Below are positions 1-64,000 of a stretch of DNA of 64,000 nt, one piece after another (the first letter of the stretch is position 1; each line of letters begins with the position of its first letter). The notes under the pieces were generated by a model. That model was not told where the DNA came from and did no database searches. It saw only the letters and a list, made by a program, of their open reading frames with translations. The translations under genes were made by a program, and so were the position numbers. The DNA comes from Pseudomonas shahriarae (GTDB lineage Bacteria; Pseudomonadota; Gammaproteobacteria; Pseudomonadales; Pseudomonadaceae), in contig NZ_CP077085.1 in the NCBI RefSeq assembly GCF_014268455.2, positions 2,645,001-2,709,000 of the forward strand. The letters run 5' to 3'.

Positions 1-1
1 G

Positions 2-1480
2 CAGGCCCAGGGCGTGCGCAAGGGCGATCGCGTGGCGTTGATGATGCCCAACTGCTTGCAGTATCCGATCTGCCTGTTGGGCACCATCCTTGCCGGAGCG
101 GTGGTGGTCAACGTCAACCCGTTGTACACCTCCCACGAACTCAAGCACCTGCTCAAGGACAGCGGCGCCGAGACCGTGGTGATCTTCGAGAACTTCGCGC
201 ATACCCTGGAAAAAGTCGTGGCCGGCAGCACGGTCAAGCGCGTGGTCATTGCGGCCATCGGCGACCTGCTCGGCACCTTCAAGGGCGCGGCGATGAACTT
301 CATCCTGCGCCGGGTGCAGAAGCAGGTGCCGGCCTACAACCTGCCGGGTGCACTGCGTTTCAACCAGACGCTCAAGCAGGGCCGGGGCCTGACCCATACG
401 CCGGTGCCGCTGGCGCGTGAAGAACTGGCGTTCCTGCAATACACCGGCGGCACCACCGGCGATGCCAAGGGCGTGATGCTCAGCCACCGCAATATCATCG
501 CCAACCTGTTGCAGGCCAAGGCGTGGGTGGGTGATCAACTGGACCAGAACCAGCAGGAAACCAACGTCACCTTGTTGCCGCTGTACCACATCTTTTCCCT
601 GACCGTGAATTGCCTGATGTTCATGTGCCTGGGCGGGCGCAATATCCTGATCGCCAACCCACGGGACGTGAAGCGGGTGCAGATGATCCTGCGCAAGGAG
701 CGTTTCAACGGCATTGCCGGGGTCAACACGTTGTTCAACGGCTTGCTGGAGAACGCAGAGTTCCGTGCCCGGGACTTTTCCGACCTGCGCCTGGTCATCG
801 CCGGCGGCATGGCCACGCACACCGCGGTGGCCAAGCGCTGGAAGGAAGTCACCGGGCTGCCGATCATCGAGGGTTACGGCCTGACGGAGTGCTCGCCGGT
901 GGTGAGCATCAGCCCTATCGACATCTCGCGCATGCGCGAGATGGAATTTACCGGCAGCATCGGCGTGCCACTGCCGTCGACCTGGGTGCGCTTTATTCGC
1001 GAGGACGGTGAACTCGCCGACATCGGTGAACCGGGTGAACTGCAGGTGCGCGGCCCGCAGGTGATGCAGGGCTACTGGCAGCGCCCCAAGGAAACCGCCG
1101 AAGTGCTGGATGCCGAGGGCTGGCTGTCCACCGGGGATATCGGGGTGATGAATGAACAGGGCTTCATCCGCCTGGTGGATCGCAAGAAGGACATGATCCT
1201 GGTGTCGGGTTTCAACGTGTACCCCAATGAAATCGAAGACGTGGTGGCGTTGCACCCGGGCGTTGCGGAAGTGGCGGCGATTGGCGTGGAGGATGGGGTG
1301 ACCGGAGAGAAGGTGAAGATTGTCGTGGTGCGTCGCGACCCCAGCCTGACCCAGGAGCAGCTGTTGGCGCATTGCCGGGAATACCTGACGGGGTACAAAG
1401 TGCCGAAGTTTGTCGAGTTTCGCGTCGAGGAATTGCCCAAGACTACGGTGGGCAAGGTCCTGCGCCGCGCATTGCGCTGA
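2..1480 (+). CDS. fadD: Long-chain-fatty-acid--CoA ligase FadD, 5'-truncated by window edge
   Basis: Activates long-chain fatty acids to acyl-CoA (ATP to AMP plus PPi) at the inner membrane, feeding beta-oxidation. The reading frame is open from base 2; family members are about 560 residues, so roughly 70 N-terminal residues lie outside the window. The GTG at 14 is only an internal valine. Visible motifs: the AMP-binding P-loop YTGGTTGDAKG (about residues 143-153 counted from base 14), the GYGLTECSP adenylate motif, and the C-terminal hinge and linker region (LVDRKKDMILVSGFNVYPNEIE stretch), ending with the catalytic-lysine context KTTVGKVLRR. Pseudomonads usually carry two adjacent fadD paralogues; which one this is cannot be decided without the upstream sequence. 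Confidence 0.95.
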   Translation, partial: QAQGVRKGDRVALMMPNCLQYPICLLGTILAGAVVVNVNPLYTSHELKHLLKDSGAETVVIFENFAHTLEKVVAGSTVKRVVIAAIGDLLGTFKGAAMNFILRRVQKQVPAYNLPGALRFNQTLKQGRGLTHTPVPLAREELAFLQYTGGTTGDAKGVMLSHRNIIANLLQAKAWVGDQLDQNQQETNVTLLPLYHIFSLTVNCLMFMCLGGRNILIANPRDVKRVQMILRKERFNGIAGVNTLFNGLLENAEFRARDFSDLRLVIAGGMATHTAVAKRWKEVTGLPIIEGYGLTECSPVVSISPIDISRMREMEFTGSIGVPLPSTWVRFIREDGELADIGEPGELQVRGPQVMQGYWQRPKETAEVLDAEGWLSTGDIGVMNEQGFIRLVDRKKDMILVSGFNVYPNEIEDVVALHPGVAEVAAIGVEDGVTGEKVKIVVVRRDPSLTQEQLLAHCREYLTGYKVPKFVEFRVEELPKTTVGKVLRRALR

Positions 1481-1496
1481 CTTGATGCGGTCTAAT

Positions 1497-1524
1497 GGGG
1501 GAGCGGGCTTGCCCGCGATGACGG
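1497..1524 (+). repeat. Single REP element
   Basis: A solitary copy of the pseudomonad REP core (gagcgggcttgcccgcgatg) lies just after the fadD stop. No inverted partner follows within 100 bases, so it is a single REP rather than a REPIN. It may act as a 3' stabiliser or terminator-like hairpin for fadD. Confidence 0.7.
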
Positions 1525-1697
1525 AGTGCTAGTCAATACATTTGCTGACTGACAGCCTGCCATTGCGGCATGATTAGCTACACAACTCTCTTTTCGGTAT
1601 GTGTACATATCCGTTGCTGCGGTTACGGCCACTTAGGGTTCCGCCCTTACGGCGGCTCACTTTGGAAGAGCGCCAAAGTAAGCAAAGCGCTCTTGCC

Positions 1698-3000
1698 GGT
1701 ATGACTCACCCACATGGGTTACAAATCAGTTCACGCACATAGGTAACAGTTATTAACTGGCAGGGTCGATTTTGTGAGGATCTGACCATGCCCTGGGAAG
1801 AGCTGAAACCTATGGACCTCAAAGTGATGTTCATCGCCGCCTATTTGGCTGAAAGAGATACCTTTAGCCAGCTGTGCCGCGACTACCAGGTCAGTCGGAA
1901 GACTGGCTACAAATGGGTCGAGCGGTACGAGGCTGAAGGGCCCAGAGGGCTCGAAGAGCGTAGCCGGTGCCGGCACAATCAAACCTATGTTGTGCCTCTT
2001 GCTATCAGGCAAGCAATTATCGAGCTTCGTTCTATCGGGGAGACTATTCCCGGGCCGAAGAAGATTCAGAACGACTTGCGCCAGCGTTTTCCCGGGCAGG
2101 ATCCACCCTCGAAAACAACCATTTACAACATCCTCAAGGCCGCTGATCTGATTGCACCTCGACGTGTGCGTCAGCGCGTGGCTGTCTATCCAAAGCCCCT
2201 GTGCAAGGTAGAAACCCCAAATCAGCTCTTTAGCGCTGACTACAAGGGGCAGTTTCTGACAGGGGCCGGAGTGTGGTGTTATCCGCTGACGATCATGGAC
2301 CATGCCAGCCGCTTTCTACTGGCCTGCCAGGGCATGCGCAATACCAACTTCAAAGAAACCCAACAAACCTTCGAGCGTGTTTTTCGCGAGTATGGCTTGC
2401 CTGAACGTATTCGGACCGACAACGGCATACCGTTTGCCAGCACGGGCCGTGCAGGGTTATCACAGCTGTCGATCTGGTGGCTGCGGTTGGGGATTATCCC
2501 TGAGCGAATTGAGCCCGGCCGCCCAGATCAGAATGGGCGCCATGAAAGGATGCACCGAACCCTGAAAAGCACTTTGCCCCAACCAGCGGCGATTGCTTGG
2601 GAAGCTCAGCAGAAACACTTTGATCGCTTTATGCAGCACTATAATCATGAGCGAGGGCACGAGGCGCTTGGCCAGAAAACACCAGCCTCATGTTATTTGC
2701 CCTCACCCCGCGCTTACCCGGAAAAGCTGCCTGAAATGGGGTATGCGAGCCACGTGGAGTGTTACCTGGCTGATAGTAATGGAATCATCAATCGAGCAGG
2801 TCTTAGGATCTACATAGGCAATCTGCTCAAGCATCAGACCATTGGAATGGAGCTAATTCGAGATGATGTCTGGGAGGTGATCTTCGGGCCTGTGATCCTA
2901 GGCCGTGTCGATGCTAGAGACGCAAAGAACGGGTATGTTTCAATCAAAGTGTCACCTATGTGAATGCACTTTTTTGTAACCTATGTGGTTGTCCCGTACA
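1698..3000 (+). mobile_element. IS481-family insertion sequence, apparently intact (about 1.30 kb)
   Basis: One transposase gene is flanked by imperfect inverted repeats of about 45-50 bases. The left end (1698-1748) and the reverse complement of the right end (2950-3000) align through CCACATRGGTTACAAA and CACATAGGTRACA. The right end finishes in ACA, as is common in this family. The bases TGCC occur just before (1694-1697) and just after (3001-3004), a possible 4-bp target duplication. Joining the flanks restores the sequence of the uninterrupted repeat copy at 25900 apart from one C, which supports these boundaries to within one or two bases. Confidence 0.85.
1788..2963 (+). CDS. IS481-family transposase (DDE integrase core)
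   Basis: This 391-residue transposase catalyses cut or copy transfer of the element that carries it. The N-terminus has a helix-turn-helix of the type FSQLCRDYQVSRKTGYKWVERY (about 26-47), used to bind the terminal repeats. The rve-type catalytic core follows, with the first Asp in FSADYKG (D151), the second in RIRTDNG (D211) and the Glu in QNGRHERMHRTL (E253). All three acidic residues are present and the frame is unbroken, so the element could still be active. The start ATG is the first in frame after the left inverted repeat and is preceded by gtgaggatctgacc. The stop lies inside the right terminal repeat region. Confidence 0.92.
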   Translation: MPWEELKPMDLKVMFIAAYLAERDTFSQLCRDYQVSRKTGYKWVERYEAEGPRGLEERSRCRHNQTYVVPLAIRQAIIELRSIGETIPGPKKIQNDLRQRFPGQDPPSKTTIYNILKAADLIAPRRVRQRVAVYPKPLCKVETPNQLFSADYKGQFLTGAGVWCYPLTIMDHASRFLLACQGMRNTNFKETQQTFERVFREYGLPERIRTDNGIPFASTGRAGLSQLSIWWLRLGIIPERIEPGRPDQNGRHERMHRTLKSTLPQPAAIAWEAQQKHFDRFMQHYNHERGHEALGQKTPASCYLPSPRAYPEKLPEMGYASHVECYLADSNGIINRAGLRIYIGNLLKHQTIGMELIRDDVWEVIFGPVILGRVDARDAKNGYVSIKVSPM

Positions 3001-3240
3001 TGCCCACCACTCGGTGCCTCGCCTAGGCTCGGCATGCCCGCAGTCAGGCATTGCTCCGTGGGCCCGCCGCGATCGGCCATCCCTGGCCGTGTCGCGGCTA
3101 CCCCGGCATCCATGCCGGGGTGCCCACTGCGCAATGCCTGCCTGCGGCCATCGTGGTTTAACGGGGCGCCTGAGATCAAGATCAAAAGCCAGATCAAAAG
3201 CAGAGCAACAGCAAAGCCAGAGCGCGAAGCTGCCTTCCCC

Positions 3241-3330
3241 TGTGGGAGCGGGCTTGCCCGCGATGGCGGTGTATCAGTCGATAAATCTATTGGCTGGTAC
3301 ACCGCCATCGCAGGCAAGCCAGCTCCCACA
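3241..3330. repeat. REPIN at the centre of palindromic repeat copy 1
   Basis: Two REP sequences face each other: tgtgggagcgggcttgcccg at 3241 and its partner ggcaagccagctcccaca ending at 3330. The spacer between them is about 35 bases. The arrangement matches the REPINs elsewhere in the window. Confidence 0.85.
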
Positions 3331-3736
3331 GGTACACGCGCACGCCTCGACGATCAGGTCGGCTGTCAGGCCGCCTCGCTTTGCTTGTGATTTTGATCTT
3401 AGGCGCCCCGTTAAACCACGCTGGCCGTCATCCGATATTGATTTGGGGGGTAACCCGGCAGGACGCCGGGTTAGCCGCGCTGGGCCATGGATGGCCCATC
3501 GCGGCGGCCCCCCAAATCAATGTCGGATGACGGGCACACCGAGCCTGGGCGAGGTGCCGAGTGGTGGGGCAAGAGCGCTTTGCTTACTTTGGCGCTCTTT
3601 TCCAAAGTGAGCCGCCGTAAGGGCGGAACCAATAGCCGCCGTAACCGCAGCAACGGATATGTACACAACCCCAGAAGAGAGTTGTATAGCTACCTATGCC
3701 CATCGCGAACAAGCCCACATCAATCGGTGCAGGTCT

Positions 3737-4852
3737 TTAAATTTCGCTCACGTTGACCCACCGCTCCTCCCGCGCCGCCAGCCGAAGCGCTGTCGCCAAC
3801 CGCTCCACCTCCCACGCCGCTTCAAAATCAGTACCCGCGGCACCTTGCCCGGCCAGGGCCATGATCAACTCCTGCACTTCCAGGGTTTTCAGTTCGTTGT
3901 ACCCCAACTGATGCCCCGCCGCCGGGCTGAACGCGGCATAGCCGGGCAGGGCGGGGCCCGCCAGTAAACGCTGGAACCCCTGTTCACCGGCGCGAAACAG
4001 GCGCAACTCATTCAATCGCTCCTGATCGAACGCCAGGGTGCCGTGTGTGCCGCTGATCTCGAAGCTCAAGTGATTCTTGTAGCCGTGCTTGAGCCAACTG
4101 CTGCTGACGGTGCCGCGTGCGCCATTGGCAAAACGCAGCAAGGCATGTACCTGATCATCCACCGCAATCGAACGCCACTCGGTACTGCCAGGGCTGGCCG
4201 GGCGTTGGGCGTGGACGGTCTGGCTGTCGGCGCACACCTTGCTCACATCGCCCACCAGATAACGCGCCATCGCCAGCAGATGACTGCCCAGGTCCGCCAG
4301 GGCGCCGCCGGCATGCTCCACCTCACAGCGCCAGGACCAGGGCGACGCCGGGTCGGCCATAAAGTCTTCACTGAACTCGCCCTGGAAACTGATGATCTGC
4401 CCCAACTCGCCCGCGTCGATCATCTGTCGCGCCAGGGCGATCATCGGGTTGTGCTGGTAGTTGTAGCCGACCCGAGTCACCACTCCAGCCTCGTAGGCGG
4501 CGAGGCGCATGGCGTCGGCTTGCTGCAGGCTGGTCGCCAGGGGTTTTTCGCAATACACCGCCTTGCCCGCCGCCAGTGCGGCCATGGCCATGGGGTAGTG
4601 CAGGTGGTTGGGGGTGGTGATAGCGACGAGGTCCACGTGCGGGTTATCAATCAATTGTTGCCAGTCGCCATGGGCCTGGGCAAAGCCCCAGGCGCTGGCG
4701 CAACGTTGCGCGCGCTTGGTATCGGCATCGGCCAGGGCCGCCAGCGTCAGGTTGAAGGGAAGCTCAAACACCGCACGGGCGTTATTGAACGCCAGTGCGT
4801 GGGCACGGCCCATGAAGCCTGTACCGATCAGGCCGATTCCGAGTGAGCGCAT
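3737..4852 (-). CDS. Gfo/Idh/MocA-family NAD(P)-dependent oxidoreductase
   Basis: A probable cytoplasmic dehydrogenase of 371 residues acting on a sugar, inositol or related polyol. The N-terminal Rossmann fold shows GLIGTGFMGRAHA (Gly10, Gly12, Gly15), then the family signature YCEKPLA (EKP at 102-104). The C-terminal alpha/beta domain carries ADLGSHLLAMARY, where D187 and H191 fit the family's DxxxH catalytic region. The start is supported by AAAGGA nine bases upstream. The gene stands alone and is transcribed away from the YCF48/RND pair. The substrate cannot be read from sequence. The AT-rich upstream DNA holds two related GAATAAAAAT motifs that may be operators. Confidence 0.9.
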   Translation of the reverse strand: MRSLGIGLIGTGFMGRAHALAFNNARAVFELPFNLTLAALADADTKRAQRCASAWGFAQAHGDWQQLIDNPHVDLVAITTPNHLHYPMAMAALAAGKAVYCEKPLATSLQQADAMRLAAYEAGVVTRVGYNYQHNPMIALARQMIDAGELGQIISFQGEFSEDFMADPASPWSWRCEVEHAGGALADLGSHLLAMARYLVGDVSKVCADSQTVHAQRPASPGSTEWRSIAVDDQVHALLRFANGARGTVSSSWLKHGYKNHLSFEISGTHGTLAFDQERLNELRLFRAGEQGFQRLLAGPALPGYAAFSPAAGHQLGYNELKTLEVQELIMALAGQGAAGTDFEAAWEVERLATALRLAAREERWVNVSEI

Positions 4853-5165
4853 GGCGGTGGTCCTTTTGAATTATTGTTTCAGGAACGCAATTAATAGAAT
4901 AAAAATTCCCAATGATCAATATATGGAATAAAAATATCGCCTCGCGAATGCGGGCAACTCATCATTTCAGCGAATGCAGCTATATTCAGCGCGAGGGCAA
5001 AAGGTCTTTAGTTAACAAAAGATAACGTAGCGCCGATTGTCAGACGATTCGAAAGCCCGATAGGATGGCCCCTGCTTCCTCAAGGGGCTCTAGATTGCAG
5101 GTTTGCGCACTGCGAACACCCTGGAAGGTGTTACGACCTAACAATAATAAATGGGAGAAAGGTCT
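4853..5165. promoter_or_regulatory. Divergent intergenic promoter region with tandem GGAATAAAAAT-like motifs
   Basis: A gene-free stretch of 313 bases, clearly AT-richer than its surroundings at 4865-4945. It contains gaataaaaattcc at 4897-4909 and ggaataaaaatatc at 4925-4938, about 28 bases (near three helical turns) apart. The first is a small palindrome (GAAT-N4/5-ATTC). They lie 45-85 bases before the oxidoreductase start. Such elements resemble operators of RpiR-type sugar or inositol regulators, but no regulator gene is adjacent, so this is inference. The right half should hold the promoter for the gene at 5166. Confidence 0.35.
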
Positions 5166-6221
5166 ATGAGTGAGCCTGTCATGGGTGTGGGTTTTTGCCG
5201 CCCGCTCGCGTCGCGCAAGGTCGCGGTGCTGGCCACAGCGCTCTCGCTGCTGGGGGTTGTCGCGTTGTCGACGGCTGCCCAGGCTGCAACCGACGCCGCA
5301 GAACCTGCGGCATTTGCCATTGAATCGCCAAGGGCCGAAAAAGGCCTGATGATCGACGTCGTGCAGGCCGGCAAGCGCCTGGTGGCGGTCGGTGATCGCG
5401 GGCATATCCTCTATTCCGATGATCAGGGCGCCACCTGGGTGCAGGCCAAGGTGCCGACCCGGCAATTGCTCACGGCGGTGTTTTTTATCGACGACCAGCA
5501 TGGCTGGGCGGTCGGGCATGACGCCAAGATCCTCGCCAGCAGCGATGCCGGGGCCACCTGGAGCGAGCAGTTCAAGGACCTCAGCCGCGAAGCTCCGCTG
5601 CTGGACGTGCTGTTCAACGACCCCAACCACGGCTTTGCCGTGGGCGCCTACGGTGCGCTGATCGAGACCACCGACGCGGGCAAGACCTGGGAGGATGTCA
5701 GCGACCGCCTCGACAACGAAGACCAGTACCACCTCAACGCCATTGCCCGGGTCAAGGACGCCGGCCTGTTTATCGTCGGCGAGCAGGGCAGCATGTTCCG
5801 CTCCAGCGACGAGGGGCAGACCTGGGAAAAACTCGAAGGCCCTTACGAGGGCTCGCTGTTTGGCGTGATCGGCACCGCCCAGCCCAAGACCCTGTTGGCC
5901 TACGGTTTGCGCGGCAATCTGTTCCGTTCCACCGATTTTGGCGACACCTGGGAGCCGGTGGCGCTCAAGGCCGCCCGTGGCGCCCTGGAGTTCGGCCTGT
6001 CGGGCGCGACCTTGCTCGACGACGGCACCCTGGTGGTGGTGGGTAACGGCGGCAGCGTGGTGGTCAGCCACGATGATGGCCTGACGTTCAGCGTATTCAA
6101 TCGCCCGGACCGCATTTCACTCTCGGCAGTGACGGCGGCGGGCAATGGCGACTTGATTCTGGTGGGGCAGGGTGGCGTGCGCGTCGCCGAGCCAACCGGC
6201 GCCGAACGCAAAAAACAATAA
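5166..6221 (+). CDS. Secreted YCF48/BNR-repeat beta-propeller protein
   Basis: A 351-residue propeller protein exported to the periplasm. The N-terminus has a positively charged start, a hydrophobic stretch (VAVLATALSLLGVVAL) and an AQA-type cleavage site near residue 40. The rest holds repeated blades with the BNR-like signature SxDxGxTW (SDDQGATW, SSDAGATW, TTDAGKTW, SSDEGQTW, STDFGDTW). An in-frame ATG at 5151 overlaps the ribosome-binding site GGGAGAAAGG, so 5166 is the better start. It is followed after 15 bases by an RND transporter. In proteobacteria this pair is commonly adjacent, suggesting that the propeller is a periplasmic partner of the transporter. The substrate is unknown. Confidence 0.85.
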   Translation: MSEPVMGVGFCRPLASRKVAVLATALSLLGVVALSTAAQAATDAAEPAAFAIESPRAEKGLMIDVVQAGKRLVAVGDRGHILYSDDQGATWVQAKVPTRQLLTAVFFIDDQHGWAVGHDAKILASSDAGATWSEQFKDLSREAPLLDVLFNDPNHGFAVGAYGALIETTDAGKTWEDVSDRLDNEDQYHLNAIARVKDAGLFIVGEQGSMFRSSDEGQTWEKLEGPYEGSLFGVIGTAQPKTLLAYGLRGNLFRSTDFGDTWEPVALKAARGALEFGLSGATLLDDGTLVVVGNGGSVVVSHDDGLTFSVFNRPDRISLSAVTAAGNGDLILVGQGGVRVAEPTGAERKKQ

Positions 6222-6236
6222 GAAGGCGGGGACAGA

Positions 6237-8612
6237 ATGAGCAGTCATCACAACGATAAAGCGACCTTTCTTGAGCGCCTGATCTTCAATAACCGCCCGG
6301 CAGTGATCGTCATCTGCCTGCTGGTGAGCATCTTCCTGTTCTGGCAGGCGATGTTGATTCGCCCGTCCACCAGCTTTGAAAAAATGATCCCCCTGCAACA
6401 CCCCTTCATCGTAAAGATGATGGAGCACCGCAACGACCTGGCGAACCTGGGCAACACCGTGCGCATCGCGGTGGAGGCCAAGGACGGTGACATCTTCTCC
6501 AAGGAGTACATGGAGACCCTGCGCCAGATCAACGACGAAGTGTTCTACATCTCCGGTGTCGACCGCTCCGGGCTCAAGTCCCTGTGGAGCCCCAGCGTAC
6601 GCTGGACCGAAGTGACCGAGGAGGGCTTTGCCGGCGGCGAAGTGATCCCGCAGAGCTACAACGGCTCGCCGGAAAGCCTCGACCAGTTGCGCAACAACGT
6701 GCTCAAGTCCGGCCAGGTCGGGCGCCTGGTGGCCAACGACTTCAAGTCGAGCATCGTCGATATCCCGCTGCTGGAGTCCTACCCGGACCCGCAGGACCAG
6801 GGCAAGTTGCTGGCCCTGGACTACCAGAAGTTTTCCCACGAACTGGAAGACAAGATCCGCACCAAGTTCCAGGAGCAGAACCCCAACGTCCAGATCCATA
6901 TCGTCGGGTTCGCCAAGAAGGTCGGCGACCTGATCGACGGCTTGATCATGGTGGTGCTGTTCTTCGGTGTCGCGTTCGTGATCACCCTGGTGCTGCTGCT
7001 GTGGTTCACCAACTGCGTGCGCAGCACCATCGCAGTGTTGATCACCACACTGGTGGCGGTGGTCTGGCAACTGGGCTTGATGCACTTTTTCGGGTTCGGC
7101 CTGGATCCGTACTCGATGCTGGTGCCGTTCCTGATCTTCGCCATCGGCATTTCCCACGGCGTGCAGAAGATCAACGGCATCGCCCTGCAATCCAGTGAGG
7201 CCGACAACGCCCTGACGGCAGCCCGCCGCACGTTCCGGCAACTGTTCCTGCCGGGGATGATCGCGATCCTCGCGGATGCGGTCGGCTTTATCACCCTGCT
7301 GATCATCGACATCGGCGTGATCCGTGAACTGGCCTTCGGCGCTTCCATTGGTGTGGCGGTGATCGTGTTCACCAACCTGATCCTGCTGCCGGTCGCGATC
7401 TCCTATGTGGGCATCAGCAAACGCGCGATTGCCAAGAGCAAAAAGGACGCCAACCGCGACCATCCGTTCTGGCGCCTGTTGTCGAACTTCGCCAGCCCGA
7501 AAGTCGCGCCGATCTCCGTCGCCCTGGCCGTGATCGCCTTTGGTGGCGGTCTGTGGTACAGCCAGAACCTGAAGATCGGCGACCTCGACCAGGGCGCCCC
7601 GGAACTGCGCCCGGATTCGCGCTACAACAAAGACAACAACTTCATCATCAGCAACTACTCCACCAGCTCCGATGTGCTGGTGGTGATGGTCAAGACCAAG
7701 GCAGAAGGCTGCTCGCGCTACGAAGCCATGGCACCCATCGACCAGTTGATGTGGAAGATGCAGAACACCGAGGGGGTGCAGTCGGCGATCTCCCTGGTGA
7801 CCGTGTCCAAGCAGATGATCAAGGGTATGAACGAGGGCAACCTGAAATGGGAAACCCTGTCGCGTAACCCGGATGTGTTGAACAACTCCATCGCCCGTGC
7901 CGATGGCCTGTACAACAACAATTGCTCCCTGGCGCCGGTGCTGGTGTTCCTCAACGACCACAAGGCCGAGACCCTCGACCGTGCGGTGCATGCGGTGCAG
8001 GACTTCGCCAAGGAAAACAACAAGGAAGGCCTGGAGTTCATCCTCGCCGCCGGCAACGCCGGGATCGAAGCGGCCACCAACGAAGTGATCAAGGAAGCCG
8101 AGCTGACCATCCTGATCCTGGTCTACCTGTGCGTGGCGACCATGTGCATGATCACCTTCCGCTCCTGGGCGGCGACCCTGTGCATCGTGCTGCCGCTGGT
8201 ACTGACCTCGGTGCTGGGCAACGCGCTGATGGCGTTCATGGGCATCGGCGTCAAGGTCGCGACCCTGCCGGTGGTGGCGCTGGGGGTGGGGATTGGCGTG
8301 GACTACGGCATCTACATCTACAGCCGCCTGGAAAGCTTCCTGCGCGCCGGTCTGCCGTTGCAGGAAGCCTATTACCAGACCCTCAAATCCACCGGTAAAG
8401 CAGTACTGTTCACCGGCCTGTGCCTGGCGATCGGCGTGTGCACCTGGATCTTCTCGGCCATCAAGTTCCAGGCCGATATGGGCCTGATGCTGACCTTCAT
8501 GCTGCTGTGGAACATGTTCGGTGCACTGTGGCTGCTGCCGGCACTGGCGCGGTTCCTGATCAAACCGGAGAAACTGGCGGGGCAGAAGGGCAACTCCTTG
8601 TTCGCCCACTGA
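6237..8612 (+). CDS. RND/MMPL-superfamily exporter
   Basis: A 791-residue inner-membrane transporter of the hydrophobe-exporter branch of RND proteins. The layout is two-fold. There is one membrane helix near residues 20-38, a large periplasmic loop, then a block of five helices (about 230-400, including VVLFFGVAFVITLVLLLWF). A second helix-loop-five-helix half ends near residue 775 (LTILILVYLCVATMCMITF, FMLLWNMFGALWLLPALARF). The sequence GVGIGVDYGIYIYSR in the second half is the conserved motif with the membrane-embedded Asp used in proton coupling. It is translationally close to the upstream YCF48-like gene (RBS aaggcgggga). Relatives are often linked to DUF1302/DUF1329 genes; these are absent here. 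Confidence 0.9.
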   Translation: MSSHHNDKATFLERLIFNNRPAVIVICLLVSIFLFWQAMLIRPSTSFEKMIPLQHPFIVKMMEHRNDLANLGNTVRIAVEAKDGDIFSKEYMETLRQINDEVFYISGVDRSGLKSLWSPSVRWTEVTEEGFAGGEVIPQSYNGSPESLDQLRNNVLKSGQVGRLVANDFKSSIVDIPLLESYPDPQDQGKLLALDYQKFSHELEDKIRTKFQEQNPNVQIHIVGFAKKVGDLIDGLIMVVLFFGVAFVITLVLLLWFTNCVRSTIAVLITTLVAVVWQLGLMHFFGFGLDPYSMLVPFLIFAIGISHGVQKINGIALQSSEADNALTAARRTFRQLFLPGMIAILADAVGFITLLIIDIGVIRELAFGASIGVAVIVFTNLILLPVAISYVGISKRAIAKSKKDANRDHPFWRLLSNFASPKVAPISVALAVIAFGGGLWYSQNLKIGDLDQGAPELRPDSRYNKDNNFIISNYSTSSDVLVVMVKTKAEGCSRYEAMAPIDQLMWKMQNTEGVQSAISLVTVSKQMIKGMNEGNLKWETLSRNPDVLNNSIARADGLYNNNCSLAPVLVFLNDHKAETLDRAVHAVQDFAKENNKEGLEFILAAGNAGIEAATNEVIKEAELTILILVYLCVATMCMITFRSWAATLCIVLPLVLTSVLGNALMAFMGIGVKVATLPVVALGVGIGVDYGIYIYSRLESFLRAGLPLQEAYYQTLKSTGKAVLFTGLCLAIGVCTWIFSAIKFQADMGLMLTFMLLWNMFGALWLLPALARFLIKPEKLAGQKGNSLFAH

Positions 8613-8626
8613 CCCAAGAGGCCCCC

Positions 8627-8658
8627 CTGTGGCGAGTGGGCAATTCCGCTCGCCACAG
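8627..8658. terminator. Convergent stem-loop between RND gene and giant gene
   Basis: A perfect 10-base stem (ctgtggcgag / ctcgccacag) sits between the two converging stop codons. It lies inside a longer complementarity of gcccccctg with cagggggc. There is no T-run on either strand, so it may be a weak or Rho-assisted bidirectional terminator. Confidence 0.4.
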
Positions 8659-8662
8659 CCGG

Positions 8663-11600
8663 TCAGGGGGCCAGCGGCAGGAACCAGCGCTGCACCAACG
8701 CCTTGCCGATCAACCCGCGATGGACATCCACGACTGCCTGGGGGCTTTGCGCCCTGGCCAGTTGCGAGTAGTAGCTCTGCTTGCGCTGCTCCCGGGTTTT
8801 CAGGTGGGCCGCGGTATACAGTTCCTTGGGCGTATCGGCCGCCGGGTAGTGCAAGTGCGCATACCACAACGGATAGCCGCCCTGGTCGTTCACCGCATAC
8901 TCCTGGACAAAATCCCGACGCTCGCCACTCAGTTGGATACGCTCCCCCAGCAACCCTATGTTGGCGCGCTTCTGTTCGATCAGGTACTCGAGGTTGCCGT
9001 GGGTCGGGGGCAGGTCCAGGCACAGCTGGGTACGCAGCGCCAGGCCTTGCTCACTCAAGCGCACCGCCGCCTGGCGCATGTTGTTAACCAGGGTTTGATC
9101 CGCTGACGTACGCGCCTCGGCGGGTTGGGCCTGAATCGCCAGATGCAGTTCGTTGGCCAGTCTGTCGTAACGCACCGCTTCAAATTGCAGCACTTCCTGC
9201 ACTTCTTGCGGGTGCCGGGAGATTCTCCGGTATTGCTCGCCACGGCGCAGGTGTTCTTCGAGCATGGCCAGCAGCTTGCGGGCTTCACCCTTGACCAGGC
9301 TCAGACTGCGCGGTGCTGGCGCAGAGGCCGGTGGTCGCGACTCCTTGTATTCGATCCACTGGTCCCCCCGTTGTGAATACATGGCCAGCAGTTGGTCACT
9401 GACCTGGGAGCGAACCTCCACCGTTTCCACCGAGCCCACTGGCTTGACCTCACCGATAAAGGTGCCCTTTTTCGGGGTACGGATCACTTTTTTCAGAGGC
9501 TTGCCGATCATTGCCGGGTTGCGTCGGCTCGGGCGCCTGGGGGGCTGGGCGACGGGCTTGATTTCGCCGGCCAGTTGCTTGGCGGCGTCCTGGTACAGTC
9601 CCTCTACCAGCGTGACCAGCTTGGCAAAATATTCGCTGTCCAGCTCATCGGCATTGACGATACCCAGCCCCTGCAACGAATCCAGGCCCCGGCCATAGTG
9701 TTCCACCAGGCTTTCCAGCACGCTCACGCGGTCCTCGGCCGTCAGTTCCAGGTCGTTCAGCTCACTGTGGGTACGCAAGTGTTCCTGCAGGGGCTCAAGG
9801 ATGTCGATCAGTACATCGACCAGTGGATGATCCGGGTACTTGTGGGTCATCAGTTCGTAGTTGCGCATCAGCAGATCCTTGACGGCCAGGGCGCTGATTT
9901 CCTGCGGACGGTCCCAGGTCAGACGGTTGTAGTATTCGCTGCCGGCGGTGCCCAGGTTGAACAGTTGGTCCAGGTAGCGGTCGCGCAGCTCCAGCCAGTG
10001 GATCGAACGCTCATTGATGGCAATCATTTCGCGGATGAACCGCTGGTAAGCCGCAAAGTCACTGAGCACAGCCTCGGCCAGGCGTGTGCTTCGGGACGTG
10101 AAGTGACTGTTGTTGCGGTACAGCGCACCGCGATCTTTCTCGGCCACCACCACATGCTTGCGCGTATTGTTGACGATGTTTTCCAGCAAGCTCGCCACCG
10201 ATTCGGGTGGCAAGGCAATCCCCAGCTCGCTGCGTTCTTTCAGGCTGTCCAACTGCTGCTGGTATTCCAATGTCTGTTCCTGCAGGGCCGTATCGAAGCG
10301 CTGGCGACTGTCAGCCTGTTGCGCTTCGCTGAAGCGTGGGTCTTCGGCGGTCCTGGTCATCACCCCCAGGATAATCTCGATCCGGTTTTGCCGGGCCACC
10401 TGACCCTGGATGAACTGTTCGTAAGAACGCTTCAGTTGGCTGACCCGTTCAGCCCGTCGCTGGCGTTCGGCGGCGATTCGCCTGGGGGGCATGCCACCGC
10501 GCAGGCGCAGGCGGGTGTCTACCGACCACACGCCGTTGGCATCGCTGCGCAGGTAAGGGCCGCTGCGGTTGGGGTCGCCAGGGGCGACGACCCTGATGTC
10601 GCCCTCCGGCTCCAGGCTCACTTGCAACCACTCGCCGTTCGCCTCGGCGTGCCAAATGTTTTCAACCAGGTACAGCCCCCTGCGTGGCCCATTCAGCACG
10701 GGGCGGGGCAGGGGCGTCGGCCGGATGGCCTTGAAGCTGCTCAGCCGCACGCGCTGGGCTGGCGTCAGGCGTTGACGGGTCTGGGCAAAGCTGAAGTCCA
10801 GCACATTGCGGCGGGTGTCCGGCAACACACCTGGCAGGGCCACGGCTCCCTCGCGAACCGTCGGCGCCGCGGGCACCGGCCATTGTTCGGCAATACGCGG
10901 CGCGAGGGCCGAAGGCAGTGCACGCGCCTTGAGCCCGGCAGCCAGGGGCGGGTAAGACGCGGTCACCTCGGGCGTCGCCTCGAACAGCAGCAGGCCGAGG
11001 TTGAGCAGCAGATCGACGGCAGCCAGTTCCCGGGTCTGGCGGTCGGGCGCATCCAGCGCCGGTATGTCCTGGTCCAGGCTGGCCATCAGGGCCATCAACC
11101 AGCCGGTGAGCATCGCCCGACCACGCAGCAACGGCAGCAGCAGGTTGCCGAACAACAGGCTGCTGCCTTCCAGCAGTACCCGCCAGCGGCTCTCGCTGTT
11201 GGACACCGACTCGCGGTTGGCCTGTTGCACCAAGCCACGGGCGTGGTCGCTGAACAGGTAGCTCATCAGGCGCCCGGTCACCAGGCATTGTTGTAATTCA
11301 TCGTTGATGCCATCGCTGGACAGGCGCGCCGGCACCGGCTTATTCAGGGGGGCAAATTCATCGCCCTGGCCGAAGCGCAGGTAATGTGGTTCGCGCAAGC
11401 CACCGTGGGCATAGATCGGCCGGGCGCTGTCGCTCAGCCAGGTCAGCACACTGTCTTGTAGCTCGCCGGGCTGGGCGATGGCCTCGAACAGCGCCTCGCG
11501 GCTGGCGAATTCCAGAAGCGCTTGGGCATACAACGGGCGGTACAGCAGATGAGGGCCGACCTCGGCGTCCCGCGTTTCGATCAAGTACATGTTGCTGACG

Positions 11601-13324
11601 CTGTCGGGAGAGGCGCCAGGGGCCCGCACCAACGCCAGATGACGGATCACCACCTGACGGTTATCAACCTGCTGCTCGGCAACATTGCCCTGCATCAGCG
11701 CGGCCACCAGGCGCGTGCCCTGGCGGCTTACGCCGGCCTGTTGTTTGAGGCACAACTCCAGCGCCAGCAACGGCAGTTGCGCGGCCTGCTGATCGGCAAA
11801 CAACGTTTCACGCTGCTGCGCCTCGGGACTGTCGCCCAGCAGGTGCTGCTCCAGCAGGCGGGGGTAGTGCTGGCCGATATCGACCTTTTCAATGAGGCCA
11901 CCGGCGCCCATCAAATAGTCGGCGGTCAGCCACGACGGCAGCGCCAGGCCATGGCGATGGGTCAGGGTCACGGTGCCGCTGGGGCGGCTGGCCAGGTTGT
12001 CGATGGCCATGTCCGTGAGGCTCATGCGCTCGTGGCGGATAATTCCGACGGTGCCCGGATAGCCAGCGGTGACGGCGAAGGTCAGTTGCAGGTCGTCGGG
12101 GTGCAGCGCGGCGACAGACGGCGGCGTCGGCAACAGGGAATCGAAGTTCACGGCGTCGTGTTGCAGCGTTTGCAGCAGGGTCTTGACGGTGTAGGTGCGG
12201 ATATCGTCCAGATCACTGAGGAAGTGGCGCCCGCCGCCGCGCTGTTTGGCGCTGGCCAGCGCCAGGGCATAACGCCGGTAAGTCGCGCGGTCGTCGGCGC
12301 TGGCCTGTTGCAGCCAGCTCGGCAGGTGTGGGCGCAGGGTGTCCAGGGCCTGGGGTGGGGCGGCCGGCGAGTCGCGGAAAAACCGGCCGGGATCGGTGAG
12401 TTCAGCATACAGCGCCTGCCAGGCGCTGAAGGGCTGGGCCGTGGGCAGGCGCAGGTTGCCCAGGTCTGCCAACTGGCGATTGAGGATCATCGCCGCCTGG
12501 TGTTCGAAGATATCGCCGTCGGGCTCGTAGCGCTGGATGAGGATATCGTCGACCTGATATTGGCTGCCCAGGCGCTGGCCGTAGGCCTGGACCAACCCAT
12601 CCATGGAGGCGAACACTTCAATGCCGCCGCCGGGGCTGCACAGCAGCACCGGCATCTTGCCGTTCACGGCGCGGACCAGCACCAGTTCCGGACTCAGCAG
12701 GTGGCTGCTCTGTTCCCCGCTCTTGAGGGTGACTTCCAGGCCATAGGCGAACACCACACCCTGGCCATGGCGGGCGATTCGCGCTTCACGGTCGGGGATG
12801 GCCACCAGTTGGTCGATCGCCTCCTGCGCCTGGGCATCCAGGCCTGTGTGGCGAAGGGCGGATACGCGCAAGGTGTCCATCAGCACGTGCGCAAGCCAGC
12901 GCCAATGCCCGGCGTCCCAATACTCGGCCAAGGCATTTTGCAGGGCGATGGGCAGGGTCTGGGGCAGTTCGCCAACCAGGCGTGCGATGACCTGCATATT
13001 GAGTTGTTCCCCGGTCAAACCGGGCAGTTTCAGACGTTTTGGCGGCTCGTCGGAGAGGTACCAGGGCACGTTGTCCACATCGCTGAAGTCCAGCGCTATG
13101 CCACTGGCCAGCGCATCCTGTACCACTGGCATAAATGGCTGTAACAGCCAGCTGCGGCGTTGCGGCCGGGCCAGGCGCGTGCGACTCAGGTCTATCGTCA
13201 GCGTTGGGTATTGGGCGCCGATGGCCGCGGCGAGTTGTTGGCGGATCACCGTTTCCAGCGCGGGGCGATCAGCAAATCGAGCGCTCACGGCATGGGCGAT
13301 GGAGGAGGGGGTGAGGTTTTGCAT
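8663..13324 (-). CDS. Giant hypothetical protein, toxin-like architecture (paralogue B)
   Basis: A protein of 1,553 residues from the ATG at 13324, or 1,555 from the ATG at 13330. AAAAAGG is spaced six bases before the second ATG, favouring 13324. There is no signal peptide. It resembles the very large pseudomonad proteins annotated with dermonecrotic-toxin/DUF6543-type regions, but I cannot name a catalytic domain. Seen in order: an N-terminal block (ARFADRPALETVIRQQL), a central DSVLTWLSDSARPIYAHGG block, a hydrophobic pair of segments (LLLPLLRGRAMLTGWLMALM), a GLYLVENIWHAEANGEW...LRLRGG block, a charged coiled coil (AAERQRRAERVSQLKRSYEQ), and a C-terminal LWYAHLHYPAAD...AAHLKTREQR motif. 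The upstream paralogue shares all of these blocks. The gap of about 40 bases implies co-transcription. Confidence 0.75.
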   Translation of the reverse strand: MQNLTPSSIAHAVSARFADRPALETVIRQQLAAAIGAQYPTLTIDLSRTRLARPQRRSWLLQPFMPVVQDALASGIALDFSDVDNVPWYLSDEPPKRLKLPGLTGEQLNMQVIARLVGELPQTLPIALQNALAEYWDAGHWRWLAHVLMDTLRVSALRHTGLDAQAQEAIDQLVAIPDREARIARHGQGVVFAYGLEVTLKSGEQSSHLLSPELVLVRAVNGKMPVLLCSPGGGIEVFASMDGLVQAYGQRLGSQYQVDDILIQRYEPDGDIFEHQAAMILNRQLADLGNLRLPTAQPFSAWQALYAELTDPGRFFRDSPAAPPQALDTLRPHLPSWLQQASADDRATYRRYALALASAKQRGGGRHFLSDLDDIRTYTVKTLLQTLQHDAVNFDSLLPTPPSVAALHPDDLQLTFAVTAGYPGTVGIIRHERMSLTDMAIDNLASRPSGTVTLTHRHGLALPSWLTADYLMGAGGLIEKVDIGQHYPRLLEQHLLGDSPEAQQRETLFADQQAAQLPLLALELCLKQQAGVSRQGTRLVAALMQGNVAEQQVDNRQVVIRHLALVRAPGASPDSVSNMYLIETRDAEVGPHLLYRPLYAQALLEFASREALFEAIAQPGELQDSVLTWLSDSARPIYAHGGLREPHYLRFGQGDEFAPLNKPVPARLSSDGINDELQQCLVTGRLMSYLFSDHARGLVQQANRESVSNSESRWRVLLEGSSLLFGNLLLPLLRGRAMLTGWLMALMASLDQDIPALDAPDRQTRELAAVDLLLNLGLLLFEATPEVTASYPPLAAGLKARALPSALAPRIAEQWPVPAAPTVREGAVALPGVLPDTRRNVLDFSFAQTRQRLTPAQRVRLSSFKAIRPTPLPRPVLNGPRRGLYLVENIWHAEANGEWLQVSLEPEGDIRVVAPGDPNRSGPYLRSDANGVWSVDTRLRLRGGMPPRRIAAERQRRAERVSQLKRSYEQFIQGQVARQNRIEIILGVMTRTAEDPRFSEAQQADSRQRFDTALQEQTLEYQQQLDSLKERSELGIALPPESVASLLENIVNNTRKHVVVAEKDRGALYRNNSHFTSRSTRLAEAVLSDFAAYQRFIREMIAINERSIHWLELRDRYLDQLFNLGTAGSEYYNRLTWDRPQEISALAVKDLLMRNYELMTHKYPDHPLVDVLIDILEPLQEHLRTHSELNDLELTAEDRVSVLESLVEHYGRGLDSLQGLGIVNADELDSEYFAKLVTLVEGLYQDAAKQLAGEIKPVAQPPRRPSRRNPAMIGKPLKKVIRTPKKGTFIGEVKPVGSVETVEVRSQVSDQLLAMYSQRGDQWIEYKESRPPASAPAPRSLSLVKGEARKLLAMLEEHLRRGEQYRRISRHPQEVQEVLQFEAVRYDRLANELHLAIQAQPAEARTSADQTLVNNMRQAAVRLSEQGLALRTQLCLDLPPTHGNLEYLIEQKRANIGLLGERIQLSGERRDFVQEYAVNDQGGYPLWYAHLHYPAADTPKELYTAAHLKTREQRKQSYYSQLARAQSPQAVVDVHRGLIGKALVQRWFLPLAP

Positions 13325-13367
13325 AAACATCCTTTTTATTGGCAGTAGATGCCTTCATGGCGGGGTT

Positions 13368-16300
13368 CTAGGCGGGCAACAGGCTGAGGAACAGGCGTTG
13401 GTCAAACGGCGCGGTGATCGGGTGGTACAGGTCTCGCACGATGGCCTGGCTGTCTGCACCGGCCTGGGCGATCAAGTCCCGCAGGGTCACAAAGCGCTGT
13501 TCGGGGCGCTTGAGATGGGCGGCGGTGTAGGCACTGGGCAAACTGTCGGCCTGGCTGTAGTGGAAGTGGGCGTACCACAGCACCGTGAGGCTGTTTTTCT
13601 CGCGCACGGCGAACTCCGACACGTAGTCCCTGGACGCGGTACGTTGGGCGCCGTGGACCAGGCCGATATCAATCGCGCCGTGGCTACGCAGGAACTCGAT
13701 GTGTTCCTGGCGCGGGCGCTGGGCCTTGTAGCCCTCGATGCACTGCTGCGTGCCTTGGCTGCGCAAGTCGCTGGCGCGCCGGCGCAAGCGTTCCACGGTC
13801 TGCGGCATGTCCGGCTTGTCCCCATGGTGGTTGGTCAACTCGGTCGCGACCGCTTCGAGGCGCTCGGCCTGGTGCGCGAGCATGTCGCGCCAGTCTTGCG
13901 GGTTGAGTTCATCGCGGCGTGTCGGGTCGCTGAGCTTCTTTTTCTGGAACTCGATAGAGCGCTCGATACCGGGCACTTCTTCCAGCAGCCGTTGTGCCTG
14001 GGTGCGCAAGGTCGCCAGGGACGGCGCCGGAGATGGCTCGACCGGCGCGGTGGGCTGGGCGTCGACAATCTCTACCCAGCCCTCATTGGGATGCTCCATA
14101 AAGCGCCCGCTGACCTGCTGGGTAATCGGGTTGCGGGTCACGATGGTGGGGAAGGGGATGTCGCTTTGCGCGGGTTCCAACTCGCCGACCAGGGCACCCT
14201 TGTCCCGTGATTTGAATACGCGTTTGGTTCGCGACGTCGTGCGTACCGGTTTAAACGGCGTCGGTTGTGGCGGCAGGAATTCATCCTCGCGCAACAGGGC
14301 CGCCAGATCCGTCTCGGCGCTGTCACGGGCGGTGTGCAGGCGCTCGATCAGCAGCGGCATATACCGTGGGTGTGCCAGGGGCGAGTCCAGTTCCAGCAGG
14401 CTCTGGTAAATCTGCAGTCGGCGGCGGTAATGCTTGATCAGGTTGCTCAGCACGGCCTTGCGCTCGGCTGGGGTGAAGCCTTCGGTGGTCAGTAACTCCA
14501 GGTGTGAGTCTTCCAGAGGCGACAGCGAGGATTGCAGGTGTTCATGGCGCGCCAGGAAGTAGTGTTCCTGGGGCGTGGTGGCCGGGATCGTCTGGTCGAT
14601 GCTCAACTCGGTCAGCACATCCAGGGATTCGAGGGTGGCGTTGAGGCGGTTGTAGAACCGGCGCTTGGGGTGACCATTGAGGTACTTGAGGCGTTGCGCG
14701 GGGCCGGTCTTCAAGCGTGCGGCCATTTCCTCCAGGGTGTTCTCAATGGCAGTCATCGCCTGGGCGTGGCGCTCGGAAACCGCAAAGTTGGTCTCCAGCA
14801 GATCCTTGACATAGCGCATCGCCCCGACATCGTGGGCTGCGCCTTGCAGTTCGATCAGCGACTCGCCCTGTTCGGAAATGAATGTTGCCAGGTAGAGGGA
14901 TGACAACTGGCTGACGCGGATTTCATCGGTGGCCAGAATCGACTGATATTGCTCGACGCACTGCCCTTCGTAGTCGAAGCGACTGTCCACTTCTTTCATT
15001 TGGCCATAGGCCGTGATCAGCTCGCGCCGCTGTTGCAGCAATTCGGCGGCGGCCTGATCGAAGCGCTCCTGAAAAAGCTGGAAGGCGGTCCTGGTCCGGG
15101 AGCGTTGGGCGACTTTGTCGCGGTGCTCGGCTATCAGCGCCGGGTCGTCCGGTTTGCTGCGCAAGCTTAGGCGCGTTTTGCCCAAGGCGTTATGCGCTTG
15201 CTCGAACTTCAAGCGGGCGGCATCCAGCACCTGGTCGATCGGTTGCAGGCGCTTGATCAGGACGCTGATCTGATCACCGATGCGATTAATTTCCTCCGAC
15301 ACCTGGCTGCGTTGCTGATCGATTTGCGCCAGCTTGGCCTTGAGCCGGTTCTTCGGCCCGCCACCGCGCAGTTTCAGGCCCAGGTCCAGGCTCCAGCGAC
15401 CCTGGGCATTGCGTGTCAGCTGGAAGCCGGGGTGCTGCGGTTTGTGCGGATGAACCAGGAACACTTGGCCCAGGTCCGGCAGGACATTCACGCGAAACAG
15501 CAGGCCGGCCACCGAGGCATGCCACTGCTGATCAATGCGGTACAGGCCCTTGAAGGCGCCGATGCTCACCGGTAAGGGCGGCGGCACCGGCCAGGGTACA
15601 TGCAGTTCGTGCAGGGCCTCCAGCAGGCGTCGGCGACTGCTGTCCCGCGCGTTGGAGTGGATAAAGTCCACCAGGGTCTGGTCGCCGGCCGGTGGCTCGG
15701 CGGGCAGGCCCACCGTGCCTTGTTCGATCACTGTCGGCGGGTGGGCCGTCGTCGCCGGGCGGCGCAGTGCCGCGAGGGTCAGCGCCAAGGCCGGCTCGGT
15801 GGTGTGCGCCGCCTGCTCAAGGGTAGGGGTGGGCCGGGAGGCCACGTGCAACAGAATCAGGCCGATGTTGAGCAGCATATCGACCCAGGCCAGTTCCCGC
15901 GCAGCGGCGTCATTGCCTTGCAGGGCGAGAATATCGTGGCGCAGGCTGACCGCCAGTTGTGCCATCCAGCCCGCCACCATTGCCGGCCCGCGCAGCAGCG
16001 GCAGCAGCAGAGCGTTGAACAGCAGCCAGCCACCTTCCAGCAGCACTTTCCAGCGGCTTTCGGCATTGGACACCGAATCCCGGTCTGCCAGGTCCACCAG
16101 CGCCCGGGCATTGCTGCCGTACAGGTATTGGGTCAGGTTGCCCGTGGCCAGTGCCTGCGCCAGGGAACCGGGGATTTCGCCGCCATGGCTGTCCTGCGCC
16201 AACTGGGCGGGCGGTGGGGCAGGCCATTGCACGCTGTCGTCACCCTGGCCGAAGCGCAGGATATGTGGGCTGTGAAAGCCATTATGGCTATAGATCGGCC

Positions 16301-18230
16301 GGGCCTTGTCCGTCATCCAGGACAATACGCTGTCTTGTAGCGCGCCGGGTTGTGCGATGGCGTCGAACAGGGCCGCACGGCTGCTGAATTGCTGCAGCGC
16401 GTCCTGGTACAACGGGCGGTAGAGAATCGGCGGCCCGGCGTCGCTAGCGCGCGGTTCGATGATAAACATGTTGCTGACGATATCCGGCACGGCACCGGGC
16501 TTATGGGCGAAGGCCAGAGGGCGGATCACGATGTCCTGGGCATCCACCACCCGCCCCGACAGGTTGCTGTGCAGTACCGCCTTGACGTAGCGATAACCCA
16601 GGAAGGTAAACCCCTGTTGCCCGCGAATCGCCAACTCCAGGGCTTGGCGCGGCAACTGTACCGCCAGCTCCTGGCCGAACAGCGCCTCGCGCCGACGGGC
16701 TTGGGCGGTGTCCCCCAACAGCTGTTCGCGGATTATCTGCGGGTAGTGCCGGCCGATGTCCACCTGGCGGATCAGCCCTGGGGTGCTATGGAGCAGACCC
16801 TTTTTCCCCAGGACGTAGTCTTCGGTCAGCCACTGCGGAACGTCCGCCCCCGAGGTGTCGCGCAGGGTCAGGCGACCCTGGGGCGCGGCGGCGAGGTTGT
16901 TGATCGCCAGTTCGCTCAGGCTCATGGTCTGCTGTGCCAGATAGCCGCTACGCAGGTCTCCCACTGGGACATGGAAGGTCAGCGCCAGGTTGTCCGGCTC
17001 CACGCTGGACTCGGGGTGGTCGCGGCGCATCTGCTCGCGCAGGGTGCGGGTGGTGAAGGCTTGCAGGTTTTCGACGCCGCTCAGAAAGGATGCACCGCCG
17101 GTTTGCCGTTGCAGGCGCGCCTGGTCCAACAGCCCTTGGCGATAGGCAAAGCGCTGCTCGGCATCGGCTGCCAGCAGCCAGGGGGGCAGCGCCGCCTGCA
17201 GGACAGGCTGCAGCGTCGGGTCCGGCGCGGGGGCGGCGATAAACAAGGGCACAGGGTCGCTGGCGTCGGCGACCTGCTGCTCCAGGGCGCGTACCCCTTC
17301 GGTAGCCGGCAAACGGATGGCTTGAAGGTCGTCCAGTTGCTGGTTGAGCAGTAAGGCGGCCTGGGTATCGAAGAGATTGCCATCGGGCTCGTAACGCTTG
17401 ACCACCAGCGTGTCCGCTTGCAAGCGGCTGACCAGGCGTTGGCCCCAGGTGTGGGTGAAGGCCTCGATTGAGGCAAAGGGCTCGACATTGCCCGACGCCT
17501 GGCACAGCAGGATCTGGGTGCCCTGCACCAACAGCAGGTCGGTGCTTAGCAGGCGCGCTTCGCGGTCCTGGTTGCTCACGCAGGCTTGCAGGCAGTAGGC
17601 ATGCACGAAACCTGCGGGCGCGGCCTGGCGCTCGCGGCGATCGGGCTCGCCGGTCACGCTATCGAGCATGTTCCGGGCGGGGCCGCTCGGCAGCAGGCTT
17701 GCGGTGTTTTTCAGGGTGTCGCACAGCAGGTCGCCAAGCCATTGCCAGCGGCTGACGCCGGTTTCTGCGTCGAGGTTCCAGTAGCTCGTCAGGGCGTGTT
17801 GCAAAGCGATAGGCAGGGTAAAGGCGAGGTCCAGAATCACCCGTTCAATGACGGTCATATCCGGCTCGCGGGGGCCATTGGCCTCATAGGTCAGGCGCGA
17901 CGGCGGTCGTTGGGACAGGAAGCAGCGGCGTTCGTCGATGACCAGGGTCAGGTTCAGGGCCGTGCCCTTGCCCAGGTGATCGAGGACGACGTCGATCAGG
18001 CGCTTGAGATCCCAGCCGCGCCGTTGGTTGGGGGTGGCCAGCCTGACCGTAGACACATCCAGGCGCAGCACCGGGAAGTGTTCCAGCAGGCGTTCCTGCA
18101 GGTGTTGCTCAAGCACCTGGCGCAAGCCCGGGCGATCGGCGAATTGGCGGGCGACGGCCAGGGCCGGGGTGTTGCTGCGGTGAGTGAACAGCGATGGGCC
18201 AGGGGGTGGGGCGGGTAAAGTGTCCGGCAT
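13368..18230 (-). CDS. Giant hypothetical protein, toxin-like architecture (paralogue A)
   Basis: About 1,620 residues from the ATG at 18230 (MPDTLPAPPPGPSLF). An in-frame TTG at 18275 would add 15 residues but has no good ribosome-binding site. Blocks match the downstream paralogue: ARQFADRPGLRQVLEQHL, DSVLSWMTDKARPIYSHNG, SVSNAESRWKVLLEGGWLLF with LLLPLLRGPAMVAGWM, GLYRIDQQWHASVAG, LRLRGG-equivalent LKLRGG, a long Gln/Arg-rich coiled coil after KNRLKAKLAQIDQQRSQV, and VLWYAHFHYSQAD...AAHLKRPEQR at the C-terminus. There are no signal peptide, cell-wall anchor or secretion genes nearby. Its function is unknown. The architecture suggests an effector or surface-associated toxin, which is inference. 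Confidence 0.75.
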   Translation of the reverse strand: MPDTLPAPPPGPSLFTHRSNTPALAVARQFADRPGLRQVLEQHLQERLLEHFPVLRLDVSTVRLATPNQRRGWDLKRLIDVVLDHLGKGTALNLTLVIDERRCFLSQRPPSRLTYEANGPREPDMTVIERVILDLAFTLPIALQHALTSYWNLDAETGVSRWQWLGDLLCDTLKNTASLLPSGPARNMLDSVTGEPDRRERQAAPAGFVHAYCLQACVSNQDREARLLSTDLLLVQGTQILLCQASGNVEPFASIEAFTHTWGQRLVSRLQADTLVVKRYEPDGNLFDTQAALLLNQQLDDLQAIRLPATEGVRALEQQVADASDPVPLFIAAPAPDPTLQPVLQAALPPWLLAADAEQRFAYRQGLLDQARLQRQTGGASFLSGVENLQAFTTRTLREQMRRDHPESSVEPDNLALTFHVPVGDLRSGYLAQQTMSLSELAINNLAAAPQGRLTLRDTSGADVPQWLTEDYVLGKKGLLHSTPGLIRQVDIGRHYPQIIREQLLGDTAQARRREALFGQELAVQLPRQALELAIRGQQGFTFLGYRYVKAVLHSNLSGRVVDAQDIVIRPLAFAHKPGAVPDIVSNMFIIEPRASDAGPPILYRPLYQDALQQFSSRAALFDAIAQPGALQDSVLSWMTDKARPIYSHNGFHSPHILRFGQGDDSVQWPAPPPAQLAQDSHGGEIPGSLAQALATGNLTQYLYGSNARALVDLADRDSVSNAESRWKVLLEGGWLLFNALLLPLLRGPAMVAGWMAQLAVSLRHDILALQGNDAAARELAWVDMLLNIGLILLHVASRPTPTLEQAAHTTEPALALTLAALRRPATTAHPPTVIEQGTVGLPAEPPAGDQTLVDFIHSNARDSSRRRLLEALHELHVPWPVPPPLPVSIGAFKGLYRIDQQWHASVAGLLFRVNVLPDLGQVFLVHPHKPQHPGFQLTRNAQGRWSLDLGLKLRGGGPKNRLKAKLAQIDQQRSQVSEEINRIGDQISVLIKRLQPIDQVLDAARLKFEQAHNALGKTRLSLRSKPDDPALIAEHRDKVAQRSRTRTAFQLFQERFDQAAAELLQQRRELITAYGQMKEVDSRFDYEGQCVEQYQSILATDEIRVSQLSSLYLATFISEQGESLIELQGAAHDVGAMRYVKDLLETNFAVSERHAQAMTAIENTLEEMAARLKTGPAQRLKYLNGHPKRRFYNRLNATLESLDVLTELSIDQTIPATTPQEHYFLARHEHLQSSLSPLEDSHLELLTTEGFTPAERKAVLSNLIKHYRRRLQIYQSLLELDSPLAHPRYMPLLIERLHTARDSAETDLAALLREDEFLPPQPTPFKPVRTTSRTKRVFKSRDKGALVGELEPAQSDIPFPTIVTRNPITQQVSGRFMEHPNEGWVEIVDAQPTAPVEPSPAPSLATLRTQAQRLLEEVPGIERSIEFQKKKLSDPTRRDELNPQDWRDMLAHQAERLEAVATELTNHHGDKPDMPQTVERLRRRASDLRSQGTQQCIEGYKAQRPRQEHIEFLRSHGAIDIGLVHGAQRTASRDYVSEFAVREKNSLTVLWYAHFHYSQADSLPSAYTAAHLKRPEQRFVTLRDLIAQAGADSQAIVRDLYHPITAPFDQRLFLSLLPA

Positions 18231-18362
18231 AAAAGATTCCGTTCTGCGCGATGGGGTTCCTCCGCAGAATGGCAAGCCGCTGGGGCCGCAGTGTGGTAGC
18301 CGGTTATCGCGACACGACGGCGAACACGGTTTGGCCTATCATCAACGTTTTTCCACTGATGA

Positions 18363-18662
18363 ATGATCCTGATGACTGCTGCCACTCTGCCTACTGCACT
18401 CCACACCAGCGACATGCTCGAAATCGATGGCCTGCATGCTTTTGATTTCACCTTCGATGACCGGCAGTTGCTGATCAAGAGCATGGACGGTCGGGCCGAG
18501 AAACGTTGGACGTTCAGCATCGCCCAGGTGCAGGCCGCGACGTTTGATGAAGCCTTGCAAAGCTGGACGCTCACCGGTGACTCGGGCGAGCACCGCCTGG
18601 TGTGCCTGAGCGCCATCACCGGCAGCAACGAAGACGAGGACGACGAACATGCTGATGCGTAA
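18363..18662 (+). CDS. Small conserved hypothetical protein (DUF5629-like)
   Basis: A 99-residue cytoplasmic acidic protein (MLEIDGLHAFDFTFDD...) ending in an Asp/Glu-rich tail. The sequence resembles a small pseudomonad family that I believe is catalogued as DUF5629, of unknown function; this is from memory. Two in-frame ATGs (18363 and 18372) are possible starts and neither has a convincing Shine-Dalgarno. Its 3' end overlaps the start of the lactonase gene by 14 bases, so the two are translationally coupled. It is divergent from the giant genes, so the 18231-18362 region should contain promoters for both directions. Confidence 0.65.
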   Translation: MILMTAATLPTALHTSDMLEIDGLHAFDFTFDDRQLLIKSMDGRAEKRWTFSIAQVQAATFDEALQSWTLTGDSGEHRLVCLSAITGSNEDEDDEHADA

Positions 18663-19824
18663 ATTCTGGCCCCTGCTGATGGCCGGCAGTGTCGGTGCGA
18701 TGTCGGTCCAGGCCGCCACGGCCGATACCTTTGATCTGCTGGTGGGCAGCTACACCGCCGGCACCAGCGAAGGCATCTATCGCCTGCAGTTCGACAGCCG
18801 TACCGGCCAGTTCAGCGGCCCGCCGGTGCTGGCGGCCAAGGCGCAGAACCCGTCCTGGCTGACCTTGTCCCCGGACCAGAAACGCCTGTTCGTGGTCAAT
18901 GAAAACGGCCCGGGCCAGCAGGACGAAGTCGGGCGTGTCAGCAGCTATCGCATTGACCCGGCCAACCACCAACTGACCCTGATCAACCAGGTGCAGAGCC
19001 TGGGCAACGAACCCACCCACTCAAGCCTGGCCGCCGATGGGCGTTACCTGTTTGTTGCCAACTACTCGGTGCTGCAAGATCCGGGCGGCAGCCTGGCGGC
19101 CCTGCCGGTCGATGCCGAGGGCAGGCTGGCGCCACCGGTGCAACTGAGCGGGCACCCGGCCAGCGGCGTCAACCCCGAGCGCCAGGCGTCCAACCATGTG
19201 CATTCGGTGGTGTCGTCGCCGGATGGCAAGTACGTGTTTGTACAGGACCTGGGGGCGGACCGGATTTTTGCCTACCGCTACGACCCCAAGGCCAACCCTG
19301 AGCGGCCGCTGACCCCCGCCGATCCGGATTCCGTGCAGTTGCCGCCGGGCAGTGGCCCGCGTCACCTGCTGTTCAGTGCCGATGGCAAGCATGCCTGGCT
19401 GACCACCGAGATGAGCGCGCAGGTCGCGGTGTACGACTACCAGGACGGCAAACTGAGCGAACGCCAACGGGTGGACTTTGCCGCCGGGCAACCGCTGTCG
19501 GACAAGGCCGGCGCGGCATTGCACGCCTCCAGCGACGGCAGGTTCCTCTACGTCAGTAACCGTGGCACCGCCAATCAGATCGTGGTGTTCGCCATTGATC
19601 CGGCCAACGCACAGCTGAAAGAGATCCAGCGCCGCGCCGTGGACGGCGATCATCCCCGTGAGTTCAGCCTGGATCCGAGCGGCAGGTTCCTGTTGATTGC
19701 CAACCAGAAGAGCAACCAGATCGTGGTGATCGAGCGCGATAGCCAGACCGGCCAACTGGGCAAAACGGTACAAAAACTGCCGATTGATGCTCCCAGCGAT
19801 CTCAAGTTTCTGGTGCGTCAATAA
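18649..19824 (+). CDS. Periplasmic lactonase-family seven-bladed beta-propeller
   Basis: A 391-residue protein of the lactonase family (6-phosphogluconolactonase-type propeller, PF10282). An N-terminal signal peptide (KFWPLLMAGSVGAMSVQAATA) sends it to the periplasm, so a role in cytosolic pentose phosphate metabolism is unlikely. Repeated blade motifs such as PSWLTLSPDQKRLFVVNE, THSSLAADGRYLFVANYS, HSVVSSPDGKYVFVQDLG, GPRHLLFSADGKHAWL and HASSDGRFLYVSNRG match the family. GAGGA lies about ten bases before the ATG; a second ATG six bases later is also possible. It overlaps the preceding small gene and is followed by a hairpin at 19829-19851. The substrate lactone is not predictable. Confidence 0.85.
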   Translation: MLMRKFWPLLMAGSVGAMSVQAATADTFDLLVGSYTAGTSEGIYRLQFDSRTGQFSGPPVLAAKAQNPSWLTLSPDQKRLFVVNENGPGQQDEVGRVSSYRIDPANHQLTLINQVQSLGNEPTHSSLAADGRYLFVANYSVLQDPGGSLAALPVDAEGRLAPPVQLSGHPASGVNPERQASNHVHSVVSSPDGKYVFVQDLGADRIFAYRYDPKANPERPLTPADPDSVQLPPGSGPRHLLFSADGKHAWLTTEMSAQVAVYDYQDGKLSERQRVDFAAGQPLSDKAGAALHASSDGRFLYVSNRGTANQIVVFAIDPANAQLKEIQRRAVDGDHPREFSLDPSGRFLLIANQKSNQIVVIERDSQTGQLGKTVQKLPIDAPSDLKFLVRQ

Positions 19825-19828
19825 GCCA

Positions 19829-19851
19829 CAGGCCCCGGTGTACGGGGCCTG
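19829..19851 (+). terminator. Probable terminator of the lactonase gene
   Basis: A nine-base perfect stem (caggccccg / cggggcctg) with a five-base loop begins five bases after the lactonase stop. The following sequence (actccttgtatt) is only partly T-rich, so termination strength is uncertain. Confidence 0.55.
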
Positions 19852-19979
19852 ACTCCTTGTATTAATCCCAGTGATAACGGCTACTGTTTCAAAGCATTTC
19901 AGCGAGCCGGAACCCAGGCGTAAGTTTGCTCCAAGGCCTTCACAAGCCATCCAGCCAACTGAACACAAGGGTTACCGCC

Positions 19980-20159
19980 ATGAACTTCAATCTCTTCTCG
20001 ATCATTGCCGCTTCCGCTGTTTCCGCCACCGTCGCCTTGCCAGCCAGCGCCAGCGTGGAGATCAGCAGCAAAAAATCCAGCACCAGCGCCTACACCCAGA
20101 AATACCTGCAACAGAGCGCCAACTTCTACGCCGCCCTGGATCACAAGACCCCGCAGTGA
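19980..20159 (+). CDS. Tiny secreted protein, unknown function
   Basis: A 59-residue product. AAGGG lies nine bases before the ATG at 19980, which makes this the right start even though the frame is open further upstream. The first 24 residues form a clear signal peptide (MNFNLFSIIAASAVSATVALPASASV, cleavage after ASA). The mature part is about 35 residues, rich in Ser, Lys and Gln (EISSKKSSTSAYTQKYLQQS) and without cysteines. I do not recognise the family. It stands alone between the lactonase terminator and the convergent glutathione S-transferase gene. Confidence 0.7.
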   Translation: MNFNLFSIIAASAVSATVALPASASVEISSKKSSTSAYTQKYLQQSANFYAALDHKTPQ

Positions 20160-20172
20160 GCAGCACTCGGCT

Positions 20173-20778
20173 TCAGGTTTTTGCCATCACTGCGGTAAAC
20201 AACGGCGCCGCCAGAAAACGCTGCAGCCACTGCTGCAAACGCGGATACGGCGTTGTTGCAAACCACTCCCGATCCACATGGGCAAACTGGCGAATGAACG
20301 GCATCAGCGCCACGTCCGCCAGGCTCAGGTGATCGGCCAGCAGGTAATCACGTTGCGCCAGCAATCCCTCCAGCTGGCGCAAAAACACCTCGCCCTCGGC
20401 GCGATAGTGTTCCATCGGCTGCTCCGGGTAGCGCTCGGCGTATTTGTAGCGATTCAAATACACCTTGAAGGCCTGGTCATTCTCGCCAATCAATTGCGCC
20501 ATCAACCTCTGCGCCGCCGGATCAGCCTCGAGCAGCCAGTCCTCGGGGTCGTTCTGCGCCAACGCCCAGTGCATGATCGCCAGGCTCTCGTCGATCACCT
20601 GGCCACCCACACACAACACCGGCACCGTGCCCTTGGGTGACAGCGCCAACATCTCGGCCGGCTTGGCCTTGAGGCTGACCTCGACAATCCGCAGCGCCAC
20701 CCCTGAATACCGCAGGGCCATTCGCGCGCGCATGGCGTAGGGGCAACGACGGAACGAAAACAGCAGCGTCTCGCTCAC
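20173..20778 (-). CDS. Glutathione S-transferase family protein
   Basis: A 201-residue cytosolic enzyme. The N-terminal thioredoxin-like domain opens with LLFSFRRCPYAMRARMAL. The CPYA motif (Cys12) is typical of omega, beta and glutaredoxin-like GSTs that form mixed disulfides with glutathione. Then come KGTVPVL (the cis-proline loop) and DESLAIM (glutathione gamma-Glu binding). The C-terminal all-helical domain includes LSLADVALMPFIRQFAH, with the conserved buried Asp. The start codon overlaps the end of sbcC by four bases (20775-20778), so it is the last gene of an sbcD-sbcC-gst operon. The physiological substrate is unknown; reductive thiol chemistry is more likely than classical conjugation. 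Confidence 0.85.
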   Translation of the reverse strand: MSETLLFSFRRCPYAMRARMALRYSGVALRIVEVSLKAKPAEMLALSPKGTVPVLCVGGQVIDESLAIMHWALAQNDPEDWLLEADPAAQRLMAQLIGENDQAFKVYLNRYKYAERYPEQPMEHYRAEGEVFLRQLEGLLAQRDYLLADHLSLADVALMPFIRQFAHVDREWFATTPYPRLQQWLQRFLAAPLFTAVMAKT

Positions 20779-23700
20779 TTGACCTCCAGGGTGCTCAGGC
20801 CATTGCCCTGGCGCTTGACCTGGATCTGCACCGGTATCCGCTCGTGCATTTCCTGCACATGGGAAATCACCGCCACCTTGCGCCCCTGGGCCTGCAGGCC
20901 GTCGAGGGCATCCATCGCCAGTTGCAGGGATTCGGGGTCCAGGCTGCCGAAGCCTTCGTCGATAAACAACGACTCGATCTTCAAGGTGCTGGAGGCCATC
21001 GACGCCAGCCCCAGGGCCAGCGCCAGGGAGACCAGGAACGTCTCGCCGCCGGACAGCGAGTGCACCGAGCGCAGTTCATCGCCCATTTCCGTGTCCAGCA
21101 CCAGCAGGCCGAGCATGCTGCCGCCGCGCTTGAGGCGATAACGGCGTACCAGTTGGCGCAGTTGCACGTTGGCGTGGTGCACCAGCAGGTCGAGGTTGTA
21201 GGCCTGGGCGAACTTGCGGAACTTGTCGCCGGTGGCCGAGCCGATCAGCGCATCCAGCCGCGCCCAGCGCTGCCACTCTTCATAGGCCTTGGCGGTGGTG
21301 AGTGCCAGGCTCTGGTTGGCGTCCTGGCGTCGCTGGTCTTCGGCTTGTTGGGCGCGCAGTTCGGCGCAGTGTTTCTCGGCGTTGTGCAATTGCTGATTAA
21401 GGTCGGCCAGGGCCGCGTCCAGCTGTTCGGCGTCGAGGTTGCCGTTGTGCAGGGCCTGGTGGTCCTTGAGGCGTTGCTCGCGCTCTTGCAGCAGAACTTT
21501 GGCTTGCTCAATGGCTTTTTCGCTGTGCTGCACCTGCTGGCGCAGTGCGCTGACAGCCGCCTCGTCGAAGGCCAGCAGGTGCGCCAGGCCGGCGTCGTCA
21601 AGCTGCGGATGTTGGGCGCGCCACTCGCTGATACGGCTGTGCAACGCCTGGAGTTCGCTGTCCAGGGCTTGCTGGCGCTCCTGGCGGGCCTTGAGGTCGG
21701 CGGCCAATTGGATCAGTTCGCTGCGGGTGTCCTGCAACTGCTGATTGGCCTGGGTCTCACTCTGGCGCGCCTGTTCCACCGCCTGCTCAAGGTGCTGCTG
21801 CCAGTGCTCGGCACTGCTGTGCTCACCCACCAGGGCGCTGAGTTGTGCCTGGGCGGCCTGCTGTTGGGCGCTCAGCTCAGCCAATTGTTGCTGCAACACG
21901 GCCAGCTGTTGTTGGCGATGTTGCTGGCGGTCCTGTTCTTTTTCGAGGGTTTGCTGGCGCTGTTGCTGCTCGGCCAGTTCATCCTTCTGGTAGCCGAGCT
22001 GCTCCAGGCGCTGGCTGATCTGTTGGTCCAACAGCATGAACGTGGTCGCGGGCTCCGTGCGCAGGCCTTCGAGGGTCTCGGCCGGTAGCAGGCTGGCGAA
22101 AGCATTGAGCTCTTCGTCCAGGCGCTCGCGGTCGCTGGCCAGCTCCCGTTGCTGGTCGATCAACTGCTGGCGGGCCTGTTGGCTGGCATCCTGGGCGGCT
22201 TGCAACTGTTGCTGCAGGCGCCCGGCATTTTGTTGCAGGTTGAGCAGGGCGCCCTGGCGCTGTTCGTCCTGGGTGATGCTCTGGCTGAGCTGGCCCAGTT
22301 GCTGCGCCAGCCAGGCGCTGCGTTTGTCGCTGTCCTGGTTGAACAGGGTGGCGCTTAACGGATGGGCCTCGAGGCTCGGCGCCAGGGCCTGGCGCTGGGT
22401 CGCCAACTGCTCCTGCTGTTGCAGGAACTCCTTCTGCTGGGCGATCAAGCCGCCAACTTCGCCGCGCAGGTCGGTGAGCTTTTCCTTGAGGGTCTCGACG
22501 GCGAGCTGTGCAGTGGCCTCTTCGTTTTCATCGTGGCGCGTGAGGCTGTGCAACAAGGCTTCGGGCTGATGGTAAGGATGCTCGACGCTGCCGCACACCG
22601 GGCAGGGCTGATCATCCTGCAATTGCCCGCGCAACTCCTCGACACTGGCACTGCGTGCCAGCCGCTGACGCTCCAATAACTGCTTGGTCACGCTCAGGGT
22701 CTGCTCGGCCACTGTCAGCTCGGCCTTGGCTTGCAGGCCGGTCTGGTTCAACTGCTCGCGTTGTTGCTGGGCGGTGGCCTGCTTGAGGGCCAACTCCTGT
22801 TGTTGCTGCTCCAACTGCTGCTGGCTGTCCCAGAGCCGCGTCAGGTCTTCGAAGGCCCGTTGCTGCTTGCGATTGTCCTTGAGCAGGCTGTCGAGCAACT
22901 GGATCTGCTCGGCCACGGCATGGGGTTCGGCGCCGGCTTCCTGATACAGCAGGTCCAGGGCCGCGCGCTGCTGAGTCCATTGCTCGCTGACGCGGTTGGC
23001 GCGTTCTTCCAGTTGCGGCAGTTCGGCCTGGCCCTTGTTCAGGCGATTGCCGATCAGCATCAGTTGTTGCAGGCGGTCGCGGTAGGCGTTCCAGGCGTCG
23101 CTCAAGGGCGCCAGCCCGGCGCTGCGCTCAAGCTGTGCCGCCAGTTGTTGCAGGCGGCTGGCGACCTGCTGTTGCTGGGCGTGCAAGGCATCGAGTGCGG
23201 CCTGGCCCTCGGTGCAGGCGGTTTGCCCCAGTTGTAGTTGTTCGTTGCTCTGGGCCAGCTCGCGGGTCAGGCGGGCGAGGCTGCTTTGTTCCTCGAAGGC
23301 CTGGCGCAGCAGCGGCACCGCGTCGGTCTGTTGTTGCAGGGCTGCGGCCAAGGCGCTGTGTGCGCTGGCTTGCTGCTGTTGCAGCTGCTCCTGGCGCGTG
23401 TGCAGGGCGCTTTGTTGTTCAAGGTGCTGGCGGATCTGCGCGGCCAGGGGTTCCAGTTGGCCGGTCAATTCGCTGTGCCGCGCGAAATGATGACGCTGCG
23501 GTGCCAGTTGCTCCAAGTAGTTCAGGTCCTGGCGCTGCTGGCCTTGGCTGTCCCATTGCTGTTGGGCTTGCTGCAACTGTTCGGCTGCACTGTGCTGGCG
23601 CTCTTGCCACTCGCGCAGTTCCTTGAGCCAGGTGTGCTGCAGTTCCAGTTGCTTGAGCTGGGCCTGCTGGGTCTTGAGCTGGTGCTGGGCTGCGCTCAAC

Positions 23701-24413
23701 TGTTGATCCAGCTCGGCGCGGGCCTCGGCCGGCAACGGCGTGACGCCGGTCGCCTGGTCTTGCAGCAGCTTGTGGGCTTCCTTGGCCTCCCGTGCCTTGA
23801 CGAACGCACGCTGGCCCAACTGGGTGTAGAGCGCGGTGTCGGTGAGCTTTTCCAGCAGTTCGCTGCGCTCGTTGTCGTTGGCCTTGAGAAAGGCGCTGAA
23901 CTCACTTTGCGCCAGCAGCACGGCGCGGGTGAACTGTTCGAAGTTCAGGCCCAGGGCCAGTTCCAGCTGGGTCTTGTATTCGGTTTTCTGGCTGGCCAGC
24001 AGTTGCTCGCTGTCCAGGTCGATCAGGCTTTGCCGGCTGTTCTGCAGCTTGCCGCTGGCCTTGTCGCGGGCACGGTTGGCTTCCCAGCGCGCGCGGTAGC
24101 GCCGGCCGCTGACGCCGATAAAGTCCACCTCGGCATACCCGCCGCCGGTACCGCGGCGGATCAGGGTGCGCGGGTCGCCGATGGAGATATCGGTATCGGC
24201 ATCGGGCATTTTCGCCTGGCCGGTATCGCCCAGGCGTGGCACGGCGCCAAACAGCGCCAGGCACAGGGCGTCAAGCAAGGTACTTTTGCCGGCGCCGGTG
24301 GGCCCGGTGATCGCAAACAGGCCGGCACTGGCCAAGGGCTCGGCGGTAAAGTCGATCTCGAATGGCCCGGCCAGGGACGCGAGGTTTTTCAGGCGGATGG
24401 CGAGGATCTTCAT
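20775..24413 (-). CDS. sbcC: Exonuclease SbcCD, ATPase subunit SbcC
   Basis: The SMC/Rad50-type ATPase of the SbcCD nuclease, which cuts DNA hairpins and processes blocked or palindromic ends. It has 1,212 residues. The N-terminus carries Walker A GPTGAGKST (37-45). Long Gln-rich coiled coils flank a zinc hook CPVC (Cys604, Cys607). The C-terminus has the ABC signature LSGGETFLVSLALALGLA and Walker B ESLFIDEGFGSLD. The very high glutamine content of the coils is normal for pseudomonad SbcC. It follows sbcD with an ATGA-type four-base overlap. In this window its substrates are relevant: several long palindromes lie nearby, one only 100 bases upstream of sbcD. Confidence 0.96.
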   Translation of the reverse strand: MKILAIRLKNLASLAGPFEIDFTAEPLASAGLFAITGPTGAGKSTLLDALCLALFGAVPRLGDTGQAKMPDADTDISIGDPRTLIRRGTGGGYAEVDFIGVSGRRYRARWEANRARDKASGKLQNSRQSLIDLDSEQLLASQKTEYKTQLELALGLNFEQFTRAVLLAQSEFSAFLKANDNERSELLEKLTDTALYTQLGQRAFVKAREAKEAHKLLQDQATGVTPLPAEARAELDQQLSAAQHQLKTQQAQLKQLELQHTWLKELREWQERQHSAAEQLQQAQQQWDSQGQQRQDLNYLEQLAPQRHHFARHSELTGQLEPLAAQIRQHLEQQSALHTRQEQLQQQQASAHSALAAALQQQTDAVPLLRQAFEEQSSLARLTRELAQSNEQLQLGQTACTEGQAALDALHAQQQQVASRLQQLAAQLERSAGLAPLSDAWNAYRDRLQQLMLIGNRLNKGQAELPQLEERANRVSEQWTQQRAALDLLYQEAGAEPHAVAEQIQLLDSLLKDNRKQQRAFEDLTRLWDSQQQLEQQQQELALKQATAQQQREQLNQTGLQAKAELTVAEQTLSVTKQLLERQRLARSASVEELRGQLQDDQPCPVCGSVEHPYHQPEALLHSLTRHDENEEATAQLAVETLKEKLTDLRGEVGGLIAQQKEFLQQQEQLATQRQALAPSLEAHPLSATLFNQDSDKRSAWLAQQLGQLSQSITQDEQRQGALLNLQQNAGRLQQQLQAAQDASQQARQQLIDQQRELASDRERLDEELNAFASLLPAETLEGLRTEPATTFMLLDQQISQRLEQLGYQKDELAEQQQRQQTLEKEQDRQQHRQQQLAVLQQQLAELSAQQQAAQAQLSALVGEHSSAEHWQQHLEQAVEQARQSETQANQQLQDTRSELIQLAADLKARQERQQALDSELQALHSRISEWRAQHPQLDDAGLAHLLAFDEAAVSALRQQVQHSEKAIEQAKVLLQEREQRLKDHQALHNGNLDAEQLDAALADLNQQLHNAEKHCAELRAQQAEDQRRQDANQSLALTTAKAYEEWQRWARLDALIGSATGDKFRKFAQAYNLDLLVHHANVQLRQLVRRYRLKRGGSMLGLLVLDTEMGDELRSVHSLSGGETFLVSLALALGLASMASSTLKIESLFIDEGFGSLDPESLQLAMDALDGLQAQGRKVAVISHVQEMHERIPVQIQVKRQGNGLSTLEVK

Positions 24414-25651
24414 GGCAGTTGCTCCTCCTGTTGTACTTCCTGGAGCAGCACGGCGAAATCCTTGAGGGTCTGTTCGTCCACGTCATTGCCGTAGCTTTCC
24501 TGCCAGGCACGGCTGAACAATTCCTGGGGCGTGAGCTGGTCGAGTTCGATCAACTGCTCTTGGCCATGGTCCTGGCGTGCGCCGCTGCCGGCGTACTCGG
24601 CGGCGATGCGCACCAGGCGCACGGCCTTGCCCAGCAGGGCGTTTTCCACTTGCTGGCGCAGGTCGGGCTGGGGTTCGTCGAGGCGCACCCGCACCTCCAG
24701 CCACGGCTGGCGCTGGGTTTCGGCCAGCAGGTCGACATCGGGCAGCTCCGCCAGTTGCTTGAGGATCTCGGCCAGGGGGGCGGCTTCCAGGCGTTGCAGA
24801 TGCACGGCGCGGGGGATCAGGCGCGATTCGACGCTGACCAGGGTGTCGCCGTCCAGTTGCACGTCGAGAATCTGGTGTTGATAGCCGATTTCGGAGAACG
24901 ACAGCGGGATCGGCGAGCCGCAATAACGGATGCGCTCCTCACCATTGACCCGCTGCGGCTTGTGCAAATGGCCGAGGGCGACATAGCTGACACTGGCATC
25001 GAACAGACTGGCCGGCAGCGCTTCGGCGTTGCCGATGATCAGGCTGCGCTCGGAGTCTTCCGACACCGAGCCGCCGGCCATATGCGCGTGGCTGATGGCA
25101 ACCAGCGCCTGGCCCGGCTGGCGCTTGGCGTTGGCCGCCGCGATCAGGCGCTCATGCACCTGGCCGATACCCTTGAGGTAATCGTCGCCCAGCAGTGCGC
25201 CAGTGACCTCGGCCGGGCGCAGGAACGGCAGCGCCAGGCACCAGCCGGCCACAGCCCCGGTTTTGTCCGGTAGAGCAATCAGCAAGCGCTCCACATCCAG
25301 TTGCCCGTCATCCAGCCACAGCACCCGGCCCAGGGCATGGGTACGCAAGCGCCGCATCAACGGCGCCGGCAGCTCAATGCGCGAGCCGGAGTCGTGGTTG
25401 CCGGCGATCATCACAATCGTCAGGTCGGGGTTTTGTTCATGGGCGTTGATGATGAAGTCATACAGACGCTCCTGGGCCTTGAGCGGCGGGTTGACCGTGT
25501 CGAAGATATCGCCGGCAATCAACAGCACATCGGGGCAGTGCAGCTTGATCTGGCCCAGCAGCCACTCGAGAAAACAGGCGTGCTCGAAGTCGCGTTCCTG
25601 GCCGTGGAGGTTTTGGCCCAGGTGCCAGTCGGAGGTGTGAAACAGACGCAA
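24410..25651 (-). CDS. sbcD: Exonuclease SbcCD, nuclease subunit SbcD
   Basis: The Mre11-type metallophosphoesterase partner of SbcC (413 residues), giving Mn-dependent 3'-5' exonuclease and hairpin endonuclease activity. The metal-binding motifs are all visible: SDWHLGQ (Asp8, His10), LLIAGDIFDT (Asp48), VMIAGNHDSG (Asn-His-Asp) and later SHAHMAG and ALGHLHKPQ. The C-terminal region is the SbcC-binding part. It is the first gene of the sbcD-sbcC-gst operon. The start is the first Met of the conserved RLFHTSDWHLG segment. The 5' region borders a large palindromic repeat. Confidence 0.96.
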   Translation of the reverse strand: MRLFHTSDWHLGQNLHGQERDFEHACFLEWLLGQIKLHCPDVLLIAGDIFDTVNPPLKAQERLYDFIINAHEQNPDLTIVMIAGNHDSGSRIELPAPLMRRLRTHALGRVLWLDDGQLDVERLLIALPDKTGAVAGWCLALPFLRPAEVTGALLGDDYLKGIGQVHERLIAAANAKRQPGQALVAISHAHMAGGSVSEDSERSLIIGNAEALPASLFDASVSYVALGHLHKPQRVNGEERIRYCGSPIPLSFSEIGYQHQILDVQLDGDTLVSVESRLIPRAVHLQRLEAAPLAEILKQLAELPDVDLLAETQRQPWLEVRVRLDEPQPDLRQQVENALLGKAVRLVRIAAEYAGSGARQDHGQEQLIELDQLTPQELFSRAWQESYGNDVDEQTLKDFAVLLQEVQQEEQLP

Positions 25652-25754
25652 GGCGAACTCCGTGGGGAATAGGGAAAGGAGGGGAGTTTACCTGTAAATG
25701 GTAATGGGGCGCCCAAGATCAACAGCAAAGCCAGAGCGCAAAGCTACGGGGCTT

Positions 25755-26622
25755 TGTGGGAGCTGGCTTGTCGGTGATGGCGGGGTTGTGTACATATCCG
25801 TTGCTGCGGTCACGGCGGCTATTGGTTCCGCCCTTACGGCGGGTCACTTTTGGAAAAGAGCCCGGAGTGCCGGCCCAGCCAAAAGTAACCAAAAGGGCTC
25901 TTGCCCCACCACTCGGTGCCTCGCCTAGGCTCGGCATGCCCGCAGTCAGGCATTGCTCCGTGGGCCCGCCGCGATCGGCCATCCCTGGCCGTGTCGCGGC
26001 TACCCCGGCATCCATGCCGGGGTACCCACTGCGCAATACCTGCCTGCGGCCATCGTGGTTTAACGGGGCGCCTGAGATCAAGATCAAAAGCCAGATCAAA
26101 AACAGAGCAACAGCAAAGCCAGAGCGCGAAGCTGCATTCCCCTGTGGGAGCTGGCTTGTCGGGTCGCCGCATCGCTGCGATGGCGGTTCATCAGCCAATA
26201 CATTTATCGACTGATACACCGCCATCGCAGCGATGCGGCGACCCGACAAGCCAGCTCCCACAGGAGTACGCGCACGCCTCGACGATCAGGTCGGCTGTCA
26301 GGCCGCCTCGCTTTGCTTTTGATCTGAGGCGCCCCGTTAAACCACGCTGGCCGTCATCCGATTTTGATTTGGGGGTAACCCGGCAGGACGCCGGGTTAGC
26401 CGCGCTGGGCCATGGATGGCCCATCGCGGCGGCCCCCCAAATCAATGTCGGATGACGGGCACACCGAGCCTAGGCGAGGTGCCGAGTGGTGGGGCAAGAG
26501 CGCTTTGCTTACTTTGGCGCTCTTCCAAAGTGAGCCGCCGTAAGGGCGGAACCAATAGCCGCCGTGACCGCAGCAACGGATATGTACACAACCCCGCCAT
26601 CACCAACAAGCCAGCTCCCACA
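25755..26622. repeat. Large nested palindromic repeat, copy 2 (868 bp), bounded by REPs
   Basis: A near-continuous inverted repeat. The outer arms are REPs (tgtgggagctggcttgtcgg at 25755 and its mirror ending at 26622). Next inward come ggggttgtgtacatatccg and cggatatgtacacaacccc, then cgcccttacggcgg, then ctcttgccccaccactcgg with gcctcgcctaggctcgg mirrored at about 26465, then tggtttaacggggcgcct mirrored at about 26330. The centre is a long REPIN (26143-26262). The arms are about 400 bases each, diverged but alignable. The interior is nearly identical to the interrupted copy at 1575-3692. It fills the whole sbcD-batD intergenic gap, and I see no gene in it. Confidence 0.8.
26143..26262. repeat. 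Extended REPIN at the centre of palindromic repeat copy 2
   Basis: A 120-base palindrome. The arms, tgtgggagctggcttgtcgg through gtcgccgcatcgctgcgatggcgg, are mirrored almost perfectly on the other side and separated by about 30 bases. The arms are longer than those of the other REPINs because of the inserted gggtcgccgcatcgc segment. Confidence 0.85.
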
Positions 26623-26686
26623 GCAGTCCACGCATGCCCCAACGAATATGCCTGCGCCGAGCCCAATGTCGCTACAGCATGGGCAG

Positions 26687-28327
26687 TTACTTGGGATACA
26701 GCGGCGGCAAGCTGGTGCTGTCGGCCACCGGCGCCTGTTCGCGCTCGGCCATGGGAATGGCCTTGATCGCCCGCCACAGCTCCTCACCCTGCCAATACTG
26801 GCCGGTTTCGCTATAGAGCGCGCCGTTCAGCCCATCCAGGGCATCGGACAAGGGCACAAACCGCGCCGCCATGTCCGCCAGGGTTTCCGGTTGTTGGCGT
26901 GCCCAGGCATCCAGCGCCTGGCGTGTGGCCTGGGGGTCATTGGCCTGGCTCGCGCGCTTGAGGTCGTCGAGCAAGGTACGGGGGCTGGGCCCTGTCTGGG
27001 CGGCGCGCTGGATTGCCGGGCGGGAGCGGGCCCGCCACCACAGGCCGAAGCCGAGCAGGGTGGTGCCGGCGAGGAGCAGGCTGGTAAGTTGCCAGATCCA
27101 CAGGCGGCCATCGTCCGGTGCGGTGATTACGGTGGGGGTGGCCGGGGTGTCGACCACCAGGCTCGGGTTGACCGCCACTTGCAGGGTGCGGGCCGGCAGG
27201 CTGGTGCGTTCCAGATGGTCTTCATGGGTATTCCACCACACCACCTCCACCGCCGGCAGCTCCAGGGCGCCGGCGCGGTTGGGCACCAGGGCCTCGCGGT
27301 CTTCGCGGCTGCCGATCACCCCGCGCTCGCTGCTCTGGTTGCTCAACACCGGCTGGTCGGGGTAACGCCGCAGGCCGGCGATTTCGGTGCTCGGCAGCGC
27401 CGGTAACTGGGCACTGGCCAAGCCTTCGGCCTTGAGGGTGAGGATGCGGGTCAGGGAGTCGCCGACCTGCACGTTCGTAGGTTCCGGGTTCCAGCTTTCA
27501 CCCAGGCTCAGACTGCGCGCCGGCAGCCAGGGGGCGTCTGCGGGGTACAGGGCCGGCTTGGGCTTGACCGTCAGGGGGATTTCGGTGGAATTGACATGCA
27601 ACAGCTTGCCGGGCCTGGGTGCCTGGGGCGTGGTGCCCTGGGCCGGGCGCGGTTCGACTTGGGTGGCACTGAATATTTGCGCCGGGATCAGCAGTTGCCC
27701 GCTGTGTTGCGGGTAGATCCCATAGCGCATTTCGATCACGCCGTGGCGCACGCCGTTGATGACTTTTTCATAGGTGCGCGAATCGCCCACCTGCTCGACC
27801 CGCGCGTCAGACAACTGCAACGGCGTCAGGCTGCTGTCGTCATACAGCGCCACCGAGTGGTAGATGCGCACCGTCAGCAGGGCCTGGGCCTGCACATAGA
27901 CGCTGCCCTCATCGAGGCTGGCTTCGATGAATACCGGTTCCAGTTGATTATCACTGTCCTGGCCCAGGGTTTCGTCCACTTGCAGGCTGATCGCCTGGGT
28001 CTTGAGTTCGCCCAGTTGCAGCGGCGGGATCACCACGGTGCCGGTGGTCTTGGGCTGCAAGGTGATGATCCAGCGAGTGGTGGCGTGGTTGCTGCCGTCA
28101 AGGGTGGTGAGTTGGTTGATCTGGCGGGTGCCACGCACGTCGAACAGCGGGTCCAGGGGCGCTAGGTCCGGCTTGCCGAACTGGGTGACGTCGTTGGACT
28201 CGATTGTCAGCTCCACCGTTTCCCCGGAATTGACGCGGCTGCGGTCGATACTGGCGGCCAGGTCGGCCGCCTGGGCGTGACCGGCCCACAGCGCTAGCAA
28301 TAAGACAAAGGGGGTGCAGCGGCTCAT
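26687..28327 (-). CDS. batD: BatD-family membrane protein
   Basis: A 546-residue protein from the ATG at 28327, which overlaps the stop of the preceding gene as ATGA; a longer open frame upstream of that is not supported. A signal peptide (CTPFVLLLALWAGHAQAADL) leads a large periplasmic region built of Ig-like beta domains (RVNSGETVELTIES...). A single membrane helix near residue 415 (LWIWQLTSLLLAGTTLLGFGLW) is followed by a cytoplasmic helical tail. This is the BatD (oxygen tolerance) layout. Last gene of the MoxR-Bat operon, whose products are thought to form a MoxR-AAA/VWA chaperone-like complex linked to envelope stress. The exact role in pseudomonads is not settled. Confidence 0.85.
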   Translation of the reverse strand: MSRCTPFVLLLALWAGHAQAADLAASIDRSRVNSGETVELTIESNDVTQFGKPDLAPLDPLFDVRGTRQINQLTTLDGSNHATTRWIITLQPKTTGTVVIPPLQLGELKTQAISLQVDETLGQDSDNQLEPVFIEASLDEGSVYVQAQALLTVRIYHSVALYDDSSLTPLQLSDARVEQVGDSRTYEKVINGVRHGVIEMRYGIYPQHSGQLLIPAQIFSATQVEPRPAQGTTPQAPRPGKLLHVNSTEIPLTVKPKPALYPADAPWLPARSLSLGESWNPEPTNVQVGDSLTRILTLKAEGLASAQLPALPSTEIAGLRRYPDQPVLSNQSSERGVIGSREDREALVPNRAGALELPAVEVVWWNTHEDHLERTSLPARTLQVAVNPSLVVDTPATPTVITAPDDGRLWIWQLTSLLLAGTTLLGFGLWWRARSRPAIQRAAQTGPSPRTLLDDLKRASQANDPQATRQALDAWARQQPETLADMAARFVPLSDALDGLNGALYSETGQYWQGEELWRAIKAIPMAEREQAPVADSTSLPPLYPK

Positions 28328-30060
28328 CGAGTCTTGTCCTGATGTTGTTGCTGTTCGTACCAGAATTTGCGTCGCAACAACTCGCCGGGGTTGTCCGGGA
28401 TCTGTCGCAGCCACTGTTCCAGGGCCTGGCGGTGCTCCTCGTCGAGGTGGCTCTCGGTGGGGCGCAAGGGCGGCGTCGTGGTTTGTTCGTCGCCCAGTTC
28501 GCTGCCGGGTACTTCGTTGTTGCCGGCAACGGGCGGGGTGCCGGTTTGTGTGTCAGCCGTGCCTGCCTGGCCCGCGCCCTGGGGCGATTGCTCGCCGCCG
28601 TTGGCCTGCTGGCCGCTGTCGCCCGGTTGTGCAGTTTGGCCGGGTTGGGTGGATTCGTCATCCTCGTTTTTTTCCGGTGCGGGCGGCTCAGGTTCCGGTT
28701 CTTCCAGCAGCAGGCTCTCGACAAGGGCTTTGTTTTTCAGGGCGGGCTGCAAGTCCGGCTGGGCTTCCAGGGCTTGCTCATAGGCGTCTATCGCGGCTTC
28801 CAGCTCACCGGTGCGGGCCAGGGCATTGCCACGATTGTAGTGGGAATAGGCATCACTGCCTTCGGCAAAACGTCGGGCCGCCTCCGCATAGTTGCCCGCC
28901 TCGTACAGGGCGACACCCTGCCATTGCGGGTTTTCAAAGTGTTCGGCGGCTTCGGCCGGGCGTTTGTGCTTGAGCAGGTACTGGCCCTGTTGATCGGGGC
29001 GCAGCCACAGGTCGTCAAAGCTGAACGCGTAGCTCGGCTGCGGCGCGGCCAGGAGCAGCAACGGCAGGCAGAACAGCCAGCCACGGCGCCCGGCGCAGGC
29101 GGCAAGCAGCAGCAAGGGCAGCAATAGCCAGTAACCCTGGTCGGCCCAGGTGTCCAGTTGCAGGCGCTGACCGTCGTCGCGCAGGTTTTGCGGGCCGTCC
29201 AGCAGGCCCAGTCCGCGCAGGTCCTTGTCGTCCAGGCGGGCCTGGCGATAGCGGCCGCCCATTTCGCTGGCAAAGGCCTTGAGCGTCGGGCTGTCCAGGC
29301 GCGGGATCAGGATCGCGCCTTGTTCGTCCTTGAGGAACTCGCCACTTTCCTGGGTCACTGGCGTGCCTTCGCGGCTGCCGATGCCGAGGATCGACAGGCT
29401 CGGCGCCTGGCCTTGCAGCAGCAGGCGAATGCCCTGGCGTTCCTGCTTGGACAGCGACGAGCCAATCAACAACAGGCGACCCTGGCCCAGGCCGCCGTGC
29501 TTGAGCAGGCCCAGGGCTTTTTCCACTGCCAGGTCGGCACGATGGCCGGCCTCGGGCATGATCGACGGGCGCAGGGCTTCCAGCAGGTTGCGGCTGGTGG
29601 CCAGGTCGTCGGACAGTGGCACCAGCGTGTGGGCGCTGCCGGCATACACGACGATGGCGGTCTGCGCATCGCTGCGCGCCTGCAGCAGATCCACCAGCTT
29701 GCGCCGCGCCTGCTCCAGGCGATTGGGCGGGCTGTCGGTGGCAAGCATCTCTGGGGTCAGCTCCAGCACCACCACCAGCGGGTCGGCGGGCTTCTGGCTG
29801 ATCTGTTCGACCCGTTGCCAGCCGGGGCCGAGCAAGGCCAGCACCGCCAGCAGCCAGGCCAGGCCCAGCAACAGCCATGGTGACTTGCTTTCCCGGCCAT
29901 TGCCGCCACTGAGCAGGGCGGCGTGGAAGGCCGGCGGCAGGATCATCTGCCAGCGCCCGGCGCGTTTTTGCCGATGCCACAGTTGCCACAGCAACCAGCC
30001 GAGGACGGGCAGCAGCAACAGCCACCAGGGGCGGAACCAGTGCGGCCATAAAGCGATCAT
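28324..30060 (-). CDS. VWA plus TPR membrane protein (BatB/BatC-like fusion) with degenerate MIDAS
   Basis: 578 residues. Two N-terminal helices (WLLLLPVLGWLLWQLW; WLLLGLAWLLAVLALL) precede a von Willebrand A domain (about 90-290). A further pair of helices (YWLLLPLLLLAACAG, GWLFCLPLLLLAAP) is followed by TPR repeats (GVALYEAGNYAEAARRFAEGSDAYSHYNRGNALARTGELEAAIDAYEQALEAQP region) and a Pro/Glu/Gln-rich tail. This combines BatB and BatC parts. The metal-ion motif expected as DxSxS reads ELTPEM here, so divalent cation binding by this VWA domain is probably lost. The start overlaps the upstream gene by four bases and its end overlaps batD by four, so translation is tightly coupled. Confidence 0.85.
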   Translation of the reverse strand: MIALWPHWFRPWWLLLLPVLGWLLWQLWHRQKRAGRWQMILPPAFHAALLSGGNGRESKSPWLLLGLAWLLAVLALLGPGWQRVEQISQKPADPLVVVLELTPEMLATDSPPNRLEQARRKLVDLLQARSDAQTAIVVYAGSAHTLVPLSDDLATSRNLLEALRPSIMPEAGHRADLAVEKALGLLKHGGLGQGRLLLIGSSLSKQERQGIRLLLQGQAPSLSILGIGSREGTPVTQESGEFLKDEQGAILIPRLDSPTLKAFASEMGGRYRQARLDDKDLRGLGLLDGPQNLRDDGQRLQLDTWADQGYWLLLPLLLLAACAGRRGWLFCLPLLLLAAPQPSYAFSFDDLWLRPDQQGQYLLKHKRPAEAAEHFENPQWQGVALYEAGNYAEAARRFAEGSDAYSHYNRGNALARTGELEAAIDAYEQALEAQPDLQPALKNKALVESLLLEEPEPEPPAPEKNEDDESTQPGQTAQPGDSGQQANGGEQSPQGAGQAGTADTQTGTPPVAGNNEVPGSELGDEQTTTPPLRPTESHLDEEHRQALEQWLRQIPDNPGELLRRKFWYEQQQHQDKTR

Positions 30061-31145
30061 CGACGCCTCCGCAAGCGCAGGCGTTTAAGGCGTTGCCGCC
30101 ATTGCGGGTGCTGTTGCAGGAAATGGCCCTTGGTCGAGAGTTTATTGAGCAGCCGTTGCAGGGCGTTGTCCGGCCAGCGTTCCTGGATCACCAGCAGCAG
30201 GCTGAGAAACAGCGCCAGGGCCAGCGGCCCGCTATACAGCGCCTGGGTCGGGCGGGCCTGGGTTGGTTGTTGCGCCACCGGCTCCAGCTGGTCGAGGGTT
30301 TGTTTGATCGCTTGCAACTCGGCGCCGTCATGGGCGCGGAAATACTGCCCGCCGGTGGTCTGGGCGATGGCCTTGAGCGCCGGCTCGTCGAGGTCCAGGC
30401 TGGGGTTGAGGCCGAGCATGCCCAGGCTGCCGGTCTGTTCGGGGCTGGCGCCAATGCCGATGGGGTAGATTTTCACGCCTTCTTCGGCGGCCAGGCGGGC
30501 GGCGGTCAATGGGTCGATTTCGCCGCCATTGTTGGCCCCGTCGGTGACCAGGATCAGCACCCGGCTTTGTGCCGGGCGTTGCCGCAGGCGTTTGAGGGCC
30601 AGGCCAATGGCGTCGCCAATCGCGGTATTTTTTCCGGCGATGCCGATGCGTGCCTCATCCAGCCAAGTGCGCACGGTGCGCCGGTCGAAGGTCAGCGGTG
30701 CCTGCAGGTAGGCCTGGCTGCCAAACAGGATCAGGCCAACGCGGTCGCCCTCGCGGCTTTCGAGAAAGTCGCCAAGCAGGTGCTTGACCAGGTTCAGGCG
30801 GCTGACGTCTTCGTCCTGCCATTGCATATCGGGGAAGTCCATGGAGCCGGACACGTCCACCGCCACCAACAGGTCGCGGCCGCTGGCGGCAATCGGCAAC
30901 GGTTCGCCGAGCCATTCCGGGCGGGCGGCGGCGGTCAGCAGCAACAACCACAGCACCACGAACGGCGCTTGTTGGCGCCAGCCTGGCAGGTTGATGCGCG
31001 CGCGGCGCCGGGCCAGGCCTTCGAGGTCGCCCAGAAAGCTGACTTTCAAGGCCGGCTCGCCGCTGTCGGCCACCGGCAGGATCAGCCGCATCAGCCAGGG
31101 CAGGGGCAGCAGGGCAAAGACCCACGGCCAGGCGAACTCAAACAT
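30057..31145 (-). CDS. VWA-domain membrane protein (BatA-like)
   Basis: 362 residues. An N-terminal hydrophobic segment (FAWPWVFALLPLPWLMRLIL) and a second one (FVVLWLLLLTAAARP) anchor a VWA domain whose MIDAS is intact: AVDVSGSMDF (DxSxS), a conserved Thr context near GKNTAIGDAIGLALKRL, and the Asp of LVTDGANNGGEID. A C-terminal helix (GPLALALFLSLLLVI) precedes a basic tail. This is the typical BatA layout and differs from the downstream paralogue, whose MIDAS is degraded. It is the fourth gene of the operon: the start overlaps the DUF4381 gene by eight bases and the end overlaps the next gene by four. Confidence 0.9.
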   Translation of the reverse strand: MFEFAWPWVFALLPLPWLMRLILPVADSGEPALKVSFLGDLEGLARRRARINLPGWRQQAPFVVLWLLLLTAAARPEWLGEPLPIAASGRDLLVAVDVSGSMDFPDMQWQDEDVSRLNLVKHLLGDFLESREGDRVGLILFGSQAYLQAPLTFDRRTVRTWLDEARIGIAGKNTAIGDAIGLALKRLRQRPAQSRVLILVTDGANNGGEIDPLTAARLAAEEGVKIYPIGIGASPEQTGSLGMLGLNPSLDLDEPALKAIAQTTGGQYFRAHDGAELQAIKQTLDQLEPVAQQPTQARPTQALYSGPLALALFLSLLLVIQERWPDNALQRLLNKLSTKGHFLQQHPQWRQRLKRLRLRRRR

Positions 31146-31632
31146 GTTTGCGAATCCAGGTGTCGACCGCTTGCGTCAGGCCGGCGATGGCCTTGTCGTC
31201 GAGCTTGCACTCGGGTTTGTAGGCGCCCTCGACGAGGACCATCCAGCGCGTGAGGCCGGCGGCGGGGCAGCGGTTGTCGAGAAAGGCCAGCCATTTGCGC
31301 CCGTTGAGGGTGTGGCTCTGGCTGTAGGGGTAGTCGTTGCGGCACAGGCGCTTGAGCAGGCCGTTGAGCTGCTGCAGCCAGGCGCCGGCCGGTGCGCCGT
31401 CGTAGGGCTTGGGCATCAGCGCCAGTTCCGCGAGGGCGGCAATACGCAGCGGGTCCAGGGGCTGTTCGGCCCGGGCCAGGGGGCGTTTGCTCGGCAGGAA
31501 GCGCCGCAGCCGCCACAAGCCCCAGCCCGCCAGGGGGATCAGCGCCAGCAACAGCCACCAGCCCGGCGCCGGCGGCCAGAAACCAATGGCCGGTGGGGCG
31601 ATCAGCGGTTGCAACTGGTCCAGGCTGCTCAT
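31138..31632 (-). CDS. DUF4381 domain-containing protein
   Basis: A 164-residue protein from the ATG at 31632 (MSSLDQLQPLIAPPAIGFWPPAPGWW). The open frame runs further upstream but only antisense to DUF58 coding sequence. One membrane helix (WWLLLALIPLAGWGLWRL, about 24-41) is followed by a cytoplasmic domain with the conserved segments LNGLLKRLCRNDYP and SHTLNGRKWLAFLD. DUF4381 proteins are nearly always found in MoxR/Bat operons, as here between the DUF58 and BatA genes. It overlaps both neighbours by a few bases. The molecular role is unknown; an accessory membrane component of the complex is the usual guess. Confidence 0.88.
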   Translation of the reverse strand: MSSLDQLQPLIAPPAIGFWPPAPGWWLLLALIPLAGWGLWRLRRFLPSKRPLARAEQPLDPLRIAALAELALMPKPYDGAPAGAWLQQLNGLLKRLCRNDYPYSQSHTLNGRKWLAFLDNRCPAAGLTRWMVLVEGAYKPECKLDDKAIAGLTQAVDTWIRKHV

Positions 31633-32561
31633 GGCTTTTTCACCGGGCGTTGCGGGTTGAGGTATTCGCGCAGTTGCTCGACCATTTCGCTCTGGGTGCT
31701 CAATGGCATCAGCAGTACCCGCAGTTTTTGCGCGAGCAATTCCCAGCGGGCGATGCGTGCTTCGGCCTGGGCCTTGTAGGCCTGGCGCAGCTCGAAGTTC
31801 AAGGTGTCGATTTCCAATTGCGCGCCGCGCTCGGCGAAACGCAGCAGCCCGGCGGCGGGCAGTGCGTGGTCCAGCGGGTCTGAGACCGGCAGCAGCAACA
31901 GGTCGCAATGGCGCGACAACAGGCTCAGTTGCTGCTCCGCGCCCTCGGTCAGGGCGCGCTCGTCGCAAATCACAATCACCAGGCTGCCGGGGCGCAGCAC
32001 TTCGCGACCACGGCGCAGGGCCATGCCCAGGGCGTCGGCTTCGGGGCGGCTCTCGGTGTTGAGGCTCTGGTTGACCCGTACCAGGCGGTTGAGCAGTTGC
32101 AGCAGGCTTTGCTTGCTGCGCCGGGGCTTGATTTCGTAGTGCTCGTTATCGCCGAACACCAGGCCGCCGACCCGGTCGTTGTGGCCCAGCGCGGCCCAGC
32201 CGATGAGGCTGGCGGCCTGGGCGGCGAGGACCGACTTGAACATCAGCCCGGAGCCGAAAAACAGCCGGCAGCTTTGCTCCACCATGATAAAGATCGGCCG
32301 TTCGCGCTCTTCGTGGAACAGCTTGGTGTGGGGCTCCTGGGTGCGGGCGGTGACGCGCCAGTCGATGGTGCGCACATCGTCGCCGGCCTGGTACACCCGC
32401 ACCTGATCGAAGTCCACACCGCGCCCGCGCAGTTTGGAGTGGTGCAGGCCGATCAACGGGCTGCGCTGGCTGGGCGTGGAAAACAGCTGTACTTCGCGCA
32501 CGCGATGGCGCATCTCGATCAATTCGCTGAGGCTGACATGGATCCCGTCGCCGGCATTCAT
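31629..32561 (-). CDS. DUF58 domain-containing protein (MoxR-associated)
   Basis: About 310 residues from the ATG at 32561 (MNAGDGIHVSLSEL); an in-frame TTG at 32570 would overlap the moxR stop and cannot be excluded. It shows the DUF58 core: GRGVDFDQVRVYQAGDDVRTIDWRVTART (about 48-76), then a VWA-like fold with PIFIMVEQSCRLFFGSG and LVIVICDERAL. No membrane helix is evident, so it is likely cytoplasmic or peripheral. It sits directly after the MoxR ATPase, as in most such operons. MoxR is thought to act on the VWA proteins of the cluster with DUF58 as an adaptor; that is inference from family context. Confidence 0.9.
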   Translation of the reverse strand: MNAGDGIHVSLSELIEMRHRVREVQLFSTPSQRSPLIGLHHSKLRGRGVDFDQVRVYQAGDDVRTIDWRVTARTQEPHTKLFHEERERPIFIMVEQSCRLFFGSGLMFKSVLAAQAASLIGWAALGHNDRVGGLVFGDNEHYEIKPRRSKQSLLQLLNRLVRVNQSLNTESRPEADALGMALRRGREVLRPGSLVIVICDERALTEGAEQQLSLLSRHCDLLLLPVSDPLDHALPAAGLLRFAERGAQLEIDTLNFELRQAYKAQAEARIARWELLAQKLRVLLMPLSTQSEMVEQLREYLNPQRPVKKP

Positions 32562-32566
32562 GGAGA

Positions 32567-33526
32567 TCAAGCGACGGCTACGACGTCGAGAATACGCTGC
32601 ACCACGCGGTCCTGGTCGATGCCGGCCGCTTCGGCCTCGAACGACAGAATGATGCGGTGGCGCAGTACATCGAACAGCACCGCCTGGATATCTTCCGGGC
32701 TGACAAAGTCACGCCCGGCCAGCCAGGCGTGGGCGCGGGCGCAGCGATCAAGGGCAATCGAGCCCCGGGGGCTGGCGCCATAGGCAATCCACTCGGCCAT
32801 TTCCGCGTCGAACTTGGCCGGGGTGCGCGTGGCCATGACCAGTTGCACCAGGTATTCCTCCACGGCGTCGGCCATGTACAGGCCGAGGATTTCCTTGCGC
32901 GCGGCAAAAATCGCCTGCTGGCTGACCCGCCGCTCGGGCTTTGTCTCGCCATTCAGCGCTTCGCCACGGGCCTGTTGCAGGATGCGCCGCTCCACGGCGG
33001 CATCGGGGAAGCCGATCTTGACGTGCATCAGGAAGCGGTCGAGCTGGGCTTCGGGCAGGGGATAGGTGCCTTCCTGCTCGATGGGGTTCTGCGTGGCCAT
33101 TACCAAAAACAGCGGCGACAGCTCGTAGGTGCTGCGCCCGACGCTGACCTGGCGCTCGGCCATGGCTTCGAGCAGGGCCGACTGGACCTTGGCCGGAGCA
33201 CGGTTGATCTCGTCCGCCAGCACCAGGTTGTGGAAGATCGGCCCTTGCTGGAACACGAAACTGCCGGTTTCCGGACGATAGATCTCGGTGCCGGTGATGT
33301 CGGCGGGCAACAGGTCGGGGGTGAACTGGATACGATGGAACTGTGCTTCGATCCCTTCGGCAAGCTCCTTGATGGCCTTGGTCTTGGCCAGGCCGGGAGC
33401 GCCCTCTACCAGCATATGGCCGTCGGCGAGCAGGGCAATGAGCAAACGCTCGATGAGTTTTTCCTGGCCGAGAATCTGCGTAGAAAGAAAGGTTCGCAGC
33501 GCGAGCAGCGCTTCACGATGTTCCAT
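32567..33526 (-). CDS. MoxR-family AAA+ ATPase
   Basis: 319 residues from the ATG at 33526. Walker A is present as EGAPGLAKTKAIKEL, with Walker B in LVLADEINRAP followed by AKVQSALLEAMAERQVSVG. Sensor 1 lies in LVMATQNPIEQEGTYPLPEAQLDRF. A C-terminal lid (ASPRGSIALDRCARAHAWLAGRDFV) completes the MoxR fold. AGGA lies eleven bases before the start. It is the promoter-proximal gene of the six-gene operon ending with batD. MoxR proteins act as chaperone-like ATPases that mature or activate VWA-domain partners; here the partners would be the two VWA membrane proteins downstream. Confidence 0.93.
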   Translation of the reverse strand: MEHREALLALRTFLSTQILGQEKLIERLLIALLADGHMLVEGAPGLAKTKAIKELAEGIEAQFHRIQFTPDLLPADITGTEIYRPETGSFVFQQGPIFHNLVLADEINRAPAKVQSALLEAMAERQVSVGRSTYELSPLFLVMATQNPIEQEGTYPLPEAQLDRFLMHVKIGFPDAAVERRILQQARGEALNGETKPERRVSQQAIFAARKEILGLYMADAVEEYLVQLVMATRTPAKFDAEMAEWIAYGASPRGSIALDRCARAHAWLAGRDFVSPEDIQAVLFDVLRHRIILSFEAEAAGIDQDRVVQRILDVVAVA

Positions 33527-33688
33527 CAAGGACGGTTCCTGGAAAGATGAGCCTGGGGATTGGGAAAAATGCCAAGGCCTGGGGGGCCTACTTTAATGCA
33601 TTGGAGGGGCTGGCGACTAATGAACCAGGGGGTATTTTTTTGCGATCTGTAGGAAAGGTCTGAGGTTTTTGGCGTTTATAAGGGTCTC

Positions 33689-33759
33689 ATCGCGGGCAAG
33701 CCCGGCCTCCCACAGGTGGGGGCGGGCTTGTCGGGTCGCCGCATTGCCGCGATGGCGAT
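33689..33759. repeat. Back-to-back REP pair (reverse then forward)
   Basis: A reverse-oriented REP (catcgcgggcaagcccggcc) is followed immediately by a forward one (ggggcgggcttgtcgggtcg...gcgatggcg). The order is opposite to that in the REPINs of this window, and both halves are diverged. It lies between the divergence point upstream of moxR and the end of the small acidic gene. Confidence 0.6.
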
Positions 33760-33773
33760 TTAGCAGGTGCCCA

Positions 33774-34127
33774 TCAAGGCGTGCGGATATAAGTGCCAGT
33801 GCCCTTGAGAATGTTCTGCAGGGTTTCTTCTACCTCGGCCAAGTCCGCCTCAGCGGTACCGTGATTGATCTGCAGGTGGTCGCTGCCGCCCAATGCGTCC
33901 TTGTCCGCCGCACCGATTTCCACCAGGAGGGTGGTCGCGCTCAGGGTGATCTTCAAGCCTTCCAGGGTCGAAGGCTCGTAGTCCCAGGTCAGTTCAACCT
34001 CGTCCTCATCTGGATAACGCGACAGCATGAACATCTCGCCATGGGTACCGTGGCAGCAGAGCATGGCCATGTTGTCTTCTTCGTCGTCGCAGGGGGTGGC
34101 GAGCAGGTGGGTGGTGGTCAGTTGCAT
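33774..34127 (-). CDS. Small acidic hypothetical protein, possible partner of the upstream toxin-like gene
   Basis: 117 residues from the ATG at 34127, supported by AGGA eight bases upstream; the longer open frame upstream has no such signal. The protein is acidic (CDDEEDN, DEDEVELTWDYE, EADLAEVEETLQN) and contains a mixed beta-rich centre (GLKITLSATTLLVEIGAAD). It has no signal peptide or membrane helix. I do not recognise the family. It lies 94 bases downstream of, and on the same strand as, the DUF6543-like gene. Small acidic proteins next to toxin genes are often immunity proteins; this is a hypothesis from position and charge only. Confidence 0.65.
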   Translation of the reverse strand: MQLTTTHLLATPCDDEEDNMAMLCCHGTHGEMFMLSRYPDEDEVELTWDYEPSTLEGLKITLSATTLLVEIGAADKDALGGSDHLQINHGTAEADLAEVEETLQNILKGTGTYIRTP

Positions 34128-34221
34128 GTAGAGTCCTGTCTGGAAAGGCGGCTTCAAGGCCGGCAGGCCTTGATTCTGCCATTGCATCGGGCTTTGTGTC
34201 GGCTTTTGTATCAAGCGGGCA

Positions 34222-35826
34222 TCAGGTTTTGGAGGCCCAGGCACTGATTGCGCTGCTTAACGGTTTAAAGGCATTCCCCAAACCACTGGTGAACACAGGA
34301 AGAAGGGTTTTCACGGAACCTTCGCCAATGAGCTTGTCTGCCCCAGGGCGCCTGTGGATATAGCTGTCTATGCCAATGCCGAGTTGCGCGGTGCCCACCG
34401 CTGTGCTTGTGGCCGTCAGGGCAATGCCCAGCGGCGGGAAAGCGATTCCGAGTGGGGCTAAAAGAAGTAGCCCATATTTTGCCCAGTTCAAGTACTTGAA
34501 CGCAGTCTTTGCGTTGACGTCGCGATTGAGGACGAATTGAAAACGAGTGGCGCTTTTCAGGTCTACCTCGGTGCGATGCTGGAGTTCCTCGAATGGACTT
34601 CCCTGGACAACCTGGCCATCGAATAGGCCACCCTCGTCAAAATAACCGAGCTTTTCTTGCGTGGAGGCAGGAAGGTCACCGTTAAGTACATTGCGGGTGT
34701 TGTCTACGAGTGCATCAATGCCTTTGGACAGGAATTCATTACCGAGGTCTTCGGGGCGGAAGTAAAGTTTGAAACTCTCGACGAATTGCGGATCTTTCAT
34801 TTGCTCGGCCAGCCATTTATTCATTTCTTTCTTGGAGTCGAAGCCTTTCAACGGAGACGCCTGGCCAGGTAGATACAACAAGACCCTGCCCGTGGTCTTA
34901 TCCTGGGTGTAAAAAGCGCGCATGGGGAAACCTTTGAATGTGAGGAATTTGGTTTCCAGATTCGGGTCAGCCTTGTAGGGCTGTGTCAGGTCATTTTGAT
35001 TAAGGAATAGGTAACTTTTGTCGGCCGGCATGCCCGCGACACCCATGGCAATCTGGCGATCGTTTTCGGTAAGAGACTTGTCATGGTGTTGAACGTGTGA
35101 CGCTTTCAAAAACGCGCCTCTCGCCGCTTCGGAGTAGGCATGGCGGGAGTTGCCGTTCCAGTAATTGTTAAGGTACTGGTCATAAGGGGATTTATAACTG
35201 TTATCCCATACCATCTGTTTGAACTCAGTTGCCGGGATATCGACCCTGTTGCTCGCATCATAGGTATTCGCAGACCCCTGCTGCGGCTCCGTGTAAATCC
35301 CTTGAAAGTGGCTGGTGAACCCTGTCTCATTTGGGCGCGGGAACCTACCAAAGGCGTCAGGCTTATCTGTATGTTTTGAACTTTTCCTTATTTCAAAAGG
35401 GCCGTCCTCTTTTGAACGTATCGCCCCGTGGAAGTCAGGCTCTTCCTGCTGGTTGAGCCTCGCTGCCTGGGTCAGGGATATTTTTTGAACAATGACCCCG
35501 CTGTAAGGTGGGGTATTGGTGCGGTGATCATACTGAATGCTCACTAAGTAGGTGTTATCGGGGTCAATATCTTTACCGAACTTTTCCTTTATCTGACGCT
35601 TTACTTCCATGGATGTAATTTCATCTGCCGTCTTGGGCTGCTTGTACTGGCTGATGAGTTGTTCGACGGCCTTGTTGCTGGATAGGGGCGCTTTGAAATA
35701 GGGCACCGGAAAGTGCGGCGTGGAGGCAACGGGGGCATTGTCCGAACTTGATCGTGCAGTGGGCTGGAAGAAAGAGCCACGGTTCCCACCGGGTGGGACG
35801 TTAAGGGCGGAAGAGTGTACGTTCAA
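34222..35826 (-). CDS. Dermonecrotic-toxin-domain (DUF6543-like) protein
   Basis: 534 residues without a signal peptide. Residues about 65-380 look like the dermonecrotic-toxin N-terminal domain (DUF6543) of pseudomonad effector-like proteins: a DNTYLVSIQYDHR segment, YLNNYWNGNSRHAYSEAARGAF, LTENDRQIAMGVAG, MRAFYTQDKTTGRVLLYLPG, FDSKKEMNKWLAEQM and ESFKLYFRPEDLG. After it comes a hydrophobic hairpin (YGLLLLAPLGIAFPPLGIAL, about 450-470) resembling a membrane-insertion segment, then a short tail. Relatives are often much longer, so this may be a short version or one that has lost its C-terminal catalytic part. Base composition is visibly AT-richer than the neighbours, suggesting horizontal origin. 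The target is unknown. Confidence 0.75.
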   Translation of the reverse strand: MNVHSSALNVPPGGNRGSFFQPTARSSSDNAPVASTPHFPVPYFKAPLSSNKAVEQLISQYKQPKTADEITSMEVKRQIKEKFGKDIDPDNTYLVSIQYDHRTNTPPYSGVIVQKISLTQAARLNQQEEPDFHGAIRSKEDGPFEIRKSSKHTDKPDAFGRFPRPNETGFTSHFQGIYTEPQQGSANTYDASNRVDIPATEFKQMVWDNSYKSPYDQYLNNYWNGNSRHAYSEAARGAFLKASHVQHHDKSLTENDRQIAMGVAGMPADKSYLFLNQNDLTQPYKADPNLETKFLTFKGFPMRAFYTQDKTTGRVLLYLPGQASPLKGFDSKKEMNKWLAEQMKDPQFVESFKLYFRPEDLGNEFLSKGIDALVDNTRNVLNGDLPASTQEKLGYFDEGGLFDGQVVQGSPFEELQHRTEVDLKSATRFQFVLNRDVNAKTAFKYLNWAKYGLLLLAPLGIAFPPLGIALTATSTAVGTAQLGIGIDSYIHRRPGADKLIGEGSVKTLLPVFTSGLGNAFKPLSSAISAWASKT

Positions 35827-36353
35827 TTGAGCCTCGTTGAGTGGTAATAGGGCCTTTATGGGTATGACTGCCTACGCACACTAAGTGACTGAATTTTGAA
35901 ATACGGTTCCTGCGTGGAGCTGGGAATTAGATTGTACGAGTGTATGAATATTTACCTGTCAGCACTCTCGCCGTGCCTGCATGGCCACCCACTTTCAATC
36001 GCTAGCCACCCCTTTACTGGCGGGAGGGGTTGCTCTTGGTGCAACCGCCCATTGCCGGGTGTTGACCGAATATGTCGCAGTGCAGTAAGCAGCCTGCTCG
36101 CCGCACTCGTTAAGCTGCGCAACGGGTGTACCTTCTGCGTGACTCTGGCCTGCCCGTCGTGTCGTCATCCGCCGGTGGTGCATCCAGTGGACGTCGAATG
36201 TGACCTCAGGGTCTTGTCCAGCTTCACCCACCTGTCACCCTGATTCGTCTATGGTGCTTATCATCAGCACCTGCGAACAGACATGACGGCCTCCCCATCA
36301 GGGGACAACACGCGACGCTTCCATCAATAACAAGCCCAAGCGGAGTACCACAG
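35827..36353. other. Gene-free intergenic stretch upstream of gdhB
   Basis: 527 bases between the divergent toxin-like gene and gdhB. Short hairpins are visible (ggttgc-N7-gcaacc near 36029-36047 and ggtgct-N7-agcacc at 36253-36271), but nothing matches a known RNA or repeat. It should contain the promoters of both flanking genes. The open frame at 35896-36243 has no credible start signal and I reject it. Confidence 0.4.
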
Positions 36354-39300
36354 ATGGCGTTCTTCACCGCAGCCAGCAAAGCCGACTTCCAGCATCAACT
36401 GCAAGCGGCACTGGCGCAGCACATCAGTGAACAGGCACTGCCACAAGTGGCGCTGTTCGCTGAACAATTCTTCGGCATCATTTCCCTGGACGAGCTGACC
36501 CAGCGTCGCATGTCCGACCTGGCCGGTTGCACCCTGTCTGCCTGGCGCCTGCTTGAGCGCTTTGATCACACCCAGCCGCAAGTGCGGGTCTACAACCCCG
36601 ACTACGAACGCCACGGCTGGCAGTCGACCCACACTGCGGTCGAGGTCTTGCACCATGACCTGCCGTTCCTCGTGGATTCGGTGCGCACTGAGCTGAACCG
36701 TCGCGGCTACAGCATCCATACCCTGCAAACCACCGTACTCAGCGTGCGCCGTGGCAAGAAGGGCGAGTTGCTGGAAATCCTGCCCAAGGGCACCCAGGGC
36801 GAAGACGTCCTGCAAGAATCCCTGATGTACCTGGAGATCGACCGCTGCGCCAACGCCGCCGAGCTGAACGTCCTGAGCAAGGAACTTGAGCAGGTACTGG
36901 GCGAAGTGCGGGTGGCCGTGGCTGATTTCGAGCCGATGAAAGCCAAGGTCCAGGAGTTGCTGGACAGCATCGATAACAGCCCGTTGACCATCGACGGTGA
37001 AGAAAAGGCCGAGATCAAAAGTTTCCTGGAATGGCTGGTGGGCAACCACTTCACCTTCCTCGGCTACGAAGAATTTGTGGTACGTGACGAGAAGGACGGC
37101 GGTCATCTGGAATATGACGCCAACTCCTTCCTCGGCCTGACCAAACTGCTGCGCGCCGGCCTCACCGCTGAAGACCTGCGCATCGAAGATTACGCCGTGG
37201 CCTACCTGCGCGAGCCGACCGTGTTGTCGTTCGCCAAGGCCGCGCACCCAAGCCGTGTACACCGTCCGGCTTACCCTGACTACGTGTCGATCCGCCAGAT
37301 CGATGCTGACGGCAAGGTCGTCAAGGAATGCCGCTTCATGGGCCTCTACACCTCCTCGGTGTACGGCGAAAGCGTGCGGGTGATTCCTTATATCCGCCGC
37401 AAGGTCGCGGAAATCGAGCGCCGCTCGGGCTTCCAGGCCAAGGCGCACCTGGGCAAGGAGCTGGCCCAGGTGGTTGAAGTGCTGCCCCGCGACGACCTGT
37501 TCCAGACCCCGGTGGACGAGCTGTTCAGCACCGTGATGTCGATCGTGCAGATCCAGGAGCGCAACAAGATCCGCGTGTTCCTGCGCAAAGACCCGTACGG
37601 CCGTTTCTGCTACTGCCTGGCCTACGTGCCGCGCGATATCTACTCCACCGAAGTGCGCCAGAAGATCCAGCAAGTGCTGATGGATCGCCTGAAAGCCTCG
37701 GATTGCGAATTCTGGACGTTCTTCTCCGAGTCCGTACTGGCCCGTGTCCAGCTGATTCTGCGGGTCGATCCGAAGAACCGCCTGGATATCGACCCGCTGC
37801 TCCTGGAAAAAGAAGTGGTGCAGGCCTGCCGCAGCTGGCAGGACGACTACGCGAGCCTGGTGGTCGAAAGCTTCGGCGAAGCCCACGGCACCAATGTGCT
37901 GGCGGATTTCCCGAAAGGCTTCCCGGCAGGCTACCGCGAGCGCTTTGCCGCGCACTCGGCCGTGGTCGACATGCAGCACCTGTTGAACCTGACCGAAGCC
38001 AAGCCACTGGTGATGAGCTTCTATCAGCCTTTGGGCCACGTGACCGGCCAGCAGGAATTGCACTGCAAGCTGTACCACGCTGACACTCCGCTGGCGTTGT
38101 CGGATGTACTGCCGATCCTCGAGAACCTCGGCCTGCGCGTGCTCGGTGAGTTCCCGTACCGCCTGCGCCACGCCAATGGCCGCGAGTTCTGGATCCATGA
38201 CTTTGCGTTCACCGCCGCCGAAGGCCTGAACCTCGATATCCAGCAGCTCAACGACACCCTGCAGGATGCGTTCGTGCACATCGTCAATGGCGATGCCGAG
38301 AACGATGCATTCAACCGCCTGGTACTGACTGCCGGCTTGCCATGGCGTGACGTGGCGCTGCTGCGTGCTTATGCCCGTTACCTGAAGCAGATCCGCCTGG
38401 GCTTCGACCTGGGTTACATCGCCAGCACCCTGAACAACCACACCGACATCGCCCGCGAGTTGACCCGGTTGTTCAAGACGCGCTTCTACCTGGCGCGCAA
38501 GCTCACTGCCGACGACCTGGAAGACAAGCAGCAGCGCCTGGAGCAAGCGATCCTCAACGCCCTGGACGATGTGCAGGTGCTTAACGAAGACCGGATCCTG
38601 CGGCGCTACCTGGACCTGATCAAGGCCACCCTGCGCACCAACTTCTACCAGGCGGATGCCAACGGCCAGAACAAGTCGTACTTCAGCTTCAAGTTCAACC
38701 CCCACGCTATTCCCGAGTTGCCCAAGCCAGTGCCGAAGTTTGAAATCTTCGTCTACTCGCCGCGGGTCGAAGGCGTGCACCTGCGCTTTGGTAACGTTGC
38801 CCGTGGCGGCCTGCGCTGGTCCGACCGTGAAGAAGACTTCCGCACCGAAGTGCTGGGCCTGGTAAAAGCCCAGCAGGTGAAGAACTCGGTGATCGTGCCG
38901 GTCGGCGCCAAGGGCGGCTTCCTGCCGCGTCGCCTGCCATTGGGCGGCAGCCGGGACGAGATCGCGGCCGAGGGCATCGCCTGCTACCGCATCTTCATTT
39001 CCGGTCTGTTGGACATTACCGACAACCTGAAAGACGGTGCCCTGGTGCCGCCGTTGAACGTGGTCCGCCACGACAACGACGACCCGTACCTGGTAGTGGC
39101 GGCCGACAAAGGCACCGCGACCTTCTCCGATATCGCCAACGGCATTGCCATCGACTACGGCTTCTGGCTGGGCGATGCGTTTGCCTCTGGTGGTTCGGCC
39201 GGTTACGACCACAAGAAAATGGGCATCACCGCCAAGGGCGCGTGGGTCGGTGTGCAGCGTCACTTCCGTGAGCGCGGCATCAATGTGCAGAAAGACAGCA

Positions 39301-41213
39301 TTACCGTGGTCGGCGTCGGCGACATGGCCGGTGACGTGTTCGGCAACGGCTTGTTGATGTCCGACAAGCTGCAACTGGTCGCGGCCTTCAACCACCTGCA
39401 TATCTTTATTGATCCAAACCCGAACCCGGAAACCAGCTTCATCGAGCGCCAGCGTATGTTTGAGCTGCCGCGTTCGGCCTGGTCGGACTACGACACCAGC
39501 ATCATGTCCGAAGGCGGCGGGATCTTCTCGCGCAGCGCCAAAAGCATTGCCATCTCGCCCCAGATGAAAGAACGCTTCGACATCCAGGCCGACAAGCTGA
39601 CCCCGACCGAGCTGCTGAACGCCTTGCTCAAGGCGCCGGTGGACCTGTTGTGGAACGGCGGTATCGGCACCTACGTCAAGGCCAGCACCGAAAGCCACGC
39701 CGATGTCGGCGACAAGGCCAACGACGCGCTGCGCGTCAACGGCAACGAGCTGCGCTGCAAAGTAGTGGGCGAGGGCGGTAACCTGGGCATGACCCAGCTG
39801 GGTCGCGTGGAATTCGGCCTCAATGGCGGCGGTTCCAACACCGACTTTATCGACAACGCCGGTGGTGTGGACTGCTCCGACCACGAAGTGAACATCAAGA
39901 TCCTGCTCAACGAAGTGGTGCAGGCTGGCGACATGACCGACAAGCAACGCAACCAGTTGCTGGCGAGCATGACCGACGAAGTCGGCAGCCTGGTGTTGGG
40001 CAACAACTACAAGCAGACCCAGGCCCTGTCCCTGGCGGCGCGCAAAGCCTACGAGCGTGCGGCCGAGTACAAGCGTCTGATGAGCGACCTGGAAGGCCGC
40101 GGCAAGCTGGACCGCGCCATCGAGTACCTGCCGACCGAGGAGCAGCTCGTCGAGCGCGCCGCGACCGGCAAGGGCCTGACCCGTCCGGAACTGTCGGTGC
40201 TGATTTCCTACAGTAAGATCGACCTCAAGGAAGCGCTGCTCAAGTCCCTGGTACCGGATGACGACTACCTGACCCGCGACATGGAGACCGCGTTCCCGCC
40301 GAGCCTGGTGGCCAAGTTCGGCGAGGCCATGCGTCGCCACCGCCTCAAGCGCGAGATCGTCAGCACCCAGATCGCCAACGACCTGGTCAACCACATGGGC
40401 ATCACCTTCGTGCAACGCCTCAAAGAGTCGACCGGCATGAGCCCGGCGAACGTGGCGGGCGCCTATGTGATCGTGCGCGACATCTTCCATCTCCCGCACT
40501 GGTTCCGTCAGATCGAAGCCCTGGATCACCAGGTCTCGGCTGAAGTGCAACTGGCGCTGATGGACGAACTGATGCGCCTGGGCCGTCGGGCTACCCGCTG
40601 GTTCCTGCGCAGCCGTCGCAACGAGCAGGATGCCGCGCGTGATGTGGCGCACTTCGGTCCGCACCTGGCGGCGTTGGGCCTCAAGCTCGACGAACTGCTG
40701 GAAGGCCCGACCCGCGAAGGCTGGCAGAACCGTTACCAGGCCTATGTCGAAGCCGGTGTGCCTGAGCTGTTGGCGCGCATGGTTGCTGGCACCACGCACC
40801 TGTACACCTTGTTGCCGATCATCGAGGCTGCTGACGTTACCGGTCAGAGCGCTGCCGATGTGGCCAAGGCCTACTTCGCCGTGGGCAGCGCCCTGGACTT
40901 GCCGTGGTACCTGCAGCAGATCAGCGATCTGCCGGTGGGCAACAACTGGCAGGCCCAGGCCCGCGAAGCCTTCCGCGATGACGTGGACTGGCAGCAACGG
41001 GCGATCACCATCAAGGTTCTGCAAATGGCCGATGCGCCAGAAGACATGGAAGCTCGCGTGGCCCTGTGGCTTGAGCAGAACGCGAGCATGGTCGAACGCT
41101 GGCGCGCGATGATGGTGGAAATCCGGGCTGCGGTCGGCACGGACTACGCCATGTACGCGGTGGCCAACCGGGAACTGCTGGACCTGGCCATGAGTGGTCA
41201 AGCGGTGCTGTAA
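36354..41213 (+). CDS. gdhB: NAD-specific glutamate dehydrogenase, large (180-kDa) type
   Basis: Oxidatively deaminates glutamate to 2-oxoglutarate with NAD+, a mainly catabolic reaction. At 1,619 residues it matches the large bacterial GDH_180 class. The N-terminal half (about 1-700) carries regulatory ACT-like regions, e.g. QSTHTAVEVLHHDLPFLVDSV. The catalytic region contains ARGGLRWSDREEDFRTEVLGL and the active-site VPVGAKGGF (near residue 853), followed by the Rossmann half with ITVVGVGDMAGDVFGNG. A long C-terminal region follows. CGGAG precedes the ATG by about ten bases. A strong terminator lies 26 bases past the stop. A reading frame of nearly the same length on the opposite strand is a compositional shadow. 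Confidence 0.97.
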   Translation: MAFFTAASKADFQHQLQAALAQHISEQALPQVALFAEQFFGIISLDELTQRRMSDLAGCTLSAWRLLERFDHTQPQVRVYNPDYERHGWQSTHTAVEVLHHDLPFLVDSVRTELNRRGYSIHTLQTTVLSVRRGKKGELLEILPKGTQGEDVLQESLMYLEIDRCANAAELNVLSKELEQVLGEVRVAVADFEPMKAKVQELLDSIDNSPLTIDGEEKAEIKSFLEWLVGNHFTFLGYEEFVVRDEKDGGHLEYDANSFLGLTKLLRAGLTAEDLRIEDYAVAYLREPTVLSFAKAAHPSRVHRPAYPDYVSIRQIDADGKVVKECRFMGLYTSSVYGESVRVIPYIRRKVAEIERRSGFQAKAHLGKELAQVVEVLPRDDLFQTPVDELFSTVMSIVQIQERNKIRVFLRKDPYGRFCYCLAYVPRDIYSTEVRQKIQQVLMDRLKASDCEFWTFFSESVLARVQLILRVDPKNRLDIDPLLLEKEVVQACRSWQDDYASLVVESFGEAHGTNVLADFPKGFPAGYRERFAAHSAVVDMQHLLNLTEAKPLVMSFYQPLGHVTGQQELHCKLYHADTPLALSDVLPILENLGLRVLGEFPYRLRHANGREFWIHDFAFTAAEGLNLDIQQLNDTLQDAFVHIVNGDAENDAFNRLVLTAGLPWRDVALLRAYARYLKQIRLGFDLGYIASTLNNHTDIARELTRLFKTRFYLARKLTADDLEDKQQRLEQAILNALDDVQVLNEDRILRRYLDLIKATLRTNFYQADANGQNKSYFSFKFNPHAIPELPKPVPKFEIFVYSPRVEGVHLRFGNVARGGLRWSDREEDFRTEVLGLVKAQQVKNSVIVPVGAKGGFLPRRLPLGGSRDEIAAEGIACYRIFISGLLDITDNLKDGALVPPLNVVRHDNDDPYLVVAADKGTATFSDIANGIAIDYGFWLGDAFASGGSAGYDHKKMGITAKGAWVGVQRHFRERGINVQKDSITVVGVGDMAGDVFGNGLLMSDKLQLVAAFNHLHIFIDPNPNPETSFIERQRMFELPRSAWSDYDTSIMSEGGGIFSRSAKSIAISPQMKERFDIQADKLTPTELLNALLKAPVDLLWNGGIGTYVKASTESHADVGDKANDALRVNGNELRCKVVGEGGNLGMTQLGRVEFGLNGGGSNTDFIDNAGGVDCSDHEVNIKILLNEVVQAGDMTDKQRNQLLASMTDEVGSLVLGNNYKQTQALSLAARKAYERAAEYKRLMSDLEGRGKLDRAIEYLPTEEQLVERAATGKGLTRPELSVLISYSKIDLKEALLKSLVPDDDYLTRDMETAFPPSLVAKFGEAMRRHRLKREIVSTQIANDLVNHMGITFVQRLKESTGMSPANVAGAYVIVRDIFHLPHWFRQIEALDHQVSAEVQLALMDELMRLGRRATRWFLRSRRNEQDAARDVAHFGPHLAALGLKLDELLEGPTREGWQNRYQAYVEAGVPELLARMVAGTTHLYTLLPIIEAADVTGQSAADVAKAYFAVGSALDLPWYLQQISDLPVGNNWQAQAREAFRDDVDWQQRAITIKVLQMADAPEDMEARVALWLEQNASMVERWRAMMVEIRAAVGTDYAMYAVANRELLDLAMSGQAVL

Positions 41214-41230
41214 TCGGCTGCTAGCGCGTT

Positions 41231-41273
41231 AAAACAAAGCCCCGTCTCGCGAGAGACGGGGCTTTTTGTTTTC
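41231..41273 (+). terminator. Rho-independent terminator of gdhB
   Basis: A ten-base perfect GC-rich stem (gccccgtctc, 41239-41248; gagacggggc, 41253-41262) with a gcga tetraloop is followed by ttttt-g-tttt. The A-rich stretch before it makes the structure usable on the opposite strand too. Confidence 0.93.
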
Positions 41274-41323
41274 ACTCGATTCAATGTAGGGTGTATGCAA
41301 AATTTGCTGCCCCTGGTGCCCCT

Positions 41324-42776
41324 TGTGGGAGCGGGCTTGCCCGCGATAGCGGCAGTCCAGTCACTGTCGCTGGCGGCTGACCCACCGCCATCGCAGGCAA
41401 GCCAGCTCCCACATTTGATTTGGGGTGGTACCAACATTCTCTGCGCCAGTGAGGTCCCCTGTGGGAGCGGGCTTGCCCGCGATAGCGGCAGTCCAGTCAC
41501 TACTTCTGGCAACTGATCCACCGCCATCGCAGGCAAGCCAGCTCCCACATTTGATTTGTGGTTGTACCAACATTCTCTGCCACACGAAGATCCCCTGTGG
41601 GAGCGGGCTTGCCCGCGATAGCGGCAGTCCAGTCACTACTTCTGGCAACTGATCTACCGCCATCGCAGGCAAGCCAGCTCCCACATTTGATTTGTGGTGG
41701 GGCCAAAATTCTCTGCCCCGCGCAGATCCCCTGTGGGAGCGGGCTTGCTCGCGAAAGCGGCAGTCCAGTCACTACTTCTGGCAACTGACCCACCGCCATC
41801 GCAGGCAAGCCAGCTCCCACATTTGATTTGTGGTTGTACCAACATTCTCTGCCCCGCGCAGATCCCCTGTGGGAGCGGGCTTGCTCGCGAAAGCGGCAGT
41901 CCAGTCACTGTTGCTGACGGCTGACTCACCGCCATCGCAGGCAAGCCAGCTACTACATTTGATTTGTGGTGGTACCAAAATTCTCTGCCCCGCGCAGATC
42001 CCCTGTGGGAGCGGGCTTGCCCGCGATAGCGGCAGTCCAGTCACTGTTGCTGGCGGCTGACTCACCGCCATCGCAGGCAAGCCAGCTACTACATTTGATT
42101 TGTGGTGGTACCAACATTCTCTGCCCCGCGCAGATCCCCTGTGGGAGCGGGCTTGCTCGCGAAAGCGGCAGTCCAGTCACTGTTTCTGGCGGCTGATACA
42201 CCGCCATCGCAGGCAAGCCAGCTCCCACATTTGATTTGTGGTGGTACCAAAATTCTCTGCCCCGCGCAGATCCCCTGTGGGAGCGGGCTTGCTCGCGAAA
42301 GCGGCAGTCCAGTCACTGTTTCTGGCGGCTGATACACCGCCATCGCAGGCAAGCCAGCTCCCACATTTGATTTGTGGTGGTACCAAAATTCTCTGCCCCG
42401 CGCAGATCCCCTGTGGGAGCGGGCTTGCTCGCGAAAGCGGCAGTCCAGTCACTGTTTCTGGCGGCTGATACACCGCCATCGCAGGCAAGCCAGCTCCCAC
42501 ATTTGATTTGTGGTGGTACCAAAATTCTCTGCCCCGCGCAGATCCCCTGTGGGAGCGGGCTTGCTCGCGAAAGCGGCAGTCCAGTCACTGTTTCTGGCAA
42601 CTGATCTACCGCCATCGCAGGCAAGCCAGCTCCCACATTTGATTTGTGGTGGTGCCAACATTCTCTGCCCCGCGCAGATCCCCTGTGGGAGCGGGCTTAC
42701 CCGCGATAGCGACAGTCCAGTCACTGTTGCTGGCGGCTGACCCACCGCCATCGCAAGCAAGCCAGCTCCCACAGTT
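41324..42776. repeat. Tandem array of eleven 136-bp REPIN units
   Basis: The REP start tgtgggagcggg recurs at 41324, 41460, 41596, 41732, 41868, 42004, 42140, 42276, 42412, 42548 and 42684, an exact period of 136 bases. Each unit is a REPIN (forward REP, about 35-base loop beginning agtccagtcact, reverse REP ccgccatcgcaggcaagcc...) followed by a conserved spacer (tttgatttgtggtggtacca, aattctctgcc, gcgcagatccc). Two versions of the left REP alternate: gcccgcgatagcgg and gctcgcgaaagcgg. Units 7-9 are almost identical, pointing to recent unequal exchange. The last unit lacks the spacer. It fills the gap between the convergent gdhB and gntR genes; the many short open frames are repeat artefacts. 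Confidence 0.95.
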
Positions 42777-42790
42777 GAATCTCCATTGGC

Positions 42791-43468
42791 TTACGAGAGT
42801 TGTGCTTGCAGATGATCCAGATGTTGGGTCATCAGGCTTACGGCCGTGCCCCCATCCCTGCGCTCCAGTGCCTCGATCATCGCCGACTGCTCACGCCAGG
42901 TCCCGGCGAACGTTCCCTGTTGCGCAATGACCAGCGAGGTCAACGGCACCAGGCTATTGAGAAACTGCGCCAGTGGCCGATTCCCCGCAATGCTCGCCAG
43001 CAATAGGTGAAACTCGCCACACAGGCGGATGGCCGGGCCTTGCTGGCCCTGTTCGACGCACGCCCGTTGGCGCGCCACCAGTTCACGCAAGCGCCGCACC
43101 TGGCCGGGGCTGGCCTGTGCGCACGCCAATTGCACCACGGTCACTTCCATCAAGCGCCGCGCCTCGAGAATGTGTTGCACCTGCTGCGCATCGGGCGCCG
43201 CCACCTGGGCACGCAGGTTGGGGCGCAGGATGATCACTTGCTGCTCGGCCAGGCGCGCCAGGACCCGGCGCAGTACGCTGCGGCTGACGCCAAATTGTTC
43301 GGCCAGGCCTTCTTCGGTAAAGCGGCTGGTGGGCACGATGCGCTGTTCGAGGATGGCATCGAACAGCCGTGGGTAGAGGTCATCCACCGAGGGCCGTTTA
43401 CCGGGCACCAGGCGCATGGGGGGCGGGGCGGTGACAACGTTAGTGCGTTGCAGGGCATGAGCGCTCAT
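42791..43468 (-). CDS. GntR-family transcriptional regulator, FCD subfamily (second of two)
   Basis: 225 residues. A winged helix-turn-helix at about 30-95 contains SRFTEEGLAEQFGVSRSVLRRVLARLAEQQVIILRPN. The C-terminal FCD domain is all-helical, with metal or ligand-binding candidates in CGEFHLLLASIAGNRPLAQFLNSL and the final MTQHLDHL. GGAGG lies seven bases before the ATG. It starts 15 bases after another FCD regulator and lies in the same run as the symporter gene, so all three may be one operon. The ligand is probably a small organic acid, inferred from family and neighbours. The 3' end abuts the REPIN array. Confidence 0.88.
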   Translation of the reverse strand: MSAHALQRTNVVTAPPPMRLVPGKRPSVDDLYPRLFDAILEQRIVPTSRFTEEGLAEQFGVSRSVLRRVLARLAEQQVIILRPNLRAQVAAPDAQQVQHILEARRLMEVTVVQLACAQASPGQVRRLRELVARQRACVEQGQQGPAIRLCGEFHLLLASIAGNRPLAQFLNSLVPLTSLVIAQQGTFAGTWREQSAMIEALERRDGGTAVSLMTQHLDHLQAQLS

Positions 43469-43483
43469 GGCCAGCCTCCAAAG

Positions 43484-44185
43484 TCAGTTGCCGAGATGGT
43501 CGTCGGGAATGTTCAGGGCGGTCCCCATGCGCTGGCCTTCGTTGAGGATATGGCGGCGCATTTCGGCGCTGGCCTGGGCGCTGTTCTTGCTGCGGATCGC
43601 GCGCACCACCGCTTCGTTTTCCTGCAGGCGCTCGGCCAGGTGTTCGGGGGAGTTGCGCAACACCTGGGCGCTTTGCTTGAGGGCGTTGCTAGTCTGCTGC
43701 ACCACGTTCTGGAAGATCGGGTTGGAGGTCAGGGCGAACAGTTCTTCGTGGAAGGCGATGTAGGCGTTCATCCCCGCTTCACTGTCGTTGGCGTCCAGGG
43801 CTTCGCGCATGTCCATCAGGGTCAGGCGCAGTTGCCCGATTTCCTTGCTGGTGATGGACTGGGCCACCAGGCCGACGATAAACGGCTCCAGGGTGTAGCG
43901 CAGTTGCAGGATGTCGGCGAGGCTGGCGTCGGCCACGGCATCATGGGCTTGGGGCTCGTTGACGCTGGTTTCCAGCACGACCACGCCTTTGCCGGGCATC
44001 GAGCGCACCAGGCCGAGGGTTTCCAGGACGATCACGGCTTCGCGCAGGCTCGGGCGGCTGATGCCCAATTGTTCGGCCAGTTCGCGCTGGCCGGGGAGCA
44101 TTTCGCCACGCCGCCATTGGCCTCGGGCCAGGGCGGCGCGTAGTTTTTCTACGACTGAATTGACGACGGTTGAGGTGCTGATCAC
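43484..44185 (-). CDS. FadR/GntR-family transcriptional regulator, FCD subfamily (first of two)
   Basis: 233 residues from a GTG start at 44185, chosen because AAGGAG sits six bases upstream (aaggagcccggcGTG); the open frame continues upstream through a REP hairpin that is not coding. The N-terminal winged helix-turn-helix is RGEMLPGQRELAEQLGISRPSLREAVIVLETLGLV (about 33-67). The FCD domain follows, with conserved residues in LQLRYTLEPFIVGLVAQ, NAYIAFHEELFALTSNP and MRRHILNEGQRM. It lies directly downstream of the dicarboxylate symporter gene and likely controls it; candidate operators with the FCD-type half-sites TGGT-N3-ACC are found upstream of the symporter. Confidence 0.88.
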   Translation of the reverse strand: MISTSTVVNSVVEKLRAALARGQWRRGEMLPGQRELAEQLGISRPSLREAVIVLETLGLVRSMPGKGVVVLETSVNEPQAHDAVADASLADILQLRYTLEPFIVGLVAQSITSKEIGQLRLTLMDMREALDANDSEAGMNAYIAFHEELFALTSNPIFQNVVQQTSNALKQSAQVLRNSPEHLAERLQENEAVVRAIRSKNSAQASAEMRRHILNEGQRMGTALNIPDDHLGN

Positions 44186-44237
44186 GCCGGGCTCCTTATG
44201 TTGCAAACACAAACGGTAAAAATGGCGACGATTAACG

Positions 44238-44263
44238 GTGGGAGCGAGCAAGCCCGCTCCCAC
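44238..44263. repeat. Short REP hairpin between symporter and gntR
   Basis: A perfect palindrome, gtgggagcg-agcaagcc-cgctcccac, lying just after the symporter stop. It could attenuate transcription into the regulator genes. Confidence 0.75.
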
Positions 44264-44275
44264 ACTCGATCTGCG

Positions 44276-45586
44276 CTAGAACTCCTGGTGAGCCGGCAAC
44301 ACCGGCTTCTTGGCCTGGAACGCATACCCTTGCTGCCCCTCCAGCACCTTGTTGGCCCGTTGCAGATCAATGTCCTTTTCCCAGCGGGCAATGGCCACGG
44401 TGGCCACGCAGTTGCCGATCAGGTTGGTCAGTGCACGGCCAATCCCCATAAACCAGTCCACGGCCAACACCAGCACCAGGCCCACCACCGGGATGGCGGG
44501 AATGGCGGTGAGGGTCGCGGCCAGAATCACCAGGGCCGAGCCCGGTATGCCGTGGGCACCCTTGGAGGTGATCAGCGACACCAGCAGGATGGTCAGCAGA
44601 TCGGTCATCGACAACGGCGTACCGGTGGCGTTGGCGATAAACACAATGGCCAGGGTCAGGTAGATCGAGAAACCATCGAGGTTGAACGAGTAACCGGTGG
44701 GGATCACCAGGCCGACGGTGGAACTGCCGATGCCCAGGTGCTCCAGTTTACGCATGATCTGTGGCAACACTGCATCGGATGACGCGGTGCCCATCACGAT
44801 CAGCAGCTCTTCGCGCAGGTATTTGAGCAGCGGCAGCATGCGCAGGCCCGACAGGCGCATCACCGCGCCCAGGATCAGCGCGACAAACGCGATGCAGGTC
44901 AGGTAGAACAGACCCACCAGGCTGCCCAGGTGCTGTAGCGAATCCAGGCCATAGGTGCTGGTGGTAAAGGCGATGGCACCGAATACGCCGATGGGCGCCA
45001 GGCGCACGATCATGCCCATGATGCGGAAGATCACATGGCTCAGTTCGTTGATCAGTCGTGAAATGCCCGACGCCGCTTCCCCTACCAGGTTCAGCGCACT
45101 GCCGAACAGCACCGAGAACAACAGCACTTGCAGTACGTTGTTGTCGGCAAAGGCGCCGATCACCGAGTTGGGGATCAGGTCCATCAGGAACTGACTAGTG
45201 CCCTTGATATGTTGGCCACGATCCGCCAATTCATTGAGGCCGGCGGAAGACAGCTGTTCCAGATGGATATTGGCCCCGCTACCGATCCCGGTACTGAAGG
45301 CCAGCACCAGGCCCAGTACCAGGGCGATGGTGGTGAGGATTTCGAAATAGATCACCGACTTGAGGCCGATGCGCCCGACTTTTTTCAGGTCGCCAGCACC
45401 GGAAATGCCGCTGACCACCACGCAGAACACGATCAGGCCGATCAGCATCTTGATCAGCTTGATAAAGCCGTCACCCAGGGGTTTGAGTTGTGAGGAGAAT
45501 TCGGGAAGGGCCAAGCCGCACGCGATGCCGAGCATCAGGCCTATGACGACTTGCAGGAAAATCGAACGCGAGCACCATCTGAGCAT
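44276..45586 (-). CDS. Dicarboxylate/amino acid:cation symporter (DctA-like, DAACS family)
   Basis: A 436-residue inner-membrane sodium- or proton-coupled uptake carrier. Hydrophobic segments fill the sequence (LQVVIGLMLGIACGLAL, LIKMLIGLIVFCVVVSG, YFEILTTIALVLGLVLAF). The hallmark re-entrant loops and substrate motifs are ELLIVMGTASSDAVLPQIM and GLVIPTGYSFNLDGFSIYLTLAIVFIANATG, with the final RALTNLIGNCVATVAIARWE. In most DctA proteins the central motif is NLDGTSIYL; here Phe replaces Thr, which may shift specificity. Succinate, malate, fumarate or an aromatic or organic acid is plausible. Two FCD GntR genes follow on the same strand, fitting substrate-induced control. Confidence 0.88.
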   Translation of the reverse strand: MLRWCSRSIFLQVVIGLMLGIACGLALPEFSSQLKPLGDGFIKLIKMLIGLIVFCVVVSGISGAGDLKKVGRIGLKSVIYFEILTTIALVLGLVLAFSTGIGSGANIHLEQLSSAGLNELADRGQHIKGTSQFLMDLIPNSVIGAFADNNVLQVLLFSVLFGSALNLVGEAASGISRLINELSHVIFRIMGMIVRLAPIGVFGAIAFTTSTYGLDSLQHLGSLVGLFYLTCIAFVALILGAVMRLSGLRMLPLLKYLREELLIVMGTASSDAVLPQIMRKLEHLGIGSSTVGLVIPTGYSFNLDGFSIYLTLAIVFIANATGTPLSMTDLLTILLVSLITSKGAHGIPGSALVILAATLTAIPAIPVVGLVLVLAVDWFMGIGRALTNLIGNCVATVAIARWEKDIDLQRANKVLEGQQGYAFQAKKPVLPAHQEF

Positions 45587-45635
45587 GGGAAGGATCTCTA
45601 TTCGGTGCCCTGGTGGGTCCAGGGCTTAATTGTTG

Positions 45636-45646
45636 TGGTCTTACCG
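45636..45646. promoter_or_regulatory. Candidate FCD-GntR operator, site 1 (TGGTCTTACCG)
   Basis: Fits the TGGT-N3-ACC(A) core bound by many FCD regulators. It lies about 50 bases before the symporter start codon. A second site with the same GGTCTTACC core is 86 bases further upstream. Confidence 0.4.
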
Positions 45647-45721
45647 GTAAGTCCAGTGCGCGGCCAGTCTACGCTCGGTTTTTTGCAAACTACAAGGGGG
45701 GGAGGGGCTGTTTAGCTTGTC

Positions 45722-45732
45722 CGGTCTTACCA
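45722..45732. promoter_or_regulatory. Candidate FCD-GntR operator, site 2 (CGGTCTTACCA)
   Basis: Shares the nine-base core GGTCTTACC with site 1, and its right half is a full ACCA. It lies between the divergent symporter and tag genes. Assignment to the adjacent regulators is inference. Confidence 0.4.
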
Positions 45733-45818
45733 GTTGCTCGGTAACCGTGATGCTTGAGCGGTTGGCGGTCTGGAAAATTTTTCGCTTATCATCCCCGGCT
45801 TGGCTGCTGAGGTGATGC

Positions 45819-46448
45819 ATGGACAAGCCTGGACTGACAACCGATGAAACGGGACTGACCCGTTGTACATGGCGAACGGCCGCTGCCGAGTACCCCGATT
45901 ACCACGATCACGAATGGGGTGTACCGGTTGCCGATGATAGGGCGCTGTACGAGAAAATCTGCCTGGAAGGCTTCCAGGCCGGCATGGCGTGGATCACCAT
46001 CCTGCGCAAGCGCGAGCATTTTCGCCGGGCGTTCGAGGGTTTTGATTTTCGCCGGGTGGCGCAGTACACCGAGCAGGATATCCAGCGCTTGATGGCCGAC
46101 CCCGGCATTGTGCGTAACCGGGCGAAAATCCTCTCGACCCTCAACAATGCGCGCAGGGCCTGTGAACTGGTGGATGAATACGGCTCGCTGGCGGCCTGGT
46201 TGTGGGCATTCGAGCCGGCGGCCGACGAGCGCCCGGCGGTGGTGGACATGGCCTATTGGACGGGCAACTCGACGTCACCGGCGTCGGTACGCTTGTCCAA
46301 GGCCTTGAAGAAGCGCGGCTGGACATTCGTCGGGCCGACGACGATGTATGCATTCATGCAGGCGATGGGGATGGTCAATGACCACCTGGAAGGCTGCGCC
46401 TGTCGGCAGCCGATTGAAGACCTGCGCCGCCAGTTCAGGCGCCCCTGA
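45819..46448 (+). CDS. tag: DNA-3-methyladenine glycosylase I
   Basis: A base-excision repair enzyme (209 residues) that releases 3-methyladenine from alkylated DNA. It shows the Tag signature throughout: LTRCTWRTAAAEYPDYHDHEWGVPV (zinc-binding Cys plus His), FEGFQAG-type LCLEGFQAGMAWITILRKREHFRRAF, the helix-hairpin region MADPGIVRNRAKILSTLNNA, and the C-terminal zinc ligands in MGMVNDHLEGCACRQPIEDL. GAGGTGA lies just before the ATG. The Tag-type second half KKRGWTFVGPTTMYAFMQAMG is intact. It stands alone, convergent with a MocR regulator only 29 bases away. Confidence 0.95.
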   Translation: MDKPGLTTDETGLTRCTWRTAAAEYPDYHDHEWGVPVADDRALYEKICLEGFQAGMAWITILRKREHFRRAFEGFDFRRVAQYTEQDIQRLMADPGIVRNRAKILSTLNNARRACELVDEYGSLAAWLWAFEPAADERPAVVDMAYWTGNSTSPASVRLSKALKKRGWTFVGPTTMYAFMQAMGMVNDHLEGCACRQPIEDLRRQFRRP

Positions 46449-46477
46449 GTCCTGAACTGGCAGGGCCTCCTTACTCC

Positions 46478-47911
46478 TCAGCCAATCTGCAACAGGATAT
46501 CGCGCACCTTGTCCAGGGATGGGTCGATATCCAGGGTCTCGATGGCGCCGAAGCCGAAGATCAAGCCACTACGCACCGGCGCCTGATGGAAAAACACGTC
46601 CAGTGGATACAGGCCGACTTCCACCTGGCGCGCCCGTTCGATCAGCAGGGGGATGTTCACGGGCACTTTGCACAGTGCGGCCAAGTGGAACCCGGCCACG
46701 CTGGGCACGGCTTCGAACCAGGGCGACAGGTCGCCGGCCAGGCGGCTGAGGATGCGTTCGCGGCGGGTGGTGTAGACCGCGTGACAACGCCGGATGTGCT
46801 TGAGCAGATAGCCTTCGCTGATGAACTTGGCCAGGGCCCATTGCGGCAGTGTCGAGCTGTGCTGGTCGCTCAGTTGCTTGGCCTTGAGTACCGCGCCGCG
46901 GATGGCCGGTGGCAGCACCGTGTAGCCCAGGCGCAGCTCTGGGAGCAGGGTCTTGGAGAAGGTTCCGACATAGGCGACGATGCCTCGTGTATCCATGCTT
47001 TGCAGGGCGTCGGCGGGGCGGCCTTCGTAGCGGAACTCACTGTCGTAGTCGTCCTCGATGACAATTGCGCCCAGCGCCAGCGCCCGTTCCAGCAGCGCTT
47101 CGCGGCGCGGCAGGCTCATGGGGATACCCAATGGAAACTGGTGGGACGGGGTGACGTAGATCAGTCGGGTGCCTTCGGGAATCAACTCGACCTGGATCCC
47201 TTGCGCGTCCAGCGGCACGCCGGCCACCGTGGCGCCCATGGCTTCGAAAAGCAGGCGCGCCGGGGCGTAGCCGGGGTCTTCCATGGCGACGATGCTGCCC
47301 GGTTCCAGCACCACGCGGGCGATCAGGTCCAGTGCCTGCTGGGCACCGTTGCACACCACAATGTCGTCGTCGCAGCAGTTGACCCCACGGGAAAAGGCGA
47401 TATGCCCGGCAATCGCATTGCGCAAGGCCGGCAAGCCCTCGGGCTGGCCGTAGAAACCACTGTTTTTGGCAATGCGGCGCAGAGCGTCCTGGGTGCAACG
47501 TCGCCATTCGTCCTGGGGGAACAGGCTGCGGGTGGTGGCGCCACCGATGAACTCGCAGCGCAACGTGCTTTCGCGTGTCGGATGGCGCATGGGCGAGGGC
47601 AGGGCCTGCCACTTGGCCAGGTTGGCGGCGCAGGCCAGGTCGGCTGCACTTTGCAGGCCCTTTGGCCGCAGCGCATGGGGGGTGACGAAGGTGCCACGGC
47701 CGATCTTGCCGATCAGCAGGCCTTCGTAGGTCAGGGTGGTGTAGGTGTCGGACACGGTCTTGCGCGACACCCCCAACTGCTCGGCCAGCAAGCGGCTGGG
47801 GGGCAACTGCGCGCCAGCGGCCAGGCGTCCTGATTCAATCGCGTCGCGCAGTTGCTGGTAAAGCTGTTCGGCCAGGTCCTTGCGGCCCTGGATGACGACG
47901 TGCAGTTCCAT
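46478..47911 (-). CDS. MocR-family regulator (GntR helix-turn-helix fused to PLP aminotransferase-like domain)
   Basis: 477 residues. The N-terminal GntR winged helix (about 12-80: LAEQLYQQLRDAIESGRL, LPPSRLLAEQLGVSRKTVSDTYTTL, LIGKIGRGTFV) is joined to a fold-type I aminotransferase-like domain. That domain shows GAQQALDLIARVVL, EDPGYAPARLLFEAMGA, VIEDDYDSEFRYEGRP and the PLP-lysine region YVGTFSKTLLPELRLGY. MocR proteins bind PLP and usually regulate a divergent gene for vitamin B6, GABA or amino acid metabolism. No obvious target is adjacent here: downstream is convergent tag, and upstream lies a REPIN and then an SDR gene on the same strand. The effector is unknown. Confidence 0.9.
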   Translation of the reverse strand: MELHVVIQGRKDLAEQLYQQLRDAIESGRLAAGAQLPPSRLLAEQLGVSRKTVSDTYTTLTYEGLLIGKIGRGTFVTPHALRPKGLQSAADLACAANLAKWQALPSPMRHPTRESTLRCEFIGGATTRSLFPQDEWRRCTQDALRRIAKNSGFYGQPEGLPALRNAIAGHIAFSRGVNCCDDDIVVCNGAQQALDLIARVVLEPGSIVAMEDPGYAPARLLFEAMGATVAGVPLDAQGIQVELIPEGTRLIYVTPSHQFPLGIPMSLPRREALLERALALGAIVIEDDYDSEFRYEGRPADALQSMDTRGIVAYVGTFSKTLLPELRLGYTVLPPAIRGAVLKAKQLSDQHSSTLPQWALAKFISEGYLLKHIRRCHAVYTTRRERILSRLAGDLSPWFEAVPSVAGFHLAALCKVPVNIPLLIERARQVEVGLYPLDVFFHQAPVRSGLIFGFGAIETLDIDPSLDKVRDILLQIG

Positions 47912-47976
47912 GTTTCATTCCGAGGCGGTCAATTCTGCCAAGGTTACTCGTATGTACCGGCCACGCCGATCAAAAA

Positions 47977-48066
47977 TGTGGGAGCGGGCTTGCTCGCGAA
48001 AGCAGTGGGTCAGTCAACATCAATGTTTGCTGGGCCGACGTCTTCGCGAGCAAGCCCGCTCCCACA
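47977..48066. repeat. REPIN between SDR and MocR genes
   Basis: A symmetric 90-base palindrome: tgtgggagcgggcttgctcg at the left and its exact mirror cgagcaagcccgctcccaca at the right, extended inward by cgaa/ttcg. Both arms are of the gctcgcgaa type. Confidence 0.9.
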
Positions 48067-48076
48067 CAAGCGTGGG

Positions 48077-48844
48077 TCAGGAGAGGAAGCCACCGTCCAC
48101 ATTCAGCGAAACACCCGTGGTGTAGGTCGAGGCATCGCTGGCCAGGTACAGCACCGCGCCGGCCATTTCACTGGGGTCGGCCACGCGCTTGAGCGGGATC
48201 TGGGCCAGGGCCATGTTCAGGATCGACTCGTTTTTCACCAGGGCCGAGGCAAACTTGGTGTCGGTCAGGCCCGGCAGCAGGGCGTTGCAGCGGATGCCGA
48301 ACGGCGCGCATTCCTTGGCAAACACCTTGGTCATATTGATCACGGCGGCCTTGGTCACCGAGTAGATGCCCTGGAAGTGCCCCGGGGAAATGCCGTTGAT
48401 CGAGGCCACGTTGATGATGCTGCCGCCACCGTTGTCACGCATCAGCTTGCCGGCTTCCACTGACATGAAGAAGTAGCCACGGATGTTCACGTCGACGGTT
48501 TTCTGGAACGCGCCGAGGTCGGTGTCCAGCACGTTGCAGAACTGGGGGTTGGTCGCGGCGTTGTTGACCAGGATGTCCAGGCGCCCGAACTGCTGGCGAA
48601 TGCCGGCAAACACCTCGCTGATCTGCTCCATCTCGCCGATATGGCAGGCAATGGCCGTGGCCTTGCCGCCGGCGGCGATGATTGCATCGGCCACGTGCTG
48701 GCAGCCGTCGATCTTGCGGCTCGAGACAATCACGTGGGCACCTTGCTGGGCCAGCAGCTTGGCGATGGCCTCACCAATGCCACGGCTGGCCCCGGAAACA
48801 AACGCGATCTTGCCATCGAGGTCGAACAGATGAGTCTTGGACAT
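48077..48844 (-). CDS. SDR-family oxidoreductase
   Basis: A 255-residue short-chain dehydrogenase from the ATG at 48844 (AAGGA seven bases upstream). The Rossmann motif is FVSGASRGIGEAIAKLL, with NNAA in ILVNNAATNPQ, catalytic Ser in INVASINGISPG and Tyr/Lys in YSVTKAAVINM; it ends with the usual TGVSLNVDGGFLS. The first two genes of this run, an acyl-CoA-dehydrogenase-associated phosphotransferase and this SDR, are transcribed together with a gap of 17 bases. Neighbours of this kind are common in fatty acid or aromatic acyl-CoA catabolic gene sets. The specific substrate is not known; a 3-hydroxyacyl or secondary alcohol is plausible. Confidence 0.9.
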   Translation of the reverse strand: MSKTHLFDLDGKIAFVSGASRGIGEAIAKLLAQQGAHVIVSSRKIDGCQHVADAIIAAGGKATAIACHIGEMEQISEVFAGIRQQFGRLDILVNNAATNPQFCNVLDTDLGAFQKTVDVNIRGYFFMSVEAGKLMRDNGGGSIINVASINGISPGHFQGIYSVTKAAVINMTKVFAKECAPFGIRCNALLPGLTDTKFASALVKNESILNMALAQIPLKRVADPSEMAGAVLYLASDASTYTTGVSLNVDGGFLS

Positions 48845-48861
48845 GGTGGTTCCTTGTCGGG

Positions 48862-49929
48862 TCAGAGGGTGGATTTGTGGATGACGTTCAGACTCATCTG
48901 TTCCAGCAGCGTGTTCATGCGGATGAACTGCGCGAAACGTTTGTCCTGGGTCTGGCCATGGAAGAAGCGGTAGTAGATCTGCTGCACGATGCCGGCCAGA
49001 CGGAACAGGCCGTAGGTGTAGTAGAAGTCGAAATTGTCGATCTGGATGCCGGAGCGCTCGGCGTAGTAATCGACAAACTGGCGGCGGGTCAGCATGCCGG
49101 GGGCGTTGCTCGGTTGGCGGCGCATCAGTTGCACGGGCGCCGGGTCGGCGGCTTCGATCCAGTAGGCGAGGCTGTTGCCCAGGTCCATCAGCGGGTCGCC
49201 CAGGGTGGTCAGCTCCCAATCCAGCACGCCAATGATTTGCATCGGGTTGTTGGGGTCGAGGATCACATTGTCGAAGCGATAGTCGTTGTGCACGATGCTC
49301 GAGGTCGGATGATCGGCGGGCATCTTGTCGTTGAGCCAGGCACGCACGGCTTCCCATTTCGGGGCGTCGGGGGTCAGGGCTTTTTCGTAGCGCTCGCTCC
49401 AGCCGCGAATCTGGCGTTGCACATAACCTTCAGGCTTGCCCAGGTCGGCCAGGCCGCACGCGCTGTAGTCGACCTGGTGCAGTTCGACGAACTTGTCGAT
49501 AAAGCTCTTGCACAAGGCTTCGGTGCGCGCCGCGTCCAGGCCCAGCTCCGGCGGCAGGTCCGAGCGCAGGATGATGCCCTTGACCCGTTCCATCACGTAA
49601 AACTCGGCGCCGATCACCGATTCGTCGGTGCAGTGCACGTAGGCTTTGGGGCAATAGGGGAAGCCATCCTTGAGCTGGTTGAGGATGCGGAACTCACGGC
49701 CCATGTCATGGGCCGACTTGGCCTTGTGGCCAAACGGCGGGCGGCGCAGGACGAATTCCTGTTCGGGGTATTCCAGCAGGTAGGTCAGGTTGGAGGCGCC
49801 GCCTGGAAACTGGCTGATTCTGGCGCTGCCACTCAGGCCTGGGATATGGGCCTTGAGGTAGGGGTCGATGAGGCTGGCATCCAGTTCTTCGCCTGGGCGA
49901 ATCTGGGTGGATTGGTCATTGAGCGCCAT
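48862..49929 (-). CDS. Phosphotransferase family protein (ACAD10/APH-like)
   Basis: 355 residues with the aminoglycoside-phosphotransferase fold. The Gly-rich/nucleotide region is ISQFPGGASNLTYLLEY. The catalytic loop SIVHNDYRFDNVILD (HxDxxxxN: here HNDYRFDN) and the metal-binding IIGVLDWELTTLGDPLMDLGNSLAYW are both intact. The closest known architecture is the kinase-like domain of ACAD10-type proteins, which are implicated in phosphorylating hydroxy-acyl intermediates. It is not expected to confer antibiotic resistance. It is followed by an SDR gene in the same operon. The start codon at 49929 precedes the conserved IRPGEELD segment. Confidence 0.88.
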   Translation of the reverse strand: MALNDQSTQIRPGEELDASLIDPYLKAHIPGLSGSARISQFPGGASNLTYLLEYPEQEFVLRRPPFGHKAKSAHDMGREFRILNQLKDGFPYCPKAYVHCTDESVIGAEFYVMERVKGIILRSDLPPELGLDAARTEALCKSFIDKFVELHQVDYSACGLADLGKPEGYVQRQIRGWSERYEKALTPDAPKWEAVRAWLNDKMPADHPTSSIVHNDYRFDNVILDPNNPMQIIGVLDWELTTLGDPLMDLGNSLAYWIEAADPAPVQLMRRQPSNAPGMLTRRQFVDYYAERSGIQIDNFDFYYTYGLFRLAGIVQQIYYRFFHGQTQDKRFAQFIRMNTLLEQMSLNVIHKSTL

Positions 49930-50058
49930 GCTTATCCCTTTTGCTTATTCTTGAGGCCTTGGACTATTGGCTAATCTAATGCGCACAGCCAACCTGCCAC
50001 AAGGCTGTGGTGGCTTAATAGGCTAGCGTGTTGGACGACAATCAGCGTGCCTGATCGG

Positions 50059-51012
50059 TCATTTTTCGGGCGGGGGCAAGGCAACCGGTGTGAGTACCGG
50101 GCGCCCGGCGAAGTGTTCCACGAGGTTTTCGGCGACCCTTTGCACGGTGTCATGGGCCGCTTCGGGCGACAGGCCGGCGACATGGGAGGTGAGCACCGTA
50201 TTGCCCAGGCGCTTGAGGGCGTCGGGCACCTGGGGCTCGTCGTCGAACACATCCAGGGCCGCGCCGCCGATACGGCGTTGCTCAAGGGCGGCCACCAGGT
50301 CGGCGGTCACCACCACGCTGCCGCGGCCGATGTTCACCAGGTAGCCGTGGGGTCCCAAGGCGTCCAGGGCCTGGCGGTCGATCAGGTGGTACGTGCCGAC
50401 GCCGCCGGGGGTGGCCAGCACCAGGAAGTCCGAGTTACGCGCCAGTTCCACGGCGCTGGCGCAGTAGGTGTAGTCCACGTCATCGCGGGGCTGGCGGTTG
50501 TGATAACTGACTTCCATGCCAAACCCGAGGGCGGCGCGCCTGGCGATCTCCAGGCCTACCGCGCCGAGGCCGAGGATGCCCAGCTGTTTGCCGGCGAGGG
50601 ACGGGCGCATCACCTTGGGCCATTCGCCACGTCGCACGGCCGCGTCTGTCTGGGGAATGCCGCGTACCAGCGCCAGCAACAAGGCCATGGCGTGGTCGGC
50701 CACTGAGGGCGCGTTTACCCCGGCACCGTTGGTGACCACAATCTTGCGATTGCTCGCCGCCTGCAGGTCGACATGCTCATAGCCGGCACCGATCACGCAG
50801 ATGATTTCCAGCAGTGGCAGGGCGGCGATCTCCTCGGCATACAACCCCAGTGGACCACGGGTCAGCACGGCACGGATCTGCCCGCCATGGGTCTTGATCG
50901 CCTGGGCGCGTTCTGCGGGGGTTGGCGCCAGAATCACATGAAAGTCGTTGCTCTCGATGATGGGCAGGTATTCATTGATGGTTTCAACCAGGACCAGAAC
51001 AGTGGCGGGCAT
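50059..51012 (-). CDS. D-isomer-specific 2-hydroxyacid dehydrogenase
   Basis: 317 residues from the ATG at 51012 (MPATVLVLVETINEYLP); the open frame runs upstream, but that part has no ribosome-binding site or homologous look. The NAD(P)-binding domain has LGILGLGAVGLEIARRAALGFGMEVSYHNR. The catalytic Arg is in VNIGRGSVV, with the Glu in ALDVFDDEPQVP and the His in SHVAGLS. Length and motifs fit the glyoxylate/hydroxypyruvate reductase (GhrB/hydroxyphenylpyruvate reductase-like) branch. It acts in the cytoplasm to reduce 2-keto acids to D-2-hydroxy acids. It is monocistronic; its upstream neighbour is a low-GC secreted gene ending 156 bases away. Confidence 0.9.
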   Translation of the reverse strand: MPATVLVLVETINEYLPIIESNDFHVILAPTPAERAQAIKTHGGQIRAVLTRGPLGLYAEEIAALPLLEIICVIGAGYEHVDLQAASNRKIVVTNGAGVNAPSVADHAMALLLALVRGIPQTDAAVRRGEWPKVMRPSLAGKQLGILGLGAVGLEIARRAALGFGMEVSYHNRQPRDDVDYTYCASAVELARNSDFLVLATPGGVGTYHLIDRQALDALGPHGYLVNIGRGSVVVTADLVAALEQRRIGGAALDVFDDEPQVPDALKRLGNTVLTSHVAGLSPEAAHDTVQRVAENLVEHFAGRPVLTPVALPPPEK

Positions 51013-51168
51013 GGGGCAGCTCTTGTTGTGGGGTTTGATCTCTGGAGTATGCGGTATTTTTTGTAGTACGAATGCCCGCAGATGAAAGATGCTTCCTCGA
51101 TGGGAGGCCTTGGCATGGGGATGCCAGCGTCGGCGCAGGCTGCAGACGCTGGGCATTCGTGGGGGGCG

Positions 51169-51600
51169 TTACTGGGTTTGTCTTACCTTGTTCTGTTCTG
51201 CCTGGGCGATTTCCCGGAAATCATAGGTGGGGAAAAACTCGGTCCGGTAGGTGCCCCATGCAGCATTTTCCAGTGCCAGATTGACCGCTGACAACCGAGA
51301 GGCGGGTAGGCGCAGGACGATGACTTGGCCGATTCCCATGGTGATGTTCCAACTGACGACTTCTACTCCCTCCGGTGGAAATACTTTGTAGAAATCCTGC
51401 TTGGCGAGTTGCGCCCTTAGTTCGCTTAATGGGCGGGATTGATCATGTTTGAGAAATACCGTCAACATAATTGCATTTTCGGGTGTGGCGTGCGGTATTT
51501 TTGCTGTCGCGGGGGCTGAGGGTTGCGCATTGGCGCCGCTGGAAAGAAGGGCGGACAACCATACGGTGGATATTAATAACGACTTGAGTTGAGTTTTCAT
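51169..51600 (-). CDS. Small secreted hypothetical protein
   Basis: 143 residues with a signal peptide (KSLLISTVWLSALLSSGANAQ, cleavage after ANA). The mature part reads NAIMLTVFLKHDQSRPLSELRAQLAKQDFYKVFPPEGVEVVSWNITMGIGQVIVLRLP; the alternating pattern suggests a ferredoxin-like alpha/beta fold of the sort seen in small periplasmic sensor or inhibitor domains. I do not recognise the family. The coding sequence and the flanks are AT-richer than neighbouring housekeeping genes. It lies 79 bases downstream of another secreted gene on the same strand and may be co-transcribed with it. Confidence 0.7.
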   Translation of the reverse strand: MKTQLKSLLISTVWLSALLSSGANAQPSAPATAKIPHATPENAIMLTVFLKHDQSRPLSELRAQLAKQDFYKVFPPEGVEVVSWNITMGIGQVIVLRLPASRLSAVNLALENAAWGTYRTEFFPTYDFREIAQAEQNKVRQTQ

Positions 51601-51679
51601 AAGAGGCGTCTTTTTATTGTTTTATGGATTTTTGAAGTAAGTAGTCAAAGCCTGATGGTATCTGGCAGGTCAAGAATAC

Positions 51680-52174
51680 TCAGTGGGAGGTGGAGGTTTT
51701 GATCGGCCCGTTGTAAGGCGCATGGACCACGTAGATACGAACTTTCTCGTTGGTCTCGACCATGTCCCGGGGCACTTCCCGCGAATAGGTGAACTCTTGG
51801 TTGTTGAGGACCTCAAGCCGCCTGACCACTGTTCTGGCAGGGCCCTTGTCTGGTACCAGGATATGGGTGGTTTTGTCGCCTGTGACCAGAAAGTAACCGC
51901 CACCGCCATTGTCATACTTTGACAGCCCGGTGTCGGCATAGAAAAACTCATAGCGATTACGCTCGGGGTCCCACATGGAGATGCCAACCACGCCCGGATA
52001 CTTGTCCTTGACGTCAATTTGCGGGGCGCCTTCTATATAGACTTTGGTGGTCAGCCACTGGGGCGAAGAAGCGAGTGCGCGGATGTCGGAGTTTGTCGAT
52101 TGTGCCTGGCTGGAAAGTGGAGCGAGCAGTCCAGCGAGAAGTAGACCTGTAAAAACGGCATGGCATTTTCGCAT
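51680..52174 (-). CDS. Secreted DUF4822-like protein
   Basis: 164 residues from the ATG at 52174, with AGGA eight bases before it; upstream in-frame sequence lacks coding character. The signal peptide is CHAVFTGLLLAGLLAPLSSQAQ. The mature domain (SSPQWLTTKVYIEGAPQIDVKDKYPGVVGISMWDPERNRYEFFY...) and its ending NNQEFTYSREVP...IYVVHAPYNGP resemble DUF4822, a family of small secreted proteins of unknown function; this match is from memory. It precedes the 143-residue secreted gene. The AT-rich 316-base region upstream contains its promoter. Confidence 0.7.
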   Translation of the reverse strand: MRKCHAVFTGLLLAGLLAPLSSQAQSTNSDIRALASSPQWLTTKVYIEGAPQIDVKDKYPGVVGISMWDPERNRYEFFYADTGLSKYDNGGGGYFLVTGDKTTHILVPDKGPARTVVRRLEVLNNQEFTYSREVPRDMVETNEKVRIYVVHAPYNGPIKTSTSH

Positions 52175-52490
52175 TGGATAATTCCTACATGGGGCGTGGG
52201 TTTTTATTCTTGTATTTGGTTGGGTATTGCTTGGGCCCGGCAGTGACGGAATATAAATGTGCTGGCAGGTGCTATCAATGCCTGGGTATATGTTTGTAAC
52301 AAATCCATGGGCAATCATTTAAAAAATATTCAAATGCTCGCTGTGAAGTAGGGGGATTCCTACAAATAAGCTGGTGAGATATAGATTGCGATAAGTATAT
52401 AAATTCTATGTTTAAAGGGGCGGCTATCTATAGGGTTGTTGCCTGATTAAACGCATTTGCGCCACCCCCATTCCTCAGTTTCGCCAATCT
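52175..52490. other. AT-rich gene-free stretch
   Basis: 316 bases between two genes on the minus strand. It contains A/T-rich patches such as catttaaaaaatattcaaatg and gtatataaattctatg. It should hold the promoter of the DUF4822-like gene. No repeat, RNA or palindrome of note is seen. Confidence 0.4.
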
Positions 52491-52685
52491 TTAGCCGATT
52501 CGCGGGGTGGGTATCAGTGTGTTGCGAGGCTTGGGCGCGGCGGCGTATTCAATGCCGTTGAATGTGAAGGTGTCAGACTGTTGTTGCTTGGGCTTGTCTT
52601 GGGCGGCGATTTGATCGGCGATGTGGGTCGATACGCTATCGACCAACTGGCCAGCGTTGAAAATGTTCAGGCTTGAAGTCGTCAT
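52491..52685 (-). CDS. Short hypothetical protein
   Basis: A 64-residue protein from the ATG at 52685, with TGGAG eight bases upstream; an earlier in-frame Met at 52760 lacks such a site. The N-terminal half is amphipathic (LNIFNAGQLVDSVSTHIADQIAAQD), the middle is Gln/Lys-rich and the end is Pro-rich (AAAPKPRNTLIPTPRIG). There is no signal peptide, cysteine or membrane helix. I do not recognise the family. It is divergent from sdaC with 237 bases between, and lies next to two secreted genes of similar AT-rich composition. Confidence 0.6.
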   Translation of the reverse strand: MTTSSLNIFNAGQLVDSVSTHIADQIAAQDKPKQQQSDTFTFNGIEYAAAPKPRNTLIPTPRIG

Positions 52686-52922
52686 GCTTGAATCTCCAGG
52701 TTTTGTAGTAGAGCTTGCATTGAGTGGGCGATGGGGGCGTAACGTTCCTGATTCCAACAATTTGTGGTCAATCGACTGGCTCTGCTCCGTACAACCATTC
52801 CTCAGCTAAGTCTTTGCTTATTCAAGTGAATCCCGGACAATCGCGCCCCTGTTACGGTCGTGGCGCTGCCTGTCAGGTTTTTCTGACTCGCCGCGATCGT
52901 ATGAAAGTGGAGAACCGAGCGG

Positions 52923-54200
52923 ATGAATGATCAGGCCAATAGCGTCGATGAACGCTACGCAACGACACCTGTAACCCTCACGGGCTGGAGCCGCCAGGAC
53001 ACGACCTGGATGCTTGGCCTGTTCGGCACGGCGATTGGCGCCGGCACCTTGTTTCTGCCCATCAACGCAGGCCTGGGCGGCTTCTGGCCGTTGCTGATCC
53101 TCGCGCTGTTGGCGTTCCCCATGACCTACTACGCACACCGTGGCCTGACCCGCTTTGTGCTGTCGGGGCGTGCGGGCTCGGACATCACTGAGGTGGTTGA
53201 AGAGCATTTCGGCATCAAGGCCGGTGCTTTGATCACCTTGCTGTACTTCTTTGCGATCTTCCCGATCCTGCTGATCTACAGCGTGGCGCTGACCAATACC
53301 GTCGCAAGCTTTATGTCGCACCAACTGCACATCGAGCCACCGCCACGGGCGCTGCTGTCGTTTGTGCTGATCCTGGGCCTGCTGGCCGTGGTGCGTTGCG
53401 GCGAGCAGGTGATCGTCAAGGCCATGAGCCTGATGGTCTATCCGTTTATTGTTGCCTTGCTGTTTCTGGCGGTGTACCTGGTTCCGCACTGGAATGGCGG
53501 CATCCTCAGCACGGCCAGCACCGTTCCGGCACCGTCGGCGCTGCTGCACACCCTGTGGCTGGCGATTCCGGTGATGGTGTTCTCGTTCAACCACTCGCCG
53601 ATCATCTCGGCCTTCGCCGTTGACCAGAAACGCCAGTACGGCGCCCACGCCGAAGAGCGCAGCTCGCAGATCCTGTCCCGTGCCCACTTGTTGATGGTGG
53701 CGATGGTGATGTTCTTCGTGTTCAGCTGTGTGCTGACCCTGTCACCGGCCCAACTGGCCGAAGCCAAGGCGCAGAACCTGTCGATCCTGTCTTACCTGGC
53801 CAACCACTTCGATAACCCGACCATCGCCTTTGCCGCGCCATTGATTGCGTTTGTGGCGATTGCCAAGTCCTTCCTGGGCCACTACATCGGCGCCAGCGAA
53901 GGCCTCAAGGGCCTGATCGTCAAGAGCGGCCGCCGCCCGGGCGCCAAGGCCCTGGACCGCATGACTGCTGGCTTTATGCTGGTGGTGTGCTGGATCATCG
54001 CCACCCTGAACCCGAGCATCCTGGGGATGATCGAGACCCTGGGTGGGCCGATCATTGCTTCGATCCTGTTCCTGATGCCGATGTACGCGATCCGCAAGGT
54101 GCCGGCCATGGCCAAGTACCGTGGGCAGATGTCCAATGTGTTCGTGACCCTGGTCGGCCTGGTCGCCATCTCTTCGCTGATTTACTCGCTGATCCCTTGA
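52923..54200 (+). CDS. sdaC: Serine transporter of the HAAAP family
   Basis: A 425-residue inner-membrane H+/serine symporter with strong resemblance to E. coli SdaC: TTWMLGLFGTAIGAGTLFLPINAG at the N-terminus, AFPMTYYAHRGLTRFVLSG, ITEVVEEHFGIKAGALITLLYFFAIFPILLIYSVALTNTV, LWLAIPVMVFSFNHSPIISAFAV, ISILSYLANHF-like LSILSYLANHFDNPTIAF, and the closing NPSILGMIETLGGPIIASILFLMPMYAIRKVPAM. About eleven hydrophobic segments are seen. It imports L-serine, possibly also threonine. It is monocistronic. Its terminator hairpin (54250-54287) lies inside the end of the convergent rhlI gene. Confidence 0.92.
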   Translation: MNDQANSVDERYATTPVTLTGWSRQDTTWMLGLFGTAIGAGTLFLPINAGLGGFWPLLILALLAFPMTYYAHRGLTRFVLSGRAGSDITEVVEEHFGIKAGALITLLYFFAIFPILLIYSVALTNTVASFMSHQLHIEPPPRALLSFVLILGLLAVVRCGEQVIVKAMSLMVYPFIVALLFLAVYLVPHWNGGILSTASTVPAPSALLHTLWLAIPVMVFSFNHSPIISAFAVDQKRQYGAHAEERSSQILSRAHLLMVAMVMFFVFSCVLTLSPAQLAEAKAQNLSILSYLANHFDNPTIAFAAPLIAFVAIAKSFLGHYIGASEGLKGLIVKSGRRPGAKALDRMTAGFMLVVCWIIATLNPSILGMIETLGGPIIASILFLMPMYAIRKVPAMAKYRGQMSNVFVTLVGLVAISSLIYSLIP

Positions 54201-54242
54201 TGTGATCAGCGCCGGCGACCTCGGCGTTACTCATATCTCTAG

Positions 54243-54821
54243 CTAGGCAACGGCCGAATCAGCGTGCAGCGCGATTCGGCCGTTTTTCTGCCAGGCCGGA
54301 AAACTCAGTGCTACCACATGGTCGTTGTTCACGCGTTGCGGGGCGCCGAGGCGACTCAATTGCACGCCATTTTTCAGGAAATAACGCTCCAGCGCTGGAG
54401 TGGTCACTGCCACCACCTGATTGGCGCCGTGGCTCCAGGCATGGTGCAGGCTGTTCCACCAGACGCGCATCGGTAGGGTGCCTTTCTCCAGGGCGCGGGC
54501 GGCAAAACGCGACACTTCCCAGGTGTCACGGCTGCGCGGGCTTGGCTGGTCGCACAGAAACCCGAAGACTTCCGACAGTAGATAAGGTTGGGTGGTCGGC
54601 AACAGCCGTGCGCAACCGCAGACCTGGCCTTTTGTGTCCAGGGCGAGGATATGGCGCGTGTCGGCCTGGTCGAACTGATCGAATTCACGTTGGGGCCGGG
54701 CGTGGGTGGAGTCCAGCTGCCAACCCAGTTGCTCGATGAACACTTCGTGTCGATAGCGGCCCAGGTCGTCCTCAAGGGCTGCAGACAGTTCATGGTGATG
54801 GCGGGTGATGATGCTGATCAT
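54243..54821 (-). CDS. rhlI: Acyl-homoserine-lactone synthase RhlI
   Basis: A LuxI-type enzyme (192 residues) making an acyl-homoserine lactone from S-adenosylmethionine and acyl-ACP. Similarity to P. aeruginosa RhlI is clear (YRHEVFIEQLGW, REFDQFDQADTRHILAL, CGCARLLPTTQPYLLSEVF, VVAVTTPALERYFLKNGV). All invariant LuxI residues are seen: Arg24, Phe28, Trp34, Asp48, Asp51, Arg72, Phe86, Glu102 and Arg105. The expected product is a short-chain signal such as C4- or C6-HSL, inferred from homology. It follows rhlR by only 27 bases; in P. aeruginosa the gap is larger and holds its own promoter, so here rhlI probably depends on the rhlR transcript. Confidence 0.95.
   Translation of the reverse strand: MISIITRHHHELSAALEDDLGRYRHEVFIEQLGWQLDSTHARPQREFDQFDQADTRHILALDTKGQVCGCARLLPTTQPYLLSEVFGFLCDQPSPRSRDTWEVSRFAARALEKGTLPMRVWWNSLHHAWSHGANQVVAVTTPALERYFLKNGVQLSRLGAPQRVNNDHVVALSFPAWQKNGRIALHADSAVA
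54250..54287 (+). terminator. Terminator of sdaC embedded in the rhlI coding end
   Basis: An eleven-base perfect stem (acggccgaatc / gattcggccgt) with a 12-base loop is followed by ttttt. It starts 50 bases after the sdaC stop and lies wholly within the last codons of rhlI on the other strand. Confidence 0.8.
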
Positions 54822-54848
54822 TGGATGTCCTTATCGTGATCGTCGGGC

Positions 54849-55574
54849 CTAGATCAGGCCCAGTGCGGCGGCATAGGCAGCCGCCAGTGTCTTGTTGGCT
54901 GCGCCGAATTTCTTCTGGATGGTCTTGAGGTGAAAGTTCACCGTGTTGATGGAGATGGTCAGGATCAGCGCGATCTCGCCTGAACTCTTGCCGTCGGCGG
55001 TCCACTGCAAAATTTCCCGCTCACGCAGGCTGAGGCAGACCGACGGGTGGGCGCGTTCGTTATGGCCCAGATCTGTCAGGCGCAGCGTCACCTGTTCGAG
55101 GATGCAGCGCAGGCGCAATTGAATTTCGTCGCTTTCAGCCCGCGAAATAGGATCCTGGCGCCGGGCCACGGACAGTACCCGCAGCGAGTGATCGTGGCTG
55201 CGAATCGGCAGCGTGGCGCCGATGCACAGACCCCAATCCCGAGCTTCCAACCATAGCTTGCGGCTGTTTTCAAACAGTGCGTCGTTCCACAGCACCATCT
55301 CGGTGGAACGCAAGCCACTGAGGATCGACGGATCGACAGCCGCGTAGTTTTGCTCCTGGTAATGTTCCAGCCACCTTTCGGGGTAAGAGCCGTGAATCTC
55401 GGTTTTTGGTCGGGTAAAAGGGGTCAGGTGGCGTACGGCATAGGCGTAATACTCGAACCCCAATTGCAACACTTCCCGCTCCAGCAGCGCGAACACTTGT
55501 GCTCCTCCCTGTTGCTTGAGCATCTCTATCCGCAAGCGATTCCACCAGCGGATGAGGTCGTTTTCCTTCTCCAT
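54849..55574 (-). CDS. rhlR: Quorum-sensing transcriptional regulator RhlR
   Basis: A LuxR-type regulator of 241 residues, the same length as P. aeruginosa RhlR and strongly similar along its whole length. The autoinducer domain has Tyr64, Trp68, Tyr72, Asp81, Pro82 and Trp96 in PERWLEHYQEQNYAAVDPSILSG and EMVLWNDAL, the residues expected to contact the acyl-HSL. The DNA-binding domain is LSLREREILQWTADGKSSGEIALILTISINTVNFHLKTIQKKF. The start at 55574 is supported by GAGG nine bases upstream. It lies 119 bases after rhlB. It should activate rhlA through the las/rhl box at 58076-58095. Confidence 0.95.
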   Translation of the reverse strand: MEKENDLIRWWNRLRIEMLKQQGGAQVFALLEREVLQLGFEYYAYAVRHLTPFTRPKTEIHGSYPERWLEHYQEQNYAAVDPSILSGLRSTEMVLWNDALFENSRKLWLEARDWGLCIGATLPIRSHDHSLRVLSVARRQDPISRAESDEIQLRLRCILEQVTLRLTDLGHNERAHPSVCLSLREREILQWTADGKSSGEIALILTISINTVNFHLKTIQKKFGAANKTLAAAYAAALGLI

Positions 55575-55693
55575 GGACAGTCGCCTCGATTCCTGGAACC
55601 TTTGGCAATCTAGCCCACGTGATCTTTCTGTCAAACTTTTCCGGTGCTTTGCCGACGGCTCTGGCACGGCACTTTTGCCCAAGAGGCCGGTGT

Positions 55694-56965
55694 TTATGAC
55701 GCTTGGCGCAGGCGAGGTATTGAATGGTGCGCGTGGCACTGTTCAATGGCCTTGACCGCTGTTTCACAGGACGCCGCATCGGCGGGCATCAGGCTGCTCG
55801 CCCGAGCACAGGCCTGTTGCAATCGGGTGTCGTGTAGCAGCGCTGTGATCGCCCCTTGCAGGTCTTGTCTGTCCAAGGGCAGGGCAAGACGTATTCCGCA
55901 CCCCATGCGCACCAGTCGTTCGGCGTTATCGAACTGGTCATGGGCGATCGGCAGGACAATCTGTGGGATGCCGGCAGCCAGCGCCAGGCTCATGGCGCCA
56001 ATGCCGCCGGGGTGGACCAGCCCGGCTGCGCGGGGCAGCAGCGAACTCATCGGCAAAAACGGACGTTGCATCACCGTGGGCGGCAAATCGCTGGTCACCG
56101 GCCGATCACCGGTCAGAAAAATACCGCGTGCGCCGACCCTGTGCAGCGCTTCCAGGGCGAAGTGATAAAACTGCTGGTCAAAGTGCTCAGTGGAGCCTTG
56201 GGTGAAAACCACGGGGGGCGGTCCGGCATCGAGGAAGGCCCGGGTCTGTTCATCGAGCCCCAGGGTGCCACCATCGAACAGTGGGAAGCCAGCCATGTGC
56301 AGGGGCTGCGGCCAGTCTTGCTGGACGGGGGCGAACCATTCGGGGAACAGGCAAATCACGCCTTGGGGGGCATGCATCCATTGGCTGAAGATGTTCTTCA
56401 CCGCGCCCGGCAATCCGTGTTTGCGGCGCAGGGCATTGATTTGTGGGGCACAGGTCCGGTCCAGGCTCAGGTATTCGATCCCGCGCCAGAGCAATTTGCG
56501 CACCGTCAAGGGCAGGCGACGTGACACGTTGAAAGTGGGGTGTACAGGCGGTAAATGTGCCGACAGTAGGGTTGAAGGGGACACTTGGACCGAGAGGTAA
56601 GGGAAACCGTATTTTTCATGGGCTATACGTGCACCCAGGGCCCACAGTGAGCCGACCACTACCCTATCGTCAGTGTTATGCGCGGTTACATAATCGTAGA
56701 CCGGCTCTAATAGGCCTGCGATGGCTTGCCACAACACGCTGAAGGAAGTCTTCGGATCCCACAGGCGGGGATCGCCCATGGCAGCGTTGTAGGTCGCCTC
56801 ATCGCATAACGGCACGAAGTCCAGGCCCCGGGCCTCGATGGTGCGTTGAAACGCCGGCATGCTGCACAAGGTTACCTGATGACCGCGTAGGGTCAGTGCC
56901 GCGCCCAGGCCGATAAAGGGAAAAACGTCACCGGCCGAACCGATGGCAATCATGATTACTCGCAT
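55694..56965 (-). CDS. rhlB: Rhamnosyltransferase chain B RhlB
   Basis: A GT1-type glycosyltransferase that joins dTDP-L-rhamnose to the lipid dimer made by RhlA, giving mono-rhamnolipid. It has 423 residues from the ATG at 56965 (MRVIMIAIGSAGDVFPFIGL); two further in-frame ATGs (56968, 56974) lie just upstream, and AAGGA is eight bases before the chosen one. Matches to P. aeruginosa RhlB are extensive: TYNAAMGDPRLWDPKTSFSVLWQAIAG, VVVGSLWALGARIAHEKYG, QVSPSTLLSAHLPPVHP, FTQGSTEH and the nucleotide-sugar site LVHPGGIGAMSLALAAGIPQ...HDQFDNAERLVRMGCG. It is 25 bases downstream of rhlA in the same operon. It is probably peripheral to the inner membrane. Confidence 0.95.
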   Translation of the reverse strand: MRVIMIAIGSAGDVFPFIGLGAALTLRGHQVTLCSMPAFQRTIEARGLDFVPLCDEATYNAAMGDPRLWDPKTSFSVLWQAIAGLLEPVYDYVTAHNTDDRVVVGSLWALGARIAHEKYGFPYLSVQVSPSTLLSAHLPPVHPTFNVSRRLPLTVRKLLWRGIEYLSLDRTCAPQINALRRKHGLPGAVKNIFSQWMHAPQGVICLFPEWFAPVQQDWPQPLHMAGFPLFDGGTLGLDEQTRAFLDAGPPPVVFTQGSTEHFDQQFYHFALEALHRVGARGIFLTGDRPVTSDLPPTVMQRPFLPMSSLLPRAAGLVHPGGIGAMSLALAAGIPQIVLPIAHDQFDNAERLVRMGCGIRLALPLDRQDLQGAITALLHDTRLQQACARASSLMPADAASCETAVKAIEQCHAHHSIPRLRQAS

Positions 56966-56990
56966 CATCCACATCCTTGTTCAAAAGTGC

Positions 56991-57884
56991 TCAGGCGAAG
57001 CTCAACTGCGCTCGGTGAGGGGGCGCCATGCAAAACGCCTCTGGCCGGGCGTCGCGATGCGTCAGCAAATGGCCGAGCAACGCGCGGTGCACGCCGTTGG
57101 CCGCAGCCCTGGATTCCAGATCCAGAAAGTGCCCGCTGCTCTCGGCCGTGGAGAAGCTGCAGTCGCGGATGTACTGCTTGAAGCGCTGCACGTCCATGGC
57201 GCTGGTGTATTCGTCCCAGGCACCGTTCAAAAAGTGCACGTGGCTGTCGATGTTCGAAAGCTGGGGCAGGTATGCCCCTTCATTGAGCTTGAGGGCCTGG
57301 TCGATATGGAATCGCGCCTGATGCTGCTCGGCGTTGATCAACTGCGCCATGTGCTGTTGATTGGCACTCTTGAGGCGGGGCGGCAGGTGCTTGCCCAGCG
57401 TCTGGTTGAGCAAGTGCCCGATACCCGCGTTGTCATCCCGGGCCATGAGTGCCTGGGCGCCGCTGACGTAGTCGAGCATCGGACCATTGAGGCCGGGAGC
57501 GAATGACATCACCACCGAGCTTTCGACGTTGTCCGGCTTCTGGGCGAGGGCCAGCAAGGTCGACAGGCCGCCCCAGGATGCGGAAACCAGATGGTGAATA
57601 TTGAAGCCTTCGATCAAGGCCAGCAGGATCTGGACTTCATCGTCCTTGGTCACCAGGCACCGATTCGGGTTGTGAGCCCGGGAGTTTCCGGCGAATGGCA
57701 AGTCAAACAGCACCACGTTGAAGTGTTCGGCCAGGCACTTGCTGGTACGGGCAAAGGCCGAGGTTGTGGCCATGGCGCCATTGACCAGCAGCACATTCTT
57801 TTTATCGGGGGCATCGCCGATTTGTTCCACCGACACCGCATAGTCCTTGAAGACGTTCTTGATCACATATTGATTGCGCCACAT
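56991..57884 (-). CDS. rhlA: 3-(3-hydroxyalkanoyloxy)alkanoate synthase RhlA
   Basis: An alpha/beta-hydrolase-fold acyltransferase (297 residues) that couples two 3-hydroxyacyl chains into the HAA lipid precursor of rhamnolipids. Similarity to P. aeruginosa RhlA is high: [52 protein letters not shown], the nucleophile elbow [16 protein letters not shown] (Ser103), [17 protein letters not shown] with the catalytic Asp, and [14 protein letters not shown] with the catalytic His. GGAGGTG lies five bases before the ATG. It is the first gene of the rhlAB transcript, with a leader of about 190 bases to the las/rhl box. Secreted HAA also acts as a surfactant itself. Confidence 0.96.
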
Positions 57885-58075
57885 AACACACCTCCATTAA
57901 GCACTTAAAAACGGGTGAGAGCGCCCCTGCCACCGGGTACGGGCATCGACGACGAGGCTTGGCTGTTTTTATTAGAAGTCGTACGGCATACAGCGCGAGT
58001 ACATCCAAAGCAGGCGGATCCCATGACGCGGGCATCAGGGTGTGGAGAGTTTCGGCCTTCAAGGCGCGGCGGGAC
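57885..58075 (-). promoter_or_regulatory. rhlA promoter core and 5' leader
   Basis: About 190 bases between the las/rhl box and the rhlA start. The end of the leader is aagtgcttaatggaggtgtgtt before the ATG, with a small ttaagtgcttaa palindrome next to the Shine-Dalgarno. No consensus -10 is obvious. In P. aeruginosa the rhlA leader holds a ROSE-type RNA thermometer; a UYGCU anti-Shine-Dalgarno is not evident here by eye. Confidence 0.45.
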
Positions 58076-58095
58076 AACTACCTGATCTGGTAGGT
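58076..58095 (-). promoter_or_regulatory. las/rhl box upstream of rhlA
   Basis: On the minus strand the 20-mer is ACCTACCAGATCAGGTAGTT. It fits the CT-N12-AG consensus of LasR/RhlR boxes and is nearly a perfect palindrome (ACTACCTGATC...). It resembles known P. aeruginosa boxes such as those before rhlI and hcnA. It lies upstream of rhlA and downstream of the acnB terminator, where an activator site is expected. Confidence 0.85.
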
Positions 58096-58146
58096 CGTTG
58101 GAGAAAGGCCGTCGACAGCCAGTGCCCGGCAGGTTTTTCCAGGCAT

Positions 58147-58181
58147 AAAAAAACGCCGCGTATCTTGCGATACGCGGCGTT
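58147..58181 (-). terminator. Rho-independent terminator of acnB
   Basis: Read on the minus strand, a 13-base perfect stem (aacgccgcgtatc / gatacgcggcgtt) with a four-base loop is followed by seven T. It starts 19 bases after the acnB stop and insulates rhlA from acnB. Confidence 0.95.
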
Positions 58182-58199
58182 CTTCACATCAACACACCG

Positions 58200-60809
58200 T
58201 TAGGCTTGAACCACCGGAATGTTGGCGCTTGCTGCGATTTTACGGAACTCGGCGATCTGGTCGAAGTTCAGGTAGCGGTAGACGTCACTGGCCATGGTGT
58301 CCAGTTTCGCTGCGTAGCCCATGTACTCTTCGACGGTCGGCAGGCGACCCAGGGTGGAGGCGACTGCCGCCAACTCGGCCGATGCCAGGTAGACGTTCGC
58401 GCCATCACCCAGACGGTTCGGGAAGTTACGGGTCGACGTCGACACTACGGTCGAATTCGGCTCAACACGTGCCTGGTTACCCATGCACAGCGAGCAGCCC
58501 GGCATTTCCATGCGCGCGCCAGCCTTGCCGTAGATGCCGTAGTAGCCTTCTTCGGTCAGTTGGTGAGCGTCCATCTTGGTCGGCGGCGACAGCCACAGAC
58601 GGGTTGGCAGCTGACCCTTGACCTGTTCCAGCAACTTGCCGGCAGCGCGGAAGTGACCGATGTTGGTCATGCACGAACCGATAAACACTTCGTCGATCTT
58701 CTCGCCAGCGACGCTGGACAGCAGACGGGCGTCGTCCGGGTCGTTTGGCGCGCAGAGGATTGGCTCGTTGATTTCGGCCAGGTCGATCTCGATGACTTCG
58801 GCGTATTCGGCGTCGGCATCGGCTTCCATCAGCTCAGGGTTGGCAACCCAGGCTTCCATCGCTTGGGCACGACGTTCCAGGGTACGCGCATCACCGTAGC
58901 CTTCACCGATCATCCAGCGCAGCAGGGTGATGTTGGAGTTCAGGTACTCGGTGACGGAGTCTTTCGACAGCTTGATGGTGCAACCGGCAGCCGAACGTTC
59001 GGCCGAGGCGTCGGACAGCTCGAAAGCCTGCTCCAGCGTCAGGTCGTTCAGGCCTTCGATTTCCAGGATGCGGCCGGAGAAGGCGTTTTTCTTGCCTTTC
59101 TTCTCAACGGTCAGCAGGCCGGACTGGATTGCGTAGTAAGGAATGGCATGAACCAGGTCACGCAGGGTGATGCCAGGTTTCATCTTGCCTTTGAAACGCA
59201 CCAGGATCGACTCAGGCATGTCCAGTGGCATTACGCCAGTGGCTGCGGCGAACGCTACCAGGCCAGAACCGGCCGGGAACGAAATGCCCATCGGGAAACG
59301 GGTGTGGGAGTCACCACCGGTACCCACGGTGTCCGGCAGCAGCATGCGGTTCAGCCAGCTGTGGATGATGCCGTCGCCTGGACGCAGCGATACACCGCCA
59401 CGGGTCATGATGAAGTCAGGCAGGGTGTGGTGGGTGGTCACGTCGATCGGCTTTGGATAGGCCGCGGTGTGGCAGAAGGACTGCATCACCAGATCGGTGG
59501 AGAAGCCCAGGCACGCCAGGTCTTTCAGTTCGTCACGGGTCATTGGACCGGTGGTGTCCTGGGAACCCACGGTGGTCATCTTCGGTTCGCAGTAGGTACC
59601 TGGACGAACGCCTTTGCCTTCCGGCAGGCCGCAGGCCTTGCCGACCATTTTCTGGGCCAGGGTGAAACCCTTGCCAGTGTCGACCGGTGCTTCAGGCAGC
59701 TTGAACAGGTCGGTAGGGCCAAGACCCAGCTCAGCGCGAGCCTTGTCGGTCAGGCCACGGCCGATGATCAGCGGGATACGGCCGCCGGCACGGACTTCGT
59801 CCAACAGGACCGGGGTCTTCATTTCGAAGGTGGTCAGGACTTCGTCGGTGCCGTGTTTGCACACTTTGCCAGCATGCGGGTACAGGTCGATCACGTCGCC
59901 CATGTGCATGTTGGTGACGTCGAATTCGATTGGCAGTGCGCCAGCATCTTCCATGGTGTTGTAGAAGATGGGAGCGATCTTGCTGCCGAAGCAGAAGCCA
60001 CCAGCGCGCTTGTTAGGCACGTACGGGACGTCGTCGCCGAAGAACCACAGCACCGAGTTGGTTGCCGACTTACGGGACGAACCGGTACCGACCACGTCAC
60101 CGACGTAAGCGATCGGGAAGCCCTGGCCGCGCATTTCTTCGATCTGCTTCATCGGGCCGGTCTTGCCTTGCTCGTCCGGCACGATGCCTTCACGGGCCAT
60201 TTTCAGCATGGCCAGGGCGTGCAGCGGGATGTCAGGACGGGACCAGGCATCGGGAGCAGGGGACAGGTCGTCGGTGTTGGTTTCGCCGGTGACCTTGAAC
60301 ACGCGCAGGCTGATCTTGTCGGCCAGGGTCGGGCGGTTCTTGAACCACTCGCCGTCGGCCCAGGACTGGATCACTTCCTTGGCGTGCGTGTTGCCGTTCT
60401 TGGCTTTTTCCGCGACGTCGTGGAATGCATCGAACATCAGCAGGGTGTGCTTGAGCTGGGCAGCTGCAACGGCGGCCAGTTCAGCGTCGTCCAGCAGCTC
60501 GACCAGGGTCACGATGTTGTAGCCGCCTTGCATGGTGCCAAGCAGTTCAACCGCGCGCTTTTTGTCGATCAGGGGGGAAGACACTTCGCCCTTGGCCAGG
60601 GCAGACAGGAAACCGGCCTTGACGTAGGCAGCTTCGTCAACGCCTGGTGGAATGCGGTTGGTGATCAGGTCAACGAGAAACTCTTCTTCGCCAGCCGGGG
60701 GATTTTTCAGCAGCTCGACCAGGCCTGCGGTTTGTTCGGCGTTTAGCGGCTGGGGAACGATACCCAGGGCTGCACGCTCTTCGATATGTTTGCGGTAGGC
60801 TTCAAGCAC
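58200..60809 (-). CDS. acnB: Bifunctional aconitate hydratase 2 / 2-methylisocitrate dehydratase
   Basis: The main TCA-cycle aconitase, isomerising citrate to isocitrate through a [4Fe-4S] cluster; it also acts in 2-methylcitrate breakdown. It has 869 residues from a GTG at 60809, chosen because GAGGG lies nine bases before it and because the family begins at [16 protein letters not shown]; an ATG further upstream is not supported. The N-terminal HEAT-like domain (to about 160) is typical of AcnB, followed by the swivelling domain with [22 protein letters not shown]. The cluster cysteines are seen in [12 protein letters not shown] and [11 protein letters not shown]. AcnB-specific segments such as [18 protein letters not shown] are present. 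It is a single-gene unit with its own terminator. Confidence 0.97.
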
Positions 60810-60920
60810 AGTTATTACCCTCATCAGTGGTCCCACGGGACGCTCATCCAGACATGCACGGCACGCATGCGCTCGGGGGCTTTTTGGGCCGTAGAGCCAG
60901 CGCTGCCGGCATTTCTCACA

Positions 60921-61055
60921 GAAGCTGCTTTCAAAGTTTTACGCCTGCAGAACGGAGCTGATGAGGGTTGGTGCTGGTTATTTGGAGGGTAAATAACCAG
61001 CGCCAACACCGTTCTGAAGGAACGACTGTGCTCGTGACGCTTTGAAAACAGCTTC
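60921..61055. repeat. Nested three-tier palindrome between acnB and the DUF1289 gene
   Basis: The outer arms are gaagctgctttcaaag (60921-60936) and ctttgaaaacagcttc (61040-61055), with one mismatch. The middle arms are cagaacgg (60948-60955) and ccgttctg (61009-61016). The inner arms are gttggtgctggttattt (60967-60983) and aaataaccagcgccaac (60991-61007), with one G-U-compatible mismatch around a ggagggt loop. The whole 135-base unit can fold into one long hairpin with internal loops. It contains no REP core and no T-run, so it is neither a REPIN nor a terminator. The remaining gene-free bases (60810-60920, 61056-61204) should hold the two divergent promoters. Confidence 0.75.
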
Positions 61056-61204
61056 CAACGGATTATTTGGCGCCTTACAAGGCCGGATGATTCTACGGCA
61101 AAAAATTTCTAAAGGTAAGTTGCCGCAGCAAGTTTGCAGGGTGATGAACCTTAGACAAAGGGCTAACATGGGCCACTGTTTCGCTGATTTGTGCGTTGTC
61201 ACCC

Positions 61205-61675
61205 ATGCCCAACCAAACCATCAAGACCCCCTGCATCGGCCTGTGCTCCACGGTTTACGGCGATCTCGTGTGCCGCGGCTGCAAGCGTTTCCACCATGAA
61301 GTGATCCAGTGGAACGGCTATGGCGAGGAAGAAAAACGCGCAGTATGGCTGCGGCTTGAGCAACTGCTGGTGCAGGTCATGGCGGGCAAGCTGGAAGTAT
61401 TCGACCCCAAACGGCTGCGCTGGCAACTCGAACAGCGAAAAATCCGCTTTGTGCCGCACCAGTCCGAATACTGCTGGGCCTACCAGTTGATCGCCCGGGG
61501 CGCGCGGGTGATCAACAACCTGGAAGCCTATGGCATGGTGCTGATGCCGGAGTTTCGCGACTGGAACCTGCCGGAACTGCGTGATGCCATTGATCGGGAG
61601 TTTTTTATCCTGTCCGAGGCGCATTACCAGCGCTATATCGCCCCTGGCTTCCTCAAGGATGCACTAGGTCACTGA
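61205..61675 (+). CDS. DUF1289 domain-containing protein
   Basis: 156 residues from the ATG at 61205 (MPNQTIKTPCIGLCSTVYGD). The N-terminal DUF1289 motif is a four-cysteine cluster, CIGLC...LVCRGCKRFHHEVIQWNGYGEEEKRAVWLRLEQL (about residues 10-50), which probably binds zinc or iron. The rest (FDPKRLRWQLEQRKIRFVPHQSEYCWAYQLIARGARVINNLEAYGMVL) is a pseudomonad extension with no domain I know. It is cytoplasmic and of unknown function. It is divergent from acnB across a 395-base gap holding a nested palindrome, and convergent with the stress-protein gene across two REPINs. Confidence 0.85.
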   Translation: MPNQTIKTPCIGLCSTVYGDLVCRGCKRFHHEVIQWNGYGEEEKRAVWLRLEQLLVQVMAGKLEVFDPKRLRWQLEQRKIRFVPHQSEYCWAYQLIARGARVINNLEAYGMVLMPEFRDWNLPELRDAIDREFFILSEAHYQRYIAPGFLKDALGH

Positions 61676-61691
61676 CTGTCGCCGATCAACA

Positions 61692-61779
61692 TGTGGGAGC
61701 TGGCTTGCCCGCGATGGCGGCGTGTCAGTCAGGCATCTATCAACTGACCCACCGCCATCGCAGGCAAGCCAGCTCCCAC
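61692..61779. repeat. REPIN 1 of a tandem pair
   Basis: Starts tgtgggagctggcttgcccg and ends with the mirrored gcaagccagctcccac. It starts 135 bases before the next REPIN. The linking sequence (ttctggggtgtggccaaaatatcctgccctgcc) matches the spacer of the large array at 41324-42776. Confidence 0.9.
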
Positions 61780-61826
61780 TTTTGTTCTGGGGTGTGGCCA
61801 AAATATCCTGCCCTGCCAAGATCCCT

Positions 61827-61915
61827 TGTGGGAGCGGGCTTGCCCGCGATAGCGCCAGTTCAGTCAGGGATGTATCAACTGACTCACCGCTATCGCGAGC
61901 AAGCCCGCTCGCACA
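61827..61915. repeat. REPIN 2 of a tandem pair
   Basis: Starts tgtgggagcgggcttgcccg and ends gcaagcccgctcgcaca; one base in the distal REP differs from the usual ctcccaca. The pair lies between convergent stop codons. Confidence 0.88.
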
Positions 61916-61925
61916 TGTCTGATCT

Positions 61926-62792
61926 TCACTGTGCCTTGCTGGCCAGTTCCTCCAGGTGGTCGATGATGCTCTGGGGCTTGAGCACCAGCACATCGCTCTC
62001 CAGCGCATCCAGCACCACTTCCGCCGTATTGCCGATCAGCGCCCCGGAAATCCCGGTGCGTGCCACGGTGCCAATGATCGTGACGGCCGCCCTCAACTTA
62101 TAGGCGGTATGAGGGATCAGCACATCCGCCGGGCCTTCTTCGATATGCAGGCGGCTGTCGTCAATGTCGAATTCGGCCTGGAACGCCTTGCACTGCTCGC
62201 GATAGCGCGCCTCGATGGTTTCCTTGAGCTGGAACACCGGATCGGCTGCCGACAGCATGGGCGAGGGATGGGCGCTGATGACATGCAACTGGCCCTTGGC
62301 CAGGCTGGCGATGTCAAAGCCATGGTCGATGATGGCCGCGTGCAGGTCTTTATGCTCGTTATCCAGGTTGCCCACGTCGATGGCCGCCAGGATCACCCCG
62401 TCGGTCCATGGGGTCGCGGTCTTGACCAACAGCACAGCGGCCGGGCACAAGCGCAGCAGTTTCCAGTCCGCCGGCGTCAGCAGGGCCTTTTTCAGCGGGC
62501 TGTCGGGGTAGTGCTGCTTGATCACCAGTGCGCAACCTTCGGCCTGCTGCACACCGATGATGGTTTCGTGCAGGTTGTTGTTCCAGGCCAGTTCGGTTGT
62601 GACGTTGTAGCCATCGGCCGACAATTGCTCTTTGAGCAAGGCCAATAGCGCCGAATGCTCATGCTTTTTGTCGCACACCAGCAGATGCAAATGAGCGCCT
62701 GTCACCCCAGCGATCAGCTTGGCGCGCTTGAGGGCCAGGCTTTCCGAGTGTTCGGGCTCAATGATCACCAGGATTTTGCCAATTTCGTTCAT
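61926..62792 (-). CDS. Universal stress protein with two tandem Usp domains
   Basis: 288 residues from the ATG at 62792, where GGAG lies nine bases upstream; a longer in-frame start is not supported. Domain 1 (about 1-140) starts MNEIGKILVIIEPEHSESLALKRAKLIAG. Domain 2 (about 145-285) starts DGVILAAIDVGNLDNEHKDLHAAIIDHGFD and ends with the nucleotide-binding-type motif ITIIGTVARTGISGALIGNTAEVVLDALESDVLVLKP (G-2x-G-9x-G-S/T pattern). UspE-like architecture; cytoplasmic; usually induced in stationary phase, starvation or low oxygen. It is divergent from miaE with a shared intergenic region of 157 bases. Confidence 0.9.
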   Translation of the reverse strand: MNEIGKILVIIEPEHSESLALKRAKLIAGVTGAHLHLLVCDKKHEHSALLALLKEQLSADGYNVTTELAWNNNLHETIIGVQQAEGCALVIKQHYPDSPLKKALLTPADWKLLRLCPAAVLLVKTATPWTDGVILAAIDVGNLDNEHKDLHAAIIDHGFDIASLAKGQLHVISAHPSPMLSAADPVFQLKETIEARYREQCKAFQAEFDIDDSRLHIEEGPADVLIPHTAYKLRAAVTIIGTVARTGISGALIGNTAEVVLDALESDVLVLKPQSIIDHLEELASKAQ

Positions 62793-62908
62793 GAGCGAGA
62801 TCTCCAAGGGTGGGAAGGGCAAGGCTTCGAACAACTATAGTTGTTGCCCGCCGTACAGCATGTTGATGCACATCAAGCCCCGTGACTGGTGGTCTGCGGC
62901 GGGGTCGG

Positions 62909-62914
62909 TATAAT
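62909..62914 (+). promoter_or_regulatory. Likely -10 element of miaE
   Basis: A perfect TATAAT preceded by a G lies 36 bases before the miaE start codon. No good -35 hexamer is visible at 17 bases, so the promoter may be weak or activator-dependent. Confidence 0.5.
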
Positions 62915-62949
62915 CGGCGGCCTTTTGTGACCCTTTGCCCGTGAGCCCG

Positions 62950-63552
62950 ATGAACCTCCCCGAAATCCATGACTTCCTCGGTTGCCGCACCCCTGATACC
63001 TGGGTCCAGGCCGCACTGGCCGACCAGGAAACCCTGCTGATCGACCATAAAAACTGCGAATTCAAGGCCGCCAGCACGGCCTTGAGCCTGATTGCCAAGT
63101 ACCACTCCCATGTCGACCTGATCAACATGATGTCGCGCCTGGCCCGCGAAGAGCTGGTGCACCATGAGCAAGTCATGCGCCTGATGAAAAAACGCAAGAT
63201 CGAGCTGCGCCAGCTGCATGCCAGCCGCTATGCCTCGGGTTTGCGCAAGGTGGTACGCAGCCACGAACCGGTGAAGCTGGTGGACACCCTGGTGGTCGGG
63301 GCGTTTATCGAAGCGCGCAGTTGCGAGCGTTTCGAAGCACTGGTGCCGCATTTGGACGAAGAACTCGGCAAGTTCTACTTTGGCCTGCTGAAAAGCGAGG
63401 CACGGCATTTCCAGGGCTATCTGAAGCTGGCCTATCAATACGGTGATGCCAAGGATGTTGCCCAGGTCATCGAGCGGGTGAGGGCGGCCGAGCAGGAATT
63501 GATCGAATCACCCGATATCGAGTTCCGCTTTCACAGTGGCGTGCCAGCCTGA
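62950..63552 (+). CDS. miaE: tRNA-(ms2io6A)-hydroxylase MiaE
   Basis: A non-haem di-iron monooxygenase (200 residues from the ATG at 62950) that hydroxylates the isopentenyl group of ms2i6A37 in tRNAs reading UNN codons. The ferritin-like four-helix bundle carries the iron ligands: Glu in LLIDHKNCEFKAASTAL, ExxH in LAREELVHHEQV, then Glu in VVGAFIEARSCERFEAL and ExxH in LLKSEARHFQGYLKLA. Alternative in-frame GTG (62941) and TTG (62935) starts exist just upstream, but family members begin MNLPEI. A TATAAT is 36 bases before the start. Its last 45 bases overlap the end of a convergent MFS gene. Confidence 0.94.
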   Translation: MNLPEIHDFLGCRTPDTWVQAALADQETLLIDHKNCEFKAASTALSLIAKYHSHVDLINMMSRLAREELVHHEQVMRLMKKRKIELRQLHASRYASGLRKVVRSHEPVKLVDTLVVGAFIEARSCERFEALVPHLDEELGKFYFGLLKSEARHFQGYLKLAYQYGDAKDVAQVIERVRAAEQELIESPDIEFRFHSGVPA

Positions 63553-64000
63553 GGCCACGGCCACGCCGATCAGCGCGGTGATCCCGGTCAGCAGCAGGAT
63601 CACCGTTTGCGTGCCAAAAGGTGCCGCCAGCACGGCAATTGCCAGGCCCGCCAATGGCTGCGCGAGGTTATTGAACAAGGTGATCACGCCCACCGTCTTG
63701 CCGAAATCCTGCACGGGAATGACCCGCTGACGGGTGCTGCGCATGTACACGTTGAACATCTTGTCGAAACCGGTGACCAGCAGAAAGCCCAGGGTGTACA
63801 GCCAGAGGTTGGGACTGATCGCCATGATCAATGCCCCAAGCGCAATCACCGAATACGACAGCCCGCCCAGCACTTTCAACGCCAGGCTCGAGCGCGCCAG
63901 GTAAAACAGGATGACGATGGTCACCACCGCGCCGGCGGCCTGCAGCAGTGCATAGGCATCCTTGTCGGCCGCGTAGAGGCCGGTCACCATGGCGGCGGAG
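63508..64000 (-). CDS. MFS transporter, 5' part beyond the window
   Basis: The C-terminal part of a major-facilitator transporter, with at least four or five membrane segments visible (LLQAAGAVVTIVILFYLA, LGGLSYSVIALGALIMAIS, WLYTLGFLLVTGF, LAQPLAGLAIAVLAAPF, TVILLLTGITALIGVAVAS). The loop MRSTRQRVIPVQDFGKTVGVITLFNNL is typical of the MFS half used for drug or siderophore export. The Met at 63990 is followed upstream by open frame to the window edge, so it is internal and the true start is outside. The substrate cannot be told from this fragment. The 3' end overlaps miaE by 45 bases on the other strand. Confidence 0.8.
   Translation of the reverse strand, partial: SAAMVTGLYAADKDAYALLQAAGAVVTIVILFYLARSSLALKVLGGLSYSVIALGALIMAISPNLWLYTLGFLLVTGFDKMFNVYMRSTRQRVIPVQDFGKTVGVITLFNNLAQPLAGLAIAVLAAPFGTQTVILLLTGITALIGVAVASGWHATVKAELDIG

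Follow-up and report, generated by a model that had tools for sequence, protein, structure and literature searches.

An intact rhlABRI operon between sdaC and acnB in a fluorescent-type Pseudomonas, predicted to make mono-rhamnolipid and probably old at its site

The rhlABRI operon of fluorescent-type Pseudomonas is a known kind of operon that has already been published. Its expression changes in biofilms of P. fluorescens PF07 (D7M10_RS11580-65; PMC9207406), and in P. fluorescens PF08 C4-HSL raises transcription of rhlI/R, with lasI/R not found there (PMC9062736). The rhlAB genes of P. fluorescens A506 are on record, RhlA of P. fluorescens LMG 05825 gives HAA in E. coli, and a second rhlA location next to a transporter has been described (PMC7054101). 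RhlR of P. aeruginosa PA14 binds the rml operon and near rhlI, and the phzA1 site is among the regions bound in ChIP-seq (PMC10732425). Within the accessible portions of the literature surveyed, neither an rhl site between sdaC and acnB nor a deletion series there is named. An earlier note on the DNA studied here had stated that most fluorescent-group strains lack the complete module; given the published cases, finding it in this group is no surprise (PMC9207406, PMC9062736, PMC7054101).

The locus lies in a window of 64 kb, the whole stretch of DNA that was analysed. ORF reading places rhlA, rhlB, rhlR and rhlI in open, undisrupted frames on the minus strand at 54243-57884, and these frames together with the flank profiles confirm that all four genes are complete, in the order and place described earlier, between an sdaC-like gene and acnB:

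52923..54200, plus strand: left flank, serine/threonine transporter family gene, sdaC-like (TIGR00814, 547 bits, above cut-off)
54243..54821, minus strand: rhlI, AHL synthase, 192 aa (PF00765, 3p2f; sole LuxI detected in the genome)
54849..55574, minus strand: rhlR, AHL-dependent activator, 241 aa (7r3j; 66% identity to PAO1 RhlR)
55607..55634, minus strand: rhlR-rhlI promoter, sigma-70-like, TTGACA-16-TAGATT (kept in 12/12 aligned rhl loci)
55694..56974, minus strand: rhlB, rhamnosyltransferase 1 type glycosyltransferase, 426 aa (PF03033, PF06722; adjoins rhlA)
56991..57884, minus strand: rhlA, HAA synthase, 297 aa (8ik2 match; Ser-Asp-His positions kept)
58049..58054, minus strand: -10-like A-rich hexamer, approximate and read by eye, about 21 nt past the box
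58076..58094, minus strand: RhlR-type lux box, CCTACCAGATCAGGTAGTT (genome-wide pattern scan, matrix scan and conservation)
58200..60836, minus strand: right flank, acnB (TIGR00117, 1536 bits, above cut-off)

The rhlR start was set at 55574, which gives a length equal to that of PAO1 RhlR, and position 58095, the right edge in the earlier note, is one base beyond the box. An NCBIfam profile search of the four Rhl proteins returned no model at its curated cut-off.

Gene order and direction are those of P. aeruginosa rhlABRI (PMC7054101), as are the enzyme families, most of the compared RhlR positions and the type of box. The same genes in the same species group make up rhlABRI of PF07 and rhlI/R of PF08, the latter strain also having no lasI/R found, and rhlA likewise stands with rhlB in the fluorescens group in A506 (rhlAB) and in LMG 05825 and P. 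chlororaphis NRRL B-30761 (rhlAB-rhlR). Unlike P. aeruginosa, the genome has no LasI/LasR pair and no identified rhlC, and the genomic site differs from what we take to be that of the PAO1 rhl genes. RhlA has as its best solved relative the 3-(3-hydroxydecanoyloxy)decanoate synthase 8ik2 (389 bits), which we take to be P. aeruginosa RhlA; S103, D224 and H252 align with S102, D223 and H251 of 8ik2, and these Ser-Asp-His positions, presumably a triad, are conserved in 10/10 aligned rhlA genes. RhlB was assigned by family and position as a glycosyltransferase with Glyco_transf_28 (PF03033) and EryCIII-like (PF06722) domains, and its gene adjoins rhlA in seven complete loci at the sdaC-acnB site and in two complete loci elsewhere. 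Synthesis of dTDP-rhamnose (dTDP-L-rhamnose) is likely in the host because rmlD scores above its cut-off (340.6 bits against 224).

The best solved relative of RhlR is RhlR 7r3j (345 bits), and identity to PAO1 RhlR is 66% across 238 residues. Eleven of 13 positions compared for the C4-HSL pocket are identical to PAO1, the exceptions being V60 to I and R37 to Q. RhlI is a LuxI-type synthase (PF00765, 79.8 bits; best solved relative the AHL synthase 3p2f, 131 bits) that retains R24, F28, W34, D48, D51, R72, E102 and R105, which we take to be the conserved LuxI core. It is 52-56% identical to proteins named P. aeruginosa AHL synthase, 70% identical to a P. chlororaphis AHL synthase and 70-73% identical to its counterparts in the partial loci G108, G350 and G360. 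A background other than P. aeruginosa, as had been supposed, is upheld by the modest RhlR identity to PAO1 and by the three named relatives found with RhlA (Pseudomonas sp. WS 5079, P. cedrina, P. paracarnis). A genome-wide search gave a single LuxI and two LuxR proteins of AHL type, in line with a signal of the strain's own, and no second LuxI/LuxR pair of LasI/LasR type was found in the genome.

Outside the window, a second RhlA-like gene (rhlA2, G000:C1:5780969) is followed by an MFS exporter gene, as in strains for which a second rhlA beside a transporter is described (PMC7054101, accessible portion). With this gene present, HAA could persist after rhlA is knocked out, so the rhlA-null strain proposed earlier as a test for HAA could mislead. 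RhlA1, RhlA2 and PAO1 RhlA form a near-polytomy, and RhlA alone is thus no proof that the window copy is the PAO1 orthologue. The earlier observation that rhlC is missing is true of the window, whereas the genome carries elsewhere one gene of the TIGR01556 rhamnosyltransferase family (196.2 bits against a cut-off of 200.55). We did not count this gene as rhlC, as adjoining polymerase-like and glycosyltransferase-like frames give a polysaccharide-type cluster by eye. Production of di-rhamnolipid is rather unlikely because this lone gene is just below its cut-off and sits in a polysaccharide-looking cluster.

The 19-base box pattern, allowing 0-1 mismatches, has a single site in the genome, 58076-58094, and the PA14 RhlR matrix places it top in the 64 kb window at 23.5 bits, the next place scoring 14.7. 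Taken with two flanking bases (GACCTACCAGATCAGGTAGTT), the box is identical to the PA14 phzA1 site (CACCTACCAGATCTTGTAGTT) at 18/21 positions. Its core is present in 12/12 aligned rhl loci, whether or not these retain rhlA and rhlB, and an A-rich block lies 20-21 nt past the box in the 12 loci compared. The TTGACA-16-TAGATT element before rhlR is also kept where rhlA and/or rhlB are missing; it has 10/12 matches in a pattern scan that gave 2 sites against 1.2 expected, so that conservation, not scan score, is the evidence for this promoter. No minus-strand terminator-like site was seen in the rhlB-rhlR interval with a weak scan (4 sites against 3.6 expected). A ROSE-type RNA thermometer in the rhlA leader was rejected: the fold pairs the ribosome site, but 0/45 pairs are compensated and the covariation term is unfavourable, Rfam gave no thermometer match up to E 5, and the sole Rfam match there, ncr1175, is below its gathering score.

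We read the observed genes, residues, cis elements with their conservation, site states and trees as an intact rhlABRI operon; very probably it is activated by an AHL, makes mono-rhamnolipid, is old at the sdaC-acnB site and has been lost repeatedly. RhlI would produce an acyl-homoserine lactone with a short chain, C4-HSL being the likeliest, and AHL-bound RhlR would activate transcription at the one box that precedes rhlA. HAA would then be formed by RhlA, and RhlB may join it to one rhamnose to give mono-rhamnolipid. Basal expression of rhlRI could come from its own sigma-70-like promoter, and read-through from the box promoter into rhlRI would provide positive feedback. Product and regulation would then be, by homology only, those guessed in the earlier note.

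It is quite possible, if somewhat short of probable, that RhlR instead commands a broad regulon, like its P. aeruginosa counterpart, and that the operon is just one target. Addition of C4-HSL altered transcription of genes for proteases, motility and siderophores in PF08, although these effects came from added C4-HSL and an inhibitor with no knock-out (PMC9062736, accessible portion), and PA14 RhlR has 40 ChIP sites of which 26 hold the motif, many imperfect (PMC10732425, accessible portion), so a strict box search misses genuine targets. However, each of the 11 genomes searched has exactly one perfect box core, always at the rhl locus, and the 19-base pattern with up to three mismatches gave 16 matches in the own genome against 15 for the control; with one mismatch allowed, the forward core matched 15 times across these 11 genomes and the reversed control 8 times. 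Unlike in PA14, the 27 bases between rhlR and rhlI contain no box, none of the window's twelve best RhlR matrix sites lies within 54243-55700, and the rml region examined has no good matrix site (best 8.5 bits); upstream of rhlA2 there is neither a box nor a good matrix site. Two candidate second targets were discarded, the runner-up box at G000:C1:397064, with 2 mismatches, lying within a LysR-type frame by eye and a site at 1139731 lying in coding DNA.

That the operon is intact but makes mainly HAA, or answers to another signal such as C6-HSL, appears unlikely. The moderate identity of RhlI to the P. aeruginosa-named synthases and the assignment of RhlB at family level would allow it, and LMG 05825 RhlA gives mostly C10-C14 and C10-C12 HAA (PMC7642724, PMC7054101, accessible portions). 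Against it, RhlR agrees with PAO1 at most compared positions, rmlD is present, and rhlB is constrained among complete loci (dN/dS 0.07-0.15).

The module is rare in the genus sample, as had been expected for relatives. RhlR at ≥62% identity occurs in 11/398 genus genomes, 8 of which have all four genes; a repeat search recovered the same eleven carriers (11/387), and 2/95 genomes matched among relatives of G360, both already known carriers. Loci were found via RhlA and RhlR, a search that rhlB-only or rhlI-only loci would escape, and 40 rhl-less loci were checked with all four Rhl proteins. Ten distinct loci at the sdaC-acnB site have any rhl gene (L004, the G191 record, and L006, the G263 record, each counted once), all ten with rhlR and rhlI, and seven are complete, G350 being without rhlB, G108 without rhlA and G360 without both; others are rhl-less. 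Two complete modules, in G386 and G086, lie outside the site. G350 and G360 have a common stretch before rhlR that opens with a ribosome site and a start resembling those of rhlB; an rhlB relic there was not accepted, protein-level matches being weak (best E 0.017), and a remnant is a reading only. Gaps were counted in 29 of the 40 rhl-less loci, the other 11 having no acnB in the stretch; the 37-row flank tree excludes G305 and G131 of these 29, and G386 and G086, whose modules are elsewhere.

The rhlRI and flank trees are largely congruent (G309 basal among complete loci; G000, G191 and G032 together; G350 with G360) but disagree on the placement of G219, cedrina, G263 and G108. The four rhl genes have dN/dS of 0.05-0.15 in six complete-locus pairs, each including G000, and rhlRI 0.13-0.33 in six pairs involving partial loci. 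Synonymous divergence among complete loci is 0.22-0.71 for rhl, 0.11-0.30 for acnB and 0.23-0.51 for sdaC, whereas between G000 and G350, G360 or G108 that of rhl (0.82-1.56) exceeds the flanks (0.34-0.62), which could reflect transfer with replacement or merely weaker codon bias. Since the trees largely agree and three relatives have partial modules at the same site, these comparisons suggest that old presence with repeated loss accounts for the pattern better than recent transfer; the operon would have been at the sdaC-acnB site before the sampled P. fluorescens-type subclades split. A recent island transfer into the gap would fit the gap of 270-534 bp, free of rhl genes, in G361, G052, G143 and G390, which by sdaC (97% identity) are the closest relatives lacking the module, the seven changes in rhl presence on the flank tree, hardly below the mean of 8.9 for shuffled labels (35/500 shuffles gave a count as low), and the closeness of G219 rhlR to G000 (dS 0.27 against 0.48 for sdaC), which could be exchange, but is improbable given the mostly congruent trees, the partial modules in the more distant G350, G108 and G360, the ordinary base composition of the rhl genes (0.58-0.61 against 0.617 for the window) and an rhl synonymous divergence among complete loci not below that of acnB and sdaC combined.

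The operon itself is expected biology, and its value is comparative. Knock-outs of rhlA in this clade should also remove the second rhlA-like gene. That rhlRI is a self-standing loop in fluorescent pseudomonads, selected for a non-rhamnolipid role and outlasting, with its own promoter and the single box, the loss of rhlA, rhlB or both, is a tentative idea that we regard as rather doubtful. The relatives form a natural rhlA/rhlB deletion series at a single site where rhlRI and the box persist, and this makes it testable, where Rhl is not subordinate to a Las pair, whether quorum sensing in fluorescent pseudomonads is kept for the surfactant or for other targets.

The window encodes intact rhlA, rhlB, rhlR and rhlI genes, as the earlier note had claimed, transcribed in that order from the minus strand downstream of an RhlR-type lux box:

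58076-58094, RhlR-type box CCTACCAGATCAGGTAGTT, ~190 bp upstream of rhlA, perfect pattern match
57884-56991, minus strand, rhlA, matching 8ik2 (389 bits)
56974-55694, minus strand, rhlB, second in transcription order
55574-54849, minus strand, rhlR, matching the RhlR structure 7r3j (345 bits)
54821-54243, minus strand, rhlI, LuxI synthase

The operon is flanked by a convergent serine/threonine-transporter gene (sdaC-like, TIGR00814) and by acnB (TIGR00117), whose 3' end points toward it. None of the four Rhl proteins reached the cut-off of an NCBIfam model. The Ser-Asp-His positions that we presume to be important in RhlA are conserved, and RhlR is identical to its PAO1 counterpart at 11 of the 13 positions compared, which we likewise take to be important (exceptions V60I and R37Q). 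The host genome (G000; a single contig, 6.05 Mb), in which the window spans G000:C1:2645001-2709000, has one LuxI gene, two AHL-type LuxR genes and an rmlD above its cut-off. A solo AHL-type LuxR gene (G000:C1:5408743-5409159; L002:1336-2154) has no LuxI partner and adjoins what by eye is a ferredoxin-reductase-like frame. A TIGR01556 rhamnosyltransferase-family gene (G000:C1:2184398-2185249; L003:1456-2382) scores slightly below its curated cut-off, lies in an apparent polysaccharide cluster and might be misread as rhlC.

The rhlA box is the sole G000 site within 0-1 mismatches of the 19-base pattern; at up to three mismatches there were 16 matches versus 15 in the control. The perfect 16-base core occurs once per genome, always at the rhl locus, in all 11 rhl-bearing genomes, and allowing one mismatch gave 15 pooled forward matches versus 8 in the reversed control. 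On a matrix built from 26 PA14 RhlR motifs, themselves scoring 12.9-27.5 bits (Table 1 of PMC10732425), the box scores 23.5 bits, the highest in the 64-kb window (next place, 14.7). One box per genome does not imply a one-operon regulon, since numerous RhlR-bound sites in PA14 match the motif poorly (PMC10732425). A TTGACA-16-TAGATT element precedes rhlR in 12 of 12 aligned rhl loci and probably provides basal rhlRI expression, whilst read-through from the box would add positive feedback; the rhlR-rhlI interval of the window was searched for a box and has none.

Matches to RhlA (at least 70% identity) and RhlR (at least 62%), the two genus-wide queries, were found in 7 and 11 of 398 Pseudomonas genomes, respectively; RhlB and RhlI were checked by tblastn within fetched loci. 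Six of the 398 genomes (G000, G191, G032, G309, G219 and G263) carry the complete module between sdaC and acnB, as does P. cedrina (L005), and G386 and G086 carry it elsewhere. Named carriers, from a search confined to close relatives, are Pseudomonas sp. WS 5079, P. cedrina and P. paracarnis.

Synteny of this site in relatives, a comparison suggested in the earlier note, showed three partial modules and 29 gaps devoid of rhl. The partial modules comprise rhlARI (G350), rhlBRI (G108) and rhlRI (G360), each with the box before the first surviving gene and the rhlR promoter retained. Their RhlI proteins are longer, at 215-219 aa, than the nine others in the alignment (191-192 aa), apparently through a C-terminal extension. 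Among 40 rhl-less relatives from the top of the sdaC match list, the 29 with both flanks visible have gaps of 129-615 bp (n=17) or 1.8-3.8 kb (n=12). Frames were listed for four of the 12 larger gaps (L106, L119, L128 and L130), and all but L130 contain a frame resembling a SulP-type transporter by eye. By eye, L119 (4256-5404) also has a transposase-like frame, and in G108 a SulP-like frame (L075:10596-12242) adjoins rhlBRI in the opposite direction.

The simplest account is ancient rhl presence with recurrent loss. On the acnB+sdaC tree (37 rows) rhl presence needs 7 changes against a mean of 8.9 under label shuffling (35 of 500 as low), and is therefore weakly clustered. The rhlRI tree (12 rows) mostly follows the flank order. 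In six pairs of complete loci the rhl genes have dN/dS of 0.05-0.15; in the six pairs involving partial loci, rhlR and rhlI have 0.13-0.33. Counting against the loss account, certain branches conflict between the two trees, between-clade synonymous divergence is higher for rhl (0.82-1.56) than for the flanks (0.34-0.62), and the rhlR of G219 is nearer to that of G000 than its sdaC is. At the site, 10 separate loci, located via RhlA and RhlR matches, carry at least one rhl gene, and rhlR and rhlI are present in all of them. Preferential retention of these signalling genes is a lead rather than a result, because the three partial loci represent only a handful of lineages, with G350 and G360 grouping as sisters in the acnB+sdaC and rhlRI trees alike.

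G000 also encodes a second RhlA-like protein (G000:C1:5780969-5781790; L037:7970-8860; 58% identity to window RhlA), whose gene is immediately followed by that of an MdtD/DHA2-type MFS exporter (neighbours read in G000 alone) and lacks an upstream RhlR box, and a third match (45%) that we take to be PhaG-like. By hand count of search rows, leaving out the G386 and G086 modules, the second class (56-61% identical across the greater part of the query) is listed in 72 of 398 genomes, plus one partial, including all six with the complete module at the site. Nineteen of its proteins were placed in a tree, where they form a single clade, in a near-polytomy with window, G386/G086 and PAO1 RhlA.

Complete LuxI/R systems are reported for 87 of 601 fluorescent Pseudomonas genomes (PMC8546723), and rhlA-rhlB synteny is described as missing in most P. 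fluorescens strains, with a second rhlA location adjoining a transporter (PMC7054101). Earlier work also describes an rhlA-rhlB pair in P. fluorescens A506 (PMC7054101), rhlABRI in PF07, lower in mature biofilm and higher in an rpoN mutant (PMC9207406), and rhlI/R responding to added C4-HSL in PF08, where lasI/R was not found (PMC9062736). Given these precedents, the window operon belongs to an already known kind of system.
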